A stretch of DNA of 64,000 bases from Thauera sp. JM12B12 (GTDB lineage Bacteria > Pseudomonadota > Gammaproteobacteria > Burkholderiales > Rhodocyclaceae), in assembly GCF_039614725.1 (NCBI RefSeq), contig NZ_CP154859.1:1550001-1614000 (forward strand), in the 5' to 3' direction. Made by a program: the position numbers and the translations under genes. This document shows, in pieces, positions 1 to 64,000 of the stretch. Position 1 is the stretch's first letter, and the number at the start of each line of letters is the position of its first letter. The notes under the pieces were generated by a model. It worked only from the letters and a program-made list of their open reading frames with translations, had not been told where the DNA came from and made no database searches.

Positions 1-222
1 GACAGCTGCGGCAGCCTCCTGCTTGACGGCCTCGGCGCCGGCAGTGGCGGCGTCACCGGCAGCCTTCGCGCTTTCCTTGGCGGCCTCGACGGCCTGCGCG
101 GCAGATTCCTTCATCTGTTCCTGAGCAGTCGGCGCCGGTTGCACGGCGACCGGTTCTTCCTTCTTGCCGCAGGCGGAAACGGCGAGGGCGACGAGGGCAG
201 CAACGAGGACGGAGTGCTTCAT
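1..222 (-). CDS. small alanine/lysine-rich lipoprotein, 3' end cut by window edge
   Basis: The first 74 codons are visible; the gene runs off the left edge. The N-terminus is a lipoprotein signal peptide: MKHS, a hydrophobic stretch, then a lipobox ending ALAVSAC with the acylated Cys at about residue 17. After this comes GKKEEP, and then a repetitive Ala/Lys/Glu segment with AAKESAK-like heptads, probably an amphipathic helix lying along the membrane or cell wall. Such small lipoproteins are common envelope proteins in betaproteobacteria. The family is not recognised and no enzymatic motif is visible. It is divergent from rlmD. Confidence 0.6.
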   Translation of the reverse strand, partial: MKHSVLVAALVALAVSACGKKEEPVAVQPAPTAQEQMKESAAQAVEAAKESAKAAGDAATAGAEAVKQEAAAAV

Positions 223-585
223 GGTGTCATTTCCTTATGGGGTTCGGGGGTCTTCGCCACGACCTCGCGCATTTGCGTTGCGCGGTATCGGTTCCCGCTC
301 GGGCCAGCGAAGATGCGCGAATTCTAGCATGGCGCGTCATGCCAGCAGGCTTTGATTGTGCGTTGCAAAATGTCATTCACGCGTAAAAAATCATTTCGAA
401 ACAATCTGATAAACAGAAGTTTTGAACTCTTCTGCGCTTGCGACCGGGTCGCCTGCGCATTGTGCGTTCGATCCGATGCCCGGGCCTCACGATGACCCGC
501 CGAGGTCGTGATCGTGGTCGCGAACGCCGCCGGTCTGCCGGGCGCGCGCGGTAGAATCGCGCTCCCCGAATCCGTGCGAGCCACC
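223..585. other. intergenic region between divergent lipoprotein and rlmD genes
   Basis: This 363-base gap has no convincing ORF. The part around 355-430 is clearly more AT-rich than the surroundings, with runs such as GTAAAAAATC, as expected for promoter DNA. A TAGAAT-like -10 element can be read toward rlmD at about 552-557 and another on the minus strand at about 321-326 toward the lipoprotein gene. No good -35 boxes were found, so both are only suggestions. No terminator, repeat or RNA gene was recognised. Confidence 0.4.
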
Positions 586-1896
586 ATGCCGATCGCCATC
601 ATCGAATCCCTGGACCACGAAGGCCGCGGTGTAACGCGACAGGACGGCAAGGCCGTGTTCGTCGACGGTGCGCTGCCGGGCGAACGCGTCGAGTACGTGG
701 TCCGGCGCGCGCGCCCGACCTACGAGCAGGCCGACACCGTGCGCATCCTCAGGGCGAGCGCGCAACGCGTGTCTCCGCGTTGCAAGCACTACGGCACCTG
801 TGGTGGCTGCTCGATGCAGCACCTCGACGCGGTGGCGCAGGCCGCTGCCAAGCAGCGCATCCTCGAGGATGCACTCTGGCACATCGGGAAGATCCGTCCC
901 GAGATCGTCTTCCCCGCGATCCAGGGGCCGGCCTGGGGCTACCGCTACCGGGCCCGGCTCGGGGTGCGCGTGGTGCCGAGCAAGGGCGGGGTGCGGGTGG
1001 GCTTTCACGAGCGGCGCTCGAGCTACATCGTGGACATGCGCGAGTGCCCGGTGCTCCCGCCGCGCATTTCGGCGCTGCTGCCGCGCCTGCGGGAGATGAT
1101 CGCCGACCTGTCGATCGCCGACCGCCTGCCCCAGGTGGAGATCGCGATCGGCGACGCGGTGACGGTGTTCGTGTTCCGCAACCTGCTGCCTTTCAGCCGG
1201 GCCGACGTGAAGCGGATCGCGGCCTTCGCCGATGCCGAGGGCATCCAGGCCTGGCAGCAACCGCAGGGCCCGGACTCCGCGGTCCCGCTGCATCCGCTCG
1301 AGGCGCCGGAGCTCGCCTACACGCTGCCCGAGTTCGACGTGCGCATGGACTTCCGCCCGACCGACTTCACGCAGGTCAACGTGCATGTGAACCGGCTGCT
1401 GATCCGGCGCTCGATGCAACTGCTCGATCCGCGTCCGGGCGAGCGGATCGCCGACCTGTTCTGCGGACTCGGCAACTTCAGCCTGCCGATCGCACGTCGG
1501 GGTGCGCGCCTGATCGGGATCGAGGGGAGCGACGCACTGGTCGCCCGCGCCCTCGACAACGCCCGCCGCAACCGCCTGGACGGGCTCACCGAATTTCATG
1601 CCGCCAACCTCTTCGAGGCCACCGAGGATAGCCTCGCGGCGCTCGGGCCGCTGGACAAGCTGCTGATCGATCCACCGCGTGAAGGCGCGATCGCGGTGGT
1701 CAAGGCGATCGGCCCGCAGCAGCAGCCGGCCCGCATCGTCTATGTGTCCTGCAACCCCGCAACGCTGGCGCGCGATGCTGCCGTGCTGGTCAGGGAGAAG
1801 GGCTATGTGCTCAAGGGCGCCGGTATCGCCAACATGTTTCCGCAGACCTCGCATGTCGAGTCGATCGCCGTGTTCGAGCGTGCGGCGCGTGAGTGA
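586..1896 (+). CDS. rlmD: 23S rRNA (uracil-1939-C5)-methyltransferase RlmD
   Basis: RlmD (RumA) methylates U1939 of 23S rRNA using SAM and carries a [4Fe-4S] cluster. The 436-residue product is close to the E. coli length (433). An N-terminal TRAM-like domain is followed by cluster cysteines at residues 66, 72, 75 (CGGC motif) and 154. The SAM-binding loop DLFCGLGNFSLP and the motif LLIDPPREGA follow, with the catalytic nucleophile in YVSCNPATLARD (Cys389). I chose the ATG at 586 because the protein then begins with the typical TRAM start MPIAIIESLDHEGRGV; an upstream in-frame extension to 508 looks non-coding. Confidence 0.95.
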   Translation: MPIAIIESLDHEGRGVTRQDGKAVFVDGALPGERVEYVVRRARPTYEQADTVRILRASAQRVSPRCKHYGTCGGCSMQHLDAVAQAAAKQRILEDALWHIGKIRPEIVFPAIQGPAWGYRYRARLGVRVVPSKGGVRVGFHERRSSYIVDMRECPVLPPRISALLPRLREMIADLSIADRLPQVEIAIGDAVTVFVFRNLLPFSRADVKRIAAFADAEGIQAWQQPQGPDSAVPLHPLEAPELAYTLPEFDVRMDFRPTDFTQVNVHVNRLLIRRSMQLLDPRPGERIADLFCGLGNFSLPIARRGARLIGIEGSDALVARALDNARRNRLDGLTEFHAANLFEATEDSLAALGPLDKLLIDPPREGAIAVVKAIGPQQQPARIVYVSCNPATLARDAAVLVREKGYVLKGAGIANMFPQTSHVESIAVFERAARE

Positions 1897-1914
1897 TATA
1901 CTGCGCGCCCTTGC

Positions 1915-2004
1915 GGAGGCGTGGCAGAGCGGTTGAATGCAACGGTCTTGAAAACCGTCAGGGGTTTACGCCCCTCGTGAGTTCGAATCTCACCGCCTCC
2001 GCCA
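1915..2004 (+). tRNA. tRNA-Ser(UGA)
   Basis: A 90-nt class II tRNA with a full cloverleaf. The acceptor stem GGAGGCG (1915-1921) pairs with CGCCTCC (1994-2000), followed by discriminator G and an encoded CCA (2002-2004). The anticodon stem ACGGT/ACCGT encloses the loop CTTGAAA with anticodon TGA at 1949-1951, reading UCA codons. A long variable arm and a T-loop GTTCGAATC are present. It lies 18 bp after rlmD. Confidence 0.97.
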
Positions 2005-2061
2005 AGGCTCCGCGCAGGCGGCCGGTTCGACGCCTGATTCCGCAGTGCCAGGGCGCGATCC

Positions 2062-2709
2062 ATGTCCCGACTCGTTCTGCTCAACAAACCCTATGGCGTG
2101 CTCTGCCAGTTCAGCGACGAGGCGGGCCGGCCCACCCTAAAGGACCACGTGCCGGTCCCTGGCGTGTACGCCGCTGGCCGGCTCGACACCGACAGCGAGG
2201 GCCTGCTGCTGCTCACCGATGACGGCGCGCTGCAGCACCGCATCGCCGATCCCCGCCACAAGCTGCCCAAGACCTACCTGGTGCAGGTCGAGGGCGAGCC
2301 GGATGAGGCGGCGCTGGAGCGCCTGCGCGCGGGGCTGGACCTCGGCGACTTCCGCACCCGGCCGTGCGCGGCCCGCGCGGTGGCCGAGCCCGACTGGCTG
2401 TGGCCGCGCGACCCGCCGGTGCGATTCCGCAAGACCGTGCCGACCGCGTGGCTCGAGATCGTGCTGCGCGAGGGCAAGAACCGGCAGGTGCGGCGCATGA
2501 CCGCCAAGGTCGGCCTGCCGACCTTGCGCCTGATCCGGGTGGCGATCGGTCCGTGGCGGCTCGACGGGCTCGCCCCCGGGCAGTGGCGCGAGGTCGCCGT
2601 CGACACGCTGCCGCCAGCCAGGGCGGCGGAGCCTCGCCAGCGCGCGGGGGGCGCAGCTAAGATGCCGCCCGTTTCGACGACAAGAAAACGCCCCGGACGC
2701 ACGCCATGA
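2062..2709 (+). CDS. rluE: 23S rRNA pseudouridine(2457) synthase RluE
   Basis: RsuA/RluE-family pseudouridine synthase, predicted to isomerise U2457 of 23S rRNA. The 215-residue length matches E. coli RluE (217). Visible family blocks are [12 protein letters not shown], the catalytic motif [15 protein letters not shown] (Asp42), the lysine/tyrosine block [24 protein letters not shown], and the RNA-contact motif [15 protein letters not shown]. The WLWPR.PP block is typical of RluE rather than RluB/RsuA. The S4 domain is absent, as in RluE. The stop overlaps the next start by 4 bases (ATGA), suggesting translational coupling. Confidence 0.92.
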
Positions 2710-3167
2710 TTCCTCGCTCGACCTTCACCCGCCGCCTGGTGGCCGGCGCCGCGCTGCTGCTCGCGGGCGCCCCGGCGTTCGCGCAGACTGCGCTGCCGCT
2801 CGCCGAGCTGGGCGCCGGCATGTACCGCATCGAGGCCGAGGTGGCGCACACCTTCGAGACGCGCCAGACCGGGCTGATGAATCGCACCACGATGCCGCTC
2901 CATCGCGGCATGGTGTTCGTGTTCCCCGAGGCGCGTGCGCACTGCATGTGGATGAAGAACACCCTGTTGCCGCTGTCGGTGGCGTTTGTCGACGAGCGCG
3001 GCAGGGTGATCAACATCGAGGACATGCAGCCGCAGACTGCCGACAACCACTGCGCGGCAGGGCCGGCGCGCTTTGCGCTCGAGATGAACCTGGGCTGGTT
3101 CGCCGAGCGTGGCATCAAGGCGGGCGACACCCTGCGCGGTTTCGACCGCCTGCCCGCGCCGCGCTGA
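2706..3167 (+). CDS. exported DUF192 family protein
   Basis: A 153-residue DUF192 protein with a Sec signal peptide (hydrophobic core [15 protein letters not shown], likely cleaved after residue ~26). The mature part carries the family signatures [33 protein letters not shown] and [13 protein letters not shown], with an [19 protein letters not shown] end. DUF192 proteins are small beta-barrel-like periplasmic or extracellular proteins of uncertain function. It overlaps rluE by 4 bases, so the two are probably one transcript. Confidence 0.85.
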
Positions 3168-3311
3168 GCTGAGCGGCGGCCAAGGCACGAACAGGGCCGC
3201 TTTAGTCGCTTTTTTCCGCCGCTGGCGCTTGGCGGGGGCGGCCGATAATCCCCACACGTCGTCTGGCGTCCGGGCTTGTCCGGGCGTTCGTGCACGCGAA
3301 CGGAGCCGGCC

Positions 3312-4454
3312 GTGGCCGAAGAAAGCGATCTCGAGAAGACAGAAGACCCATCACCGCGAAGGCTCGAGCAGGCGCGTGAGGAAGGCCAGGTCCCGCAGTC
3401 GCGGGAGCTGTCGACCTTCCTCGTCACCGTCACCGGTGCCGCCACCCTGCTGCTGATGGGCAACTGGATGGCCGGGCGGGTGATGGGCATCGTGCGCGAC
3501 GGCTTCGCGTTCGAGCGCAGCGCCGCCTTCGACCCGGCCCTGATGCTCGACGTGCTCAACCGCATGCTCAGTGGTGCGCTGCTGACGCTGGCGCCGCTGT
3601 TCTTCGCGCTGCTGGTGGCGGCGGTGGCGGCGCCGATCCTGCTCGGCGGTCTGGTGTTCGCGCCAAAGGTGCTCGGCTTCAACTTCGGCCGCATGAATCC
3701 GATCCAGGGCATCGGCCGCATGTTCTCGGTGCATGGGCTGGCCGAGATGATCAAGGCCATCCTCAAGTCGGTGCTGGTGGGCGGCGTGGCGGCGCTGGTG
3801 CTGTGGCTCAACATCGACCATCTGTTCGATCTCATGGTCGAGCCGCTCGAGATCGGCATGGCCGACTTCTCGGACACCGTGGCCTTCGCGTCGCTGATGA
3901 TCGTGCTCAGCCTGGGCCTGCTGGCGATCATCGACGTGCCCTTCCAGCTCTGGCAGTACCACAAGAAGCTGCGCATGACCAAAGAAGAGGTCAAGCGCGA
4001 GAGCAAGGAGCAGGAGGGCGACCCGATGGTCAAGGGCCGCATCCGCGCGCTGCAGCGCGAGATGGCGCGCCGGCGCATGATGACCGAGGTGCCCAAGGCC
4101 GACGTGGTGGTGACCAACCCGACTCACTTCTCGGTCGCGCTCAGATACGACGCCGCGAAGATGGGCGCGCCGGTGGTGATCGCCAAGGGGCGCGGCGAGC
4201 TGGCGCTGAAGATCCGCGAACTCGCCAAGGAGCACGGCGTGCCGCTGCTCGAGGCGCCGCCGCTGGCGCGCGCGCTCTACAAGCACTGCGAACTCGAACA
4301 ATCCATCCCCGCCGCCCTGTACACCGCGGTGGCCGAGGTGATGGCCTACGTATACCAGCTCGACACCTGGATGAAGCAGGGCGGCTTGCCGCCGGTGGCG
4401 CCGACCGCGCTGCCGGTGCCCGCCGGCATGGACCCGGGCGCCCCCGAGGAATGA
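3312..4454 (+). CDS. flhB: flagellar type III export apparatus switch protein FlhB
   Basis: FlhB is the inner-membrane switch protein that changes export specificity from rod/hook to filament substrates. The product has 380 residues. Highlights: the charged N-terminus EESDLEKTEDPSPRRLEQAREEGQ, four hydrophobic segments between about residues 30 and 215, and a cytoplasmic domain with the autocleavage motif NPTH at 269-272, the same numbering as Salmonella. I chose the GTG at 3312 because the conserved AEESD start follows it; the in-frame TTG upstream adds a non-conserved tail. It is first in the flhBAFG-fliA-motCD run and a second FlhB-like C-domain gene lies at 46743-47102. Confidence 0.96.
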   Translation: MAEESDLEKTEDPSPRRLEQAREEGQVPQSRELSTFLVTVTGAATLLLMGNWMAGRVMGIVRDGFAFERSAAFDPALMLDVLNRMLSGALLTLAPLFFALLVAAVAAPILLGGLVFAPKVLGFNFGRMNPIQGIGRMFSVHGLAEMIKAILKSVLVGGVAALVLWLNIDHLFDLMVEPLEIGMADFSDTVAFASLMIVLSLGLLAIIDVPFQLWQYHKKLRMTKEEVKRESKEQEGDPMVKGRIRALQREMARRRMMTEVPKADVVVTNPTHFSVALRYDAAKMGAPVVIAKGRGELALKIRELAKEHGVPLLEAPPLARALYKHCELEQSIPAALYTAVAEVMAYVYQLDTWMKQGGLPPVAPTALPVPAGMDPGAPEE

Positions 4455-4464
4455 AGCCTGAATC

Positions 4465-6567
4465 ATGGCCACCAACGACACCCTGAACCTGCGCCAGCTG
4501 CTCACGCCGGCGAACCTGCGCCAGCTTGGGGCGCCGCTGCTGATCATCATCATCCTGTCGATGATGGTGCTGCCGCTGCCGGTGTTCCTGCTCGACGTGT
4601 TCTTCACCTTCAACATCGCCATCTCGGTGATGGTGATGCTGGTGGCGATGTACTCGACGCGGCCGCTCGACTTCTCGGTCTTCCCCACCGTGCTGCTGGT
4701 GAGCACGCTGCTGCGCCTGTCGCTCAACGTAGCCTCCACCCGGATCGTGCTGCTCGAGGGCCACGCCGGCCCGGACGCGGCGGGCAAGGTCATCGAGGCC
4801 TTCGGCAACTTCCTCGTCGGCGGCAACACGGCGGTTGGTCTGGTGGTGTTCGTGATCCTTACCGTGATCAACTTTGTCGTCATCACCAAGGGCGCGGGTC
4901 GCATTGCCGAGGTGAGCGCGCGCTTCACCCTGGACGCGATGCCCGGCAAGCAGATGGCGATCGACGCCGACCTCAACGCCGGCCTCATCGACGAGAAGGA
5001 GGCCAAGCGGCGGCGCAAGGAGATCGCGCAGGAATCGGACTTCTACGGCGCCATGGACGGTGCGTCCAAGTTCGTACGCGGCGACGCCATCGCCGGCATC
5101 ATCATCCTGATGATCAACATCATCGGCGGGCTTTTCGTTGGTGTGATGCAGCACGACATGGCGGTTGGCGACGCGGCGCACACCTACACCCTGCTCACCA
5201 TCGGTGACGGCCTGGTCGCGCAGATTCCCTCGCTGATCATTTCGGTGGCGGCGGGCCTGGTGGTGTCGCGGGTCGGCGACGAGGGCGACGTGGGCGGACT
5301 GGTGATGAACCAGGTGTTCTCCAACCCGCAGGTGCTCTTGCTGACCGGTGGGATCATCGGCGTGCTCGGCCTCATTCCCGGCATGCCCAACCTGGTGTTC
5401 CTGCTTCTGGCGGGCACGCTCGGCGCCATGGCCTGGGTGCGGCGCAAGCGCATCGCCGAGGAGGCGGCTGCCGCCGCCGCTCCGGAAGCGGCGGCGCAGG
5501 TCGCGATGCCCGCGTCCGAGAGTCAGGAGGCGAGCTGGAACGACGTGTCGCAGGTCGACGTGCTCGGCCTCGAGGTGGGCTACCGCCTGATCCCGATGGT
5601 CGACAAGGGGCAGGACGGCGAACTGCTCAAGCGCATCCGCGGGCTGCGCAAGAAGTTCGCCCAGGAGGTCGGCTTCCTGTCCGCGCCGGTGCATATCCGC
5701 GACAACCTCGAGCTCAAGCCCAACGCGTACCGCATTGCCCTCAAGGGCGTCGAGATCGGCAACGGCGAGGCCTATCCGGGGCAGTTCCTCGCCATCAATC
5801 CGGGGCGCGTGTCCGGGCCGCTCGCCGGGCGCGAGACCACCGATCCCGCCTTCGGCCTGCCTGCGGTGTGGATCGACGCCTCGATGCGCGAGCAGGCGCA
5901 TGCGCTCGGCTACACCGTGGTCGATGCGAGCACGGTGGTGGCAACCCACCTCAACCACGTCATCCTCAACCATGCCGCCGAGCTGCTCGGACGCCAGGAG
6001 ACCCAGGCGCTGCTCGATCATGTGGGCAAGGAATCGCCCAAGCTGGTCGAGGACCTTGTGCCGAAGATGCTGCCGATCAGCGTGGTGCAGCGCGTGCTGC
6101 AGAGCCTGCTCGAAGAGGGCGTCAACATCCGCGACATGCGCAGCATCATCGAGGTGCTCGCCGAGCACGCGCCGCGCACGCAGGATCCCGTTCAGCTCAC
6201 CACCCGGGTGCGCGAGGCGCTCGGCCGCGCGATCATGCAGAGCCTGTTCCCGGGCAACGCTGAGGTGCAGGTCATGGCGCTGGAGCCGGGGCTCGAGCGC
6301 ATCCTCATCCAGGCCATGGCCGCGGGGGGCGAGGGCGGGGCGATCGAGCCCGGCCTCGCCGACACCCTGCTGCGCCAGACCGCGCAGATCGCCCAGCGCC
6401 AGGAGGACATCGGGTTGCCGCCGGTGCTGCTGGTGCCGGCGCAGCTGCGCATGCTGCTGTCGCGCTTCCTGCGCCGGGCCGTGCCATCGCTCAAGGTCAT
6501 CTCCAACAACGAGGTACCGGAGAGCCGCACCATCCGCGTCACCGCCATGGTGGGCGCGCAGGGCTGA
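4465..6567 (+). CDS. flhA: flagellar export gate protein FlhA
   Basis: FlhA is the large inner-membrane component of the flagellar export gate, using the proton motive force and docking chaperone-substrate complexes. The 700-residue length is typical. About eight transmembrane helices fill residues 20-330, containing the FHIPEP signature around LRLSLNVASTRIVL and FGNFLVGGN. A short linker rich in Ala leads into the cytoplasmic domain (from ~355), with VDVLGLEVGYRLIPMVD, LNHVILNHAAELLGRQE and the late segment NEVPESRTIRVTAMVG. It starts 10 bases after flhB. Confidence 0.97.
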   Translation: MATNDTLNLRQLLTPANLRQLGAPLLIIIILSMMVLPLPVFLLDVFFTFNIAISVMVMLVAMYSTRPLDFSVFPTVLLVSTLLRLSLNVASTRIVLLEGHAGPDAAGKVIEAFGNFLVGGNTAVGLVVFVILTVINFVVITKGAGRIAEVSARFTLDAMPGKQMAIDADLNAGLIDEKEAKRRRKEIAQESDFYGAMDGASKFVRGDAIAGIIILMINIIGGLFVGVMQHDMAVGDAAHTYTLLTIGDGLVAQIPSLIISVAAGLVVSRVGDEGDVGGLVMNQVFSNPQVLLLTGGIIGVLGLIPGMPNLVFLLLAGTLGAMAWVRRKRIAEEAAAAAAPEAAAQVAMPASESQEASWNDVSQVDVLGLEVGYRLIPMVDKGQDGELLKRIRGLRKKFAQEVGFLSAPVHIRDNLELKPNAYRIALKGVEIGNGEAYPGQFLAINPGRVSGPLAGRETTDPAFGLPAVWIDASMREQAHALGYTVVDASTVVATHLNHVILNHAAELLGRQETQALLDHVGKESPKLVEDLVPKMLPISVVQRVLQSLLEEGVNIRDMRSIIEVLAEHAPRTQDPVQLTTRVREALGRAIMQSLFPGNAEVQVMALEPGLERILIQAMAAGGEGGAIEPGLADTLLRQTAQIAQRQEDIGLPPVLLVPAQLRMLLSRFLRRAVPSLKVISNNEVPESRTIRVTAMVGAQG

Positions 6568-6600
6568 CCCGCGCGCCCAGGACGCGGGTGCGGCGCAGCG

Positions 6601-6615
6601 TGGGTGGCTGCTTGC
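6601..6615 (+). promoter_or_regulatory. possible weak sigma-54 promoter before flhF
   Basis: TGGGTG-N5-TTGC keeps the GG and GC dinucleotides at the required 10-bp spacing, but differs from TGGCAC in the outer bases. It lies in the 194-bp flhA-flhF gap, about 145 bp before flhF. It may be chance, since a GC-rich gap can produce such matches. Confidence 0.25.
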
Positions 6616-6761
6616 CCGCGGACGGATCGCAGGCCCAGACGCGCTCCGCGTGAACGCGAATAGACGGGGGAAAGCCGCTTTATTCCGTCCAAGGGCCTTG
6701 ACCCCGGGTGGCGATAATCCTCATCAAGCAGTGGTCGACCGCGACCGCCGGGAGAATCGCC

Positions 6762-8234
6762 ATGAACGTCAAACGCTACTTTGCCCCCACCGCCCGCGAG
6801 GCGCTTCGTGCCCTGAAGGAAGCCCTCGGTCCGGACGCGATCGTGCTCTCCAACCGTGCCGTCGAGGGGGGCGTCGAGATCCTGGCGCTGCCGGGCGAGG
6901 CGGTCGGTGCGCTGCAGGCGGCCAACCGGGCTGCGGTGGCGGCGCGTTCCGGCGCAGCCCCCCAGCCCGCGGTGGCTCCGACCACAGCCGCCGCGCCTGC
7001 ATCGGCGGTGGAGGAGGCGGACTTTCAGGTGAGCCTGTCCGCATTGGCCGCCAGCGCCGCGCGCAACGCGACGCGCACGCCTGCCGCCAGCCGCGCCGAG
7101 CCCGAGCCGGTGGTGCGCGCTTTCAATCCGCCGCGCATCGAGACCGCCGACTACGCCCTGCGCAGCCGCGACGGTGTCATGCGCACGACGGTGCGCGGGC
7201 GCGCGGATCAGGCCGAGGGGCTCGCTGCATTCGTCGGGCGCGCGGCGCCCCAGCCCACGGCGAGCGACGAGTTCGGCAGCGCACGCGTGCGCGAACTGCA
7301 AGAGACCAACGCCCGCCTGATGGCCGAGCTGACCGGCATCCGCGGCATGATCGAGCGCCAGCTCGCCGGTTTCGCCTGGGGCGAGACGCGCCGTCAGGCT
7401 CCCGCGCGCGCCACCGTGCTGGGCGAGTTGCTCGAGGCCGGTTTCTCCGCCGCCGTCGCGCGCAAGCTTGCCGAGGCGGTGGCGGAGGACGCCGGCCGCA
7501 CCGAGGCGCGCGAGGCCGTGGGTGCGGCGCTCGACCGCCTGATGCGGACCTGCGCCTCGGACGAGGATCTGCTCGATCGCGGCGGCGTGTTCGCGCTCGT
7601 CGGGCCCACCGGCGTCGGCAAGACCACGACCACCGCCAAGCTTGCCGCGCGTTGCGTGGTGCGCCATGGCGCCGGCAAGCTCGCGCTCATCACCACCGAC
7701 GGCTATCGCATCGGCGCCCAGGAGCAACTGCGCATCTACGGCCGTATCCTCGGCGTGCCGGTGTTCTCGGTGCGCGATGCGGGCGACCTGCGGCAGACCC
7801 TTGCCGGCCTGCGCAACAAGCACATGGTGCTCATCGACACCATGGGCATGAGCCAGCGCGACCGCATGGTGGCCGAGCAGGCCGCGATGCTCGCCGGCGC
7901 CGGCGACGTCCGCCGCCTGCTGCTCCTCAACGCCACCGCGCGCGGCGACACGCTCGACGACGTCGTGCGCGCCTACGCCGGCGACGACCTCGCCGGCTGC
8001 ATCTTCACCAAGGTGGACGAAGCTGCCTCGCTCGCGCCGGCGCTCGACGTCGCGGTGCGGCACACGCTCGACATCCGCTACCTGACCAACGGCCAGCGCG
8101 TGCCCGAGGACCTGCACCTGCCCAACCGCGCCTACCTGCTGCATCGCGCGCTGCGCGAGCACGCCGGCGAGTCGCCCTGGCACCTGAGCGGCGACGAGGC
8201 CGGGATGCTGCTGGCCGCCGCCGGAGGGGCGTGA
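6762..8234 (+). CDS. flhF: flagellar biosynthesis SRP-like GTPase FlhF
   Basis: FlhF is an SRP-family GTPase that sets number and polar position of flagella. The product has 490 residues. The N-terminal ~50 residues (MNVKRYFAPTAREALRALKE, DAIVLSNRAVEGG) are the conserved B domain, then an Ala/Pro-rich linker, then an NG domain. The P-loop GPTGVGKTTTTAKLAA begins at residue 281, followed by TTDGYRIGAQEQLRIYG and the G4 motif TKVDE. I chose the ATG at 6762 because it has a good GGGAG ribosome site and starts the conserved MNVKRY block. Presence of flhF suggests polar flagellation. Confidence 0.95.
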   Translation: MNVKRYFAPTAREALRALKEALGPDAIVLSNRAVEGGVEILALPGEAVGALQAANRAAVAARSGAAPQPAVAPTTAAAPASAVEEADFQVSLSALAASAARNATRTPAASRAEPEPVVRAFNPPRIETADYALRSRDGVMRTTVRGRADQAEGLAAFVGRAAPQPTASDEFGSARVRELQETNARLMAELTGIRGMIERQLAGFAWGETRRQAPARATVLGELLEAGFSAAVARKLAEAVAEDAGRTEAREAVGAALDRLMRTCASDEDLLDRGGVFALVGPTGVGKTTTTAKLAARCVVRHGAGKLALITTDGYRIGAQEQLRIYGRILGVPVFSVRDAGDLRQTLAGLRNKHMVLIDTMGMSQRDRMVAEQAAMLAGAGDVRRLLLLNATARGDTLDDVVRAYAGDDLAGCIFTKVDEAASLAPALDVAVRHTLDIRYLTNGQRVPEDLHLPNRAYLLHRALREHAGESPWHLSGDEAGMLLAAAGGA

Positions 8235-8236
8235 TC

Positions 8237-9025
8237 ATGCTCGACGGACGCGAAGACCAGGCGGCGGGGCTGCGCCGCCTGTTCCGCCGCGCGCCGCCGC
8301 ATGTCGTGGCGCTCTATGCCGGCGGCCGGCAGCGCGGCGGCAACGCGGTGCTCGCGGCACATCGCATCGCCGGGAGCGCGGAGCGGGTGCTTATCCTCGA
8401 CGAGGCGGAAGGGCGCGACGCGCTCGCCGCCACGCTCGGTCTGGCCGAGGGCACCGACCTGCTCCAGTTGCTCGACGGCCGCACCACCCTGTCGGTCGTG
8501 CTGCAGCCGGTGCCGGGACTGGTCGGCCGCGTGCCCGCGGCTGCCGCTGCGCTTGCGCTGCCCTTGCTGGACGACGCCCGGCGCGCCTGCCTCATCGAGG
8601 CCTTGCGCATCCTCCATCGCCACGCCGGCTTCGTGCTCGTGCACGCGTCGGGCGAGCGTGCGGCAGAGCCCTCGCCCTTCGTGCAGGCGGCCCCGCGTCG
8701 CCTGGTGGTGGCGGAGGCGAGCGCGAGCGGCGCGACCGAGGCCTACCAGACGATCAAGGGCCTGGCCGCCGCCGGGGCCGGTTCGGTCCATGTGGCCGTC
8801 TGCCGCGCGCGCGGCCGCAATGACGCAGCGGCCTTCTTCGCCGGTCTGCACGGCCTGGTGCGGCGTCATGTCGGCGTGCCCCTGGCCTGGCTGGGCGAGG
8901 TCGAGCGCGACGACATCGCGGTCGGGCTGCGGCAGCCCCTGCAGACCTCGACGCGCGATGCCGGCGCGGCCTTCTTGCGCCGTGTCACCGGCATGGGGCG
9001 CGAGCCTGGATCCAGGCGAGGATGA
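8237..9025 (+). CDS. flhG: FlhG/FleN-like MinD-family protein with degenerate P-loop
   Basis: Position between flhF and fliA is where FlhG (FleN), a MinD-type ATPase that counters FlhF and limits flagellar number, is encoded. The 262-residue size and ends fit the family: AAGLRRLFRR at the start and LRQPLQTSTRDAGAAFLRRV at the end. The deviant Walker A motif KGGVGKT is missing; the place is occupied by ALYAGGRQRGGNAVLAAH, without the lysines. The DxDxGLAN-like motif is reduced to LDEAEGRDALAATLGLAEG. Nucleotide hydrolysis is therefore doubtful. A GTG at 8231 is an alternative start overlapping the flhF stop. Confidence 0.8.
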   Translation: MLDGREDQAAGLRRLFRRAPPHVVALYAGGRQRGGNAVLAAHRIAGSAERVLILDEAEGRDALAATLGLAEGTDLLQLLDGRTTLSVVLQPVPGLVGRVPAAAAALALPLLDDARRACLIEALRILHRHAGFVLVHASGERAAEPSPFVQAAPRRLVVAEASASGATEAYQTIKGLAAAGAGSVHVAVCRARGRNDAAAFFAGLHGLVRRHVGVPLAWLGEVERDDIAVGLRQPLQTSTRDAGAAFLRRVTGMGREPGSRRG

Positions 9026-9149
9026 TTCGGCCATGGGTGTGACTTATCCCGCTGGTAATGCCGCGAACGCTGCGGGACAATCTGCGCCTCCGACATCCGG
9101 AGCCGGCGCAGGCAGGCGCTCGCACCGCAAGACGATACAGGCCGAATGG

Positions 9150-9920
9150 ATGTACGACGCAAACGGTAAGCTCGACAAGACCAACCTCGTCGAGGCCTAC
9201 GCCCCTCTGGTCAAGCGCATCGCCTTTCAGCTCATGTCCAAGCTGCCGGCCAGCGTGGACGTGGACGACCTCATCCAGAACGGCATGATGGGGCTGCTCG
9301 ATGCGCTCGGCCGCTATGAACATGGGCTGGGCGCGCAATTCGAGACCTATGCCGCGCAGCGCATCCGCGGCGCCATGCTCGATGGGCTGCGCGAGAACGA
9401 CTGGCTGCCGCGCAGCCTGCGCCGCGACATGCGCCGCATCGAGTCCGCCATCCACAGCCTCGAGCAGCAGTTCGGCCGCCAGCCTTCGGAAACCGAGCTC
9501 GCCACCGCCCTCGACATGCCGCTGGAGGAGTATCAGCGCATGCTGCAGGACGCGCGCGGCCACCAGCTCGTCTATCTCGAGGATTTCAACCGGGACGACG
9601 ATGACGACTATCTCGAGCGCCATTTCGCCCAGGAGGACAGCAATCCGCTCGATCTGCTCGAGGATGCGGACATGCGCCGCCGTCTCGTGGACGCCATCGA
9701 GCGCCTTCCCGAGCGCGAGCAGATGGTGATGGCCCTGTACTACGACGAGGAGCTCAACCTGCGCGAGATCGGCGAGGTGCTCGGCGTCACCGAATCGCGC
9801 GTATGCCAGCTGCACAGCCAGGCGGTCGCCCGCCTGCGTGCGTGCATCTTCGACGGCGGCGCCGCCATGCCCGCGGCACGCAAGCGTGGCCGCCCGCCCA
9901 AGAAGCCTGCGCCCAACTGA
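9150..9920 (+). CDS. fliA: RNA polymerase sigma-28 factor FliA
   Basis: FliA directs RNA polymerase to late flagellar and motility promoters and is held by FlgM (17386-17685) until the hook is complete. From this ATG the protein has 256 residues and begins MYDANGKLDKTNLVEAYAPLVKRIAF, as FliA homologues do. Regions 2 (DVDDLIQNGMMGLLDAL, FETYAAQRIRGAMLDGLRENDW), 3 and 4 (LPEREQMVMALYY, EIGEVLGVTESRVCQLHSQA) are complete. The frame is open further upstream and an ATG at 9033 would add 39 Ala/Gly/Ser-rich residues; it starts just past flhG. A basic tail RKRGRPPKKPAPN extends the C-terminus. Confidence 0.93.
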   Translation: MYDANGKLDKTNLVEAYAPLVKRIAFQLMSKLPASVDVDDLIQNGMMGLLDALGRYEHGLGAQFETYAAQRIRGAMLDGLRENDWLPRSLRRDMRRIESAIHSLEQQFGRQPSETELATALDMPLEEYQRMLQDARGHQLVYLEDFNRDDDDDYLERHFAQEDSNPLDLLEDADMRRRLVDAIERLPEREQMVMALYYDEELNLREIGEVLGVTESRVCQLHSQAVARLRACIFDGGAAMPAARKRGRPPKKPAPN

Positions 9921-9953
9921 TCATGAGCGCTCGCGCATTGAGCACCGCCCGCC

Positions 9954-10694
9954 ATGGATAAGATCAGCCTCGTCGGCCTCACGCTTGGCATCGCCGCGAT
10001 TGTCGTCGGCCAGGTGCTGGAGGGCGGTCACCTGTCCTCGCTGTTCCAGCCTACCGCCTTCCTCATCGTGATCGGCGGCACCCTGGGCGCGGTGATGCTG
10101 CAAAGCCCGTTGCGCACCTTCGTCGAGGGCATGCGGATGGGGCGCTGGGTGTTCGTCCCGCCAGCGGTGAGCCACCAGACGATCATCGATCAGGTGGCCA
10201 GCTGGAGCCAGGTCGCACGCAAGGAGGGTCTGCTGACGCTGGAGAACCAGATCGAGGGTCTGCCCGATCCCTTCATGCGCCGCGGCCTGCAGTTGCTCGT
10301 CGATGGCGTCGAGCCCAACCGGCTGCGCGAGGTGCTGGAGGTGGAGATCGGCGTCTGGGAAGGCCAGCTGCGCCAGTCCGCCCGCATCTGGGAAGCGGCC
10401 GGGGGCTATGCGCCGACGATCGGCATCCTCGGTGCGGTGATGGGGCTGATCCACGTGATGGAGAACCTCTCCGATCCGTCGCGGCTCGGTGCCGGCATCG
10501 CGGTGGCCTTCGTCGCCACCATCTACGGGGTGGGCTTCGCCAACCTGGTGTTCCTGCCGATCGCCAAGAAGCTTGCCGCGCACATCGTCATCCTCACCAC
10601 CCAGCGCGAGATGTTCGTCGATGGCCTGGTCGGCATCGCCAACGGCGACAACCCGCGCATCATCGCCAGCCGCATGCAGGGCTACGTGGTCTGA
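9954..10694 (+). CDS. motC: flagellar motor stator protein MotC (MotA/PomA family)
   Basis: MotA/TolQ/ExbB-family proton-channel subunit of the flagellar stator. The 246-residue length and four hydrophobic segments fit: two near the N-terminus (ISLVGLTLGIAAIVVGQVL, TAFLIVIGGTLGAVML), a cytoplasmic loop, then GYAPTIGILGAVMGLIHVMENL and AVAFVATIYGVGFANLVFLPIAKKL. The charged cytoplasmic loop that contacts FliG lies around 90-130. Position after fliA and before motD matches the motCD pair of Pseudomonas, which is why motC rather than motA is used. Confidence 0.9.
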   Translation: MDKISLVGLTLGIAAIVVGQVLEGGHLSSLFQPTAFLIVIGGTLGAVMLQSPLRTFVEGMRMGRWVFVPPAVSHQTIIDQVASWSQVARKEGLLTLENQIEGLPDPFMRRGLQLLVDGVEPNRLREVLEVEIGVWEGQLRQSARIWEAAGGYAPTIGILGAVMGLIHVMENLSDPSRLGAGIAVAFVATIYGVGFANLVFLPIAKKLAAHIVILTTQREMFVDGLVGIANGDNPRIIASRMQGYVV

Positions 10695-10714
10695 GCGCGG
10701 GCAGGGAGGACGAC

Positions 10715-11548
10715 ATGGGGCGCAGGCGCAGGGCTGAAGAGGAGCACGACAACCACGAGCGCTGGCTCGTGTCCTATGCCGACTTCATCACCCTGCTGTT
10801 CGCCTTCTTCGTGGTGATGTACTCGCTGTCGTCGGTGAACGAGGGCAAGTACCGCGTGCTGTCGGACTCGCTGGTGCAGGCTTTTCGCAACGTCGCCGTC
10901 AATGAGAGCGGCGACCAGATCGTGCTGCCGCAGGTGAGCGTGCTGCCCACCCGGCCGATCACCCAGCCCGCGCCACCCGCGGCGGACCCGGCGCTCGAAC
11001 AGCGGCGGCGCGAGACCGCGCAGCGCATGCGCAACATGGCCGACGAGATTCGCCGCGTGCTGTCGCCGCTGACCCAGGCGGGGCAGGTCAATGTGACCGA
11101 GGGCGCGTTCGGCGTGAGCGTGGAGATCAACGCGAGCCTGCTTTTCGCGCCGGGTGACTCGGCGCTCGGCCAGGAGGCGGTCGACGCCCTACGTGCGGTG
11201 GCCCAGGTGCTCGCGCCTGCGCCGTTCCCGATCACGGTCGAAGGGCACACCGACAACATCCCGATCAACACCTTCCGTTTCCCGTCCAACTGGGAGCTGT
11301 CGGCAGTGCGTGCGTCAACGGTCGCGCGGCTGTTCATCGACAACGGGGTGTCGCCCGATCGCCTGACCGCGGCAGGCTATGCCGACCAGCGGCCGGTCGC
11401 CGGCAACGAGGACGAGGTGGGGCGGGCGCGCAACCGGCGGGTGACCGTGCTGATCGAGTCGCGCACCGCCGATCTCGATGCGGAGCCGGGGCCCACGGTC
11501 ATTCCGACCGACGACCCGATCCGCTCGATCCTGCCCGAGGGCTTGTAG
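10715..11548 (+). CDS. motD: flagellar motor stator protein MotD (MotB family)
   Basis: MotB-family stator subunit that anchors MotC to peptidoglycan. The 277 residues contain a short cytoplasmic N-terminus MGRRRRAEEEHDNHERWLVSYADFITLLFAFFVVMYSLSS; the Asp in SYADF (about residue 24) is the expected proton carrier. A linker is followed by the plug region and an OmpA-like peptidoglycan-binding domain (ITVEGHTDNIPI, NWELSAVRASTVARLFI, AAGYADQRPVAGNEDEVGRARNRRVTVLI). It follows motC by 20 bases. The gene ends 14 bases from the convergent parC stop. Confidence 0.92.
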   Translation: MGRRRRAEEEHDNHERWLVSYADFITLLFAFFVVMYSLSSVNEGKYRVLSDSLVQAFRNVAVNESGDQIVLPQVSVLPTRPITQPAPPAADPALEQRRRETAQRMRNMADEIRRVLSPLTQAGQVNVTEGAFGVSVEINASLLFAPGDSALGQEAVDALRAVAQVLAPAPFPITVEGHTDNIPINTFRFPSNWELSAVRASTVARLFIDNGVSPDRLTAAGYADQRPVAGNEDEVGRARNRRVTVLIESRTADLDAEPGPTVIPTDDPIRSILPEGL

Positions 11549-11562
11549 GCCCGCCGGGCGCG

Positions 11563-14015
<2,453 letters not shown>

Positions 14016-14019
<4 letters not shown>

Positions 14020-14468
14020 GTATTCGAACTGCAGGCTGCGAGCAGTAGCGGGTGTGCGACATGCTCGAAAGGATTGATGACGGTGACGCCGCGCCAGGTG
14101 AAGCCGTGCTGCAGGTCCTCGCTCAGCAGCAGGCGGCAACGGTTTTCCGCAGCGACCGAGAGGATCAGGCCATCCCAGACCTGCATGCGGTGATCGCAGG
14201 CCAGGTCGATGGCCGCCTGAAAGCTCGGCCAGGTCGAATCGGCCACCTCGTAGGCATCGGACCAGTCGAGCAGGGCTGTGCGAACCGTTTCCGCATCGCG
14301 CTTGAGCTTTCCGGTCAGGACCCGGTACAACTCACCCAGCGTCTGGGCGGGAATCATCACCTCGCTCGCCGAGAGCGTTCCGAGCAGCACCCGGGCCGCA
14401 GCGCAACGTGCATTGTCGCCGGCGCCTTCCGCATAGGCGAGGATGTTGGTGTCGAGGGCGATCTTCAT
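14016..14468 (-). CDS. PIN-domain toxin, VapC family
   Basis: A 150-residue PIN-domain protein, predicted Mg-dependent ribonuclease acting as the toxin of a type II TA pair. The acidic residues expected at the active site are visible: D6 ([12 protein letters not shown]), E46 (TLGELYRVL), D99 ([10 protein letters not shown]) and E117/D118 ([10 protein letters not shown]). It starts 4 bases inside the end of the antitoxin gene and ends 4 bases inside parC, so the three frames are tightly chained. The RNA target cannot be told from sequence. Confidence 0.88.
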
Positions 14469-14716
14469 TGGCCGCGGTCGTACAACTCGGCGCGGGTCCA
14501 GTTGCGGTTGTCCGCAACGGGCTCCCCATCTAGCCGGGCAAGCAGGCGAGCGCGCGCCTTGGTTCGATCGTGGTCGAGTTCCGTCCCGACGACAGCGGGG
14601 CTGATGGTTGCAACAGGGCGACCGTGGGACAGGACCGTAACGGTTTCACCCTGGCTCACTTGGCGCAGCAGGCTGGAGAACTGTCGGTTTGCTTCGGCAG
14701 CGGAGACGGTATGCAT
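14465..14716 (-). CDS. Phd/YefM-family antitoxin
   Basis: An 83-residue antitoxin with the Phd/YefM fold: MHTVSAAEANRQFSSLLRQV at the N-terminus and GETVTVLSHGRPVATISP in the DNA-binding core, followed by a charged C-terminal tail (about 45-83) that would wrap the toxin. I chose the ATG at 14716 because the homologous core begins there; the frame is open further back but enters the palindrome at 14735-14765. It probably binds that palindrome and represses the operon. Overlaps the toxin gene by 4 bases. Confidence 0.85.
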   Translation of the reverse strand: MHTVSAAEANRQFSSLLRQVSQGETVTVLSHGRPVATISPAVVGTELDHDRTKARARLLARLDGEPVADNRNWTRAELYDRGQ

Positions 14717-14734
14717 ATCGGGTCCTTCGCTATG

Positions 14735-14765
14735 AACTAAAGTAGTGAATGTCACTACTTTAGTT
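14735..14765. promoter_or_regulatory. perfect palindrome, probable antitoxin operator
   Basis: Two perfect 14-base arms, AACTAAAGTAGTGA and its reverse complement, separated by three bases, stand 19 bp before the antitoxin ATG and 41 bp after the parE stop. The AT-rich arms do not resemble a Rho-independent terminator, since no GC stem or T-run follows. Phd/VapB-type antitoxins usually bind such inverted repeats over their own promoter; this is inferred here from position. Confidence 0.75.
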
Positions 14766-14806
14766 CCGGTGGTCTGATCGGGCAATGTCGATGTACCCGC
14801 TGGCGC

Positions 14807-16876
<2,070 letters not shown>

Positions 16877-16880
16877 TCAG

Positions 16881-17372
16881 TCAGGCGCTGCCGAGCATGC
16901 GCCCGCCACCCACGGCCCGTGTATGGCCTTCGGCGTCGTACAGGGGCGCCTGGTCCGCTGCCGAGAGCAGCACCGACAGCGCAGCCTGGTTGTGCGCCAT
17001 GCGCTCGAGGATCAGCTTGCCGTTGATGGCATTGCGTTCGCTCGCCGTGCGTGCGAGGCCGAGCACTTCGTCCCAGCGCCCGAGCACGCGCGGCAGCCCG
17101 TCGAGCAGGCTGCGGATGCTCGCATCCGTGGTGACGAGCCCGAGCCGGCCGAGCAGTAGCGCGCGGTCGTCCGACAGGCGCTGCAGGCGGCGGTAGCGCT
17201 CGTTCTTGTCGGGGACGAGTGCGAGCAGGGCGTCGGTGTCACCGGAACTCAGGAGCGCCTCCTCCTGCTCGAGCAGGGCGATGAACTCCCTGAGCTGGAT
17301 CGCCTCCGCCTCGATCAGCAGGGCGAGGCGCTGCTGATCGGCGGGCGTGGGTGCGGCGGGGCTGCGGTTCAT
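16881..17372 (-). CDS. flgN: flagellar export chaperone FlgN
   Basis: FlgN is the cytoplasmic chaperone for hook-associated proteins FlgK and FlgL. The 163-residue product is mostly helical, with long Leu/Glu/Arg-rich stretches (LALLIEAEAIQLREFIALLEQEEALLSSGDTDALL), the family LxxLL-E-E-xAL pattern, and a C-terminal helix NQAALSVLLSAADQAPLYDAEGHTR. Identification also rests on position immediately downstream of flgM. I chose the ATG at 17372 since it begins just after the flgM end and gives normal length. Confidence 0.85.
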   Translation of the reverse strand: MNRSPAAPTPADQQRLALLIEAEAIQLREFIALLEQEEALLSSGDTDALLALVPDKNERYRRLQRLSDDRALLLGRLGLVTTDASIRSLLDGLPRVLGRWDEVLGLARTASERNAINGKLILERMAHNQAALSVLLSAADQAPLYDAEGHTRAVGGGRMLGSA

Positions 17373-17385
17373 CGCCTGGCGATGA

Positions 17386-17685
17386 TCAGCGCTGGTTAGC
17401 CAGCATTTCGCGGACACTGGCGATCAGCCCATCGGCGATGCGACCGGCGTCCACCTTGAAATCGCCGTTGGCGATCGCCTGCTTGATCTCCTCGACGCGC
17501 TGCTTGTCCACGACCGGCGTCTGCGCGATGACCGTTTCGGCCTTCTGCAGGCTGGCCGACAGCGAAGAAAGCTGAACCTTCTCGCTACCGCCGGAGACTG
17601 TCGTGGCCGGACCTGCCGGGTTGCGCGGGCGGGCCTCGCCTGTGGCGCTGGGGGCAATCGATTTGCCCGTGCTTTCGATCTTCAT
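17386..17685 (-). CDS. flgM: anti-sigma-28 factor FlgM
   Basis: FlgM binds FliA and blocks it until exported through the finished hook. The 99-residue length and C-terminal half match the family: VQLSSLSASLQKAETVIAQ and VDKQRVEEIKQAIANGDFKVDAGRIADGLI, the sigma-binding helices. The N-terminal half is low in order, as usual. It has its own sigma-28 promoter at 17720-17746, so FliA should drive the synthesis of its own inhibitor. Followed by flgN with 13 bases between. Confidence 0.94.
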   Translation of the reverse strand: MKIESTGKSIAPSATGEARPRNPAGPATTVSGGSEKVQLSSLSASLQKAETVIAQTPVVDKQRVEEIKQAIANGDFKVDAGRIADGLIASVREMLANQR

Positions 17686-17719
17686 GGCGCGGTTCCCATA
17701 CAGAATGACTCTGACGTTC

Positions 17720-17746
17720 TTTTCGGCGTCGCGCGACAAAACTTTA
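17720..17746 (-). promoter_or_regulatory. sigma-28 promoter of flgM
   Basis: Read on the minus strand: TAAAGTTT (17739-17746), an 11-bp spacer, and GCCGAAAA (17720-17727), against the consensus TAAAGTTT-N11-GCCGATAA. The -35 matches in all positions and the -10 differs at one. It lies 35 bp upstream of the flgM start. Confidence 0.85.
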
Positions 17747-17777
17747 GGGATTTATCGATGGGGCGCGCCGCGACCGC

Positions 17778-18506
17778 TCAGAACGCCACCTCCACGCTGC
17801 CGCCGGCCTGGGCGATGCCGGTGACCACCTGTCCGTTGGCAAGGCGCACGCGAACGCTCTCGCCCGGTGCGGCGTTGTTCATCGCGCGCCCTTCGCTTGC
17901 TACGCGGAAGCCAGGACCGCTGCTGACGACGGGCACCGTCTGGCCCTGACGTACCGCGTGCGGCACACGCAGCATGTCGCCGCGCAGCGGACTGCCAGCG
18001 GCGATCGCGATGCGGGTGTGGTGGCCCATCGCCTGCGTGCCGTCGGTGAGCAGGTTGTCGGGCAGGGCGGTGAGGTCGCCCCGGCGCTGGCCGAGGTCCG
18101 CGGGGCCGAGCACCTGCCCGGCACGCAGCGGGCGGGCGGCAACCAGGTAGTCCGCGACCACGGCCACCTGCGCCTGCAGGTAGGCCGTCCAGGTGACCGG
18201 CGAATCGCAGCGCACCCCGACACTGATCCGGCCCCAGGCCCGGGTGCCCGCAGGCAGGAAGGGCTCGATCGCCGCGCAGGCTGGCAACTGGTTGTTCGGA
18301 TCGAGCGGACTGACCTGGATCGTCACTTCGCCCGGCAGCCCTGCGGCTTGCCGGTGCAGGAATTCGAGCACGCGGGCTTCGACCGCGCCGGACGGCTGTT
18401 GCGCGCCCGCGGGCACGGCGAGCAGGCCGAGTGCAGCGAGCAAGACGCCACGGGCGATCAAGCGAAGCGGACGGGGGGCGGTGGGGCGATCAGGTCGGCT
18501 GGGCAT
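17778..18506 (-). CDS. flgA: flagellar P-ring assembly chaperone FlgA
   Basis: FlgA is a periplasmic chaperone needed to assemble the P-ring from FlgI. The 242-residue product has a signal peptide (RLIARGVLLAALGLLAVPAGAQ) and the SAF-like C-terminal domain, visible as ADYLVAARPLRAGQVLGPADLGQRRGDL, and the ending VRLANGQVVTGIAQAGGSVEVAF typical of FlgA. I chose the ATG at 18506, directly before the basic region of the signal peptide. It is upstream of flgM and divergent from flgB. Confidence 0.92.
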   Translation of the reverse strand: MPSRPDRPTAPRPLRLIARGVLLAALGLLAVPAGAQQPSGAVEARVLEFLHRQAAGLPGEVTIQVSPLDPNNQLPACAAIEPFLPAGTRAWGRISVGVRCDSPVTWTAYLQAQVAVVADYLVAARPLRAGQVLGPADLGQRRGDLTALPDNLLTDGTQAMGHHTRIAIAAGSPLRGDMLRVPHAVRQGQTVPVVSSGPGFRVASEGRAMNNAAPGESVRVRLANGQVVTGIAQAGGSVEVAF

Positions 18507-18671
18507 GGCCCGATTGCACCACGACGCCGGTCCGTGAGGCAACCGCGCATGCCCGCGGCGCGCCATCACCCGCGGCGAGCGGCAAGGCTTGCCGGGTGGT
18601 AGCGGCGAAATTGGCCGGTGTTTCCGCCGTTTATCGGCAAAAGAGGGCTGCCGCCTGCCGGCTAACATGGC

Positions 18672-18686
18672 TGGCATGGAAACTGC
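18672..18686 (+). promoter_or_regulatory. sigma-54 promoter before flgB
   Basis: TGGCAT-N5-CTGC, with GG and GC at exact -24/-12 spacing, lies 41 bp before the flgB ATG. It departs from TGGCAC-N5-TTGCA at two positions. Loose CGGCA/TGCCG half-sites lie 8-50 bp upstream (about 18625-18665). Expected to require sigma-54 and an enhancer-binding protein such as FleR. Confidence 0.6.
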
Positions 18687-18727
18687 GACCGGAGCTTGCC
18701 GATCGCCTCGCCCAAGGAGTCAGCGCG

Positions 18728-19135
18728 ATGAAGACCCTCTTCGACCGGAGCATCCAGTTCCACCAGACCGCCCTCAACCTGCAGGCCCATCGCCAGCAGT
18801 TGATCGCCTCCAACATCGCCAACGCCGACACACCCAATTACAAGGCCAGGGACGTGGACTTCCGGTCTGCGTTGCAGGGCGCGCTGAATACGGCCAGGGG
18901 CGGCGGCGTCGCGCTCGCCACGACCCGGCCCGGACACATTGCCGGCGGCAGCGCGCCGACGCTGGAGAGCCTGACCGGCTACCGGCCCGAGCTGCAGTCC
19001 GCGGTCGATGGCAACACCGTCAACATGGACGTCGAGCGCGCCAACTTCGCCGAGAACGCGCTGCACTACGAGGCCAGCGTCACCTTCATCAACGGCATGC
19101 TGCGCTCGATGAACACCGCGATCACCGGCCAGTAA
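18728..19135 (+). CDS. flgB: flagellar proximal rod protein FlgB
   Basis: FlgB forms part of the proximal rod. The 135-residue product has the rod-family N-terminal helix [30 protein letters not shown] and the C-terminal partner helix [25 protein letters not shown]. It opens the flgBCDEFGHIJKL run and is preceded by a sigma-54 type promoter at 18672-18686. The ATG at 18728 has an AAGGAG-like ribosome site at about 18713. Confidence 0.96.
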
Positions 19136-19146
19136 GGGGAATCACC

Positions 19147-19554
19147 ATGAGCATGCTCAACGTCTTCCAGATCGCCGGCTCCGCGCTCAATGCGCAGTCG
19201 CTGCGGCTCAACACCACGGCCTCGAACCTCGCCAACGCCGACAGCGTGACGGCCGAGGACGGTCAGCCCTACCGCGCGAAGCAGGTGGTGTTCTCGGCGC
19301 AGCCGGTCGCAGGCCCCGCTGCCGTGGGCGTGCAGGTGGCCGGCGTCGTGGAGAGTACCGCGCCGCTGCGGCTGGTGTATGAACCGAACAACCCCGCTGC
19401 CAACGCCGATGGCTACGTCGAGATGCCCAACGTCAACGTCGTCGAGGAGATGGTGAACATGATCTCCGCCTCGCGTTCGTACCAGAACAACGCCGAGGTG
19501 ATGAACACGGCACGGACCTTGCTTCAGCGTACCTTGCAGATTGGCCAGTCGTGA
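19147..19554 (+). CDS. flgC: flagellar proximal rod protein FlgC
   Basis: FlgC is the second proximal rod protein. The 135-residue product begins [33 protein letters not shown], the rod-protein ANNLANxxT-type motif, and ends with [44 protein letters not shown], the axial-protein C-terminal signature. It lies 11 bases after flgB. Confidence 0.96.
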
Positions 19555-19615
19555 TCACCCGTCGGTGATCGAAGGCCGGCCGTGACGCGGAGACCGCCGC
19601 GAGCAGGAGAGAGGA

Positions 19616-20293
19616 ATGAGCACCGTATCGAACGCCCAGAGCACCGCAGCCAGCGTGCTTGCCAACATCAACACCCGCGAGAAGAAGGCCGACGCGGCCG
19701 CCTCCGAGGACATGAACGCGCGCTTCCTGACGCTGCTCACCACGCAGCTCCGGAACCAGGACCCGCTCAACCCGATGGAGAACGCCGAGGTCACCTCGCA
19801 GCTCGCGCAGATGAGCACGGTCGATGGCATCGAGCGCCTGAACAAGATGTTCCAGTCCTTCGTCGACAGCCAGAACGCCAACGACTCGATGCAGGCTGCG
19901 GCGCTGGTCGGGCGCGGCGTGCTGGTCGAAGGGCGGAAGCTCGCGCTGACCGAGTCGGGCGCGATCGGGGGCTTCGAACTCGACACCGCGGCCGACAAGG
20001 TGGTGCTGTCGATCAAGGACGCCTCCGGGCTGGAGGTGAAGCAGATCCAGCTCGACGATGTCGCCGCCGGCAGCCAGAACTTCGTCTGGGATGGCACCGC
20101 CAACGATGGCTCGCGCGCCGCAGACGGCGTCTACACCCTGGAGCTGAGCGCGACCCTGGAGGGCGAGAAGGTCACCGGCCGCACCCTCGAGTTCGGCCCG
20201 GTCACCAGCGTGATCCGTGGCGCCGCCGGCACCGACTTCCAGGTCGGCTCGCTCGGCATCTTCAAGTACGACGACATCAAGCAGATCCTCTGA
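19616..20293 (+). CDS. flgD: flagellar hook capping protein FlgD
   Basis: FlgD is the scaffold cap that guides FlgE assembly at the hook tip. The 225-residue product has the conserved N-terminal block FLTLLTTQLRNQDPLNPMENAEVTSQLAQMSTVDGIERLN, followed by the globular Ig-like half (WDGTANDGSRAADGVYTLELSA). It is followed by flgE after 15 bases and preceded by an AGGAG site (19604-19608). Confidence 0.95.
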   Translation: MSTVSNAQSTAASVLANINTREKKADAAASEDMNARFLTLLTTQLRNQDPLNPMENAEVTSQLAQMSTVDGIERLNKMFQSFVDSQNANDSMQAAALVGRGVLVEGRKLALTESGAIGGFELDTAADKVVLSIKDASGLEVKQIQLDDVAAGSQNFVWDGTANDGSRAADGVYTLELSATLEGEKVTGRTLEFGPVTSVIRGAAGTDFQVGSLGIFKYDDIKQIL

Positions 20294-20308
20294 TCCGGAG
20301 CCCCGATC

Positions 20309-21664
20309 ATGTCTTTCCAGCAAGGTTTGAGTGGCCTCAACGTTTCCTCCAAGGCCCTGGACATCATCTCGAACAACGTCGCCAATACGAACACCGTGGG
20401 CTTCAAGAGCGGCGGGGCGATCTTCGGGGACGTCTATGCGGCGTCGCTGACCGGGTCGGTCTCCGGCACGCAGGTCGGCGCCGGCAGCACGCTCGGCGCG
20501 GTCCGACAGTCCTTCACCCAGGGCAATCTCACCACCACCAACAATCCGCTCGATCTGGCGATCAATGGCGACGGCTTCTTCATCATCGGTCGTGCGGATG
20601 GTCCGAACGTCTACACGCGCAACGGGCAGTTCGAGCTCGACAAGGACGGCTTCATCATCACGCCGACCGGCGAGAAGCTGATGGGTTTCCAGAGTCCGGC
20701 GGCGGTCGGGCAGTTGCCCAGCCCGGTCGGCGGCCTCAAGGAGGTCCAGATTCCGATCATCGGCTCCCTGCCGCAGACCACGAGCAGGATCGACGTCGGT
20801 GGAAACCTGGACGCGAACTCACTGAGTCCGGCCGAGGCCTACTCCGCGCTGCTTGGCAATACCTTCGAATTCCCCCGGCCGCTCGGCGTGCCGGCCAGCG
20901 ACGCCTGGCGCGATGCACGCACCTACAACTTCTCGACCTCGATCGAGGTGTTCGACAGCCTCGGAAAGTCGCACGAATTCTCCTTCTACTTCGTGAAGGA
21001 GAACGTGAGCCAGGGTGGCGCCCAGAACACCTGGAACGTGTTCACCAGCGTCGATGGGGACTATCCGCTGGGGGTCGATCCCCTGACCGGTGCCGTGTCC
21101 GACCCCAGTGTCCTCTGGACCCTGACCTTCAACGAGAACGGTACGATCCAGACGCCGATCGTCGGCCCCAGCGCCACATCCCCGATCAACGTTCCCGCGG
21201 CCTATACGCCGGGCGCGTCCCCGATCAGCTTCTACACGGACTTCAGCAGCATGCGTCAGATCGGGGGGCCCTACCTGATCACCGAGCTCACGCAGAACGG
21301 TTACACCGGCGGCGAACTGGCGGGTGTGTCCGTCGGTCGCGATGGCGTCCTTACCGGGCGCTACACCAACGGCGAGACGGTCGCGCTCGCTCAGCTCGCC
21401 ATCCAGACCTTCCGCAATCCCAACGCGCTGAACTCGATCGGCAACAACTACTGGGAGGCGACGCTCGACTCCGGCCTCACCGCCCCGACCAAGCCCGGCG
21501 AGGGCGTGGCGGGCGTGATCTCCTCCGGCATGGTGGAGGACGCCAACGTCGAGCTCACCCAGGAGCTGGTGCAGATGATCATCCAGCAGCGCAACTACCA
21601 GGCCAACGCGCAATCCATCAAGGCGCAGGACCAGATCCTGCAGACCCTGGTGAACCTGCGCTGA
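20309..21664 (+). CDS. flgE: flagellar hook protein FlgE
   Basis: FlgE builds the universal-joint hook. The 451-residue product starts MSFQQGLSGLNVSSKALDIISNNVANTNTVGFKSG and ends VELTQELVQMIIQQRNYQANAQSIKAQDQILQTLVNLR, the paired helices of the axial family. The middle part (about 150-380) holds the exposed hook domains and is typical in length. Confidence 0.96.
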   Translation: MSFQQGLSGLNVSSKALDIISNNVANTNTVGFKSGGAIFGDVYAASLTGSVSGTQVGAGSTLGAVRQSFTQGNLTTTNNPLDLAINGDGFFIIGRADGPNVYTRNGQFELDKDGFIITPTGEKLMGFQSPAAVGQLPSPVGGLKEVQIPIIGSLPQTTSRIDVGGNLDANSLSPAEAYSALLGNTFEFPRPLGVPASDAWRDARTYNFSTSIEVFDSLGKSHEFSFYFVKENVSQGGAQNTWNVFTSVDGDYPLGVDPLTGAVSDPSVLWTLTFNENGTIQTPIVGPSATSPINVPAAYTPGASPISFYTDFSSMRQIGGPYLITELTQNGYTGGELAGVSVGRDGVLTGRYTNGETVALAQLAIQTFRNPNALNSIGNNYWEATLDSGLTAPTKPGEGVAGVISSGMVEDANVELTQELVQMIIQQRNYQANAQSIKAQDQILQTLVNLR

Positions 21665-21696
21665 GCCTGAACCGTCGATAACGCAAGAGGCCAGCG

Positions 21697-22434
21697 ATGG
21701 ACCGCCTGATCTACACCGCGATGACCGGCGCCAAGGGCACCATGGACCAGCAGGCGGCGGTCGCGCACAACCTCGCCAACGTCAATTCCACCGGCTTCCG
21801 CGCCGAGCTGCACAAGCTGCGCGCGGTCGAGGTGCAGACCGAGGCGTTGCGCACGCGCGCGTTCACGGTCGACGCCAGTATCGCCAACGACTTCACCGAA
21901 GGGCCCCTCCAGTTCACCGGCCGCCCTTACGACGTCGCGCTTGCCGGCAAGGGCTGGCTTGCGGTGCAGATGCCCGACGGCACCGAGGCCTACACCCGCA
22001 ACGGCAGCCTGGACGTGAGCGCCAACGGCGTGCTGCAGACCCGCGACGGCAGGCCGGTCCTGGGCGACGGCGGGCCGATCACGCTGCCGCCCGACACCGA
22101 AATCACGATCGGCGCCGACGGTTCGGTGTCCGCCTCGCAGCCCGACCAGCCCGGCGTGGTCAACGTCGTCGCCCAGCTCAAGCTGGTCAACCCGCCCGAA
22201 GCAGACCTGGTACGCGGCGACGATGGACTGTTCCGGGTGCAGGGCGGGGCGCCGGCGCCGGCCGATCCCGGCGTGCGCGTCGCCGGGGGCTACCTCGAGG
22301 GCAGCAACGTCAATGTCGTCGATCAGATGGTGCAGATGATCTCCCTCGCTCGTCAGTTCGAGATGCAGACGCGCATGCTGTCCACCGCCGAGCAGAACGA
22401 TCGCGCCGCCGCCCAGGTGCTCGCGCCGCGCTGA
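21697..22434 (+). CDS. flgF: flagellar proximal rod protein FlgF
   Basis: FlgF joins the proximal to the distal rod. The 245-residue protein begins MDRLIYTAMTGAKGTMDQQAAVAHNLANVNSTGFRAELH; the MDRLIYTAM start is diagnostic for FlgF. The end GSNVNVVDQMVQMISLARQFEMQTRMLSTAEQND is the axial C-terminal helix. It sits between flgE and flgG, as in other flg operons. Confidence 0.95.
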   Translation: MDRLIYTAMTGAKGTMDQQAAVAHNLANVNSTGFRAELHKLRAVEVQTEALRTRAFTVDASIANDFTEGPLQFTGRPYDVALAGKGWLAVQMPDGTEAYTRNGSLDVSANGVLQTRDGRPVLGDGGPITLPPDTEITIGADGSVSASQPDQPGVVNVVAQLKLVNPPEADLVRGDDGLFRVQGGAPAPADPGVRVAGGYLEGSNVNVVDQMVQMISLARQFEMQTRMLSTAEQNDRAAAQVLAPR

Positions 22435-22466
22435 TCGCGCCTGAGCGTCGGTCTCAGAGGATGGAT

Positions 22467-22481
22467 TAGCACGGTTTTTGC
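22467..22481 (+). promoter_or_regulatory. possible sigma-54 promoter before flgG
   Basis: TAGCAC-N5-TTGC lies in the 184-bp gap between flgF and flgG, 137 bp before the flgG ATG. The -12 is ideal; the -24 has A in place of the first G, which weakens the call. The leader between this element and flgG carries repeated CGGCAA half-sites and one perfect palindrome (22574-22588). Confidence 0.4.
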
Positions 22482-22573
22482 GTTGCTTATCGCGGGATGC
22501 TCGGTGACGGCGCAGGCCTAAACTGATTCCATCGAAAAATCGGCAAACCGGCAGCAATACGGCAAGAAATCGC

Positions 22574-22588
22574 CGGCAAATCCTGCCG
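22574..22588. promoter_or_regulatory. CGGCA-N5-TGCCG palindrome in flgG leader
   Basis: Perfect 5+5 inverted repeat with 5-bp spacer, 31 bp before the flgG ATG. Several further CGGCAA direct half-sites lie between 22541 and 22609. It lies downstream of the possible sigma-54 promoter at 22467, a position known for some flagellar enhancer-binding proteins of the FlrC type. Candidate operator, inferred. Confidence 0.5.
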
Positions 22589-22618
22589 CACCGGCAACGC
22601 ACGGCAAAGGAAACCATC

Positions 22619-23401
22619 ATGATCCGCTCACTGTGGACCGCCCGTACCGGGCTGGATGCCCAGCAAACCTCGCTGGACGTGATCTCCAACAACCTGGCCA
22701 ACGTCTCCACCAACGGCTTCAAGCGCCAGCGCGCGATCTTCGAGGACCTGCTGTACCAGACCATCCGCCAGCCCGGCGCGCAGTCGACGCAACAGACGCA
22801 GATCTCCAGCGGCTTGCAGATCGGCACCGGCGTCAAGCCCGTGGCCACCGAGCGCATCTTCACCCAGGGCACGCTGCAGCAGACCGGCGGTTCGCTCGAC
22901 GTCGCGGTGCAGGGCAACGGCTTCTTCCAGATCGCGATGCCCGACGGCACCACCGCCTATACCCGCGACGGCGCCTTCCAGCTCGACAGCCAGGGCAACG
23001 TGGTCACCGCCAGCGGCTATACGCTCGCCGACAACATCAACATTCCGGCCGACGCGCTGTCGGTGACGATCGGCAAGGACGGCACGGTGAGCGTGCTGCA
23101 GGCCGGCGGGGTGGCGCCGGTCGAGATCGGCGCCGTCCAGCTCGCCACCTTCGTCAATCCGGGCGGCCTGCAGGCAGCGGGCGAGAACCTGTTCTACGAG
23201 ACCGCCTCCAGCGGCGTGGCCACGCCCACCCAGCCCGGCACCAACGGCGCCGGCGTGCTCAACCAGGGCTACGTCGAGGTCTCCAACGTCAACGTCGCCG
23301 AAGAGCTGGTGAGCATGATCGTCACCCAGCGCGCCTACGAGCTCAACTCGCGCGCCATCTCGACCTCCGACCAGATGCTCGGCCGGCTGACCCAGCTCTG
23401 A
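22619..23401 (+). CDS. flgG: flagellar distal rod protein FlgG
   Basis: FlgG makes the distal rod. The 260-residue length is exactly that of Salmonella FlgG. Start [53 protein letters not shown] and end [43 protein letters not shown] are the strongly conserved family blocks. It restarts the operon after a 184-bp gap containing regulatory-looking sequence, so it may be both read-through from flgB and separately promoted. Confidence 0.97.
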
Positions 23402-23412
23402 GAACCGCCGTG

Positions 23413-24087
23413 ATGATGCGTTCCTCCGTACTTTCGCTCGCTGCGCTGCTCCTCGCCTCGGGCTGCGCGTCGATCTACCCGACCCCGCCGACCGCGGTGC
23501 ATCAGCCGATGACGGCGCGCCCGGAGGCTCGCGCGCAGGCCTTGCCCGCTACCGGTGCCATCTACCAGGCGGCCCAGGCCCGGCCGCTGTTCGAGGACCG
23601 GCGCGCGCGCCAGGTGGGCGACACCATCACCATCAACCTCGTCGAGCGCAACACCGCGCAGAAGAGCGCCAACGCCAACGCCACCCGCAACGGCAGCATG
23701 ACGGCCGGCATCGGGCCGATCAGCCGCCTGCCGCTGCGCGGCCTCAACGGCCTGGAGCTCGAGGCCGATGCGGAGTCGGATTTCGCCGGCAAGGGCGCAG
23801 CCGCGGCCAACAACGCCTTCAACGGCACGATCACCGTCACCGTGATCGACGTCTATCCCAACGGCAACCTGCTGGTGTCGGGCGAGAAGATGGTGGCGAT
23901 CAACCAGGGCAACGAATTCATCCGCTTCTCGGGCGTGATCAACCCCAACAACGTCACCGCCGCCAACACCGTGCAGTCCACCCAGGTCGCCGACGCGCGC
24001 ATCGAATACCGCGGCAGCGGCTTCATCGATGAATCCAACACCATGGGCTGGCTGCAGCGCTTCTTCGTCGCCATCATGCCGTTCTGA
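23413..24087 (+). CDS. flgH: flagellar L-ring lipoprotein FlgH
   Basis: FlgH forms the outer-membrane L-ring. The 224-residue product has a lipoprotein signal with lipobox LLASGC (acylated Cys about residue 18). Conserved blocks are [71 protein letters not shown] and [22 protein letters not shown]. Start choice is between ATGs at 23413 and 23416; I took the first. Eleven bases after flgG. Confidence 0.95.
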
Positions 24088-24098
24088 GGAGCCGCACC

Positions 24099-25223
24099 AT
24101 GTCGTACCTCGTCTCCTTGCTGTTACGTGCCGCGGTGGCCTTCATCGCGGCCAGCATCTTCTACACCGGCGCCTCGCAGGCCGCAGCCGAGCGCATCAAG
24201 GACCTCGCCTCGGTCGCCGGCGTGCGCGACAACCAGCTCGTCGGCTACGGTCTGGTCGTGGGTCTCGACGGCTCGGGCGACCAGACCACGCAGACGCCCT
24301 TCACCGTGCAGAGCATCATCAACATGCTCGGCAACATGGGCGTGACCCTGCCGCCGGGCACCAACCTGCAGCTGAAGAACGTCGCCGCGGTGATGGTCAC
24401 GGCGACCCTGCCGCCGTTTGCGCGCCCCGGGCAGCAGGTCGATGTCACCGTGTCCTCGATCGGCAACGCCAAGAGCCTGCGCGGTGGCACGCTGGTGATG
24501 ACGCCGCTCAAGGGTGCCGACGGCCAGGTGTACGCGATCGCCCAGGGCAACATGGCGGTGGGCGGCGCGGGCGCGCAGGGCGGCGGCGCCTCGCAGGTCA
24601 TCAACCATCTCTCCGCAGGCCGTATCCCCGGTGGCGCCACCGTCGAGCGCGGCGTGCCGACTGCGCTCGGCGAGGGCGATACCGTCACGTTCGAACTCAA
24701 CGACAGCGACTTCGGTACCGCACGCCGGGTGGTGGATGCGATCAACATCGCCTACCCGGGCGCCGCGCGCGCGCTCGACGGGCGCAGCATCCAGGTGCGC
24801 GCGCCGGCCGACTCGAGCGCACGCGTCGCCTTCCTGGGGCAGCTCGAGAACCTCGAGGTCACGCCCGTGCAACAGGCGGCCAAGGTCATCGTCAATTCGC
24901 GCACCGGCTCGGTGGTCATGAACCAGCGCGTCACGCTGCAGAACGTGGCGGTCGCGCACGGCAACCTCACCGTCACCGTCAACACCGAGGCCCAGGTCAG
25001 CCAGCCCGCGCCGCTCTCGCGCGGCCAGACAGTCGTCACCCAGACCGGCCAGGTGGACATCGCCCAGGACGGTGGGGCCTTGTTCAATCTGCGCGGCGGC
25101 ACCAACCTCGCCGACGTGGTCAAGGCGCTCAATGCGCTCGGCGCCAAGCCGATGGACCTCGTCAGCATCCTGCAGGCGATGAAGGCCGCCGGCGCGCTGC
25201 GCGCCGAGCTCGAGGTGATCTGA
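24099..25223 (+). CDS. flgI: flagellar P-ring protein FlgI
   Basis: FlgI forms the periplasmic P-ring around the rod. The 374-residue length is typical. A signal peptide ([24 protein letters not shown]) precedes the conserved [39 protein letters not shown]. Other family blocks: [31 protein letters not shown] and, at the end, [38 protein letters not shown]. Its chaperone FlgA is encoded at 17778-18506. Confidence 0.97.
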
Positions 25224-25233
25224 GGGCGCAGCC

Positions 25234-26346
25234 ATGAACGCCGGCTTCCAGCTCAACGCCTTCGACCCCAACTCGCTCGGCGATCTCAAGCGCCTGGCGC
25301 GCACCGACGGTGAGTCCGATGCCGCCTTGCGGGCCGCGGCCAAGCAGTTCGAGGCGCTGTTCCTGCAGATGGTCATGAAGTCCATGCGCGACGCGACGCC
25401 GGCGAGCAGCCTGATGGACAGCGAGCAGACCAAGATGTACCAGAGCCTGCTCGACCAGCAGATGGCGCTGAACATGTCTCAGGCCAGAGGCACCGGCCTG
25501 TCCGAGGTCATCTTTCGCCAGCTCGGCGGCAAGACCGGGCCTGCGGGGGCCGGATCGTCCGTCGACGGCCAGGCGGCCGAGGCTGCGGGCGGCGTAGGGG
25601 ACAATGGCATCGCCCGTGCCGGCAACAATGGCTTCGATCTCGCCAACGTCGTCCGCCGACCGGCAATTCCTGCCGTCCGCGCGCGTGAGCTGGAAGCTTC
25701 TGCCGCTGCCGACCTTGCCGGTTTGCCGGAAGCGGCACGCGTGCCGGGCATGGGCGCGGGGGTTGGGGCGGGGCGTTTCTCCGCGGCCTCGATCTACGAG
25801 AAGGCGGCGCTCGAGGCCCGGCTCAACGCGGCCGTGCGCAGCGCACGCGACGCCACCGGCGCGGTCTCGCAATCGGCCAGGGATTTCGTCGCCGAGGTGT
25901 GGCCGCATGCGGTGGAGGCCAGCCGCAAGACCGGCGTCCCGCCGCAGTTCATGGTTGCGCAAGCCGCGCTCGAGACCGGTTGGGGGCAGAAACAGTTGCG
26001 CCATGCCGACGGCAGCCCGAGCCACAACCTCTTCAACATCAAGGCCGGCAGCGCCTGGACCGGTCGCACCGTGGCGCGTGACGTCGTCGAGTACGCCAAC
26101 GGCCAGGCCTACACCGAGGCCTCGCGTTTTCGCGCCTATGGTTCGTATGCCGAGTCCTTCCGCGACTACGCCAACCTGATCTCACGCAGCCCGCGCTACG
26201 CCGACGTGCTCGGGCAGACCGATCCGGCCGCGTTCGCGCGCAGCCTTCAGGACGCGGGCTACGCCACCGATCCGATGTACGCCGACAAGCTCACCCGCAT
26301 CATCGGCGGCAATACCTTGCGCAATGCGCTCGCGATGGCGGGCTGA
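25234..26346 (+). CDS. flgJ: bifunctional rod-assembly protein and peptidoglycan hydrolase FlgJ
   Basis: FlgJ caps the growing rod and opens peptidoglycan. The 370-residue product has two domains. The N-terminal rod-binding part (about 20-100) contains AAKQFEALFLQMVMKSMRDATP. The C-terminal glucosaminidase (about 205-365) shows KTGVPPQFMVAQAALETGWGQ with the catalytic Glu, SHNLFNIKAG and SFRDYANLISRSPRY. The linker (about 100-200) is variable and holds the palindrome at 25661-25675 in its DNA. Confidence 0.95.
   Translation: MNAGFQLNAFDPNSLGDLKRLARTDGESDAALRAAAKQFEALFLQMVMKSMRDATPASSLMDSEQTKMYQSLLDQQMALNMSQARGTGLSEVIFRQLGGKTGPAGAGSSVDGQAAEAAGGVGDNGIARAGNNGFDLANVVRRPAIPAVRARELEASAAADLAGLPEAARVPGMGAGVGAGRFSAASIYEKAALEARLNAAVRSARDATGAVSQSARDFVAEVWPHAVEASRKTGVPPQFMVAQAALETGWGQKQLRHADGSPSHNLFNIKAGSAWTGRTVARDVVEYANGQAYTEASRFRAYGSYAESFRDYANLISRSPRYADVLGQTDPAAFARSLQDAGYATDPMYADKLTRIIGGNTLRNALAMAG
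25661..25675. promoter_or_regulatory. CGGCA-N5-TGCCG palindrome inside flgJ
   Basis: Perfect 5+5 palindrome in the poorly conserved inter-domain linker of flgJ, about 690 bp upstream of the sigma-54 promoter of flgK. A near-copy with 4-bp spacer (CGGCACGCGTGCCG) occurs about 50 bp later. Candidate remote enhancer site, inferred only. Confidence 0.35.
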
Positions 26347-26365
26347 TCGCGCGGCTGACGGGGGC

Positions 26366-26381
26366 TGGCAGGGATCTTGCA
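26366..26381 (+). promoter_or_regulatory. sigma-54 promoter before flgK
   Basis: TGGCAG-N5-TTGCA, nearly the full -24/-12 consensus, lies in the 70-bp gap between flgJ and flgK, 35 bp before the flgK ATG. It would separate flgKL and the downstream lipoprotein as their own transcription unit. Confidence 0.75.
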
Positions 26382-26416
26382 TGTAAGGCCTGAAACCAGC
26401 GCATCAGGGAAACAAC

Positions 26417-28387
26417 ATGTCGTCCTTGCTCAACATCGGGCTCACCGGCCTGAATGCCTCGCAGGCCTACCTCAACACCACGAGCCACAACATCGCCAAC
26501 GCGGCGACGCCGGGCTATCACCGCCAGAGCGTCACCCAGGAGGCGCGTGATCCGCAGTACTTCGGCGGCGCCTTCTTCGGCACCGGCACGCAGATCACCG
26601 GCGTCAAGCGCGCCTACAGCGAGCTGCTCGAGACCCAGGTGTTGAGCGCCGACAACCGGCGCGCGGAATATGCGGCATACAACCGCTTCATCTCCCAGGT
26701 CGACAACGTGCTCGCGGATTCCGACACCGGCCTCACCCCGGCGCTCAACGAGTTCTTCGGTGCGCTGCAGAGCGTGTCGTCCAACCCGACCAACGTTGCC
26801 GCGCGGCAGGCGCTGATTTCCTCCGGCGAGACGCTGGTCGCACGCTTCCAGACCCTCGATGCGCGCATCGGCGAGATTGCCCAGGGCGTCGAGACCGACA
26901 TCGCGACGACGATGGTCAGCATCAACGGCTACGCGGCCGCGATCGCCGAGCTGAACCAGCGTATCGCCGTGTCGCAGAGCAGCGCGGGCGGCGGGGCGGC
27001 CAACGACCTGCTCGACCAGCGCGACCAGGCGATCGCCGAGCTCAACAAGCTGGTGAAGGTCAATGCGGTCCCGCAGCGCGATGGCTCGCTGTCGATCTTC
27101 ATCGGTTCGGGGCAAGCGCTGGTGCTGGGCACCACGGCCAAGGAGCTGTCGATGGGCGACACGCTCGACGAGAACGGCCGGCCGATGGTACTGATCAGCG
27201 GCTCCGGCGGCAGCAAGATACCGCTGGCCGAGAATCTGATCACCGGCGGCGAGCTTGGCGGCCTGCTCGCGGTGCGCCGTGATGGCATGGAGCCGGCGCA
27301 ACGCAGCCTGGGACTGATCGCCACCACGCTGGCGACTGCCTTCAACGAGCAGCACAAGCTGGGCATCGACCTCGATGGGGAACTCGGCCGCAACTTCTTC
27401 TCTCTCGGCCAACCACGCGTGGAGCCTGGCTCCAGCGGCGTGGGGGTCCGGATCGATCCGGCGGAACTGGCCGCGCTCACCGGGAGCGATTACGAGATTC
27501 GCAACGATGCAGGCAGCTATTCAATCACCGACATCGGCAGCGGGGATACGCGTCCGCTCACCGTTAATGGGGCGGGTGAAGCCACCTTCGGCGGTTTGAG
27601 CTTGAGTGGGCTCGGTGGTGTGGCGGCAGGCCAGCGCGTATTCGTCTATCCGACACGCTACGCCGCCTCGAGCATCGCGATGGCGGTCACGGATCCGCGC
27701 GATGTCGCTGCGGCCGCGCCGGTCAGCGTTAGCGTTGCCGAGGGCAATGCGGGTTCCGCGCGTGTCTCCGACGTTCGCGTGACGAATGTTGACGGCATGG
27801 CGGAGCTCAGCGGAGCGCTCAAGGACTTTTCCATTCCGATGACGTTCTCGGAGGCTGGAGGTGTATTTACGCTCGGAACTGTCGCGCCGTACTCCTTCGT
27901 TGGAGATGCGACTTACCAGCCCGCGACGGAAGGCGGTGGAAAGGTGTTCACGCTCAGGGACAACACCCTTGGGTTCGCCTTTGAATTCAAGCTTTCCGGG
28001 ACACCTGCCGTTACAGACAGCATCACGTTTGCCGACAACGCGGGGGGCATCGCCGACAACCGCAATGCGGCGCTGCTCGGCGCGCTACAGACCGAGAAGT
28101 TGATGTTCGGTGCCGGCACAACAGGAACCCCCACGGCCACGCTCAACAACGCCTATGCTCAGATGGTGGCCAAGATTGGCAGCAAGACGCGAGAGGTGCA
28201 GGCGGGCGAGCGCACGCAGGGCTCGTTGCTGGCGCAGGCTACGGCGGCGCGGGATTCGGTATCGGGTGTGAACCTGGACGAGGAGGCCGCCAACCTGGTC
28301 CGATTCCAGCAGACCTACCAGGCGGCGGGACGGGTGATGTCGGTGGCGCAGCGCCTGTTCGACGAGATGCTGGCGATCGGCCGCTGA
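26417..28387 (+). CDS. flgK: flagellar hook-associated protein 1 (FlgK)
   Basis: FlgK joins hook and filament. The 656-residue product starts MSSLLNIGLTGLNASQAYLNTTSHNIANAATPGYHRQ and ends DSVSGVNLDEEAANLVRFQQTYQAAGRVMSVAQRLFDEML, both diagnostic. The central part (about 330-560) is a large variable domain whose DNA (about 27480-28060) is visibly less GC-rich and uses codons such as GTT, GGT and ACG more often than its neighbours. Export chaperone FlgN is at 16881-17372. Confidence 0.95.
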   Translation: MSSLLNIGLTGLNASQAYLNTTSHNIANAATPGYHRQSVTQEARDPQYFGGAFFGTGTQITGVKRAYSELLETQVLSADNRRAEYAAYNRFISQVDNVLADSDTGLTPALNEFFGALQSVSSNPTNVAARQALISSGETLVARFQTLDARIGEIAQGVETDIATTMVSINGYAAAIAELNQRIAVSQSSAGGGAANDLLDQRDQAIAELNKLVKVNAVPQRDGSLSIFIGSGQALVLGTTAKELSMGDTLDENGRPMVLISGSGGSKIPLAENLITGGELGGLLAVRRDGMEPAQRSLGLIATTLATAFNEQHKLGIDLDGELGRNFFSLGQPRVEPGSSGVGVRIDPAELAALTGSDYEIRNDAGSYSITDIGSGDTRPLTVNGAGEATFGGLSLSGLGGVAAGQRVFVYPTRYAASSIAMAVTDPRDVAAAAPVSVSVAEGNAGSARVSDVRVTNVDGMAELSGALKDFSIPMTFSEAGGVFTLGTVAPYSFVGDATYQPATEGGGKVFTLRDNTLGFAFEFKLSGTPAVTDSITFADNAGGIADNRNAALLGALQTEKLMFGAGTTGTPTATLNNAYAQMVAKIGSKTREVQAGERTQGSLLAQATAARDSVSGVNLDEEAANLVRFQQTYQAAGRVMSVAQRLFDEMLAIGR

Positions 28388-28400
28388 GGGAGAACGCATC

Positions 28401-29330
28401 ATGCGTGTATCGACCAACATGATTTACGACCAGGGCGTGCGCGCCCTGCAGATGCAGTCCGCAGCACTGCTCTACACGGGGCAGCAGATCGCCACCGGGC
28501 GCAAGATCCTCACGCCGGCCGACGACCCGGTGGCCTCGGCACGCGCGCTCGACGTCACCCAGTCGCGCAGCGTCAACCAGCAGTTCGCCACCAACCAGGG
28601 CTACGCCGAAGACGCGCTCAAGCTGGTCGAGGGGCAGCTGGTGGGTGCAGGCGAGATCATCCAGTACGCGCGCGAAAGGGCGTTGGCGGCGGGTAATCCC
28701 GCGCTGTCGGATTCGGACCGCAAGTCGATTGCCACCGATCTTCGCGCGCAGTTTGACGCGATGCTCGCCATCGCGAACACGCGTGACGCCAACGGTGACT
28801 ACCTGTTCGCTGGCTACAAGTCGAATACTGTGCCTTTTGCCGGGCTTTCGGTGACACCGGCTGACCCAGCGAAACCCGTCTTCGATAGCGCCAAATACGA
28901 AGGAGATCAGGGTACGCGGACCATGCAGGTATCGTCATCGCGCTTCATGCCGGTGAGCTTCGGTGGTGAGACGGTGTTCGGAGGCGAGAACGACAGCGTA
29001 TTCAAGGTGCTCGGCGAGTTTGTCAGTGCGCTGGAGGCTGGTGGTGCGGTGAGCGGCGCTGTGAGTGATGCGCTGGACGGTCTGGATGCAAGCCTCGACC
29101 GCGTCCTGACCACGCGCGCACAGATTGGCTCGCAACTCGTCGAGGTCGAGCAGCTCGGCTTCATCGGCAGCGACCTCGACCTGCAGTACGCCACTACGCT
29201 GTCGAACCTGCAGGACCTCGACTACAACGAGGCCATCTCCCGCCTGACCCAGCAGCAGACTTACCTGCAGGCCGCGCAGCAGTCCTTCCTGAAGACGACG
29301 GGCCTGTCGCTCTTCAACTACCTGAGCTGA
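28401..29330 (+). CDS. flgL: flagellar hook-associated protein 3 (FlgL)
   Basis: FlgL is the second hook-filament junction protein. The 309-residue product starts MRVSTNMIYDQGVRALQMQSAALLYTGQQIATGRKILTPADDPVASARAL, the flagellin-like N-terminal block of FlgL. It ends LDYNEAISRLTQQQTYLQAAQQSFLKTTGLSLFNYLS, typical of the family. Thirteen bases after flgK, preceded by a GAGGGAG site. Confidence 0.95.
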   Translation: MRVSTNMIYDQGVRALQMQSAALLYTGQQIATGRKILTPADDPVASARALDVTQSRSVNQQFATNQGYAEDALKLVEGQLVGAGEIIQYARERALAAGNPALSDSDRKSIATDLRAQFDAMLAIANTRDANGDYLFAGYKSNTVPFAGLSVTPADPAKPVFDSAKYEGDQGTRTMQVSSSRFMPVSFGGETVFGGENDSVFKVLGEFVSALEAGGAVSGAVSDALDGLDASLDRVLTTRAQIGSQLVEVEQLGFIGSDLDLQYATTLSNLQDLDYNEAISRLTQQQTYLQAAQQSFLKTTGLSLFNYLS

Positions 29331-29333
29331 GCC

Positions 29334-29816
29334 ATGCGTCGCGCTGCGCTTGCCGTTTCCACTGCCGTGGCGCTGCTTGCCGGCTGCGCCACGGACGGGG
29401 AGGGGCCGCGCGTGGGCGAACGTGCGGTCAAGCTTTCCGCGCCGGTCGCACTGGCGGCGGGCATCGTGTGGATGGCGAGCGAGCTCGAATACCTCGATCC
29501 GGAGTACCTCGCCGGCGCGCTCGTCGCCTACGCCATCTACGATCCGCTGGCGCCGACCTGGCGGATCGACGTCAGCCGCACGGGCGAGGACCGTGTGCGC
29601 ATGGATCTGCGCATGAAGGCGCTGGCCAGCGGCGGCGAGGGCGAGGCGCGCCAGGTGTTCCTGCGCAATGCACGCCAGGTGGTGGAGGCGGGCGGCTTCG
29701 CCGGTTTCGACGTCGTCCGCTACGAGGAAGGCATCGAATCGACGCGGCCCTTCGCGCGCCGATTCGCGAGCGGGGAGATCCGCCTCGTGCGTTCGCGGAC
29801 CTTTCCCGAGCTATAG
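29334..29816 (+). CDS. uncharacterised lipoprotein at the end of the flgKL unit
   Basis: A 160-residue protein starting only 3 bases after flgL, hence probably co-transcribed. The signal is a lipoprotein one (ALAVSTAVALLAGC, Cys about residue 18). The mature part contains a hydrophobic stretch VALAAGIVWMASELEYLDPEYLAGALVAYAIYDP and then a soluble region that could be beta-rich (WRIDVSRTGEDRVRMDLRMKAL). I do not recognise the family. A role in flagellar or outer-membrane function is suggested by position only. Confidence 0.75.
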   Translation: MRRAALAVSTAVALLAGCATDGEGPRVGERAVKLSAPVALAAGIVWMASELEYLDPEYLAGALVAYAIYDPLAPTWRIDVSRTGEDRVRMDLRMKALASGGEGEARQVFLRNARQVVEAGGFAGFDVVRYEEGIESTRPFARRFASGEIRLVRSRTFPEL

Positions 29817-29831
29817 CGGCAGGGTGGCGGC

Positions 29832-29847
29832 GCGGGCACTGGCCCGC
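29832..29847. terminator. hairpin between convergent lipoprotein gene and fliR
   Basis: GCGGGC-ACTG-GCCCGC forms a perfect 6-bp stem with 4-base loop between the stop codons of the two convergent units. There is no clear T-run on either side, so termination here is only plausible. Confidence 0.35.
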
Positions 29848-29848
29848 C

Positions 29849-30646
29849 TCAGCCCGGCGGCAGCGGGGCGAGCGCATCGAGCAGCACGCCGATGCTGTCG
29901 AAGCCGCGGTCGAACAGGCTCTGCAGCACCGGCGCGAAGTTGGTCATGATCAGCAGCACGCCGATGAAGCCGGCGGTGAGCGTGATCGGGAAACCCACCG
30001 CGAACAGGTTGAGCTGCGGCGCCGCGCGCGTGAGCACGCCGAGCGCGATGTTGGCCACCAGCAGCATGGCGATGATCGGCATCGACAGCAGCAGTCCGGC
30101 CGCGAACACGGTGATGCCCGCGCGCGCGATGAAGCCCCAGCCGCCGGCGTTGAGCGGGGCCGTCGTCACCGGTAGCCATTCGAAGCTGCGCACGACGACG
30201 TCGATCATCAGCAGATGCCCGTTCACCGCCAGGAAGAGCAGGGTGGCGAGCAGGTTCAGGAAGTCCGACAGTACCGCCGTCTGGCCGCCGGCGTCGGGGT
30301 CGAAGAAGATCGCGAACGACAGGCCCATCTGCATGCCGATCAGGGCGCCGGCCATGTCCACCGCGGCGAACACGATGCGCATCATGAAGCCGATGGCGAT
30401 GCCGATGAAGATCTGCTGCACGAAGATCGCCAAGCCGAGTCCGCCGCCCGGCGGCACCTGCGGCATCGGTGGCATGACCGGCAGCACGGCGATCGCCACG
30501 CCCATGCCGATGGCAAGGCGCACGCGCACCGAGACGCCACGGTTGGAAAACACCGGCGCCGACGAGAACAGCCCGAGCAGGCGCGCGAGCGGGAACATCA
30601 GCGCAGCGATCCAGGCATCGAGCTGGGCGGCGGTGACGTCGATCAT
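29849..30646 (-). CDS. fliR: flagellar export gate protein FliR
   Basis: FliR is part of the FliPQR export channel. The 265-residue, highly hydrophobic product shows six membrane segments and the family blocks APVFSNRGVSVRVRLAIGMGVAI, FVQQIFIGIAIGFMMRIVFAAVDMAGALIGMQMGLSFA and FLAVNGHLLMI. It is the last gene of the fliLMNOPQR run, followed by a convergent lipoprotein gene. Confidence 0.96.
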   Translation of the reverse strand: MIDVTAAQLDAWIAALMFPLARLLGLFSSAPVFSNRGVSVRVRLAIGMGVAIAVLPVMPPMPQVPPGGGLGLAIFVQQIFIGIAIGFMMRIVFAAVDMAGALIGMQMGLSFAIFFDPDAGGQTAVLSDFLNLLATLLFLAVNGHLLMIDVVVRSFEWLPVTTAPLNAGGWGFIARAGITVFAAGLLLSMPIIAMLLVANIALGVLTRAAPQLNLFAVGFPITLTAGFIGVLLIMTNFAPVLQSLFDRGFDSIGVLLDALAPLPPG

Positions 30647-30715
30647 GGTTGAGCGCGCATGGAACCGGGCTGCGAACGGGGGAAGCGGCGGGTGGCGAGG
30701 CGGCCGTCGGCCGCG

Positions 30716-30985
30716 CTAGCCGATCATTGCCGGAATCGACTCGAACAGGCGGCGCATGAAGTCGGTGAGCACGGTGATCATCCACGGCCCCGCCAGCACC
30801 AGGGTGACGAAGATCGCCACCAGCTTGGGCACGAAAGACAGGGTCATCTCGTTGATCTGGGTGGCGGCCTGGAAGATGCTGATGATCAGGCCGGTGGCGA
30901 GCGCAGCGACGAACAGCGGCGCCGACACCAGCAGGGTGACCTCGATGGCCTGGCGGCCGAGTTCGATGACGGCGGTGGGGGTCAT
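30716..30985 (-). CDS. fliQ: flagellar export gate protein FliQ
   Basis: An 89-residue protein with two transmembrane helices, the invariant FliQ layout: MTPTAVIELGRQAIEVTLLVSAPLFVAALATGLIISIFQAATQINEMTLSFVPKL and AIFVTLVLAGPWMITVLTDF. Length equals Salmonella FliQ. It forms the export channel with FliP and FliR. Confidence 0.96.
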   Translation of the reverse strand: MTPTAVIELGRQAIEVTLLVSAPLFVAALATGLIISIFQAATQINEMTLSFVPKLVAIFVTLVLAGPWMITVLTDFMRRLFESIPAMIG

Positions 30986-31010
30986 GTCGGTTCTCCTCGG
31001 GGGGCGCTCG

Positions 31011-31787
31011 TCACACCGCGAAGCTCTGCACCAGCGAGCCGATCAGCAGGGTCCAGCCATCGACGAGCACGAACAGCATGATCTTGAACGGCAGCGACAC
31101 GATCACCGGCGACATCATCATCATGCCCATCGACATCAGCACCGAGGCCACGACCATGTCGATGATGATGAAGGGAATGAAGACGATGAAGCCGATCTGG
31201 AACGCGGTCTTCAGTTCGGAGGTGACGAAGGCGGGGATCACCACCCGCATCGGCAGGTCTTCGGCCTTCTCCACCGGCGGCAGCTTGGCCAGCCCGGCGA
31301 ACAGTTCGAGGTCGGGCTGGCGCACCTGCGCCAGCATGAAGGTCTTGACCGGCACCGAGGCGCGCTCGAGCGCCTGGTCGAACTGGATCTGGCCCTCGGA
31401 CATCGGCAGGTAGGCGTCGTTGTAAACCCGTTCGGCGACCGGCGCCATGATGAAGAAGGTGAGGAACAGCGCCAGCCCGAGCAGCACCTGGTTGGGTGGT
31501 GCGGTCTGCGTGCCCATGGCCTGACGCAGCAGCGAGAACACGATGAGGATGCGGGTGAAGCTGGTCATCATCAGCACCATGGCCGGGATGAAGCTCAGCA
31601 GCGTCATCAGCACCAGGGTCTGCAGCGTGAGGCTGTAGGTGGTGCCGCCGCCCGCGGTCTGCGTGGTGGTCACGGCCGGCAACGCCTGGGCCTGCGCGAG
31701 CAGGGGGAAGGCGCAGAGGATGAGGACAAGGGCAAGCTGCAGCAGGGCGGCATGGCCCGTGCCGCGCGACATGGGCGGGGGCGTCAT
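31011..31787 (-). CDS. fliP: flagellar export gate protein FliP
   Basis: FliP builds most of the export channel. The product has 258 residues with a cleavable signal ([17 protein letters not shown]), then [61 protein letters not shown], and late blocks [42 protein letters not shown]. The ATG at 31787 lies 4 bases after the fliO stop; 31802 and 31772 are alternatives. Confidence 0.96.
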
Positions 31788-31791
31788 GCGC

Positions 31792-32184
31792 TCAGCCGGC
31801 ATTGCGGCGCTCCGTGGCCTGCTTCAGCCATGCGGCGAAGGCCTTGCCGCCGGGTGCGGCGGTTCCGGGCGCATCGGCCGGCAGCGGCAGTTCGCTGCGC
31901 TTCATGTCGTGCAGGCGGGTGACGCTGCCGGGCGCCACGCCGAGCACGAGCACCTGCTCGCCGAGCTCGACCAGCACCACGCGCTCGCGCGGCCCGACCG
32001 CGGCTGCGCCCAGCACCTTGATCGCCGCGCCGCCGCCGCGCGGCGCGCTCAGGCGGCGGATCACCCACAGGCAGGCGAACATCAGCGCGATGACGACCGC
32101 GAGGCCGAACATCATCTGCAGCACGCTGGCACCGAGCTCGGGGGCGGCGGCGCCAGCGCCGGTGGGGGCGGGCGGGGTGGTCAT
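31792..32184 (-). CDS. fliO: flagellar export accessory protein FliO
   Basis: FliO helps FliP assemble. The 130-residue product has one transmembrane segment ([27 protein letters not shown]) and a cytoplasmic domain with [38 protein letters not shown], the FliO signature. Its start overlaps the fliN stop in a TGATG arrangement. Confidence 0.93.
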
Positions 32185-32654
32185 CAGTTGCGGATCTTCC
32201 GCATGCGTTCGGCGGGGGTGATGATGTCGGTGAGGCGGATGCCGAACTTGTCGTTCACCACCACCACCTCGCCCTGCGCGATCAGCGTGCCGTTGACCAG
32301 CACGTCCATCGGCTCGCCGGCGAGACCGTCCAGTTCCACCACCGAGCCGTGCGCGAGCTGCAGCAGGTTGCGGATCGACAGCTTGGTGCGCCCCAGTTCC
32401 ACGGTGATCTGCACCGGGATGTCGAGGATCATGTCGAAGTCGTTGAGCGAGCCTGGCTTGGCGCCGCCGGCGCCGCCGCCGAAGTCTTCGAAGAGCTGGC
32501 TCGCAGGGCGCGCCTGGTAGGGCGAGTCGCCCATCGCAGCGGCCGCGAGCTCGGCGGCGACGCGGTCGGCCTCGCTGTCGTCGGTCTCGGCGGCGGCCTG
32601 CTCCTGCATGGCGGCTGCCCAGTCGTCGTCGGTAATCAGGTTTTCGTCAGCCAT
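32184..32654 (-). CDS. fliN: flagellar motor switch protein FliN
   Basis: FliN is a C-ring switch component. The 156-residue product has an acidic Ala-rich N-terminal half and the SpoA domain from about 85 on: DFDMILDIPVQITVELGRTKLSIRNLLQLAHGSVVELDGLAGEPMDVLVNGTLIAQGEVVVVNDKFGIRLTDI. The start at 32654 overlaps fliM by 8 bases. It lacks a CheC-type domain. Confidence 0.96.
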   Translation of the reverse strand: MADENLITDDDWAAAMQEQAAAETDDSEADRVAAELAAAAMGDSPYQARPASQLFEDFGGGAGGAKPGSLNDFDMILDIPVQITVELGRTKLSIRNLLQLAHGSVVELDGLAGEPMDVLVNGTLIAQGEVVVVNDKFGIRLTDIITPAERMRKIRN

Positions 32655-33657
32655 TCTGGCCTCCCGGAAGCTTTTGGGTGTCGGCCTCTTCGGGGCCGAT
32701 GAAGCGTTCGACCCGGACCGCGTAGCGGCCATTCTTGGTGCCGTGGTGGCAATCGAACACCGGCACGCCGTCGACTTCGGCCTGCAGCGTGGCGGGCACT
32801 TCGAGCGGGATCACGTCGCCCACGCGCATGTCCACGATGTCGCGCAGCGACACGCGCGCGGTGCCGAAATTGCAGGTGAGCTCGACCTCGGCGGTCTGCA
32901 GCTGCCTCGACAGCAGCTTGATCCAGCGCCGGTCCGAGGTCAGGTGATCGCTCTGCATCGTCGAGTAGAGCAGGTCGCGGATCGGCTCCAGCATCGAGTA
33001 CGGGAAGCAGATATGCATCTCGGCCTGCGCACCGCCGAGCTCGAGCGAGAAGCTGGTCGCCACCACCACCTCGGAGGGCGTGGCGATGTTGGCGAACTGG
33101 GAGTTCATCTCCGAGCGCACGTATTCGAGCTGCAGCTTGAACACCGGCGCCCACGCGCGGCCGTACTCGGTGAACACCACGTCGAGCATGCCCTGGATGA
33201 TGCGCTGCTCGGTGGGGGTGAAGTCGCGCCCCTCCACCCGGGTGTGGAAGCGGCCGTCGCCGCCGAACATGTTGTCGACGACGAGGAACACCAGGTTGGG
33301 GTCGAACACCACCAGCCCGGTGCCGCGCAGCGGCTTGGCGATGACCAGGTTGAGGTTGGTCGGCACCACCAGGTTGCGCACGAATTCGGCGTACTTCTGC
33401 ACCTTGATCGGCCCCACCGAGACCTCGGCGTTGCGGTGCATGTAGTTGAACAGGCCAATGCGCAGGTAGCGCGCGAAGCGCTCGTTGATGAGCTCCATGG
33501 TGGGCATGCGCCCACGCACAATGCGCTCCTGCGTCGCCAGGTTGTAGGGGCGGATCCCCTCCGTGGCCGCGTCGTCCGCGACGGGTTCGTCCGACTCCCC
33601 GGTGACGCCCCTGAGCAGGGCGTCCACTTCTTCCTGGGAGAGAAAGTCCGCGGCCAT
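32647..33657 (-). CDS. fliM: flagellar motor switch protein FliM
   Basis: FliM binds phosphorylated CheY and forms the C-ring. The 336-residue product begins MAADFLSQEEVDALLRGVTGE, the CheY-binding peptide, followed by a middle CheC-like domain (RMPTMELINERFARYLRIGLFNYMHRNAEVSVGPIKVQKYAEFVRNL) and a C-terminal SpoA domain. It implies a chemotaxis system, whose genes lie outside this window. Confidence 0.97.
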   Translation of the reverse strand: MAADFLSQEEVDALLRGVTGESDEPVADDAATEGIRPYNLATQERIVRGRMPTMELINERFARYLRIGLFNYMHRNAEVSVGPIKVQKYAEFVRNLVVPTNLNLVIAKPLRGTGLVVFDPNLVFLVVDNMFGGDGRFHTRVEGRDFTPTEQRIIQGMLDVVFTEYGRAWAPVFKLQLEYVRSEMNSQFANIATPSEVVVATSFSLELGGAQAEMHICFPYSMLEPIRDLLYSTMQSDHLTSDRRWIKLLSRQLQTAEVELTCNFGTARVSLRDIVDMRVGDVIPLEVPATLQAEVDGVPVFDCHHGTKNGRYAVRVERFIGPEEADTQKLPGGQNG

Positions 33658-33669
33658 GGCGGCGTACCC

Positions 33670-34245
33670 TTACTGGATGATGAACGAGGTAAACAGCACG
33701 GCCTGCACCGGGCCGTTGGGCACGGGATTGCCCGCGGCATCGCGCACCGGCTTGAACCCGAGCGCCTCGTTGGTCTGCTCGGTGATCGCCAGCGCGAGGG
33801 CCTGCCGGCCCTCGATGGTGGCGATCTCGGACGGCAGCTTGCTCGACAGCAGCAGGTTGATGCGGTGGCGGATCTCCGGCATGAAGGCCTTGAGCGTCGC
33901 GTCCATGGTCGCATCGGCGATGCGCAGCACGGCCACCACCTGGAGGTAGTGGTCGCCCTCGTCGCGGCGCAGATTGACGGTGAATGCGTCGAGCGGGATG
34001 AAGGTCGGCGGCTTGGTCAGGTCGACCGTGCCCGGCGTCTGCACCTGGGTGGGAGGCGGTGCCGCGGCTGCAGCGTGCTCCTCCGGCTCCTTGTCCTTGC
34101 CACCCTTGAGCAGCACCAGCGCACCGACCCCGACTGCGATCAGGATCAGCACCACGAGCAACACGATGACGATGATGAGGCCGAGCTTGCCCTTCTTCTT
34201 CGGGACGTCGTCGCCTTCTTCGGCTTTTGCCGGCGCCTTGGCCAT
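33670..34245 (-). CDS. fliL: flagellar basal body-associated protein FliL
   Basis: FliL surrounds the stator and supports torque. The 191-residue product has a lysine-rich cytoplasmic N-terminus, one transmembrane helix (LGLIIVIVLLVVLILIAVGVGALVLL), a Pro/Ala linker and the periplasmic stomatin-like domain (FTVNLRRDEGDHYLQVVAVLRIAD). The start at 34245 is chosen for a good AGGAGA site 6 bases before it. First gene of fliLMNOPQR. Confidence 0.95.
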   Translation of the reverse strand: MAKAPAKAEEGDDVPKKKGKLGLIIVIVLLVVLILIAVGVGALVLLKGGKDKEPEEHAAAAAPPPTQVQTPGTVDLTKPPTFIPLDAFTVNLRRDEGDHYLQVVAVLRIADATMDATLKAFMPEIRHRINLLLSSKLPSEIATIEGRQALALAITEQTNEALGFKPVRDAAGNPVPNGPVQAVLFTSFIIQ

Positions 34246-34338
34246 GCGAATCTCCTGTTTGACGGATTGAATTATCCGGGAGGATCGCACCAGCCCAAGC
34301 GCCGAAAAGTGGGGCAGAGCCGCCCCTATTCAAGCGCT

Positions 34339-35763
34339 TCAGGCGAAGGTGTCGACCATCCCTTGCTGCTGTCTGAGCCACACGCTGCCACTGCCGGCGG
34401 CACCGGTGGCACCCTCTGCACGTTCGGCAGCGCTGCCCGCGCCGCGTCCGCTACGTCCTTCCTGGCCGTCGCCGCCCGCGCCCTGCTGAGAGGTGCTCAC
34501 GTTGGCGTCACCCAGCATGATGCCGGCCTGCTGCAGCACCTCGCGCAGTTGCGGCATCGCACGCTCGAGCGCATCGCGCGCGGCCTGGCTGGAGGCGATG
34601 AACTGCGCCGTGGTCTGGTCGCCGTTGAGGTTGATCGAGACCTCCAGCTTGCCCAGGTTCGGCGGCGTCAGCACCAGCTCGGCCTTGCTCTCCGCGCGGC
34701 CGAGCATCCAGCGCACCTGGTTGCCCACGTCCTCGGCCCAGGCCGGCTGGTTCGCGGGCGTGTGCACCGGCAGTTGCGGCGTCGCGGGCTGGGGCGGCGG
34801 CGCGTGACGCAGCAGTTGTGCGGCGGCGTGCACATTCACGGCATGTCCCGCTTGCGGCGTCGAGACGCTGCCGGGTTCGCCCTGCAGGGCCTGGATCGCC
34901 TGGCCCGACGCGCCACGGTTGCTCACCACGGCAGCTGCCAGCTCGCGCCCCTGAAGGAGGAAGCCAGGGGTGGCCACGCCACGCCCGCCCCCCTCGGCCG
35001 ATGTATCGAATTTCGGCATCAGGCCGGAATTCTGTAGGGCACGGCCCTTGTCGTCGCCAACGAGCGCCGTGCCTTCGCTTGCATCGCCCTCGGCGGCAGG
35101 CTCGCGCCTCCCGCTGAGGAGGGCGGCAATCGCTGCCGGCAGGCCGGCAAGTGCTGCCGGGTCGGTAGGCGAGCTTGCCGCCGCGCCGGCAAGGGCATCG
35201 ACGACCGCTCCGCCCGCCGCAGCGGCAGCGGCGTCGAGGCTCTCGGTGGCGGCGGCGATGATCGCACCCGCGCCGTCCCGTGCCACAGACTCGGCCTCCG
35301 CAGTCGCGGCGTCTGCGCGTGTCTCGTCGGCGCTGCCTTCCGCCTGGGCGGATTCCTCGCCTGCGGCGGCATCCCGGCTGCCCTTCGCAGCGGTGGTGCC
35401 GCCTTCGGCGTCGGCCCCCTTGGCGGCGGGCTCGCCGTTCTCCGTGGACGAGCGCTGTTCGGACGGGCGGCTCTCGGCAGTCTGGGTCGGCTCCCGCACA
35501 GGCTCGCGTTCGGGCTGGCGTGTCTGCTCGGGCGTGCGTGTGGGCTCCGGCTCGCGCCGGGGTTCGGGAGCGGGCGATGGATTCGCGCGCGCGGCACCCG
35601 AGCCCTGGCTGGCGGTGTTCATCTGGTTCTGCAGCGTGCGCGAGAAGGTGTCGGACGCGGCGCCGAGGCCTTCGATGCCGAGTACGCCGGCGCGCGCCGA
35701 CGGCACCGTGATGCGCAGGTTCAGGCTGCCGGCGAGACTGGAGGTGGGGAGCGATGAAGACAT
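34339..35763 (-). CDS. fliK: flagellar hook-length control protein FliK
   Basis: FliK measures the hook and triggers the FlhB switch. The 474-residue product has a long low-complexity N-terminal part (Glu/Arg/Pro/Ala) and the conserved C-terminal domain from about 325: QVRWMLGRAESKAELVLTPPNLGKLEVSINLNGDQTTAQFIASSQAARDALERAMPQLREVLQQAGI. The region of about 200-215 carries the tandem palindromes at 35124-35159. A second FliK-like gene lies at 47095-48384. Confidence 0.92.
   Translation of the reverse strand: MSSSLPTSSLAGSLNLRITVPSARAGVLGIEGLGAASDTFSRTLQNQMNTASQGSGAARANPSPAPEPRREPEPTRTPEQTRQPEREPVREPTQTAESRPSEQRSSTENGEPAAKGADAEGGTTAAKGSRDAAAGEESAQAEGSADETRADAATAEAESVARDGAGAIIAAATESLDAAAAAAGGAVVDALAGAAASSPTDPAALAGLPAAIAALLSGRREPAAEGDASEGTALVGDDKGRALQNSGLMPKFDTSAEGGGRGVATPGFLLQGRELAAAVVSNRGASGQAIQALQGEPGSVSTPQAGHAVNVHAAAQLLRHAPPPQPATPQLPVHTPANQPAWAEDVGNQVRWMLGRAESKAELVLTPPNLGKLEVSINLNGDQTTAQFIASSQAARDALERAMPQLREVLQQAGIMLGDANVSTSQQGAGGDGQEGRSGRGAGSAAERAEGATGAAGSGSVWLRQQQGMVDTFA
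35124..35159. promoter_or_regulatory. tandem CGGCA-N5-TGCCG palindromes in fliK
   Basis: Two perfect palindromes at 35124-35138 and 35145-35159; the second extends to CCGGCA-N5-TGCCGG (35144-35160). Their centres are exactly 21 bp apart, two helical turns. They lie in the low-complexity part of fliK. A function as paired operator sites is inferred from the same geometry seen in fleR. Confidence 0.45.
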
Positions 35764-35879
35764 GGTGAAAGGCCTCTCGTGGGCTGGATGCGGTGGATCG
35801 CGGACGATCCGACAGTCAGCTCAAAGCAAGCCCCATGCCATGTGAGATGCGCGATCTCCGCCGCGGACGCCGGCTCGCC

Positions 35880-36323
35880 TCATTGCTCCTCGCCCGGGCT
35901 GCGACGGGCGGCGTGCTCGTCGGACTGCTTCTGCTCCTGGCGTGCCTCGCGGCGGTTGAGCACCTGCTGGTGGCGCTGCGACAGCGTGTCGAAGGCCTTG
36001 AGCTTGGTGCGCTGGGCGAGCCACGCCTGCTGGCCCTCGACGGTCTTGGCCCGCGACTGCTCGACGATCTTGCGCTGCATGCCGATGGCGTCGTCGAGCT
36101 TGTTGATGAAGGCGCTGTAGTTGCGCCAGGCGTCGGGGCTGAGGCCGTCGCGTGCGGCCTGCACGAAGCGTTCGTTGTACTCCTGGCGGTACTCCTCGAG
36201 CATGCGCAGCTTCTGCTCGAGATCGCGCTCGGCAGCCACGAGTTCGCCGAGCTTGCGCGCCGCTTCGTCGGTACGGGTCTGGGCGAGATCAAGCAGGGGC
36301 TGAAGGTGAAAGCGCGCGGTCAT
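35880..36323 (-). CDS. fliJ: flagellar export coiled-coil protein FliJ
   Basis: FliJ is the central stalk of the FliHI export ATPase. The 147-residue product is one long antiparallel coiled coil, rich in Arg, Gln, Glu and Leu (FHLQPLLDLAQTRTDEAARKLGELVAAERDLEQKLRMLEEYRQEY). I chose the ATG at 36323 because MTARFHLQPLLDLA is the usual start. Position between fliI and fliK supports the call. Confidence 0.93.
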   Translation of the reverse strand: MTARFHLQPLLDLAQTRTDEAARKLGELVAAERDLEQKLRMLEEYRQEYNERFVQAARDGLSPDAWRNYSAFINKLDDAIGMQRKIVEQSRAKTVEGQQAWLAQRTKLKAFDTLSQRHQQVLNRREARQEQKQSDEHAARRSPGEEQ

Positions 36324-36453
36324 CGGATGTGGATTTCTCGAAACGGGGAGTAGCGGTCGGGATTCTAGCCCGTGCTGCTCCGCCACGATGCGGACTTATG
36401 TCATGGTCAGCGCCGACCGGACCGGACGCGCAGTCCCGTGGGAGCAACTGTCT

Positions 36454-36521
36454 GTGGGAGCGGCCTTGGCCGCGAATATTGAATGCGGGACCGCTGCGTT
36501 CGCGGGCAAGTCCGCTCCCAC
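36454..36521. repeat. REP-like inverted repeat, copy 1
   Basis: Imperfect inverted repeat with 23-base arms: GTGGGAGCGG...CCGCGAA at 36454-36476 and TTCGCGGGCAAG...CTCCCAC at 36499-36521. It lies between fliJ and fliI. Related copies are at 44520-44587 and 58256-58323. The arm sequence resembles the REP family well known from Pseudomonas. The short GTGGGAG at 36439 just before it may be a remnant. Confidence 0.75.
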
Positions 36522-36552
36522 GGTGCCGCGCGCCCGCGGCGTCACTCACTTC

Positions 36553-37947
36553 TCAAGAGAACACCTGCGCCAGTTTCTGCAGCGCGCCCTCGTAGGTCTC
36601 GTGTTCCTGGATCCCCTGCTGCAGGAAGGCTTCGAGCTTGGGATAGAGCTTGACCGCCATGTCCAGCAGCGGGTCGCCACCGGGCTGGTAGGCGCCGACC
36701 GCGATGAGGTCGCGCGAGCGCTGATAGCGCGAGAAGAACTGCTTGAACTGGCGTACCACGTTGAAGTGGTCGTCACCCACCAGGTTGTGCATCGCGCGCG
36801 AGATCGACTGCTCGATGTCGATCGCCGGGTAGTGGCCCTGGTCGGCCAGGCTGCGCGAGAGCACGAAGTGGCCGTCGAGGATGGCGCGTGCCGAGTCTGC
36901 GATCGGGTCCTGCTGGTCGTCGCCCTCGGCGAGCACGGTGTAGAAGGCGGTGATCGATCCGCCGCCCTCGGGGCCGTTGCCGGCACGCTCGACGAGCGCC
37001 GGCAGGCGGGCGAACACGCTCGGCGGGTAGCCCCGCGTGACCGGGGGCTCGCCGATCGCGAGCGCGATCTCGCGCTGAGCCATCGCATAGCGGGTCAGCG
37101 AGTCCATGATCAGCAGCACCTGTTTGCCCTGGTCGCGGAAATACTCCGCCACCGTGGTGGCGTAGGCAGCGCCCTGCATGCGCATCAGCGGGCTGGTGTC
37201 GGCGGGGGCAGCGACCACCACCGAGCGCGCCAGGCCCTCGGGGCCGAGGCTCTGCTCGATGAACTCCTTGACCTCGCGGCCGCGCTCGCCGATCAGGCCG
37301 ACCACGATGACGTCGGCCTCGGTGTAGCGCGCCATCATGCCGATCAGGACGGACTTGCCCACGCCCGAGCCGGCGAAGAGGCCGAGGCGCTGGCCGCGGC
37401 CGACGGTGAGCAGCGCATTGATCGCGCGCACGCCTACGTCCAGCGGCTGGGCGATCGGTGCGCGTGCGAGCGGGTTGATCGGCCGCCCCTGCAGCGAGCG
37501 CGTCTCCTGGGTGGCGAGCGGCCCCTGGCCATCGAGCGGGCGGCCTGCGCCGTCGACCACGCGACCGAGCAGGGCATCGCCCACCGGCAGATGCTTGGCG
37601 CGATCGGCGGCGCGCCGGCGCGGGCCGATGCGCTTGCCCGGGACCAGGCGCGGCACGCCGACTTCCATCGGCAGCACGCGTGCGCCCGGCGCCAGGCCGA
37701 AGACGTCGTCGGTGGGCATCATGTACAGCTTGTCGCCGTTGAAGCCGACCACTTCCGCCTCCACCGCACCGCCGCCGGGCACCAGGATGCGGCAGCCGGA
37801 GCCGAGCGGCAGCTTGATGCCGGCGGCCTCCATGACGAGGCCGTTGATGCGGGTGAGGCGGCCGGAGACTTCGAGCGGATTGCAGCTCTCGACCAGGCGT
37901 CGGCCGTCGCTGAGGAAGTTGCGCCACAGGGTGTCGCGCGGGGTCAT
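36553..37947 (-). CDS. fliI: flagellum-specific export ATPase FliI
   Basis: FliI is the F1-beta-like ATPase that powers unfolding and entry of export substrates. The 464-residue length is normal. Visible are the P-loop [17 protein letters not shown], Walker [42 protein letters not shown], and [22 protein letters not shown]. Start at 37947 ([15 protein letters not shown]) overlaps fliH by 4 bases, so translation is likely coupled. Confidence 0.97.
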
Positions 37948-38795
37948 GCGGGCGGATTCCCGGCTTCGTCCGTGGGGACCTGCCAGCGCGCGCGCTCGTG
38001 GCCGATCGACTCGAGCACCCGGCGCCAGCGCGTCTCCAGGGTCGCGTCGACCTGCGCGCCCTGGCCGTCGATGCGGCATTCGCCGCGCTGCAGGAGCGCG
38101 TCTTCCTGCAGGCGGTGGCCCGCGTGGGCCAGCTGGTCGCCGAGGTGCTGGCGCACGAGCGCGAGGTCGTCGGGGTGAAGATGGATCTGGGCGTGGCCTT
38201 GCGGCAGCTGCAGCAGGGCGCCGCGTACGGTCTCGAGCACGGTCTCGGGGTGCGCCTCGAGCGTGAGCCTGACCATGCGCCGGGCCATCTCGATGGCGAG
38301 CGCCATCAGCTCCTCGGCGACCTCGCCATCGAGCGCCTGGAGCGCCGCGTCGAGACCGTCGGCAAGCCCGGCGAGGCGCGCTGCCTCGGCCTCGGCGCTT
38401 GCCTTGCCTTGCGCATGACCTTCCGCGCGCCCGGCCTCCAGTCCTTCGGCGTAGCCGGCACGACGGCCCTCCTCGAATCCGGCGAGGCGCACCTCCTCGT
38501 GCATGCGCTCGATCTCCTCCGCGGTCGGCAGATGGAAGTCGGGCGGAAGCGTGAGCTCGGGTGCGGCCTGCGGCGGGGGCGAGCCCGCCTGTGGCGAGGC
38601 GGGCGGGGTGGCCGGCGAGCCGGTGCCCGGCGCCTGCGGCGGCGTGCCCGCAGCCGACGTGCCGGGGCCTGGCGTCTGTGCGCTGCCCGGCCGGCGCACC
38701 CCGCCGCCCGCGCTGCCCTCGCCCGCCTCGGCATCGAAATCGGCAGGCTCCCAGCGCCGGTAGGCGCCGACCGCCTGGTGGCGGGATACGCTCAT
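37944..38795 (-). CDS. fliH: flagellar export ATPase regulator FliH
   Basis: FliH binds FliI and the C-ring. The 283-residue product has a Pro/Gly/Ala-rich N-terminus (about 25-85), a helix with the characteristic GxxxG repeats ([25 protein letters not shown], about 105-130), and a C-terminal globular domain ([41 protein letters not shown]). It is longer than Salmonella FliH (235) because of the N-terminal extension. Confidence 0.93.
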
Positions 38796-38831
38796 GCCCG
38801 GCTCCGGGAGGTGCGCCCGCGCGTCGTGGGC

Positions 38832-39833
38832 TTAAACGAAGCCATCGTCTCCGCCCTTGCCGCCGAGCATCACCTGGCCTTCCTCGGCCAGGCGGCGCAC
38901 GGTCTTGAGGATTTCCTTCTGCTCGGCCTCGACCTCGGACAGGCGCACCGGACCGCGCGCCTCCAGGTCCTCGCGCAGCATTTCGGCGGCGCGCGTGGAC
39001 ATGTTCTTGAAGATCTTCTCGCGCAGCTCGGGCGGCGCGCCCTTCAGGGCGATGATCAGCGAGTCGGACTGCACCTCGCGCAGGATGGTCTGGATGCCGC
39101 GGTCGTCGATGTCGATGAGGTTCTCGAACACGAACATCTCGTCGAGGATCTTCTGCGCCAGCTCCGGATCGTATTCGCGCACGTTGTCGATGACCGCCGT
39201 TTCCGCGCTCGAGCCGACGAAGTTGAGGATCTCCGCCGCGTGGCGCACGCCGCCCATCGCCGCCTTCTTCACCGACGAGGCGCCCGACAGCATGCGGGTG
39301 AGGGCATCGTTGAGCTCCTTCAGGGCCGCCGGCTGCACGCCATCCAGGGTGGCGATGCGCAGCACCACGTCGTTGCGCAGACGGTCGCTGAAGTGCTTGA
39401 GGATGTCGCCGGCCTGGTCGTATTCGAGGTGCACGAGGATGGTGGCGATGATCTGCGGGTGTTCGTTCTTGATCAGGTCGGCCGCGGTGGCGGCATCCAT
39501 CCATTTCAGGCTCTCGATGCCGGCGGTGTCCGAGCCGCTCACCATGCGCGACAGGATGTGGCCGGCGCGCTCGTCGCCGAGCGCCTTGGTCAGCATCTCG
39601 CGCAGCTGATCCTGGTCGGGCTGGATCATCGCGCCCTTGCCGAACTCCTCGATGAGTGCGGTGAGCACCGGCTCGACCGCGCTGCGCGCCTGGGCCGGCA
39701 TCTCGGACATCTTCAGGCTCAGCTTCTGTACCTCGCGCGGCCCGAGCTGGCGCAGCACGCCGGCCGCGGCGTCGGGACCGAGCGACATCAGCAGCAGGGC
39801 GGCCTTTTCCAGGCCCTCTTCAGGCGTCGTCAC
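38832..39833 (-). CDS. fliG: flagellar motor switch protein FliG
   Basis: FliG couples the C-ring to the stator. The 333-residue product has N, middle and C domains; visible blocks are [35 protein letters not shown], the [22 protein letters not shown] motif, and the C-terminal torque helix [53 protein letters not shown] with conserved charged residues. Overlaps fliF by 4 bases. Confidence 0.97.
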
Positions 39834-41548
39834 TTGCGGGCCTCCTCATTCACGCCCATCCAGTCTTTGATCAGGTTCGCGACCGTCTTCGGGTCATTGC
39901 GCGCGAGGTTGCGCGCACGCTCGAGGCGTTCCTCGAAGCTCTCTTCCTCGCCGGCACCGGACAGCGTGACGCGCACGCCTTCCTCGCCTTCCTCGCCTTC
40001 CGCCTCTTCGCCCGCGGCGGCGGCTGCGGCGGCGGCCTCTTCGGCCTTGGTCTTCGGCGGCACCACGGTGCGCAGCAGCGGGCGGATCACGCCGAAGTAG
40101 GCGAGCAGCACCACCAGCAGCACCAGCAGCCAGTTCAGGCCTTGCTTGCCGAGGTCGATCATCTCGGGGTCCTTCCACAGCGGCAGCACCGGCTCGCTGA
40201 GCTCGGCGGCGAAGGCGCTGTTGGCGACGTTGATGGTGTCGCCCCGATCGGCGTTATAGCCTACCGCCTCGCGCACCAGGTTGGTGATGCGGGCGATCTC
40301 CTCTTCGGTCAGTGCCACCGTGGTGGGCGCGCCGTCGGTTCCGGGGATGGTGCGATTGTTCACCACCACCGCCACCGACAGGCGCTTGAGCTGGCCGACC
40401 GCCTGCCTGATGTGCTGGATGTTGCGGTCGAGCTCGTAGTTGAGCACTGCGCTGCGGTTGGCGCTGGTCACGCCCTGCAGGCCCTGGAGTGCCCCGGGGC
40501 CGGCCGGCGGCGCGGTGAGCGGCGCGGTGGCCGGCGCCGGCGGCTGGTTGGTCAGTGCGCCCGGCACGCCCTGCGCGCCGGGCAGCGGGTTGATGATCTC
40601 GTTGGTCTGCTGGCTGCGGATTGCCTGGTCGGGCGTGGGGTTGGGCTTGTAGGTCTCGGCGGTCTGCTCGACCTGGTTGAAGTCGACGTCGGCGGCGACC
40701 TGGGCGCGGAAGTTGTCCTTGCCCACCATCGGCACCAGGATGTTCTCGATGCGCTCGATGAAGGCCTTCTCCATCGCGCGCACGTATTCGAGCTGGTTGG
40801 CGTTGAGCCCGGCGCGCATCAGCGGGTCGGCCTGCACCGTGAGCAGGGTGCCGTCCTGGTTGACGATCTTGACGCCCTCGGCGTGCATGCGCGGCACGCT
40901 CGACGACACCAGGTGCACGATGCCGGCGACCTGATTCTGGTCGAGGATGCGGCCCGGGCGCAGATTGACCATCACCGACGCGGTGGGGCGCTGGTCGTCG
41001 CGCAGGAAGGCGGTCTGCTTGGGCATGGCCAGATGCACGCGCGCGCTCGCCACCGCGTCGATCGCCTGCACGGTGCGCGACAGTTCGCCCTCGAGCGCGC
41101 GCTGGTAGTTGACCTGCTCGTTGAACTGCGAGATGCCGAGCTTCTGGCCGTCCATGAGCTCGAAGCCGGCCAGCCCGCCCTTGGGCAGGCCCTCGGCGGC
41201 CAGGCGCAGGCGGGTCTCGTGCACCTGGGCCTGCGGTACCAGGATGGCGGTGCCGTTGGCCGACATGCGGTAGGGCACGTTCTGCTGGCCGAGCGCGGCG
41301 ATGATCTGGCCGCCGTCGCGCTCGTCGAGATTGGAGAACAGCACCGCGTACTCGGGGGCGCGGTTCCACATCAGCACCCCGACCAGCAGCGCGATCGCGA
41401 GCGCGATCGCGGCGCCGCCGGCGATCTTCTGGCGCGGGCTCAGCGCGTTGATGTTCTGCAACGCCTGCTGCATCCGGGACTCTGCTGCGGCGGGGGCGGC
41501 GCCTGCTGTGCCGGGCGCGAACTCGGCGGTGTTTTCTGCTGCGGCCAT
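39830..41548 (-). CDS. fliF: flagellar MS-ring protein FliF
   Basis: FliF forms the MS-ring on which the flagellum is built. The 572-residue product has two transmembrane helices (about 45-62 and about 465-485, WLLVLLVVLLAYFGVIRPLLR), ring-building motifs PEYAVLFSNLDERDGGQIIAAL and QVNYQRALEGELSRTVQAIDAVASARVHLAMPKQTAFLRDDQRPTASVMV, and a C-terminal FliG-binding tail ([19 protein letters not shown]). I chose the ATG at 41548 (MAAAENTAEF); an upstream one at 41608 gives a non-conserved tail. Divergent from fleS. Confidence 0.96.
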   Translation of the reverse strand: MAAAENTAEFAPGTAGAAPAAAESRMQQALQNINALSPRQKIAGGAAIALAIALLVGVLMWNRAPEYAVLFSNLDERDGGQIIAALGQQNVPYRMSANGTAILVPQAQVHETRLRLAAEGLPKGGLAGFELMDGQKLGISQFNEQVNYQRALEGELSRTVQAIDAVASARVHLAMPKQTAFLRDDQRPTASVMVNLRPGRILDQNQVAGIVHLVSSSVPRMHAEGVKIVNQDGTLLTVQADPLMRAGLNANQLEYVRAMEKAFIERIENILVPMVGKDNFRAQVAADVDFNQVEQTAETYKPNPTPDQAIRSQQTNEIINPLPGAQGVPGALTNQPPAPATAPLTAPPAGPGALQGLQGVTSANRSAVLNYELDRNIQHIRQAVGQLKRLSVAVVVNNRTIPGTDGAPTTVALTEEEIARITNLVREAVGYNADRGDTINVANSAFAAELSEPVLPLWKDPEMIDLGKQGLNWLLVLLVVLLAYFGVIRPLLRTVVPPKTKAEEAAAAAAAAGEEAEGEEGEEGVRVTLSGAGEEESFEERLERARNLARNDPKTVANLIKDWMGVNEEARK

Positions 41549-41626
41549 GGTGGCGATCCTGTTGCGTACGCTTCGACGGATGACGGCATTGTCCGTCCGC
41601 GCGTGCAAGCATCATTGTGTGAAAAG

Positions 41627-41641
41627 CGGCATTTTTTGCCG
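41627..41641. promoter_or_regulatory. CGGCA-N5-TGCCG palindrome between fliF and fleS
   Basis: Perfect palindrome (as GCGGCA-N5-TGCCGC at 41626-41642) with an all-T spacer, in the divergent fliF-fleS promoter region, 79 bp before fliF and 18 bp before fleS. A TTTGCCGG half-site follows at about 41646. No convincing sigma-54 or sigma-28 element was found beside it. It may let FleR control fliF or its own operon; inferred. Confidence 0.5.
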
Positions 41642-41658
41642 CCTGTTTGCCGGCTACC

Positions 41659-43029
41659 ATGACGGCAACGGCCACTACAGTGCATGGCGTGAAAACGGAA
41701 TCCGAACTCCTCCCCGCAGCGACGGGCTCCCCGGTCGCGGATGCAAGGACTGCGCCTGGTGCAGCGTCCGCAGCTGATGCCTCTTCGTCCGTGGCGGTGG
41801 AGCAGGGCACGACTCCGCCCGGCGCGGCGCCGCTCGATGCCGCACAGCTCGCCGAGGCTTTCGCGTTGTTCAGCCGCGCCTCGGAGGAGCTCTCCACCGC
41901 CTACAACGCGCTCCAGGCTCAGGTCGGCCAGCTCACCGAGCGTCTGTCCGTGCTGATGGGGGCGTTGCCTGCAGGTGTGCTCGTCGTCGATCGCGCCGGC
42001 GCCGTGGTGCAGGCCAACCGCGCCGCTGAAGGTCTTTTCGGCGCGGGGCTTGCGGGGCAGGCCTGGTCCGAACTCGCCGCACGCATGCAGGCGAGCGGCA
42101 CGCCAGGCGAGTACACGCTGCCGCCGATGCCCGCTCCCGGGGTGGCGCCGGAGGGGATGCCGGCCAAGCCGGGCGGGCAGGGCGAAGGCCCTCTCGCCGA
42201 GGTCGACCTGCGCCGCGTCGCCCTCTCCGAGTCGGAGCTGGATTCCGGCGCCGAACGCATCCTGCTGGTGCACGACGTCACCGATACCCACCGCATGCGC
42301 CTCACCGCCGAGCGCAACGAGCGCCTCGCCGCGATGGGCGAGATGGTCGCCGGGCTCGCCCACCAGCTGCGCACGCCGCTTGCGGCCGCGTTGCTCTACA
42401 CCGGAAACCTGCGCCAGCCCGAGCTCGATCCCGCGCAGCGCGCGATGGTGGCCGACCGTGCGCTCGAACGCCTGCGCTACCTCGAGCGCCTGATCCGCGA
42501 CATGCTGCTGTTCGCCCGCGGCGACAGTGCCGGGCGTCAGCGCTTCGCGGTGTGCGAGCTGCTCGCCGAACTGGCGCATACGCTCGAGCCGGTGGCGCGC
42601 GCGCGCCAGGTGGCGTTCACCGCCGACTGCGACTGTGGTGCGGCCGAGCTCGTCGGCGACCGCAAGGCCCTCGGCGGCGCGCTGACCAACCTGCTGGAGA
42701 ACGGCATCCAGGCCTGCGAGGCGGGTGGCACGCTGCATTGCGAGGCGGCGCTGGTGGCGCCGGCGCACAGCGGCCTCGGCGTCGCGGCGGTCCGCTTCAG
42801 CGTGCGCGACAGCGGCCGCGGCATCGCCCCCGAGCTGCAGGAGCGCCTCTTCGAACCCTTCTTCACCACCCGCGCCGAAGGCACCGGGCTGGGCCTGGCG
42901 ATCGCCCGCGGCGTCGCCCGCGCCCACGGCGGCGACATCACGCTGCGCTCCACGCCCGGGCAGGGCGCGGAGTTCACCCTCGTCGTGCCGCTGGCGGCGG
43001 CGCCCAACGGCGCACAAGAGAACCCATGA
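41659..43029 (+). CDS. fleS: flagellar regulatory sensor histidine kinase FleS (FlrB)
   Basis: Soluble histidine kinase expected to phosphorylate FleR at the intermediate stage of flagellar assembly. It has no transmembrane segment. A PAS-like domain (LPAGVLVVDRAGAVVQANRAAEGLFG) is followed by the H-box EMVAGLAHQLRTPLAAALLYTGNL with His235 and the ATPase boxes NLLENGIQACEAGG, DSGRGIAPELQERLFEPFFTTRAEGTGLGLAIARGVARAHGGD. The LAHQLRTPLAAALLY form is typical of FleS/FlrB. Start may be the ATG at 41659 or a GTG at 41689. Stop overlaps fleR by 4 bases. Confidence 0.93.
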   Translation: MTATATTVHGVKTESELLPAATGSPVADARTAPGAASAADASSSVAVEQGTTPPGAAPLDAAQLAEAFALFSRASEELSTAYNALQAQVGQLTERLSVLMGALPAGVLVVDRAGAVVQANRAAEGLFGAGLAGQAWSELAARMQASGTPGEYTLPPMPAPGVAPEGMPAKPGGQGEGPLAEVDLRRVALSESELDSGAERILLVHDVTDTHRMRLTAERNERLAAMGEMVAGLAHQLRTPLAAALLYTGNLRQPELDPAQRAMVADRALERLRYLERLIRDMLLFARGDSAGRQRFAVCELLAELAHTLEPVARARQVAFTADCDCGAAELVGDRKALGGALTNLLENGIQACEAGGTLHCEAALVAPAHSGLGVAAVRFSVRDSGRGIAPELQERLFEPFFTTRAEGTGLGLAIARGVARAHGGDITLRSTPGQGAEFTLVVPLAAAPNGAQENP

Positions 43030-44483
43030 TTGAGACCCTCAACATCCTCGTCGTCGAGGACGATGCCGCGCTGCGCGACGCCGTGTGCTTCACGCTCGAG
43101 ATGGCGCACCACCGCGTCACCGGCGTCGATGGCGGCCCCGCGGCGCTCGAAGCGCTCGAGCGCGATCACTTCAACCTCGTCGTCACCGACCTGCGCATGC
43201 AGCCCATGGACGGACTGCAGGTGCTCAACGAGGTGCGCGCACGCCGGCCGCAGCTGCCGGTGCTGCTGATGACCGCCTATGGCGACGTCGACAAGGCGGT
43301 GGCGGCGATGCGCGGCGGCGCCTGCGACTTCCTGATGAAGCCCTTCGAGCCCGAGGTGCTGCTCGAGAGCGTGCGCCGCTACGCCGCGGTGCAGCCCGCG
43401 GGCGAGGACACCATCGCCGAGGACGCCCACACCCGCAACCTGCTCGCGCTCGCCGCGCGCGTGGCCGAGTCGGATGCGACGGTGATGCTGTCGGGCGAGT
43501 CGGGCACCGGCAAGGAAGTGTTCGCGCGCTACATCCACCAGCACTCGCCACGTGCCAAGGGACCCTTCGTCGCGATCAACTGCGCGGCCATCCCCGAGAA
43601 CCTGCTGGAGGCCACGCTCTTCGGCTACGAGAAGGGCGCCTTCACCGGCGCGCAGGCGGCGCAGCCGGGCAAGTTCGAGCAGGCCCAGGGCGGCACCATC
43701 CTGCTCGACGAGATTTCCGAGATGCCGCTCGGCCTGCAGGCCAAGCTCCTGCGGGTGCTACAGGAGCGCGAGGTCGAGCGCGTCGGCGGCAAGAAACCGG
43801 TCGCGCTCGATATCCGCGTGCTCGCCACCAGCAACCGCGACATGCTCAAGGAGGTGGCTGCCGGGCATTTCCGCGAGGATCTCTACTACCGCCTCAACGT
43901 CTTTCCGATCGCCATCCCGGCGCTGCGCGAGCGTCCGGGCGACATCGTGCCGCTGGCGCGTCACTTCCTTGCCCGCCATGCTGCCCGGCAGCAGCGCAGG
44001 GTGCATCTTTCTCCCGCGGCGGAAGCGCTGCTGCCGCGCTATGGCTGGCCGGGGAACGTGCGCGAGCTGGAAAACACGATGCACCGCGTGCTGATCCTCA
44101 CCCAAGGCGACGAGCTGAGTGCGGAGACCATCCGCCTGTGCTTGCCGCAATGGAACCCGGAGGCGGCAAGCGCTGCCGCCGAACCGGCAAGAATTGCCGG
44201 TTTTGCTCCTGCGCAAGGGCATTTCGCGCCGCATGCGGAACATTCCGCGACCCCGCCGCGGCCATGGCCTGGGCCTGCGGCCTCAGCAGCGAACCCGTCG
44301 AGCCCGGGTCCAGGCAATGGGGAGCGACCGGCGAACATGAAGGACCTCGAGCGCGAGCACATCCTCGCCACCCTGCGCGAGTTCGCCGGTTCGCGCAAGA
44401 AAACCGTTGAAAAGCTTGGGATTTCCGAGCGTACGCTGCGCTACAAGCTGCAGCAGTATCGCGAGGAGGGATATGACTGCTGA
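43026..44483 (+). CDS. fleR: sigma-54-dependent flagellar response regulator FleR (FlrC)
   Basis: NtrC-type enhancer-binding activator, partner of FleS. The 485-residue product has a receiver domain (phospho-acceptor Asp55 in LVVTDLRMQPMDG, Lys104), an AAA+ domain with Walker A GESGTGKE (157-164) and the sigma-54 contact loop GAFTGA (204-209), and a Fis-type HTH at the C-terminus (EREHILATLREFAGSRKKTVEKLGISERTLRYKLQQYREEGY). A Pro/Ala-rich linker (about 380-437) precedes the HTH; its DNA carries two palindromes. Expected to activate the sigma-54 promoters before flgB, flgK and fliE. Confidence 0.94.
   Translation: MIETLNILVVEDDAALRDAVCFTLEMAHHRVTGVDGGPAALEALERDHFNLVVTDLRMQPMDGLQVLNEVRARRPQLPVLLMTAYGDVDKAVAAMRGGACDFLMKPFEPEVLLESVRRYAAVQPAGEDTIAEDAHTRNLLALAARVAESDATVMLSGESGTGKEVFARYIHQHSPRAKGPFVAINCAAIPENLLEATLFGYEKGAFTGAQAAQPGKFEQAQGGTILLDEISEMPLGLQAKLLRVLQEREVERVGGKKPVALDIRVLATSNRDMLKEVAAGHFREDLYYRLNVFPIAIPALRERPGDIVPLARHFLARHAARQQRRVHLSPAAEALLPRYGWPGNVRELENTMHRVLILTQGDELSAETIRLCLPQWNPEAASAAAEPARIAGFAPAQGHFAPHAEHSATPPRPWPGPAASAANPSSPGPGNGERPANMKDLEREHILATLREFAGSRKKTVEKLGISERTLRYKLQQYREEGYDC
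44164..44199. promoter_or_regulatory. tandem CGGCA-N5-TGCCG palindromes in fleR linker
   Basis: Palindromes at 44164-44178 (extends to GGCGGCA...TGCCGCC) and 44185-44199 (extends to CCGGCAA-GAA-TTGCCGG, 44184-44200). Centres are exactly 21 bp apart, as in fliK. They lie about 430 bp upstream of the fliE sigma-54 promoter, an ordinary distance for an enhancer. The coding part is the unconserved Ala-rich linker, so the DNA may be under selection as a binding site. Confidence 0.55.
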
Positions 44484-44519
44484 GCCGGTATTCGGTAGGC
44501 GCGGCTTCAGGATGTCGTC

Positions 44520-44587
44520 GTCGGAGCGGGCCTGCCCGCGAATGCGGCGCTCGGGGAAGCGATGTTCGCGGGCGGGCCCGCTCCCAC
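44520..44587. repeat. REP-like inverted repeat, copy 2
   Basis: Arms at 44520-44542 (GTCGGAGCGGG...CCCGCGAA) and 44565-44587 (TTCGCGGGCGGG...CTCCCAC). It lies in the fleR-fliE gap, upstream of the fliE promoter. The middle part GCGGCGCTCGGGG is shared with copy 3, showing that the two share ancestry as a unit and not only as stems. Confidence 0.8.
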
Positions 44588-44618
44588 GAAGGGAGTCGCC
44601 CGGCTGTGGGACAAAGCA

Positions 44619-44634
44619 TGGCACGCGCCTTGCT
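44619..44634 (+). promoter_or_regulatory. sigma-54 promoter before fliE
   Basis: TGGCAC-N5-TTGCT matches the -24/-12 consensus completely in the core. It lies 47 bp before the fliE ATG, just after REP copy 2. Together with the palindromes in fleR, this is the best-supported FleR target in the window. Confidence 0.85.
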
Positions 44635-44681
44635 CTGCTAAACTGACGTCACCCAACACCCTCAAGCCGGGGGGCTAACGC

Positions 44682-45005
44682 ATGGACACCCGTGGAATCG
44701 ACCAGATGCTGAGCGAATTGCGCTCGGTGTCTCAGGCCGCACAAGGCAAGGCCGCCTCTCCCGCCGAAGCGCCCGCGGGCGGCGTGAATTTTGCCGACGT
44801 GCTCAACACCGCCCTCAAGGATGTGAGCGCGGCGCAGGGCGAGGCGCGCGCGATGGCACAGAATTTCTCGGCGGGCGACCCCAACGTCAATCTTCAGGAC
44901 GTGATGGTCAACCTGCAAAAGGCGAGCCTGTCCTTCCAGCAGATGGTGCAGGTGCGCAACCGGCTGGTCACCGCCTACCAGGACATCATGAACATGCCGG
45001 TCTGA
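44682..45005 (+). CDS. fliE: flagellar hook-basal body protein FliE
   Basis: FliE links the MS-ring to the rod. The 107-residue product has the C-terminal signature DPNVNLQDVMVNLQKASLSFQQMVQVRNRLVTAYQDIMNMPV and a short, less ordered N-terminus. The length matches the family (about 104). It is transcribed away from fliF, which is unusual compared with the fliEFGHIJ order in enteric bacteria, and is followed by a strong terminator. Confidence 0.96.
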   Translation: MDTRGIDQMLSELRSVSQAAQGKAASPAEAPAGGVNFADVLNTALKDVSAAQGEARAMAQNFSAGDPNVNLQDVMVNLQKASLSFQQMVQVRNRLVTAYQDIMNMPV

Positions 45006-45027
45006 TCACCGGCCGGCATCCAGAACG

Positions 45028-45064
45028 AGAGCGCGGCGGGCCTCAAAGCCCGCCGCGCTCTTTT
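45028..45064 (+). terminator. Rho-independent terminator after fliE
   Basis: A perfect 14-bp stem, AGAGCGCGGCGGGC (45028-45041) with its complement at 45048-45061, loop CTCAAA, followed by TTT. It is 22 bases after the fliE stop. It also overlaps the end of the convergent ycgR-like gene and could serve both. Confidence 0.85.
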
Positions 45065-45819
45065 GCATTGCGCTCGCGCTCGGTATTGAAGATGTAGCGC
45101 TGGATGCGGGCTTCGGCATTGCGCGGCAGCGCCGCGAAGCGCATTCCCACGCGCAGCAGCTCGGTTCCGTTGCGCTGGGTCTGGCGGGTGATGTTGCGCA
45201 CCTCGAGCGTCAGCTCGATCGGCTCGCCGTCGGGCAGGGTGAGCCTGCACTCGGGCAGCTTGCCGCCGATCACCAGCTCGGCGGCGTCCGGCGCCATCAT
45301 GACCGCGATCCCGCCGGCGCCGATGTCGATCACGCGCACGCTCACCTGCACCGGCTTGCGCCCGAGGTCTTCGGCGCGCAGCAGGCAGCTCAGCTCGTGC
45401 GCCAGCGGCACCTTGAGGCGGAAGAACTCGCGTCGCTGCAGACGCAGCATTTCGCCGGGCATCGGCGCGAACAGGGCGGGGTGGGCGTCGTCCTGGCCGC
45501 TGGTGAGGCCGGTGAGCACGAACTGAATCCGGATGTGATCGAGGTGGGTGACGCAGGTCAGGCGATCGGCGGCGAGGGCGCGGCGATTGGAGTCGGCGTC
45601 GGGGCTGGCGTCGAGGATGACGCGGTCGCGGTCCTCGTCCAGGCGCAGCACCGCGGTCATGAACGCGTGCCCGCCGCCGGTGTGGGCCGAGATCAGGCAG
45701 CGGTTGTCGATGAGATCCTGCAGCAGCTGGGCGATCTGGCGCTTGCCACGCAGCATGAATTTTTCGAGCCCGTCGTCGCGGGCAAGGTCGATCGGGGGCG
45801 GCGTTTGGGCGTCGGCCAT
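45043..45819 (-). CDS. ycgR: YcgR-type flagellar brake PilZ protein, copy 1
   Basis: YcgR binds c-di-GMP and slows the motor by contacting the stator/C-ring. The 258-residue product has the YcgR N-terminal domain (about 20-125) and the PilZ domain (about 130-250). The RxxxR motif is present (QRREFFRLKVP). The second motif, usually DxSxxG, reads DIGAGG, with Gly in place of Ser. It is 35 bases downstream of a paralogue on the same strand. The start at 45819 (MADAQTPPP) was chosen; an ATG at 45840 is also possible. Confidence 0.88.
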   Translation of the reverse strand: MADAQTPPPIDLARDDGLEKFMLRGKRQIAQLLQDLIDNRCLISAHTGGGHAFMTAVLRLDEDRDRVILDASPDADSNRRALAADRLTCVTHLDHIRIQFVLTGLTSGQDDAHPALFAPMPGEMLRLQRREFFRLKVPLAHELSCLLRAEDLGRKPVQVSVRVIDIGAGGIAVMMAPDAAELVIGGKLPECRLTLPDGEPIELTLEVRNITRQTQRNGTELLRVGMRFAALPRNAEARIQRYIFNTERERNAKERGGL

Positions 45820-45854
45820 GGTGGTGTTCGGGCGGTGCAAAAGGCGGGCTAGGG

Positions 45855-46634
45855 TTACAGGCGGCCGCGCTCGCGCGCGCTGCGCGTGCGCTCGACCTTG
45901 AGGATGTAGCGCTGGATGGCGTCCTCGGCGCCGCGCGGCATGTCGGCGAACTCGCAGCCGGCGCGCAGCAGCTCGCTGCCGCTGCGGTGGGTGATGCGGA
46001 ACAGGTTGCGCACGATCAGCCGCGCCGGGATGGGCGGCATGTCGGGCAGGTTGAGCAGGCTGTTCGGAAACTCGGTGCCGGGCTCGAAGCGCACGCCCAC
46101 CGGCGGCACCGCGACCGCCACGCCGCCGCCGCTGATGTCGAGGATGCGCAATTCCGTCGTGCGCCGGCTGCCGTCGGTCTGGGGCAGGGCCACGGTGCAG
46201 GTCACGGCCTGCGAGATCGGCGTCTGCAGGCGGTAGAACTCGCGCCGCTGCAGGCGCAGCAGGCTCGTCGGCAGCTCGCAGCGGAAGCCGGGGCTGCCGC
46301 CCTCGCTTACCGCGCGCTGGCCCGTGAGGGCAAACTGGATCCGCACCTTGTCGAGCTGGGTGACGCAGTCGAGCGCCTCGGCCCGGGCGATGCGTTCGTT
46401 CTGCAGCGCATCGGCGCTGGCGTCGAGCAGCACGCTGGCGTCGTCCTCGCTGACGTCGATCAGCGCCGACAGGTAGGACTCGTTGCCGGGGGCGAGGCGG
46501 GCGCTCACCAGCGCGCGCGCGGCGATGATGTTCCTGAGGATGGCGAGGATCTCCCGGCCGTCGCGCAGCAGGTATTTCGCCTCGTCGTCGGCGTGGATGA
46601 GTTCGATGCGGGTGTCTTCGTGTTCGATCGACAT
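45855..46634 (-). CDS. ycgR: YcgR-type flagellar brake PilZ protein, copy 2
   Basis: Paralogue of the next gene downstream, 259 residues, same two-domain layout. Shared blocks include LRLQRREF(Y/F)RL, the VRNxxRxTxRxGxELLRxGxxFAxxPRxAEDAIQRYI region and the terminal ERxRxAxERGxL. The PilZ motifs are complete: REFYR and DISGGG. The pair most likely arose by tandem duplication. It is first in its unit; a TATAAG-like -10 lies upstream at about 46690. Confidence 0.88.
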   Translation of the reverse strand: MSIEHEDTRIELIHADDEAKYLLRDGREILAILRNIIAARALVSARLAPGNESYLSALIDVSEDDASVLLDASADALQNERIARAEALDCVTQLDKVRIQFALTGQRAVSEGGSPGFRCELPTSLLRLQRREFYRLQTPISQAVTCTVALPQTDGSRRTTELRILDISGGGVAVAVPPVGVRFEPGTEFPNSLLNLPDMPPIPARLIVRNLFRITHRSGSELLRAGCEFADMPRGAEDAIQRYILKVERTRSARERGRL

Positions 46635-46742
46635 GCGTTGCTGCCCAATGGCGTGCCCTCGCCGAGGGCCGCGTGTGATGCCCTGCTTATATCACGAGAT
46701 GCCCGCGTGGTGCGCCTTGCAGCCCGTGGCCGGCGCCGGGCG

Positions 46743-47102
46743 TTAGCCGGAGCGTTCGCCCGGCGCGGGTTCGGTCGGACGCGGACGCAGCGACTCGGGA
46801 AGATCGCGGGGCGCCGGGGCAGCGCCGGCTTCGGCGCCCTGTTCGATGCGGTACAGCCAGGCCAGCAGCTCGGCCACGGCGACGTAGAGCTGCGGCGGAA
46901 TGCGGGCGTCGAGGTCGACCTGCATCAGCAGGCTCACCAGCTCGGGCGACTCATGGACGAAGACCCCCGCTTCGCGGGCACGCTCGATGATCTCGCGCGC
47001 CACCACGCCCTTGCCCTTGGCGACCACGCGCGGCGCGGCCTCGCCGGCGGTGTAGGCGAGCGCGACGGCCTCGTTGCGCAGGGGGGGACGGGCTTCAGGC
47101 AT
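46743..47102 (-). CDS. fhlB: FlhB C-terminal-domain protein (FhlB type)
   Basis: A 119-residue soluble protein equal to the FlhB cytoplasmic domain after the NPTH cleavage site: AVALAYTAGEAAPRVVAKGKGVVAREIIERAREAGVFVHESPELVSLLMQVDLDARIPPQLYVAVAELLAWLYRIEQ aligns by eye with residues 274-360 of FlhB in this window (ALRYDAAKMGAPVVIAKGRGELA...). There are no membrane helices and no NPTH. Known homologues can replace part of FlhB function in other bacteria. Overlaps the fliK-like gene by 8 bases. Confidence 0.85.
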   Translation of the reverse strand: MPEARPPLRNEAVALAYTAGEAAPRVVAKGKGVVAREIIERAREAGVFVHESPELVSLLMQVDLDARIPPQLYVAVAELLAWLYRIEQGAEAGAAPAPRDLPESLRPRPTEPAPGERSG

Positions 47103-48384
47103 GGCTGGACGTCTCGGTGGACAGGCCGCTTCCGACTGCGCCGTTCGCGGTGGAGTCGGCGGCGGTCGGCCCTTCGCCGCGCGGCTCCACCACCAGCCCG
47201 GTGAGCTTGAGGTTGGCTGCCTCGAGCGCCGAGGCCAGCGCGGCGGCGCCGGCATCGAGGGCCTGGATCGTGGCCGCATCGTCGGCGCGCAGGCGCAGCG
47301 CCACGCCAGCCGCGGTGAGGTGGAGCTGCGCCTCGACGCCGCCCAGGCGGGGGAGGGTGAGGCGCAGGGTGGTGTTCCAGCTCTGCTCGGCGTCCTCGCC
47401 CTCGGTGCTGCCGTCGCCTTGCGGGTCCTCGATCAGCCACTCGATCGGCTGCCCCGGCCAGGCCTGGCCCTGCCACAGGTATTGCTGGGTGGCGAGCGCG
47501 TCGAGCTGCTGGTGCACGATCGGCATCAGGCGCTCGGGGATGGGCTGGGCGCGCACGGGCGCCGCCTCTTCGGCGCCGCCGCGCGCGGCGGCCACGTTGC
47601 GGCCGGCCTCGAGTTCGCCGCCTTCAGCGGGCGCCGCGGCGGCACGGGCTGCAGCGTCGGCCGAGAGCGCGGTTGTCGCGCTCTGTGCCGGGGCGGGCGC
47701 GGGGCCGGCGTGAGGCGCGGCGCCCGCTGGTGCGCCCGGCGTGCCCGGCGCACCCGGCGTACCTGTGCCGGTGCCCGGTTGGGTACCGATCTGCACAGGC
47801 GCCTGGCCTTGCGGCTCGCGCATCAGCGTGGCGGTGTCGAGCTTGCCGAGCACCCATTGCACCTGGTGCGATTCGTAGAACAGCCCGCTCTGGCCGAGCG
47901 CCTGGCGCAGCAGGGGCACGAGCTGTGCGCCGTTGGCCGGTGGCGCGTTGAGCAAGGGCTGGTTGCCGGCGAGGCTGGCCGGCTGCGGCGTGGGCTGGCC
48001 GGTGAGCAGGAAGCTGATCAGCCGCCCGGTCTGGCTGAGCGCAGGCTGCGCCGAGGCGGTGTTGCCTGCCGCTACCTCTGCGCCGACGATGCGCGCGAAC
48101 ACCGCGCGCGGCGTCACCTGCGACACCTCCAGTTCCAGCGTATCGCCCGACTTTGCAGCCGTGTTGAGCGACAGCGTCATCTGCTGCCCGGCGACCAGCG
48201 CGCGGAAGGTGCCGTCGGGCAGGGTGCGCTGCAGGGTGGCGAAGAAGCGCTGGCCGGGAACGAGCTCGGGCAGCTGGGCCTGGATCTCGCGCGCGCGCTG
48301 CAGCCCCGCGACCGGTGGCTCGGTGTTGAAGAAGCTTGCTTCGTTGAGCAGGCGCAGGCGGGCGGCGAGGTCGGCGGGGATCAT
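47095..48384 (-). CDS. second FliK-like hook-length control protein
   Basis: A 429-residue protein distinct from FliK at 34339. The N-terminal part (FFATLQRTLPDGTFRALVAGQQMTLSLNTAAKSGDTLELEVSQVTPRAVFARIV) is a small beta-rich domain seen in alternative FliK proteins. An Ala/Pro-rich middle follows, and the C-terminal FliK core is visible in WNTTLRLTLPRLGGVEAQLHLTAAGVALRLRADDAATIQALDAGAAALASALEAANLKLTGLVVEP. Pairing with the FlhB-domain gene suggests a joint role in export switching. Confidence 0.78.
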   Translation of the reverse strand: MIPADLAARLRLLNEASFFNTEPPVAGLQRAREIQAQLPELVPGQRFFATLQRTLPDGTFRALVAGQQMTLSLNTAAKSGDTLELEVSQVTPRAVFARIVGAEVAAGNTASAQPALSQTGRLISFLLTGQPTPQPASLAGNQPLLNAPPANGAQLVPLLRQALGQSGLFYESHQVQWVLGKLDTATLMREPQGQAPVQIGTQPGTGTGTPGAPGTPGAPAGAAPHAGPAPAPAQSATTALSADAAARAAAAPAEGGELEAGRNVAAARGGAEEAAPVRAQPIPERLMPIVHQQLDALATQQYLWQGQAWPGQPIEWLIEDPQGDGSTEGEDAEQSWNTTLRLTLPRLGGVEAQLHLTAAGVALRLRADDAATIQALDAGAAALASALEAANLKLTGLVVEPRGEGPTAADSTANGAVGSGLSTETSSHA

Positions 48385-48430
48385 CGCGGGAGTTCCTGCG
48401 TGGCCGGCGTTCGATCAGCCCGCGCGCAGA

Positions 48431-48775
48431 TCAGGGCGCGAGCGCGCCGTAGGCGTTGCGTACCGCCCGTTCCTGACGGCCGCCGGCGAGGAGTTTGCGC
48501 ACGCTGGCGAGGAAAGGGTCGGCGTGGGTGCGGATCTCTGCGTCGAGGGCGAGGAGGTGCTCGATGCCGGTGCGCAGGGCGGCGGCTTCGTCGGCGGGCA
48601 AGGCCGCCATGGCTGCGGCGTCGGCAGTTGCATCGGCGCCGAGTCGCGCGGTGTCGCGCAGCGCCGCCGCCTCGCGCTCGAGGGCGGCGAGGCGGTCCCA
48701 GTCATTCGCGCGCGCCGCCTCGGCCATGGCTTCGTAGCGGGCGAGCAGGGCGTCGAGGGTGGGGCGGGTGAGCAT
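48431..48775 (-). CDS. fliT: flagellar chaperone FliT
   Basis: FliT is the chaperone of the filament cap FliD. The 114-residue helical product (LDALLARYEAMAEAARANDWDRLAALEREAAALRDTARL, EIRTHADPFLASVRKLLAG) has the pattern seen in FliT, including the WDRLAALE box. Annotation rests on size, helices and position just after fliS. Sequence conservation of FliT is low, so the confidence is moderate. Confidence 0.8.
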   Translation of the reverse strand: MLTRPTLDALLARYEAMAEAARANDWDRLAALEREAAALRDTARLGADATADAAAMAALPADEAAALRTGIEHLLALDAEIRTHADPFLASVRKLLAGGRQERAVRNAYGALAP

Positions 48776-48794
48776 GGCGGCGGGCCTCAGTTGC

Positions 48795-49208
48795 TCAAGC
48801 GGTAGCAGTCTTCACCTGCCCGGCGATGCCGGCCCAGGCTTCGCGCAGCGTGGCGAGCAGCCCGGCCACCTCGTCCAGCGCGGGCTGGCTGTTATGCAGG
48901 TTGGCGTAGAGCAGGCGCTCGCTCATGTAGTCGTAGAGGGCCGCCAGGCGCTCGGCCAACTCGCCGCCAGCGTTCATGTCCAGGCTCACCTTGAGGCCAT
49001 TGATGATGATCTCGATCGCCTTGGAAATCGCTATGCCCTTGGCGGGAATGTCCTTGCTCTGCATCGCGATGCCGGCAGTGCGCACCTGCAGCAGGGCACC
49101 GTCGAACAGCATCAGGATCAGCCTGTGTGGGTCGGCGGTGTTGACGCCGGTTTCGACGCTTACCTTGGCGTAGGCAGCGGCGCGGTTCTGCTGGAATCCA
49201 CCGAACAT
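48795..49208 (-). CDS. fliS: flagellin export chaperone FliS
   Basis: FliS keeps flagellin unpolymerised before export. The 137-residue product shows the family pattern: AAAYAKVSVETGVNTADPHRLILMLFDGALLQVRTAGIAMQSKDIPAKGIAISKAIEIINGL, LDMNAGGELAERLAALYDYMSERLLYANL. Starts 29 bases after the fliD stop. Confidence 0.95.
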   Translation of the reverse strand: MFGGFQQNRAAAYAKVSVETGVNTADPHRLILMLFDGALLQVRTAGIAMQSKDIPAKGIAISKAIEIIINGLKVSLDMNAGGELAERLAALYDYMSERLLYANLHNSQPALDEVAGLLATLREAWAGIAGQVKTATA

Positions 49209-49237
49209 GCTGGGGGTCTCCGTACGGGTTCCGTGGG

Positions 49238-50659
49238 TTAGGCGAAGCTCGACAGGCTGGCGAGCTGCTGGGTCAGGTAGTTGCTGGTCTGCGTCATGCT
49301 GGCGATGGTCGAGTCGAGCGCGGTGAATTGCGCCTGGTAGCGCTTCTGCACGCTTTCGAGCCGCGCTTCAAAGGCCTCACGCTGCTTGCCGATCAGCTTG
49401 ATCGAGGCGTTGAGGCCCTCGGTGCGCCCGGCGAGTAGACCGCCCGTGTCGATGAAGTTCTTCAGCCCGTCCGACACCGTGGCCGCCAGGCCCTTGATGT
49501 CGCCGCTGCCAGTGAAGAAAGCGGCCACGTCACGGTTCGGGTCCTTGAGCGCGGTGTCGAGCTTGCTGCTGTCCACCGAGAGCTTGCCGTCCTTGTCGAA
49601 GGTGATGCCGATGTCGGCCAGCCGCGTGGTGTCGCCCAGGCCGGACAAGGCGCCGCCCACCAGGTTGCGCACCTGGCTCTGGATGCTGCGCGCGCTCGAG
49701 TCGCCGGTAAGGGTTGCAGCGGTCCGGGTCTCGGCGTTGTAGTTGGTGAGGTTCTTGAGCGTGGTCTGGGTGTCGTTGTAGGCCTTGACGAAGGCGTCGA
49801 TCGCGCTGCGCGCACCGCCGAAGTCTTCGGCCACCGACAGGCTGGAGGCGGCGGTCGTTTCCTTGGTCAGGGTCAGGGTGACGCCCTCGAGCACGTCGCT
49901 GATGGTGTTGCTGCCGCGGGTGACGGTGATGCCATCGACGTTGATGCGCGCATCCTGCGAGGCTTGCAGCACGTAGCTGGTGTTGCTGCCGGCGGGTAGG
50001 TTGGGGTTGTCCGGGTCGATGGCCACGCCGGGGTCGTAGGCCAGGCCGGCGGTGCCCCCGATCTGGAAGGCCTGCTCGGCGCCGGTGTTCTTGCCGGTGA
50101 CGACGAGCTGCTTTGCGGTGCCGTTGTCGATGACGCTGGCGGTGACGCCCAGGTCGCCCTTGTTGATGGCGTCGCGCAGCTCCTCGATCGTGCTGCCGGT
50201 AAAGTCGATCGACTTGGCGCCGGCCTCACCCGGAACGAAGCTGCCGCCGTCCATCTTGCCGAAGGTGATGCTGACGGTGGTGGGGGCTTCGGCCGTGCCC
50301 GCGGTGGGGGTAAAGCTCGTGCTGGCGCCGGTGGCAACACGCTGCACCTTGGCCAGTTGCTCCACTTGCACGGAATAGCTGCCCGCCGCCGCGCCGCTCG
50401 CGGTGCTGGCGGTAAAGCCGGCGTCGCTGCCCACCGTGGCCTTGGTGGCGGAAAATTTTGCCGCATCCTTCAGGGCGTTGGCTGCGGTCTGCAGCGCGGA
50501 GAGACTGCCCTTGATCTGCCCGAAGGCCGACAGTTTGGCCTGGAAGCTCGCTTCCTTTCTCGCCATCGCGGTCAGCGGCTGGCGCTCGACCGCCATCAGT
50601 TGCGAGACCAGGCCGTTGATGTCGAGCCCGGAGCCCAGTCCCGATGCACTCAATGCCAT
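49238..50659 (-). CDS. fliD: flagellar filament cap protein FliD
   Basis: FliD caps the filament and drives flagellin addition. The 473-residue product starts ALSASGLGSGLDINGLVSQLMAVERQPL, the FliD N-terminal signature, and ends with coiled-coil helices and the C-terminal block QFTALDSTIASMTQTSNYLTQQLASLSSF. The central domain (about 80-280) is variable and rich in Thr, Gly and Asp. Follows flaG by 37 bases. Confidence 0.94.
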   Translation of the reverse strand: MALSASGLGSGLDINGLVSQLMAVERQPLTAMARKEASFQAKLSAFGQIKGSLSALQTAANALKDAAKFSATKATVGSDAGFTASTASGAAAGSYSVQVEQLAKVQRVATGASTSFTPTAGTAEAPTTVSITFGKMDGGSFVPGEAGAKSIDFTGSTIEELRDAINKGDLGVTASVIDNGTAKQLVVTGKNTGAEQAFQIGGTAGLAYDPGVAIDPDNPNLPAGSNTSYVLQASQDARINVDGITVTRGSNTISDVLEGVTLTLTKETTAASSLSVAEDFGGARSAIDAFVKAYNDTQTTLKNLTNYNAETRTAATLTGDSSARSIQSQVRNLVGGALSGLGDTTRLADIGITFDKDGKLSVDSSKLDTALKDPNRDVAAFFTGSGDIKGLAATVSDGLKNFIDTGGLLAGRTEGLNASIKLIGKQREAFEARLESVQKRYQAQFTALDSTIASMTQTSNYLTQQLASLSSFA

Positions 50660-50696
50660 GATCTGCTCCTGTTCGTTTATGTCGGTTTCGCTTGGC

Positions 50697-51119
50697 TCAG
50701 GCTTGCTGCTTGATCAGCAGGCCTTGCAGCTTGTCGATCGCCTTGGAGATCGCCAGCACCTCTTCCGAAGGCATCTGGCGGATCACCTCGTCGGTCTGCG
50801 AATCGACGATCTTGACGATGGTGCGGCCGGTGTCGTCGTCGATGGAGAAAAGCAGATTCTGTGCCACCGGCGCGATGGCCTTCTGCACTTCGTCGACCGC
50901 CTGCAGCAGGGTCTCACGATCGGGTACCCCCGCCTCGTTGCCGGCCGGGTCGGGACGTGCTGTGTTCTGCGTGCCGCCGAGTTCGTTCACGCGCGCCGTC
51001 TGCGCCTGCGTGTTGCTGCCGCTGCTGCGCTGGCTGCTAGCCGCCGACTGCTGGCTGGCCACGCGTGCCAGTTGCGCGTCCATCGCCGCGTTGGACGATG
51101 CGATGCCTTGAATGCTCAT
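50697..51119 (-). CDS. flaG: flagellar protein FlaG
   Basis: A 140-residue FlaG-family protein. The N-terminal half is low complexity (Ser/Ala/Gln/Asn); the conserved half is NLLFSIDDDTGRTIVKIVDSQTDEVIRQMPSEEVLAISKAIDKLQGLLIKQ, the FlaG domain. FlaG influences filament length in polar-flagellated bacteria and often sits between flagellin and fliD, as here. Confidence 0.93.
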   Translation of the reverse strand: MSIQGIASSNAAMDAQLARVASQQSAASSQRSSGSNTQAQTARVNELGGTQNTARPDPAGNEAGVPDRETLLQAVDEVQKAIAPVAQNLLFSIDDDTGRTIVKIVDSQTDEVIRQMPSEEVLAISKAIDKLQGLLIKQQA

Positions 51120-51142
51120 GATTCGCCTCCTTCATGGGGCAA

Positions 51143-51173
51143 CGGCGCGAAGCTCCGTGGGAGCTCCGCGCCG
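51143..51173. terminator. hairpin after fliC
   Basis: Left arm 51143-51156 and right arm 51160-51173 form a 14-bp stem with one mismatch and a 3-base loop, 24 bases past the fliC stop (minus strand). There is no T-run on either side. It may stabilise the fliC messenger or partly separate fliC from flaG. Confidence 0.5.
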
Positions 51174-51196
51174 AACGCTGGTTACATCAACCGAGT

Positions 51197-52378
51197 TTAA
51201 CCGCGGAGCAGCGACAGCACGTTCTGCGGCAGACCGTTCGCCTGGGCGAGCATCGCCGTGCCGGCCTGCTGGAGGATCTGGCCGCGGGTAAGGTTGGCGG
51301 TCTCGGTCGCGAAGTCGGCATCGACGATACGGCCACGCGAGGCGGAAATGTTCTCCGACGTCGCCTGCAGGTTGGCGATCGTCGAACTGAACCGGTTCTG
51401 GACCGCGCCCAATTCGGCACGTGCGGAGTTGATGCTCGTAAGCGCCTTCTCCGCGATCTCGATCGCTTTCTGAGCACCGGTAAAGCTAGAAATGTTGATG
51501 TCCTTGGCGTAGTTGGTTGTGCCTGCCGATGCCAGTGCAGCCGCAATGCCCGTACCAGCAGCAGTGATGCCCGTACCGTCCGCTTGCGTCCCATCTGTGA
51601 AAGCGAAGTCTTTACCCGCATCAAGGGACGTCAGCGTCAATTTGCCCGTGGAGTCCTTGCTTGCATAGACCCCCGTTTGATCCATCTTGTTGTTAATCGC
51701 CGAGATGACATTATCGGTCACCTTGGCTGCATCATCTCCAATCGCGATGTTCACTGTGTCGATAGCAACTGTATTGATGACCATGCCGCTGATGGTTCCG
51801 GCAGCAGTTGCCGTTCCAGCTGCATAGGCGGCAGTGCTGGTTTGAGCAGCCGCGAATTGAGCCTTGCCGAGGCTGTTAACATTTGAGTCGACAATGTTAT
51901 TGATTCCGATGGTTTGACCGGAGTCTGCGCCAATCTGGAACACTTGATTAGTGAAGCTTCCGTCAAGCAATTTCGTGCCGTTAAACGAAGTGTTGTTTGC
52001 GACCCTGTCAATCTCTGAGACGAGCTGCTTTACTTCAGCTTGAAGTGCATCACGATCGGACTGAGAGTTGGTTGCGTTTGCTGCTTGGACCGCCAATTCT
52101 CGAATGCGCTGGATATTGTTGCCGACTTCCACGAGTGCGCCTTCTGCGGTTTGGGCGAGAGAAATGCCGTCATTGGCGTTTCGTGTCGCGACGGAAAGGC
52201 CTTTGATCTGGGAATTCATTCGCTCCGAAATTGCCAAGCCAGCGGCGTCGTCTTTAGCGCTATTAATGCGCAGGCCCGAAGAAAGGCGCTGCAGAGAAGT
52301 TGCGAGGGAGCCTTGGGAGTTGGTGAGATTCCGCTGAGCATTCAGCGAGGCAACGTTGGTGTTGATCGTCTGGGCCAT
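51197..52378 (-). CDS. fliC: flagellin FliC
   Basis: Filament subunit, 393 residues. D0/D1 N-terminal helix block (AQTINTNVASLNAQRNLTNSQGSLATSLQRLSSGLRINSAKDDAAGLAISERMNSQIKGL, VGNNIQRIRELAVQAANATN) and C-terminal block (EIAEKALTSINSARAELGAVQNRFSSTIANLQ, RGQILQQAGTAMLAQANGLPQNVLSLLRG) are complete. The central part (about 170-290) is Thr/Ala/Gly-rich, and its DNA is distinctly less GC-rich than the surroundings, as is usual for surface-exposed flagellin. A sigma-28 promoter is at 52473-52499. Confidence 0.97.
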   Translation of the reverse strand: MAQTINTNVASLNAQRNLTNSQGSLATSLQRLSSGLRINSAKDDAAGLAISERMNSQIKGLSVATRNANDGISLAQTAEGALVEVGNNIQRIRELAVQAANATNSQSDRDALQAEVKQLVSEIDRVANNTSFNGTKLLDGSFTNQVFQIGADSGQTIGINNIVDSNVNSLGKAQFAAAQTSTAAYAAGTATAAGTISGMVINTVAIDTVNIAIGDDAAKVTDNVISAINNKMDQTGVYASKDSTGKLTLTSLDAGKDFAFTDGTQADGTGITAAGTGIAAALASAGTTNYAKDINISSFTGAQKAIEIAEKALTSINSARAELGAVQNRFSSTIANLQATSENISASRGRIVDADFATETANLTRGQILQQAGTAMLAQANGLPQNVLSLLRG

Positions 52379-52472
52379 GATGTTTCTCCTGGTAGGTCAG
52401 GTTGGTCATACACCCGTATCTGCATCGCTTGCCTTGGCGGGTGCGGAGCGTTTGTTTGTGCTCTTGGTTGCT

Positions 52473-52499
52473 TTTACGACCCCGGGGTAAGACTCTTTA
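52473..52499 (-). promoter_or_regulatory. sigma-28 promoter of fliC
   Basis: On the minus strand TAAAGAGT (52492-52499), 11-bp spacer, GTCGTAAA (52473-52480). The -35 core TAAAG matches and the -10 keeps G-CG--AA of GCCGATAA. About 95 bp of leader precedes the ATG, which has an AGGAGA site 5 bases before it. The rest of the 310-bp gap to the grpB-like gene shows a TATAGT-like box at about 52673. Confidence 0.75.
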
Positions 52500-52688
52500 G
52501 CAATTTCCCGCCGGTGTCGTGCGCGTTTCCTGCGCTTGAAACCTTTTACGGCGCGGGCAGCGGGAACTTGAGGGGAGATGGTGAGCAGGTGCTGATTGTT
52601 ATCCCCACGGGCGAGGTGGGCCTGCCTTGAAATGCCAAGATCGCCGGGGGCGTGCGGCGGAATCTTGAGACGACTATAGTCATGCCCC

Positions 52689-53261
52689 ATGAGCCCCAAA
52701 CCCCGCCACGTCGAGCGCGCGCTGCAGGAGCGGGTCGAGATCGTGCCCTACGATCCGGCCTGGCCGGCGCGTTTCGAGGAAGAGGCGGCGCGCCTGCGGG
52801 CGCTGCTGCCGGCGGAGCTGATCGGGCGCATCGAGCATTTCGGCAGCACCGCGGTGCCTGGCCTGGCGGCGAAGCCGATCATCGACATGCTGGTGGAGGT
52901 GCGCTCAATGGAGGATGTTGCGCAGCGCATTGCGCCGATCCTGAGGCGCGAGGGTTACGAGTTCTTCTGGCGCGATCGCGAGCGCGGGCTGCCCGGGATT
53001 GCCTATGCGTGGTTCATCCGCCGCGACGCGGCGGGGCGGCGCACGCATCACATCCATTTTCTCGAGCATGGGTCGTCGGAGTGGGAGCGCTTGCTGTTCC
53101 GCGACTACCTGCGCGCGCATCCGGACGCGGTGCGCGAATACGGCGACCTGAAGCGGCGGATCGCCGCCGAGCATCCGGACGACCGGGTTGCCTACGCGAG
53201 GGCGAAGACGGATTTCATCGCGGCGGCGATGCGGGCGGCGCGGCAGGAGCAGGACGGCTGA
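52689..53261 (+). CDS. GrpB/UPF0157 family protein
   Basis: A 190-residue GrpB-family protein, related to nucleotidyltransferases. Visible signatures are VEIVPYDPAWPARFEEEAARLRALL, the IEHFGSTAVPGLAAKPIIDMLVEV block (the GS-x8-D-type motif of nucleotidyltransferases), and ADDRVAYARAKTDFI-like end. The biological role of this family is not established. A TATAGT box stands only about 11 bp before the ATG, so the message may be nearly leaderless, or the true start may be a GTG a little further in. Confidence 0.85.
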   Translation: MSPKPRHVERALQERVEIVPYDPAWPARFEEEAARLRALLPAELIGRIEHFGSTAVPGLAAKPIIDMLVEVRSMEDVAQRIAPILRREGYEFFWRDRERGLPGIAYAWFIRRDAAGRRTHHIHFLEHGSSEWERLLFRDYLRAHPDAVREYGDLKRRIAAEHPDDRVAYARAKTDFIAAAMRAARQEQDG

Positions 53262-53285
53262 ACGGCACGCGGTCGCAGAATGAAG

Positions 53286-53315
53286 AAGGGCGCCCGGGTG
53301 TTCCCGGGCGCCCTT
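53286..53315. terminator. terminator hairpin between grpB-like gene and ETF-QO gene
   Basis: A perfect 13-bp stem, AAGGGCGCCCGGG / CCCGGGCGCCCTT, with loop TGTT, between the two convergent genes. Only two Ts follow on each strand, but stem strength and location suggest a bidirectional terminator. Confidence 0.75.
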
Positions 53316-53380
53316 CGCAGGATGCTTGACGCAGGGCATGCGGGCAGGGGTCGAACGACCCCGCCTGCCCGCGCGCAGGA

Positions 53381-55024
53381 TCACATCCCCTGGTAGATCG
53401 GCCCTTCGCCGCCTTGTGGCACCACCCAGTTGATGTTCTGGGTCGGGTCCTTGATGTCGCAGGTCTTGCAGTGCACGCAGTTCTGCGCGTTGATCTGCAG
53501 GCGCGGGTTGGCGCCGGATTCGTCGCGCACGATCTCGTACACCCCGGCCGGGCAGTAGCGCTGCTCGGGGGCGTCGTACTTCGCGAGGTTGATCGCGATC
53601 GGCACCGAGGCGTCCTTCAGCTGCAGATGGCAGGGCTGCTCTTCCTCGTGGTTGGTGTTCGACAGGAACACCGACGAGAGCCGATCGAAGGTGAGCACAC
53701 CGTCGGGCTTGGGGTAAGTGATCTTCGGACACTCGGCCGCCGGCTTGAGCTTGTCGTGGTCGGCGCTGTTGTGCAGCGTCCAGGGCACCTTGCCCTTGAA
53801 CAGCACCTGGTCGATGCCGAACAAGAGCGACCCCAGGTACAGGCCCTTCTTCATGTAGGGCTTGAAGTTGCGCGTCTTGTGCAGCTCCGCGTATAGCCAC
53901 GAGTCGCGGAAGGCGCTCGGGTAGGCGGTGAGCGCGTCGCGCTGGCGTTCGTGCGCGAGCGCCTCGAACGCCGCATCGGCGGCGAGCATGCCCGACTTGA
54001 TCGCGGCGTGGCTGCCCTTGATGCGCGCGGCGTTGAGGAAACCCGCGTCGTCGCCGATCAGTCCGCCGCCCGGGAAGATCAGCCGCGGCAGGCTCTGCAG
54101 GCCGCCGGCGGCGATCGCGCGCGCACCGTACTGCAGGCGCTTGCCGCCCTCGAGATACTTGCGGATCTCGGGGTGGGTCTTGTAGCGCTGCATCTCCTCG
54201 AAGGGCGACAGGTGCGGGTTCTCGTAGTTGAGCCCGACCACGAAGCCGACCGCCACCAGGTTGTCCTCGAGGTGATAGACGAAGCCGCCGCCGTAGGTGG
54301 TCTTGTCCATCGGCCAGCCGGCGGTGTGCACCACCAGGCCCGGGCGGTGGTGCTCGGGCTTGACCTCCCACAGCTCCTTGATGCCGATGCCGTAGGTCTG
54401 GGGGTCGGCGCCTTCGCGCAGATTGAACTTCGCCTCGAGCTGCTTGCCCAGGTGGCCGCGGCAGCCCTCGGCGAACAGCGTGTACTTGGCGTGCAGCTCC
54501 ATGCCCGGCTGGTGGTGCGGGCCCGGCGTGCCGTCACGGTTCAGACCCATGTCGCCGGTGGCGACGCCCTTCACCGCGCCGGCCTCATCGAACAGGATCT
54601 CGGCACCGGCAAAGCCCGGATAGACCTCGACGCCGAGCGCCTCGGCCTGCTCGCCGAGCCACTTCACGACGTTGCCCAGGCGCACGATGTAGTTGCCGTG
54701 GTTCACCAGACAGTCGGGCAGCAGGCCGTTGGGCGCCTGGCGGGCACCGGTTTCGGAGAGGAAAAGCACCTTGTCCTCGGTGACGGCGGTGTTGAGCGGG
54801 GCGCCGCGCTCCTTCCAGTCGGGGAAGAGCTCGCCGAGCGCCTTCGGGTCCATCACCGCGCCCGACAGGATGTGGGCGCCGATCTCGGCGGCCTTCTCGA
54901 TCAGGCACACCGAGAGGTCCTGGCCCTTGGCCTCGGCCAGTTGCTTCAGGCGGATCGCCGCCGACAGCCCGGCCGGGCCGCCACCGACGATCAGCACGTC
55001 GAATTCCATCGATTCGCGTTCCAT
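53381..55024 (-). CDS. electron transfer flavoprotein-ubiquinone oxidoreductase
   Basis: ETF-QO passes electrons from ETF (fatty acid and amino acid dehydrogenases) to ubiquinone. The 547-residue product has an N-terminal FAD site (VLIVGGGPAGLSAAIRLKQ), the ubiquinone/membrane surface in the middle, and a C-terminal [4Fe-4S] ferredoxin domain with CPAGVYEI and NCVHCKTCDIKDPTQNINWVVP. I chose the ATG at 55024 (MERESMEFDVLIVGG). Divergent from the thioesterase gene with a palindrome in between. Confidence 0.95.
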   Translation of the reverse strand: MERESMEFDVLIVGGGPAGLSAAIRLKQLAEAKGQDLSVCLIEKAAEIGAHILSGAVMDPKALGELFPDWKERGAPLNTAVTEDKVLFLSETGARQAPNGLLPDCLVNHGNYIVRLGNVVKWLGEQAEALGVEVYPGFAGAEILFDEAGAVKGVATGDMGLNRDGTPGPHHQPGMELHAKYTLFAEGCRGHLGKQLEAKFNLREGADPQTYGIGIKELWEVKPEHHRPGLVVHTAGWPMDKTTYGGGFVYHLEDNLVAVGFVVGLNYENPHLSPFEEMQRYKTHPEIRKYLEGGKRLQYGARAIAAGGLQSLPRLIFPGGGLIGDDAGFLNAARIKGSHAAIKSGMLAADAAFEALAHERQRDALTAYPSAFRDSWLYAELHKTRNFKPYMKKGLYLGSLLFGIDQVLFKGKVPWTLHNSADHDKLKPAAECPKITYPKPDGVLTFDRLSSVFLSNTNHEEEQPCHLQLKDASVPIAINLAKYDAPEQRYCPAGVYEIVRDESGANPRLQINAQNCVHCKTCDIKDPTQNINWVVPQGGEGPIYQGM

Positions 55025-55123
55025 CCTGTTCTCCTGTTCCCTTCGCGTGGCACTGCGGTGCCGCCAGTTTATAACCTTGCACGCGACCCGCATGCCTCTC
55101 TCGGGCGTGGCTGGGCGCTGCAC

Positions 55124-55143
55124 AACATACGGGGGCGTATGTT
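55124..55143. promoter_or_regulatory. palindrome in the ETF-QO / thioesterase divergent region
   Basis: AACATACG-GGGG-CGTATGTT, perfect 8-bp arms, 40 bp before the thioesterase ATG and 99 bp before the ETF-QO ATG. The size and symmetry suit an operator for a dimeric repressor such as a TetR-type regulator of acyl-CoA metabolism. No regulator gene is near, so this is an inference. Confidence 0.55.
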
Positions 55144-55183
55144 ACATTAGCTTGCTCACAAAACACAAAGAGGAGATCTCCGC

Positions 55184-55591
55184 ATGAACGAGCAGGCGAA
55201 GCTGATCTACACCACTCGCATGCCGGTGCGCTGGGGCGACATGGATGCCTATGGCCATGTCAACAATACGGTGTACTTTCGCTACTTCGAGCAGACGCGG
55301 GTGGAGTGGCTGGAGCAGATGGGTTGCCGGGTGAGCCCGGAGGAGCCGATCGGTCCGGTCATCATCAATGCTGCCTGCACCTTCTTCGCGCCAGTGAATT
55401 ATCCTGCGACGGTCGTCATCAAGATGTACGCCGGCGAACCGGGGCGCTCGAGCGTGATGACCTGGTACGAACTGTTCATCGAAGGCGAGGACCGCGTCTA
55501 TTGCGAGGGCTCTGCAAAGACGGTGTGGATGGATACGCGCAGCGGGAAATCGGCGCCCATTCCCGACGTGGTACGCGCGCTGTTCGACTGA
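55184..55591 (+). CDS. acyl-CoA thioesterase, 4HBT/YbgC hotdog family
   Basis: A 135-residue hotdog-fold thioesterase. The active-site block MPVRWGDMDAYGHVNNTVYFRYFEQTRVEWLEQMG, with the catalytic Asp of the 4HBT/YbgC family, is clear. Substrate cannot be fixed by sequence. It is upstream of acetoacetyl-CoA synthetase on the same strand, which fits CoA-ester metabolism. An AAGAGGAGA site precedes the ATG. Confidence 0.88.
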   Translation: MNEQAKLIYTTRMPVRWGDMDAYGHVNNTVYFRYFEQTRVEWLEQMGCRVSPEEPIGPVIINAACTFFAPVNYPATVVIKMYAGEPGRSSVMTWYELFIEGEDRVYCEGSAKTVWMDTRSGKSAPIPDVVRALFD

Positions 55592-55594
55592 GTG

Positions 55595-55616
55595 GTACCG
55601 GCGCCGACGCCGGTAC
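55595..55616. terminator. stem-loop after the thioesterase gene
   Basis: GTACCGGCG-CCGA-CGCCGGTAC: perfect 9-bp arms with a 4-base loop, 4 bases after the stop. No T-run follows, so it may be a messenger-stability element rather than a full terminator. Confidence 0.45.
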
Positions 55617-55701
55617 GATGGCATGACCGGGCACCCCGCCGAGACGAGCGTGGCCCGCACAACAAACGACCCGAAGTTTCGATTGATGGTGAGGAGACAT
55701 C

Positions 55702-57690
<1,989 letters not shown>

Positions 57691-57702
57691 GGAGATCACC
57701 CG

Positions 57703-58245
57703 ATGCTGATGAGTCGCGACAAGTCGGTGCTGCTGATCGTGGACGTGCAGGCGCGCCTCGCGCCGTACATCCACGACGGGCAGCAGGTGGCCGAGCATTG
57801 CGCCTGGCTGGCGCAGGTGGCCGAGCGCATCGGTGTGCCGGTGGTGGTGACCGAGCACTTTCCGGAAAAGATCGGTGGCACGCTCGACCTCGTGCGCGAG
57901 GTGACCACCAACGCGCAGTACGTGGGCAAGCAGTGCTTCTCGGCCCAGGCCGACGGTTGCCTCGCGGGCACCGCGGTGGATCAGCGCCGCCAGGTGATTG
58001 TGTGCGGCACCGAGGCGCACGTGTGCGTGCAGCAGACCGCGCTCGACCTGCGCTGGGCGGGCAAGGAGGTCTTCATCGTCGCCGAGGCCTCGGGCTCGCG
58101 CGACCCCGCGAACCGCGACCTGGCCTTTGCGCGCATGCGCAGCCACGGCATCGAGATCGTGTCGCGCGAGATGGTGGCCTTCGAGTGGCTGCAGCGCGGC
58201 GGTACCGAGCTCTTCCGCGAGGTCAACCGCGACTTCATCCGGTAG
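57703..58245 (+). CDS. isochorismatase-family cysteine hydrolase
   Basis: A 180-residue cysteine hydrolase of the isochorismatase-like superfamily. The predicted triad is Asp14 (LIVDVQARL), Lys76 (YVGKQCFSA) and Cys108 (CGTEAHVCVQQTALDL). It is closest in look to the YcaC-type members. The substrate is unknown. It starts 12 bases after the acetoacetyl-CoA synthetase gene, so the two are probably co-transcribed. Confidence 0.87.
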   Translation: MLMSRDKSVLLIVDVQARLAPYIHDGQQVAEHCAWLAQVAERIGVPVVVTEHFPEKIGGTLDLVREVTTNAQYVGKQCFSAQADGCLAGTAVDQRRQVIVCGTEAHVCVQQTALDLRWAGKEVFIVAEASGSRDPANRDLAFARMRSHGIEIVSREMVAFEWLQRGGTELFREVNRDFIR

Positions 58246-58255
58246 CTCCGGCGTC

Positions 58256-58323
58256 GCGGGAGCGGGCTTGCCCGCGAACGCGGCGCTCGGGGGCCCGTCA
58301 TTCGCGGGCAAGCCCGCTCCCAC
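58256..58323. repeat. REP-like inverted repeat, copy 3
   Basis: Arms 58256-58278 (GCGGGAGCGGGC...CCGCGAA) and 58301-58323 (TTCGCGGGCAAG...CTCCCAC), only 10 bases after the hydrolase stop. It shares the inner segment GCGGCGCTCGGGG with copy 2 at 44520. It is the only copy outside the flagellar region. Confidence 0.8.
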
Positions 58324-58394
58324 GGATGCGTCCGGCGGGGCGCGCGGCGCGGGCGCTCCCCTCCAGGGGCTCAGCTTCGGTCGAAGGTGCCGGT

Positions 58395-59279
58395 TCAGGG
58401 CTCGATCGCGATCCCGAGCAGCGGCTCGCCCGTGCCGATCGGGCCGATGGCGTAGGCCCGGCCGCTGCCGAGGTCGATCCGGTACAGCGTCGGTACCGGC
58501 GCCGCGCGCGTGCTGAGCGCGGCGAGCGCGGTGTTGGTGACGTCCGAGATGTCGAAGTGGGCCTCGCTCAGACTGCCGGTGCCAAGGCTCCCGACCGTGC
58601 TCAACGCGCCGGTGTTGGGGGAAACCACGGGTTCCGTGCCTTCGACCGAACCTTGGCGCAGCAACGCGCCGAGTTCGCCGTCGATGGCGAAATTGGTCGT
58701 CAGCTTCTCGTTCTCGGTGTTGTAGGTGTAGGCGGCGGCGATCACCCGTGGCGCGCGCCCGGCATTGGCGTCGTCGCTGCGGAAGGCGAGTGCGCCATCG
58801 GGCTGGAATCCGTCGATATCGGGCTTGAAGTCCACCAGCGCGCCGGTTTCGGGATGGGCGCGCAGGTTCTGTCCACGCTCGGACACGATGCGGATGCGGT
58901 CGGCCGCGGGGTTGAAATCGAAGCCGAACTGCGCACCCTCGAGTGCGTGGCCGAAGCGGGTCTCGCCCACCGCGCTCAGCGCCCCGCTGGCGACGTCGAC
59001 CCTGAATACCCGCCCGCTGCTCCCGAGCGCATACAGCACGCCGTGCGCGACACGGTAGTCGATGCCGAGCAGGCGTTCGTTCGCATCGAGTCCGTAAAGC
59101 GTCACGCTGCGGATGATTCTCCCCGGCTCGGCTGCAGAAACGGCGATAAGCTGGTGCGACGCGCTGACCGCATAGAGGCGGATCTTCGCAAGCTCCGCAT
59201 CGGCTGCTGCCGGAGTGCTGAGGAGCGTCGCCGACAGGGCGAGCAGGGAAACGAATGGGGCCACGGACGAGTTCGGCAT
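58395..59279 (-). CDS. exported DUF4394-like beta-propeller protein
   Basis: A 294-residue protein with a Sec signal peptide (VAPFVSLLALSATLLSTPAAA) and a mature part of repeated beta-strand units (IRLYAVSASHQLIAVSAAEPGRIIRSVTLYG, ERLLGIDYRVAHGVLYALGSSGRVFRVDVASGALSAVG, FGFDFNPAADRIRIVSERGQNLRAHPETGALV), the DUF4394 pattern. Function is unknown. The ATG at 59279 has a GGAGGA site. Divergent from the cupredoxin-like gene. Confidence 0.82.
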   Translation of the reverse strand: MPNSSVAPFVSLLALSATLLSTPAAADAELAKIRLYAVSASHQLIAVSAAEPGRIIRSVTLYGLDANERLLGIDYRVAHGVLYALGSSGRVFRVDVASGALSAVGETRFGHALEGAQFGFDFNPAADRIRIVSERGQNLRAHPETGALVDFKPDIDGFQPDGALAFRSDDANAGRAPRVIAAAYTYNTENEKLTTNFAIDGELGALLRQGSVEGTEPVVSPNTGALSTVGSLGTGSLSEAHFDISDVTNTALAALSTRAAPVPTLYRIDLGSGRAYAIGPIGTGEPLLGIAIEP

Positions 59280-59355
59280 CGAGGGTCCTCCAGCGCAATG
59301 CGGGCGTGGTTCAGGGGTGGGGCGTCGAAGATAACCCCCTCGTGGCAACGGGAGC

Positions 59356-59988
59356 GTGATCGAATTGGCATTCGGGAGAGGGTGTTTGCGGCGATTCGTG
59401 GCGGGAATGTGCTTGAGCCTGGTGGTGCCCTTGGCGCATCCCGCCAGCCTTGCCCTGCAGGTGGTCGATGAGAACGGTGCGGCGCTGGCGGATGTCGCGG
59501 TCGCCCTCGAGCCGGTCGGGGCGCCCCGGCCGGCCATGCAGGCGCGTGCCCGCACGGCGGAGATCGTGCAGCAGGGCAAGCGCTTCATCCCGCTCATGAC
59601 TGCGGTGCCGACCGGCACGGCGGTTCATTTCCCCAATCGCGACACCGTCCGCCACCACGTGTATTCGTTCTCGCCGGCCAGGACCTTCGAGCTCAAGCTC
59701 TACATCGGCACGCCGGCAGAGCCGGTGGTGTTCGATACGCCAGGCATCGTCGTGATGGGCTGCAACATCCACGATCAGATGGTGGCCTACGTGGTGGTCT
59801 CCGACACCCCCTGGGTGGGGGTCAGCGATGGCGCGGGCAAGCTGCGCATCGAGGGCGTTCCACCGGGCGACTACGTGCTCGCCTACTGGCATCCGCGCTG
59901 GGCGGGGACGAGCAACGCGCCCGCGCGCATGCCCCTGCGCCTGGATCAGGGCGCAGAGCGCCGCCTGGTGGTCGGGGCGCGTCCCTGA
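59356..59988 (+). CDS. exported cupredoxin-like protein
   Basis: A 210-residue secreted protein (signal core CLSLVVPLAHPASLA). The mature part has a cupredoxin-like fold with candidate copper ligands: His in VRHHVYSF and Cys/His/Met in the spacing CNIHDQM. A second small beta domain (GAGKLRIEGVPPGDYVLAYWHPRW) resembles a carboxypeptidase-regulatory-like fold. Related proteins are annotated as methylamine utilisation or plastocyanin-like, but no role is proved. Its stop overlaps the GGDEF-EAL start (TGATG), so the two are coupled. Confidence 0.8.
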   Translation: MIELAFGRGCLRRFVAGMCLSLVVPLAHPASLALQVVDENGAALADVAVALEPVGAPRPAMQARARTAEIVQQGKRFIPLMTAVPTGTAVHFPNRDTVRHHVYSFSPARTFELKLYIGTPAEPVVFDTPGIVVMGCNIHDQMVAYVVVSDTPWVGVSDGAGKLRIEGVPPGDYVLAYWHPRWAGTSNAPARMPLRLDQGAERRLVVGARP

Positions 59989-62393
59989 TGCGGCCCGGCT
60001 TCAGGCGCCTGCAGTGGCGAATCGCGGCGTGGACCGCGCTGATCCTGCTGTCCGTGCAGATCGGGGGCTTGTTCCTGTTCGAGCAGATCGGCCGCGGCAG
60101 TGCGCTGCAGGAGGTGCGCAGCCGGCTCGAGACCGGCGACCGCGTGTTCGCACGCGTGCTCGAGCAGCGCAGCGACCAGCTGGCCCAGGCGGCAAGGGTA
60201 CTCGCCGCAGACTATGGTTTTCGCGCGGCGCTGCTGTCTTCCGATCGACCGACCATCGCGTCGGCGCTCGAGAACCACGGTTCGCGCATCGGCGCCAGCC
60301 TGATGCTGCTCGTCGGTCTGGATGCAACGCCGATTGCGGCGCATCCGCCGCGTGGCGAGCTGGAGATATCGGGCCTTGGGGCCTTGATCGACGAGGCGCG
60401 CGCGCAGGGTAGCGCCACCGGTTTTCGCGCTGCGGGCGGGTCTGTGTATCAACTCGTGGTGGTGCCGGTGATGGCGCCTGTGCCGGTGGCCTGGGTGCTG
60501 CTCGGTTTCGCCGTGGACGAGGTCCTTGCGCGTGATCTCCAGCGCCTGACCGGGCTCGACGTGAGCCTGCTGCTGCAGCCGCCATCCGCGCCGGCGCGCA
60601 TCGTCGCCAGCACGCTGCCGACGGCACCCCAGGCCGCACTGCTCGCGGCCGGCGACGTGGAGGCGGTGCACATCGATGGCGGCGAACATCTGGGGCTGCG
60701 CCATGTGGTCGATGCCCGGACGGACGAGCAGGTGCTTGCCGTACTGCAGCTCTCGCTCGCGCAGGCGCTCGCCCCGTGGGAGCGCTTGTACCGGGAATGG
60801 GCCGGGCTGTCGGTCGCAGCCACGCTGCTGATGCTGTTCGCGAGCGTGTGGATGGGGCGGACGATCGCGGCGCCGGTGACCCGGCTGGCCGAGTTCGCCC
60901 ATCGCGTGGAGGCGGGTGATTACGGGGCGCCGCCGGCCGCCGTCCGCGATGACGAGATCGGTCGCCTCGCCGATGCCTTCGGCCTGATGACCGAGGCGAT
61001 CGCGAGCCGCGAGGCGCGCATCAGCGAGCTTGCCTATCGCGACACCCTCACCGGGTTGCCCAATCGCATTCACTTCCTCGACCGCCTGGCGCGCGCGTTG
61101 CAGGCGGAAGGCGCGCACGCGCGCGGGCTGGCGGTGCTCACGCTCGACCTCGACCGCTTCCGTCTCATCAACGACACCCTCGGTCACGCCTTCGGCGACC
61201 TCGTGCTCGAGGAGGTGGGGCGGCGGCTGCTCGCCGCAGGGGTGCGCAGGCGAGAGGCCGACGCGACGCTGCAGGATGGCGACAGCGGCGTGGCGCGCCT
61301 GGGCGGCGACGAGTTTGCCGTGCTGGTGCCGGGCGCCGACGCCTGGGCGGCGAAGGTGGTGGCCGAGCGCATCGCCGCCGCGCTCGAGCAGCCGATGAGC
61401 CTGCAGGGGCAGCTGATCGATGTCGGCGCGAGCATCGGTATCGCGCTCTTCCCCGAGCATTGTGCGGACGCTGGCGAACTCATGCGCTGCGCCGACGTCG
61501 CGATGTACCGGGCCAAGCACGCCAACGCCGGCGTGAGCGTGTACGACCCCAGCCACCACAGTCGCAATGCCGCGCGCCTGTCGCTGCTCACCGAGCTTCG
61601 GCATGCCGTGGAGGCCGACGAGCTGGTGTTGTTCTACCAGCCCAAATATGCCTTCGAGGACGACGCGGAGCTCTGCGTCGAGGCCCTGGTGCGCTGGGTG
61701 CATCCACAGCGCGGCTTCGTGCCGCCGATGGAGTTCATCCCCTTCGCCGAGCAGACCGGCTGCATCCGCGCGATCACGCTGTGGGTGCTGGAGCGGGCGG
61801 TGCGGCAGTGCGCGGCATGGCGCCGTGCCGGTCGGGCGCTGCGCGTGGGCATCAACCTGTCGGCGCGCGACCTGCTGCAGCCCGAGCTGCCCGAGCAGTT
61901 CCGCGCCATGCTCGCGCGCCACGGCTGCGCGGCGGGCTGGATCACGCTCGAGATCACCGAGAGCGCGGTGCTCGACGAACCCCGCAAGGCGCTCGCCAAC
62001 CTCGAGCGCCTGCGCGCCATCGGCTGCCCGCTCTCGATCGACGACTATGGCACCGGCTACTCCTCGCTGTCCTATCTGCGCCAGATGCCGGTGCAGGAGA
62101 TGAAGATCGACCGCAGCTTCGTGATGAACCTGCTCACCCAGCGTGATGACGAGATCATCGTGCGGTCGACGATCGAGCTTGCCCACAACATGGGCCTGGT
62201 GGTGACCGCGGAAGGCGTGGAGACCGAGGCCGTGCTGCGCCGTCTGGGCGAGCTTGGCTGCGACCTCGTCCAGGGCTACTTCATCGGCAAGCCGATGGCC
62301 GCATCCGACCTGGAGGGCTGGATGGAGCGCTCGCCGTGGGCGCGCGCCGGGTATCACCGCCAGCCCCGCGAGACCGCCCCGATGCACGCCTGA
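59988..62393 (+). CDS. membrane-bound GGDEF-EAL protein (c-di-GMP turnover)
   Basis: An 801-residue protein with an N-terminal transmembrane helix (ALILLSVQIGGLFLF), a periplasmic sensor region of about 240 residues, a second helix (LSVAATLLMLFASVWMG), a HAMP domain, a GGDEF domain (intact GGDEF at 439-443) and an EAL domain (EAL at 565-567, with ITLEITES, DDYGTGYSSL and TAEGVE). Both domains look active. The RxxD inhibitory site before GGDEF is absent. Upstream cupredoxin-like protein may be its periplasmic partner. Confidence 0.92.
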   Translation: MRPGFRRLQWRIAAWTALILLSVQIGGLFLFEQIGRGSALQEVRSRLETGDRVFARVLEQRSDQLAQAARVLAADYGFRAALLSSDRPTIASALENHGSRIGASLMLLVGLDATPIAAHPPRGELEISGLGALIDEARAQGSATGFRAAGGSVYQLVVVPVMAPVPVAWVLLGFAVDEVLARDLQRLTGLDVSLLLQPPSAPARIVASTLPTAPQAALLAAGDVEAVHIDGGEHLGLRHVVDARTDEQVLAVLQLSLAQALAPWERLYREWAGLSVAATLLMLFASVWMGRTIAAPVTRLAEFAHRVEAGDYGAPPAAVRDDEIGRLADAFGLMTEAIASREARISELAYRDTLTGLPNRIHFLDRLARALQAEGAHARGLAVLTLDLDRFRLINDTLGHAFGDLVLEEVGRRLLAAGVRRREADATLQDGDSGVARLGGDEFAVLVPGADAWAAKVVAERIAAALEQPMSLQGQLIDVGASIGIALFPEHCADAGELMRCADVAMYRAKHANAGVSVYDPSHHSRNAARLSLLTELRHAVEADELVLFYQPKYAFEDDAELCVEALVRWVHPQRGFVPPMEFIPFAEQTGCIRAITLWVLERAVRQCAAWRRAGRALRVGINLSARDLLQPELPEQFRAMLARHGCAAGWITLEITESAVLDEPRKALANLERLRAIGCPLSIDDYGTGYSSLSYLRQMPVQEMKIDRSFVMNLLTQRDDEIIVRSTIELAHNMGLVVTAEGVETEAVLRRLGELGCDLVQGYFIGKPMAASDLEGWMERSPWARAGYHRQPRETAPMHA

Positions 62394-62562
62394 TGCGTTC
62401 CCCGCCCGCGTCCCCGGACTAGGGAAAACGTGGGTAGCCCGCGCTCGCCGCGCTGCCTATCCTTTCTGCTTGTTCCACGGTGACGCGATACGGATAGCCG
62501 CCACGCCGACCGTCGGAGTGCGCCGATCGCCTTGCCGTCTTGTTGATCAACGAGGGGGCGAC

Positions 62563-64000
62563 ATGGAAAAGACAGAACAGATCCGGCTGGCCGCAAACGT
62601 GAGCGCGGTGGTCGAGCAGATCGCCGCGCGCCTGCCGGCGGAGCAGGCGAAGGCGGTGAGCGCGTTCGCGACGCGATTCTTCGCCCAGGTCGATCAGGAG
62701 GACCTCGAGGCGCTGTCCGTATCGGACCTCTACGGCGCCGTGCTCAGCCAGTGGCACTTCATCGCCCGCCGCGCCGGCGGCAGCGTGGTGCGCGTCTTCA
62801 ATCCGCGCCTCGACGAGAACGGCTGGGAGTCTGCCCACACGGTGGTCGAGATCGTCGGCGACGACATGCCCTTCCTGGTCGACTCGGTCACCATGGAGAT
62901 CAACCGCCAGGGGCTCACGCTGCACCTGATCATTCATCCGGTGCTGCGCGTGGCGCGCGACCGGGATGGTCAGCTGTTGCGGCTGGCGGAGGCGGGCGAC
63001 GCCGACGCTCGCAGCGAATCGGTGATGCATCTCGAAGTCGACCGCCGCACCGACCAGGCCGACCTCAAGGCGCTGCGCGAGGGGCTCGAGCGCGTGCTCG
63101 CCGACGTACGCGCAGCGGTCGGCGACTGGCCGCGCATGCGCGAGCGCATGCAGGAGATCATCGCCGACATCGACGCCATCCCGGCCGCGGTTGACGCCGA
63201 GGAGCGCGCCGAGGCGCGCGCCTTCCTGGAGTGGCTGGCCAACGACAACTTCGTCCTTCTGGGTTGCCGGGACTACGACCTCGTCAGCAGCGAGGAGGGC
63301 AACGAACTGCGCGTCGTCACCGGCTCCGGACTTGGGCTGTTGCAGGGCGATGGCGAAGCCGGGCAGTCGCGCTCCTTCGCCGCGCTGCCGCCGCAGCTCA
63401 GGGCCCAGGCGCACGTGCCGGGCGTGCTGACGATCACCAAGTCGAACACGCGCTCGACTGTTCACCGGCCCGCCTATCTCGACTTTCTGGGCGTCAAGCG
63501 CTACGACGCCGACGGTCGGGTGTGTGGCGAGCGCCGGGTGATCGGCCTGCTCGCCTCCACCGCATACGGCACCACGCCGGCGCAGATTCCGCTGCTGCGG
63601 CGCAAGGTCGCCGCCGTGATCGAGCGCGCCGGACTCCCGCCGGGCGGGCACGCGGCCAAGACGCTGCAGACCATCATCGAGCGCTATCCGCGCGACGAGC
63701 TGTTCCAGATCGGCACCGACGAGCTGTTCAACCACGTGATGGGCATCCTCCGCCTCGGCGAGCGTCTGCGCACGCGGCTGTTCGTGCGCTGCGACCCCTT
63801 CGCGCGCTTCGTTTCCTGCCTCGTCTATGTGCCGCGCGAGCACTACAACACCGACCAGCGCAAGCGCATGCAGGCCGTGCTGATGGAGGCCTTCAACGGC
63901 TCCTCTTCCGAGTTCGACGTGCAGTTCTCCGATTCGGCGCTCGCCCGCATCCTGATCACCGTGCGCACCCAGGACTCGACGATCCCGCCCTTCGACGCAC
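62563..64000 (+). CDS. NAD-specific glutamate dehydrogenase, large (180 kDa) type, 5' part
   Basis: The first 479 codons are visible and the frame is open to the right edge. The sequence matches the large NAD-GDH class (about 1,600 residues): NVSAVVEQIAARLP, LYGAVLSQWHFIARRAGGSVVRVFNP, VEIVGDDMPFLVDSVTMEINRQGLTLHLIIHPVL, FLEWLANDNFVLLGCRDYDL, NTRSTVHRPAYLDFLGVKRYD and the later FVRCDPFARFVSCLVYVPREHYNTDQRKRM. These are N-terminal regulatory parts; the catalytic domain lies beyond the window. It catalyses glutamate to 2-oxoglutarate. The ATG follows a GAGGGGG site. Confidence 0.93.
   Translation, partial: MEKTEQIRLAANVSAVVEQIAARLPAEQAKAVSAFATRFFAQVDQEDLEALSVSDLYGAVLSQWHFIARRAGGSVVRVFNPRLDENGWESAHTVVEIVGDDMPFLVDSVTMEINRQGLTLHLIIHPVLRVARDRDGQLLRLAEAGDADARSESVMHLEVDRRTDQADLKALREGLERVLADVRAAVGDWPRMRERMQEIIADIDAIPAAVDAEERAEARAFLEWLANDNFVLLGCRDYDLVSSEEGNELRVVTGSGLGLLQGDGEAGQSRSFAALPPQLRAQAHVPGVLTITKSNTRSTVHRPAYLDFLGVKRYDADGRVCGERRVIGLLASTAYGTTPAQIPLLRRKVAAVIERAGLPPGGHAAKTLQTIIERYPRDELFQIGTDELFNHVMGILRLGERLRTRLFVRCDPFARFVSCLVYVPREHYNTDQRKRMQAVLMEAFNGSSSEFDVQFSDSALARILITVRTQDSTIPPFDA

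Follow-up and report, generated by a model that had tools for sequence, protein, structure and literature searches.

The gapped palindrome CGGCAA-N3-TTGCCG (relaxed form CGGCA-N5-TGCCG) is very probably the operator through which FleR, a sigma-54 activator, drives the middle flagellar genes, judging from the sequence context of its copies and their distribution among genomes; binding by FleR, looping of the DNA and repression of fliF and fleS are the predicted parts of this reading. In the window (i.e., the entire 64-kb stretch analyzed, G000:C1:1550001-1614000, where G000 is the genome that it comes from), we found ten exact copies of CGGCA-N5-TGCCG, at 11370, 18580, 22574, 25661, 35124, 35145, 41627, 44164, 44185, and 51799. 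The original prediction had counted eight perfect copies, all of which are real, but it overlooked those at 18580 (before flgB) and 51799 (in fliC). Its statement that every copy lies in the flagellar locus and none elsewhere in the window holds for all ten, which span motD to fliC. Likewise, the expectation that composition alone would give well under one copy agrees with dinucleotide shuffles of the window, which yielded a mean of 0.48 copies, with none of 100 shuffles getting to 10. Among all gapped palindromes ranked in the cluster (21 gaps × 1024 half-sites), CGGCA with a gap of 5 came first (10 versus 0.7 expected, p 4e-9).

A word that was equally frequent genome-wide would have spoken against a flagellar operator. 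A scan of the whole genome (4.17 Mb) revealed 32 copies, ten in the window and 22 elsewhere, and the Poisson probability of ten or more copies in the window is 4.5e-12. A reversed-pattern control occurs 33 times in the genome versus 32 for CGGCA-N5-TGCCG, indicating that the word is not over-represented genome-wide. The 22 non-flagellar copies were considered as further regulon members and rejected, since none of them has a sigma-54-like match (11/12) within 900 bp, compared with 5 of the 10 copies in the window. Their spacers also differ, position 6 being A or position 10 being T in 7/22 non-flagellar versus 9/10 window copies (Fisher 0.006). The rejection is qualified by seven of the 22, which are clustered in a 165-kb region (G000:C1:3034185-3198153), none of them with an 11/12 sigma-54-like match within 900 bp. 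Genome-wide word counts in 31 genomes proved uninformative alone, because flagellar copies are diluted by background copies, and located regions were used instead.

Gene assignment by NCBIfam placed the copies at motD, flgA/flgB, flgF/flgG, flgJ, fliK (a pair), fliF/fleS, fleR (a pair), and fliC. The copies and the elements around them are given below; the sigma-54-like promoters are consensus matches, those of flgB and flgG being imperfect and partly found by eye.

11370..11384, no strand: copy in motD, present in G000 only among the genus regions compared
18580..18594, no strand: candidate operator upstream of flgB, CGGCAAGGCTTGCCG, in 12/14 genus regions and 19/23 FleR-bearing regions of the order
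18672..18687, + strand: weak sigma-54-like promoter of flgB, TGGCATGGAAACTGCG, under the scan threshold
19508..19523, + strand: sigma-54-like promoter at the end of flgC, before flgD, CGGCACGGACCTTGCT, a scan match
22467..22482, + strand: sigma-54-like promoter before flgG, TAGCACGGTTTTTGCG, read by eye from the alignment and without the GG that the scan requires
22574..22588, no strand: candidate operator 45 bp before flgG, CGGCAAATCCTGCCG, in 12/14 genus regions
25661..25675, no strand: candidate operator inside flgJ, CGGCAATTCCTGCCG, in 14/14 genus regions
26366..26381, + strand: sigma-54-like promoter of flgK, TGGCAGGGATCTTGCA, in 14/14 genus regions
35124..35138, no strand: candidate operator inside fliK, copy 1, CGGCAATCGCTGCCG, with a copy in fliK or before fliJ in 14/14 genus regions
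35145..35159, no strand: candidate operator inside fliK, copy 2, CGGCAAGTGCTGCCG, 21 bp from copy 1
35825..35840, − strand: sigma-54-like promoter of fliK, TGGCATGGGGCTTGCT, with a match in 11/14 genus regions
41627..41641, no strand: candidate operator in the divergent fliF/fleS intergenic region, CGGCATTTTTTGCCG, predicted repressor site, in 16/16 genus regions
41655..41660, + strand: TAnnAT, a conserved −10-like element from the alignment, predicted sigma-70-type fleS promoter
44164..44178, no strand: first candidate operator in the fleR linker (copy 1), CGGCAAGCGCTGCCG, a proposed fliE enhancer, from exact match, genus conservation, and recoding
44185..44199, no strand: second candidate operator in the fleR linker (copy 2), CGGCAAGAATTGCCG, spaced 21 bp from the first
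44619..44634, + strand: sigma-54-like promoter of fliE, TGGCACGCGCCTTGCT, consensus match, before fliE in 16/16 genus regions
51799..51813, no strand: copy in fliC, present in G000 only among the genus regions compared

We then asked which of these copies are conserved. FleR was found in 21 of 29 genomes of the genus (at E 1e-150), and the regions of 15 of the 20 other FleR genomes, together with the window, formed a sample of 16, of which 14 were long and two short. Eight window copies at six places proved conserved, namely, those at flgB (12/14), flgG (12/14), flgJ (14/14), the fliK pair (14/14, including copies lying between the conserved part of fliK and fliJ), fliF/fleS (16/16), and the fleR pair (16/16). 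Conservation in relatives despite divergence of the linker, which had been named as a check, is thus seen at fleR, fliF/fleS, flgJ, and fliK, and it extends to other families of the order. Spacers and adjoining codons change across the 14 to 16 genus regions while the sites hold their positions; linker lengths vary as well and the half-sites stay, with shared descent reducing the number of independent cases. The copies at motD (11370) and fliC (51799) have no counterpart at those places in the relatives compared and are probably chance occurrences, which leaves eight of the ten copies, distributed over six places, to carry the evidence.

A sigma-54-like promoter accompanies five of the six conserved places; the distance from promoter to site reaches 690 bp where the site is upstream and 700 bp where it is downstream. 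The flgB operator lies 78 bp upstream of the flgB promoter, which recurs as a 10/12 match at a similar distance from flgB in 8/14 genus regions; in G018 and G033, the exact flgB site is absent and the promoter is kept. A second, wider inverted repeat, CGGCA-N9-TGCCG, is found at 18635-18653, with the flgB operator on one side and the flgB promoter on the other. At flgG, the operator lies ~92 bp downstream of the promoter, which can be aligned with small changes in 12/14 genus regions, and G006 and G013 have lost operator, promoter, and spacer together. The flgJ operator is 690 bp upstream of the flgK promoter, and the fliK operators, paired in G000, G007, and G009 (21 bp) and in G012 (45 bp), are ~670-700 bp downstream of the fliK promoter. 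Sites ~700 bp from a promoter are far for a bacterial enhancer, which counts against reading them as FleR enhancers. An additional operator ~31 bp before flgD, at flgC/flgD, occurs in 7/14 genus regions and is absent in G000.

The fleR pair fits its earlier description closely: the stated distance of 21 bp between its centres is correct, 420 bp separate its end from the sigma-54-like fliE promoter at 44619 (~430 bp had been given), and the pair occupies codons of the variable Ala/Pro-rich linker that joins the AAA+ domain to the helix-turn-helix (HTH), in line with the claim of unconserved linker codons. Across the 16 genus regions, the fleR copies form a pair spaced by 21 bp in nine, by 45 bp in two, and by 30 bp in one, with a single copy in four; the copy of G017 was placed within fleR. 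This pair does lie upstream of fliE; what the original prediction did not notice is that other sites are found downstream of sigma-54-like promoters, that one site probably represses, and that in gamma relatives the halves of the palindrome stand one base further apart. Beside fliE, at 45043-46634 on the (−) strand, there are two adjoining YcgR-like flagellar brake genes, both under the family cut-off.

Because several copies lie in genes, Ala/Pro-rich linkers in a 68% G+C genome might spell the word by chance, and the fleR copies do sit in Ala-rich linkers and always in the same frame. We regard such a coding or compositional artefact as highly improbable overall. When the 16 fleR genes were recoded synonymously (the same proteins, with codons drawn from each region's own usage), 0.08 copies were expected versus 28 seen, and 14 flgJ genes gave 0.037 expected versus 14 seen; for fleR and flgJ together, recoding predicted 0.12 copies versus 42 seen. 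A fixed protein sequence thus cannot account for the copies in fleR and flgJ: these in-gene copies are selected as DNA, not as protein, and the artefact is refuted for them, although it may hold for the motD and fliC copies. Moreover, intergenic copies are as conserved as in-gene copies, the word is no commoner across the genome than its reversed pattern, and a closely related signal is found in gamma genomes, mostly of lower G+C. Equally far-fetched, in our estimate, is a reading of the copies as stem-loops in mRNA, or as hairpins resembling terminators, instead of as operators: a perfect inverted repeat can form a short hairpin, but a 5-bp stem with a 5-base loop and no T run after it makes a weak one, the flgB and fliE sites lie upstream of promoters, and site position relative to transcripts varies. 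The spacing is fixed within a class and one base different between classes, as for a protein dimer.

The genes of the proposed regulator and its partner are themselves located next to the fliF/fleS site:

41647..43029, + strand: fleS, histidine kinase partner directly upstream of fleR (NCBIfam); its true start is probably a downstream GTG
43029..44483, + strand: fleR, a sigma-54 activator with REC, AAA+ (GAFTGA), and Fis-type HTH, proposed binder (NCBIfam, with the HTH from sequence and family alignments)

The best NCBIfam match of FleR is Caulobacter FlbD (422 bits, under the cut-off of 750), and the AAA+ domain of FlrC is the closest solved structure by sequence; none of the best-matching stretches listed for the top 60 solved relatives extends to the HTH. 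The nearest named FleR loci carry titles of Azoarcus, Betaproteobacteria, Rhodocyclaceae, Propionivibrio, Sulfuritalea, and Accumulibacter, and judged by these FleR relatives the cluster belongs to a betaproteobacterium resembling Rhodocyclales. FleR has the features of the FleR/FlrC family, that is, REC, a GAFTGA-bearing AAA+ domain, and a Fis-type HTH, with an adjoining cognate kinase, and the positions of sites and promoters agree with the family's targets, the sigma-54 promoters of rod, hook, and hook-length genes. In Pseudomonas aeruginosa, the promoters recognized by FleR include flgBCDE, flgFGHIJKL, and fliC, as listed in PMC8335546, and the site-bearing operons here match the first two; the fliC copy here is in-gene and unconserved and was thus not used as support. 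PMC7532196 reports a SELEX motif for Pseudomonas syringae FleR, with sites at fliE and fliH. The passages of open-licence literature examined gave no spelled-out binding sequence for FleR, FlrC, or FlbD.

A further feature of the family, a cascade headed by FleQ/FlrA, was not found in the genome itself. The genome has 20 sigma-54 activator domain matches (13 of them strong) and a single PF06490 (FleQ domain) match at 22.9 bits versus a 22-bit cut-off, which was not counted as FleQ because none of the 20 activator matches lies nearby. FlhC is encoded (E 1e-85; G000:C1:3048093-3048608), and in this lineage FlhDC seems to head the hierarchy while FleSR acts at its middle level, a mixture of two textbook schemes. 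This arrangement differs from that of Azotobacter vinelandii, in which, according to PMC2885672, FlhDC is the master regulator and fleRS is absent. It also differs from the Vibrio and Pseudomonas systems, which have FleQ/FlrA on top (PMC3930126).

Next, we examined if the palindrome follows FleR beyond the genus. Nine named Rhodocyclales-type loci contain 17 copies versus 2.2 expected: L016 and L018 have copies at fleR and at fliF/fleS, L020 has one in fleR, and in L019, L021, L022, and L069, the copy near fliE sits ~180 bp inside fliE; at fleR, L017 and L089 lack the word. Of 120 genomes of the order, 54 encode a FleR-like protein (at E 1e-120). Fifteen of the 29 FleR loci found elsewhere in the order hold the exact 15-bp word within about 4 kb (in twelve it lies toward the 3′ end of fleR, in two within fliE, and in one early in fleR with an atypical spacer), and the 16-bp gamma form identified in this analysis, CGGCAA-N4-TTGCCG, occurs in none of these 29.

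A search for flgG in 38 chosen genomes of the order yielded 32, 23 with FleR and 9 without. The flg regions of the 23 FleR-bearing genomes contain 38 sites versus 5.0 expected (two of these regions have none), and those of the nine flagellated genomes lacking FleR contain one site versus 2.2 expected. Specifically, a site precedes flgB in 19/23 FleR-bearing versus 1/9 FleR-lacking relatives (Fisher 3.6e-4), so that the presence of the word follows that of FleR and supports the predicted reading as a flagellar operator of a FleR-type regulator. Together with the target set, this co-occurrence makes FleR the best candidate binder. GGGCC with a gap of 3 also scores in the pooled scan of the 23 regions; the pooled scans, whose expected counts ignore shared ancestry and repeats, were for that reason used only for ranks and for contrasts between gaps. 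In 18 FleR-like loci from still more remote groups (delta, Acidobacteria, and others), no peak for the word was seen.

The exception is G051, a flagellated genome lacking FleR in which a perfect CGGCAATTCTTGCCG lies 164 bp before flgB (L229:5583). This site goes against a perfect link with FleR; it may be a relic of a lost FleR or be usable by another protein. A weaker FleR was considered and rejected, as the best match in this genome (45% identical, E 6e-90) was taken as another NtrC-family protein.

The G051 site would also be accommodated if some other flagellar regulator, e.g., the master regulator FlhDC, bound the palindrome, and the presence of FlhC without a convincing FleQ means that FlhDC probably controls part of the cluster. 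We nevertheless consider FlhDC or another such regulator an improbable binder. Four flagellated relatives with FlhC and without FleR (G020, G021, G025, and G027) have no 15-bp word in their flg regions, and FlhDC alone is therefore not the explanation. In addition, the half-site GGCAA is common to FlbD genomes and to gamma genomes, the latter having FlrA/FleQ in place of FlhDC, and FlhDC boxes are not known to resemble the palindrome.

The palindrome was also compared with sites in other classes. Among 52 mostly gamma FleR/FlrC loci, GGCAA-N4-TTGCC occurs 23 times versus 2.2 expected, in 19 loci (N3 gives 6 copies, and no other gap exceeds 9), although GGGAT with a gap of 3 and others, taken as local repeats, rank over it in the pooled scan. 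Four loci (L046, L060, L066, and L072) carry this palindrome within fliK or close to it, with a sigma-54-like match 258-481 bp upstream, an arrangement like that in the window. The beta loci of the order show the reverse preference, with 22 copies of CGGCA at gap 5 versus 1.5 expected and none at gap 6. In eight FlbD regions taken from remote genomes of the phylum (presumably of alphaproteobacteria), GGCAA-N3-TTGCC occurs seven times versus 0.4 expected, in 5/8 regions, and two of these copies lie ~120 bp from a sigma-54-like match; TCGCC with a gap of 3 ranks over it in the pooled scan, and CGGCA-N5-TGCCG itself is not enriched (2 versus 2.0 expected).

The residue that follows KLxx in the HTH differs along the same lines, being Tyr in all 20 FlbD proteins and in 55 of the 56 beta proteins parsed, versus Met, Leu, Phe, or Ile in all 42 gamma proteins parsed (from the 52 loci). 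We therefore put forward, with roughly equal confidence for and against, that the half-site (C)GGCAA has been kept across alpha, beta, and gamma, while the spacing shifted by one base (N3 to N4) in gamma along with one residue at the end of an HTH helix. Since both spacing and residue follow the classes, the change may be a single event, and the correlation is a lead, not proof.

The kind of system, sigma-54 flagellar enhancers, is already known, and several characterized regulators can be set beside FleR. NtrC enhancers are inverted repeats at which dimers of an AAA+ activator act at a distance on sigma-54 promoters; compared by description, they differ from the sites here in having another half-site, the targets here being flagellar. 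The Caulobacter FlbD/ftr system would resemble the one here in half-site and spacing, GGCAA-N3-TTGCC being found in the FlbD regions, which keep the outer C/G of the half-site less than the FleR regions; the likeness to ftr rests on these regions together with the review PMC3930126. FlbD has no cognate kinase and uses FliX, according to PMC7064773, unlike FleR, which has FleS encoded beside it. Vibrio FlrC and Pseudomonas FleR share with FleR here the domain order, the adjoining kinase, and the rod and hook targets, but the gamma palindrome is one base longer than the beta form. In Vibrio, FlrC sites as a rule lie past the start and function as genuine enhancers (PMC6504787), a resemblance to the downstream sites described here.

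The intergenic copy between the divergent fliF and fleS stands apart from the others. CGGCATTTTTTGCCG is identical in 14/16 genus regions, with the spacer changed in two, and no sigma-54-like match was found before fleS in the 16 regions or before fliF in 14/16, only weak 10/12 matches being present in G009 and G012. The copy instead overlaps a putative −35/−10-like promoter, and, without a clear sigma-54 promoter, it is probably a site of shut-down by FleR. FlbD represses fliF through ftr4 and activates other genes, as described in PMC3930126, and four of the seven GGCAA-N3-TTGCC copies in the FlbD regions are located either 95-122 bp ahead of fliF or 28 bp inside the gene. By analogy with FlbD, which activates middle genes and represses fliF (PMC3930126), FleR is predicted to repress fliF and fleS here, a proposal that could prove right or wrong with about the same probability.

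In the mechanism that we propose, FleS would activate FleR, whose dimers would then occupy sites, some single and some paired, close to the sigma-54 promoters from which the rod, hook, and hook-length operons are transcribed (flgB, flgG, flgK, fliK, and fliE). Bound FleR would loop the DNA and open these promoters by ATP hydrolysis, acting from upstream at flgB, flgK, and fliE and from downstream at flgG and fliK. The enhancers within coding DNA would be those in fleR, flgJ, and fliK; a variable linker of low protein constraint would accommodate the one in fleR, and the same likely applies to flgJ and fliK. At fliF/fleS, active FleR would probably end the early transcription of fliF and fleSR as the middle stage sets in.

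The original observation thus holds, and more strongly than it was first put. What may be new, from the sequence comparisons, is the binding word in this lineage (with a predicted binder), its position inside linker codons, and the one-base difference between classes. The word offers a concrete candidate for binding by FleR, and its in-gene copies would be enhancers held inside coding sequence by selection at the DNA level, including in the linker codons of the regulator itself, within a lineage that appears to place FlhDC at the top and FleSR in the middle of the hierarchy. If the spacing proposal is true, FleR/FlrC would exemplify how dimer geometry can re-tune an entire regulon in one step in nature, a natural experiment in which the operator spacing of an activator shifts by one base without loss of the regulon. 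Elsewhere in the window, a small ORF resembling phd-family antitoxins was noted at 14465-14785 on the (−) strand, with parC and parE on either side.
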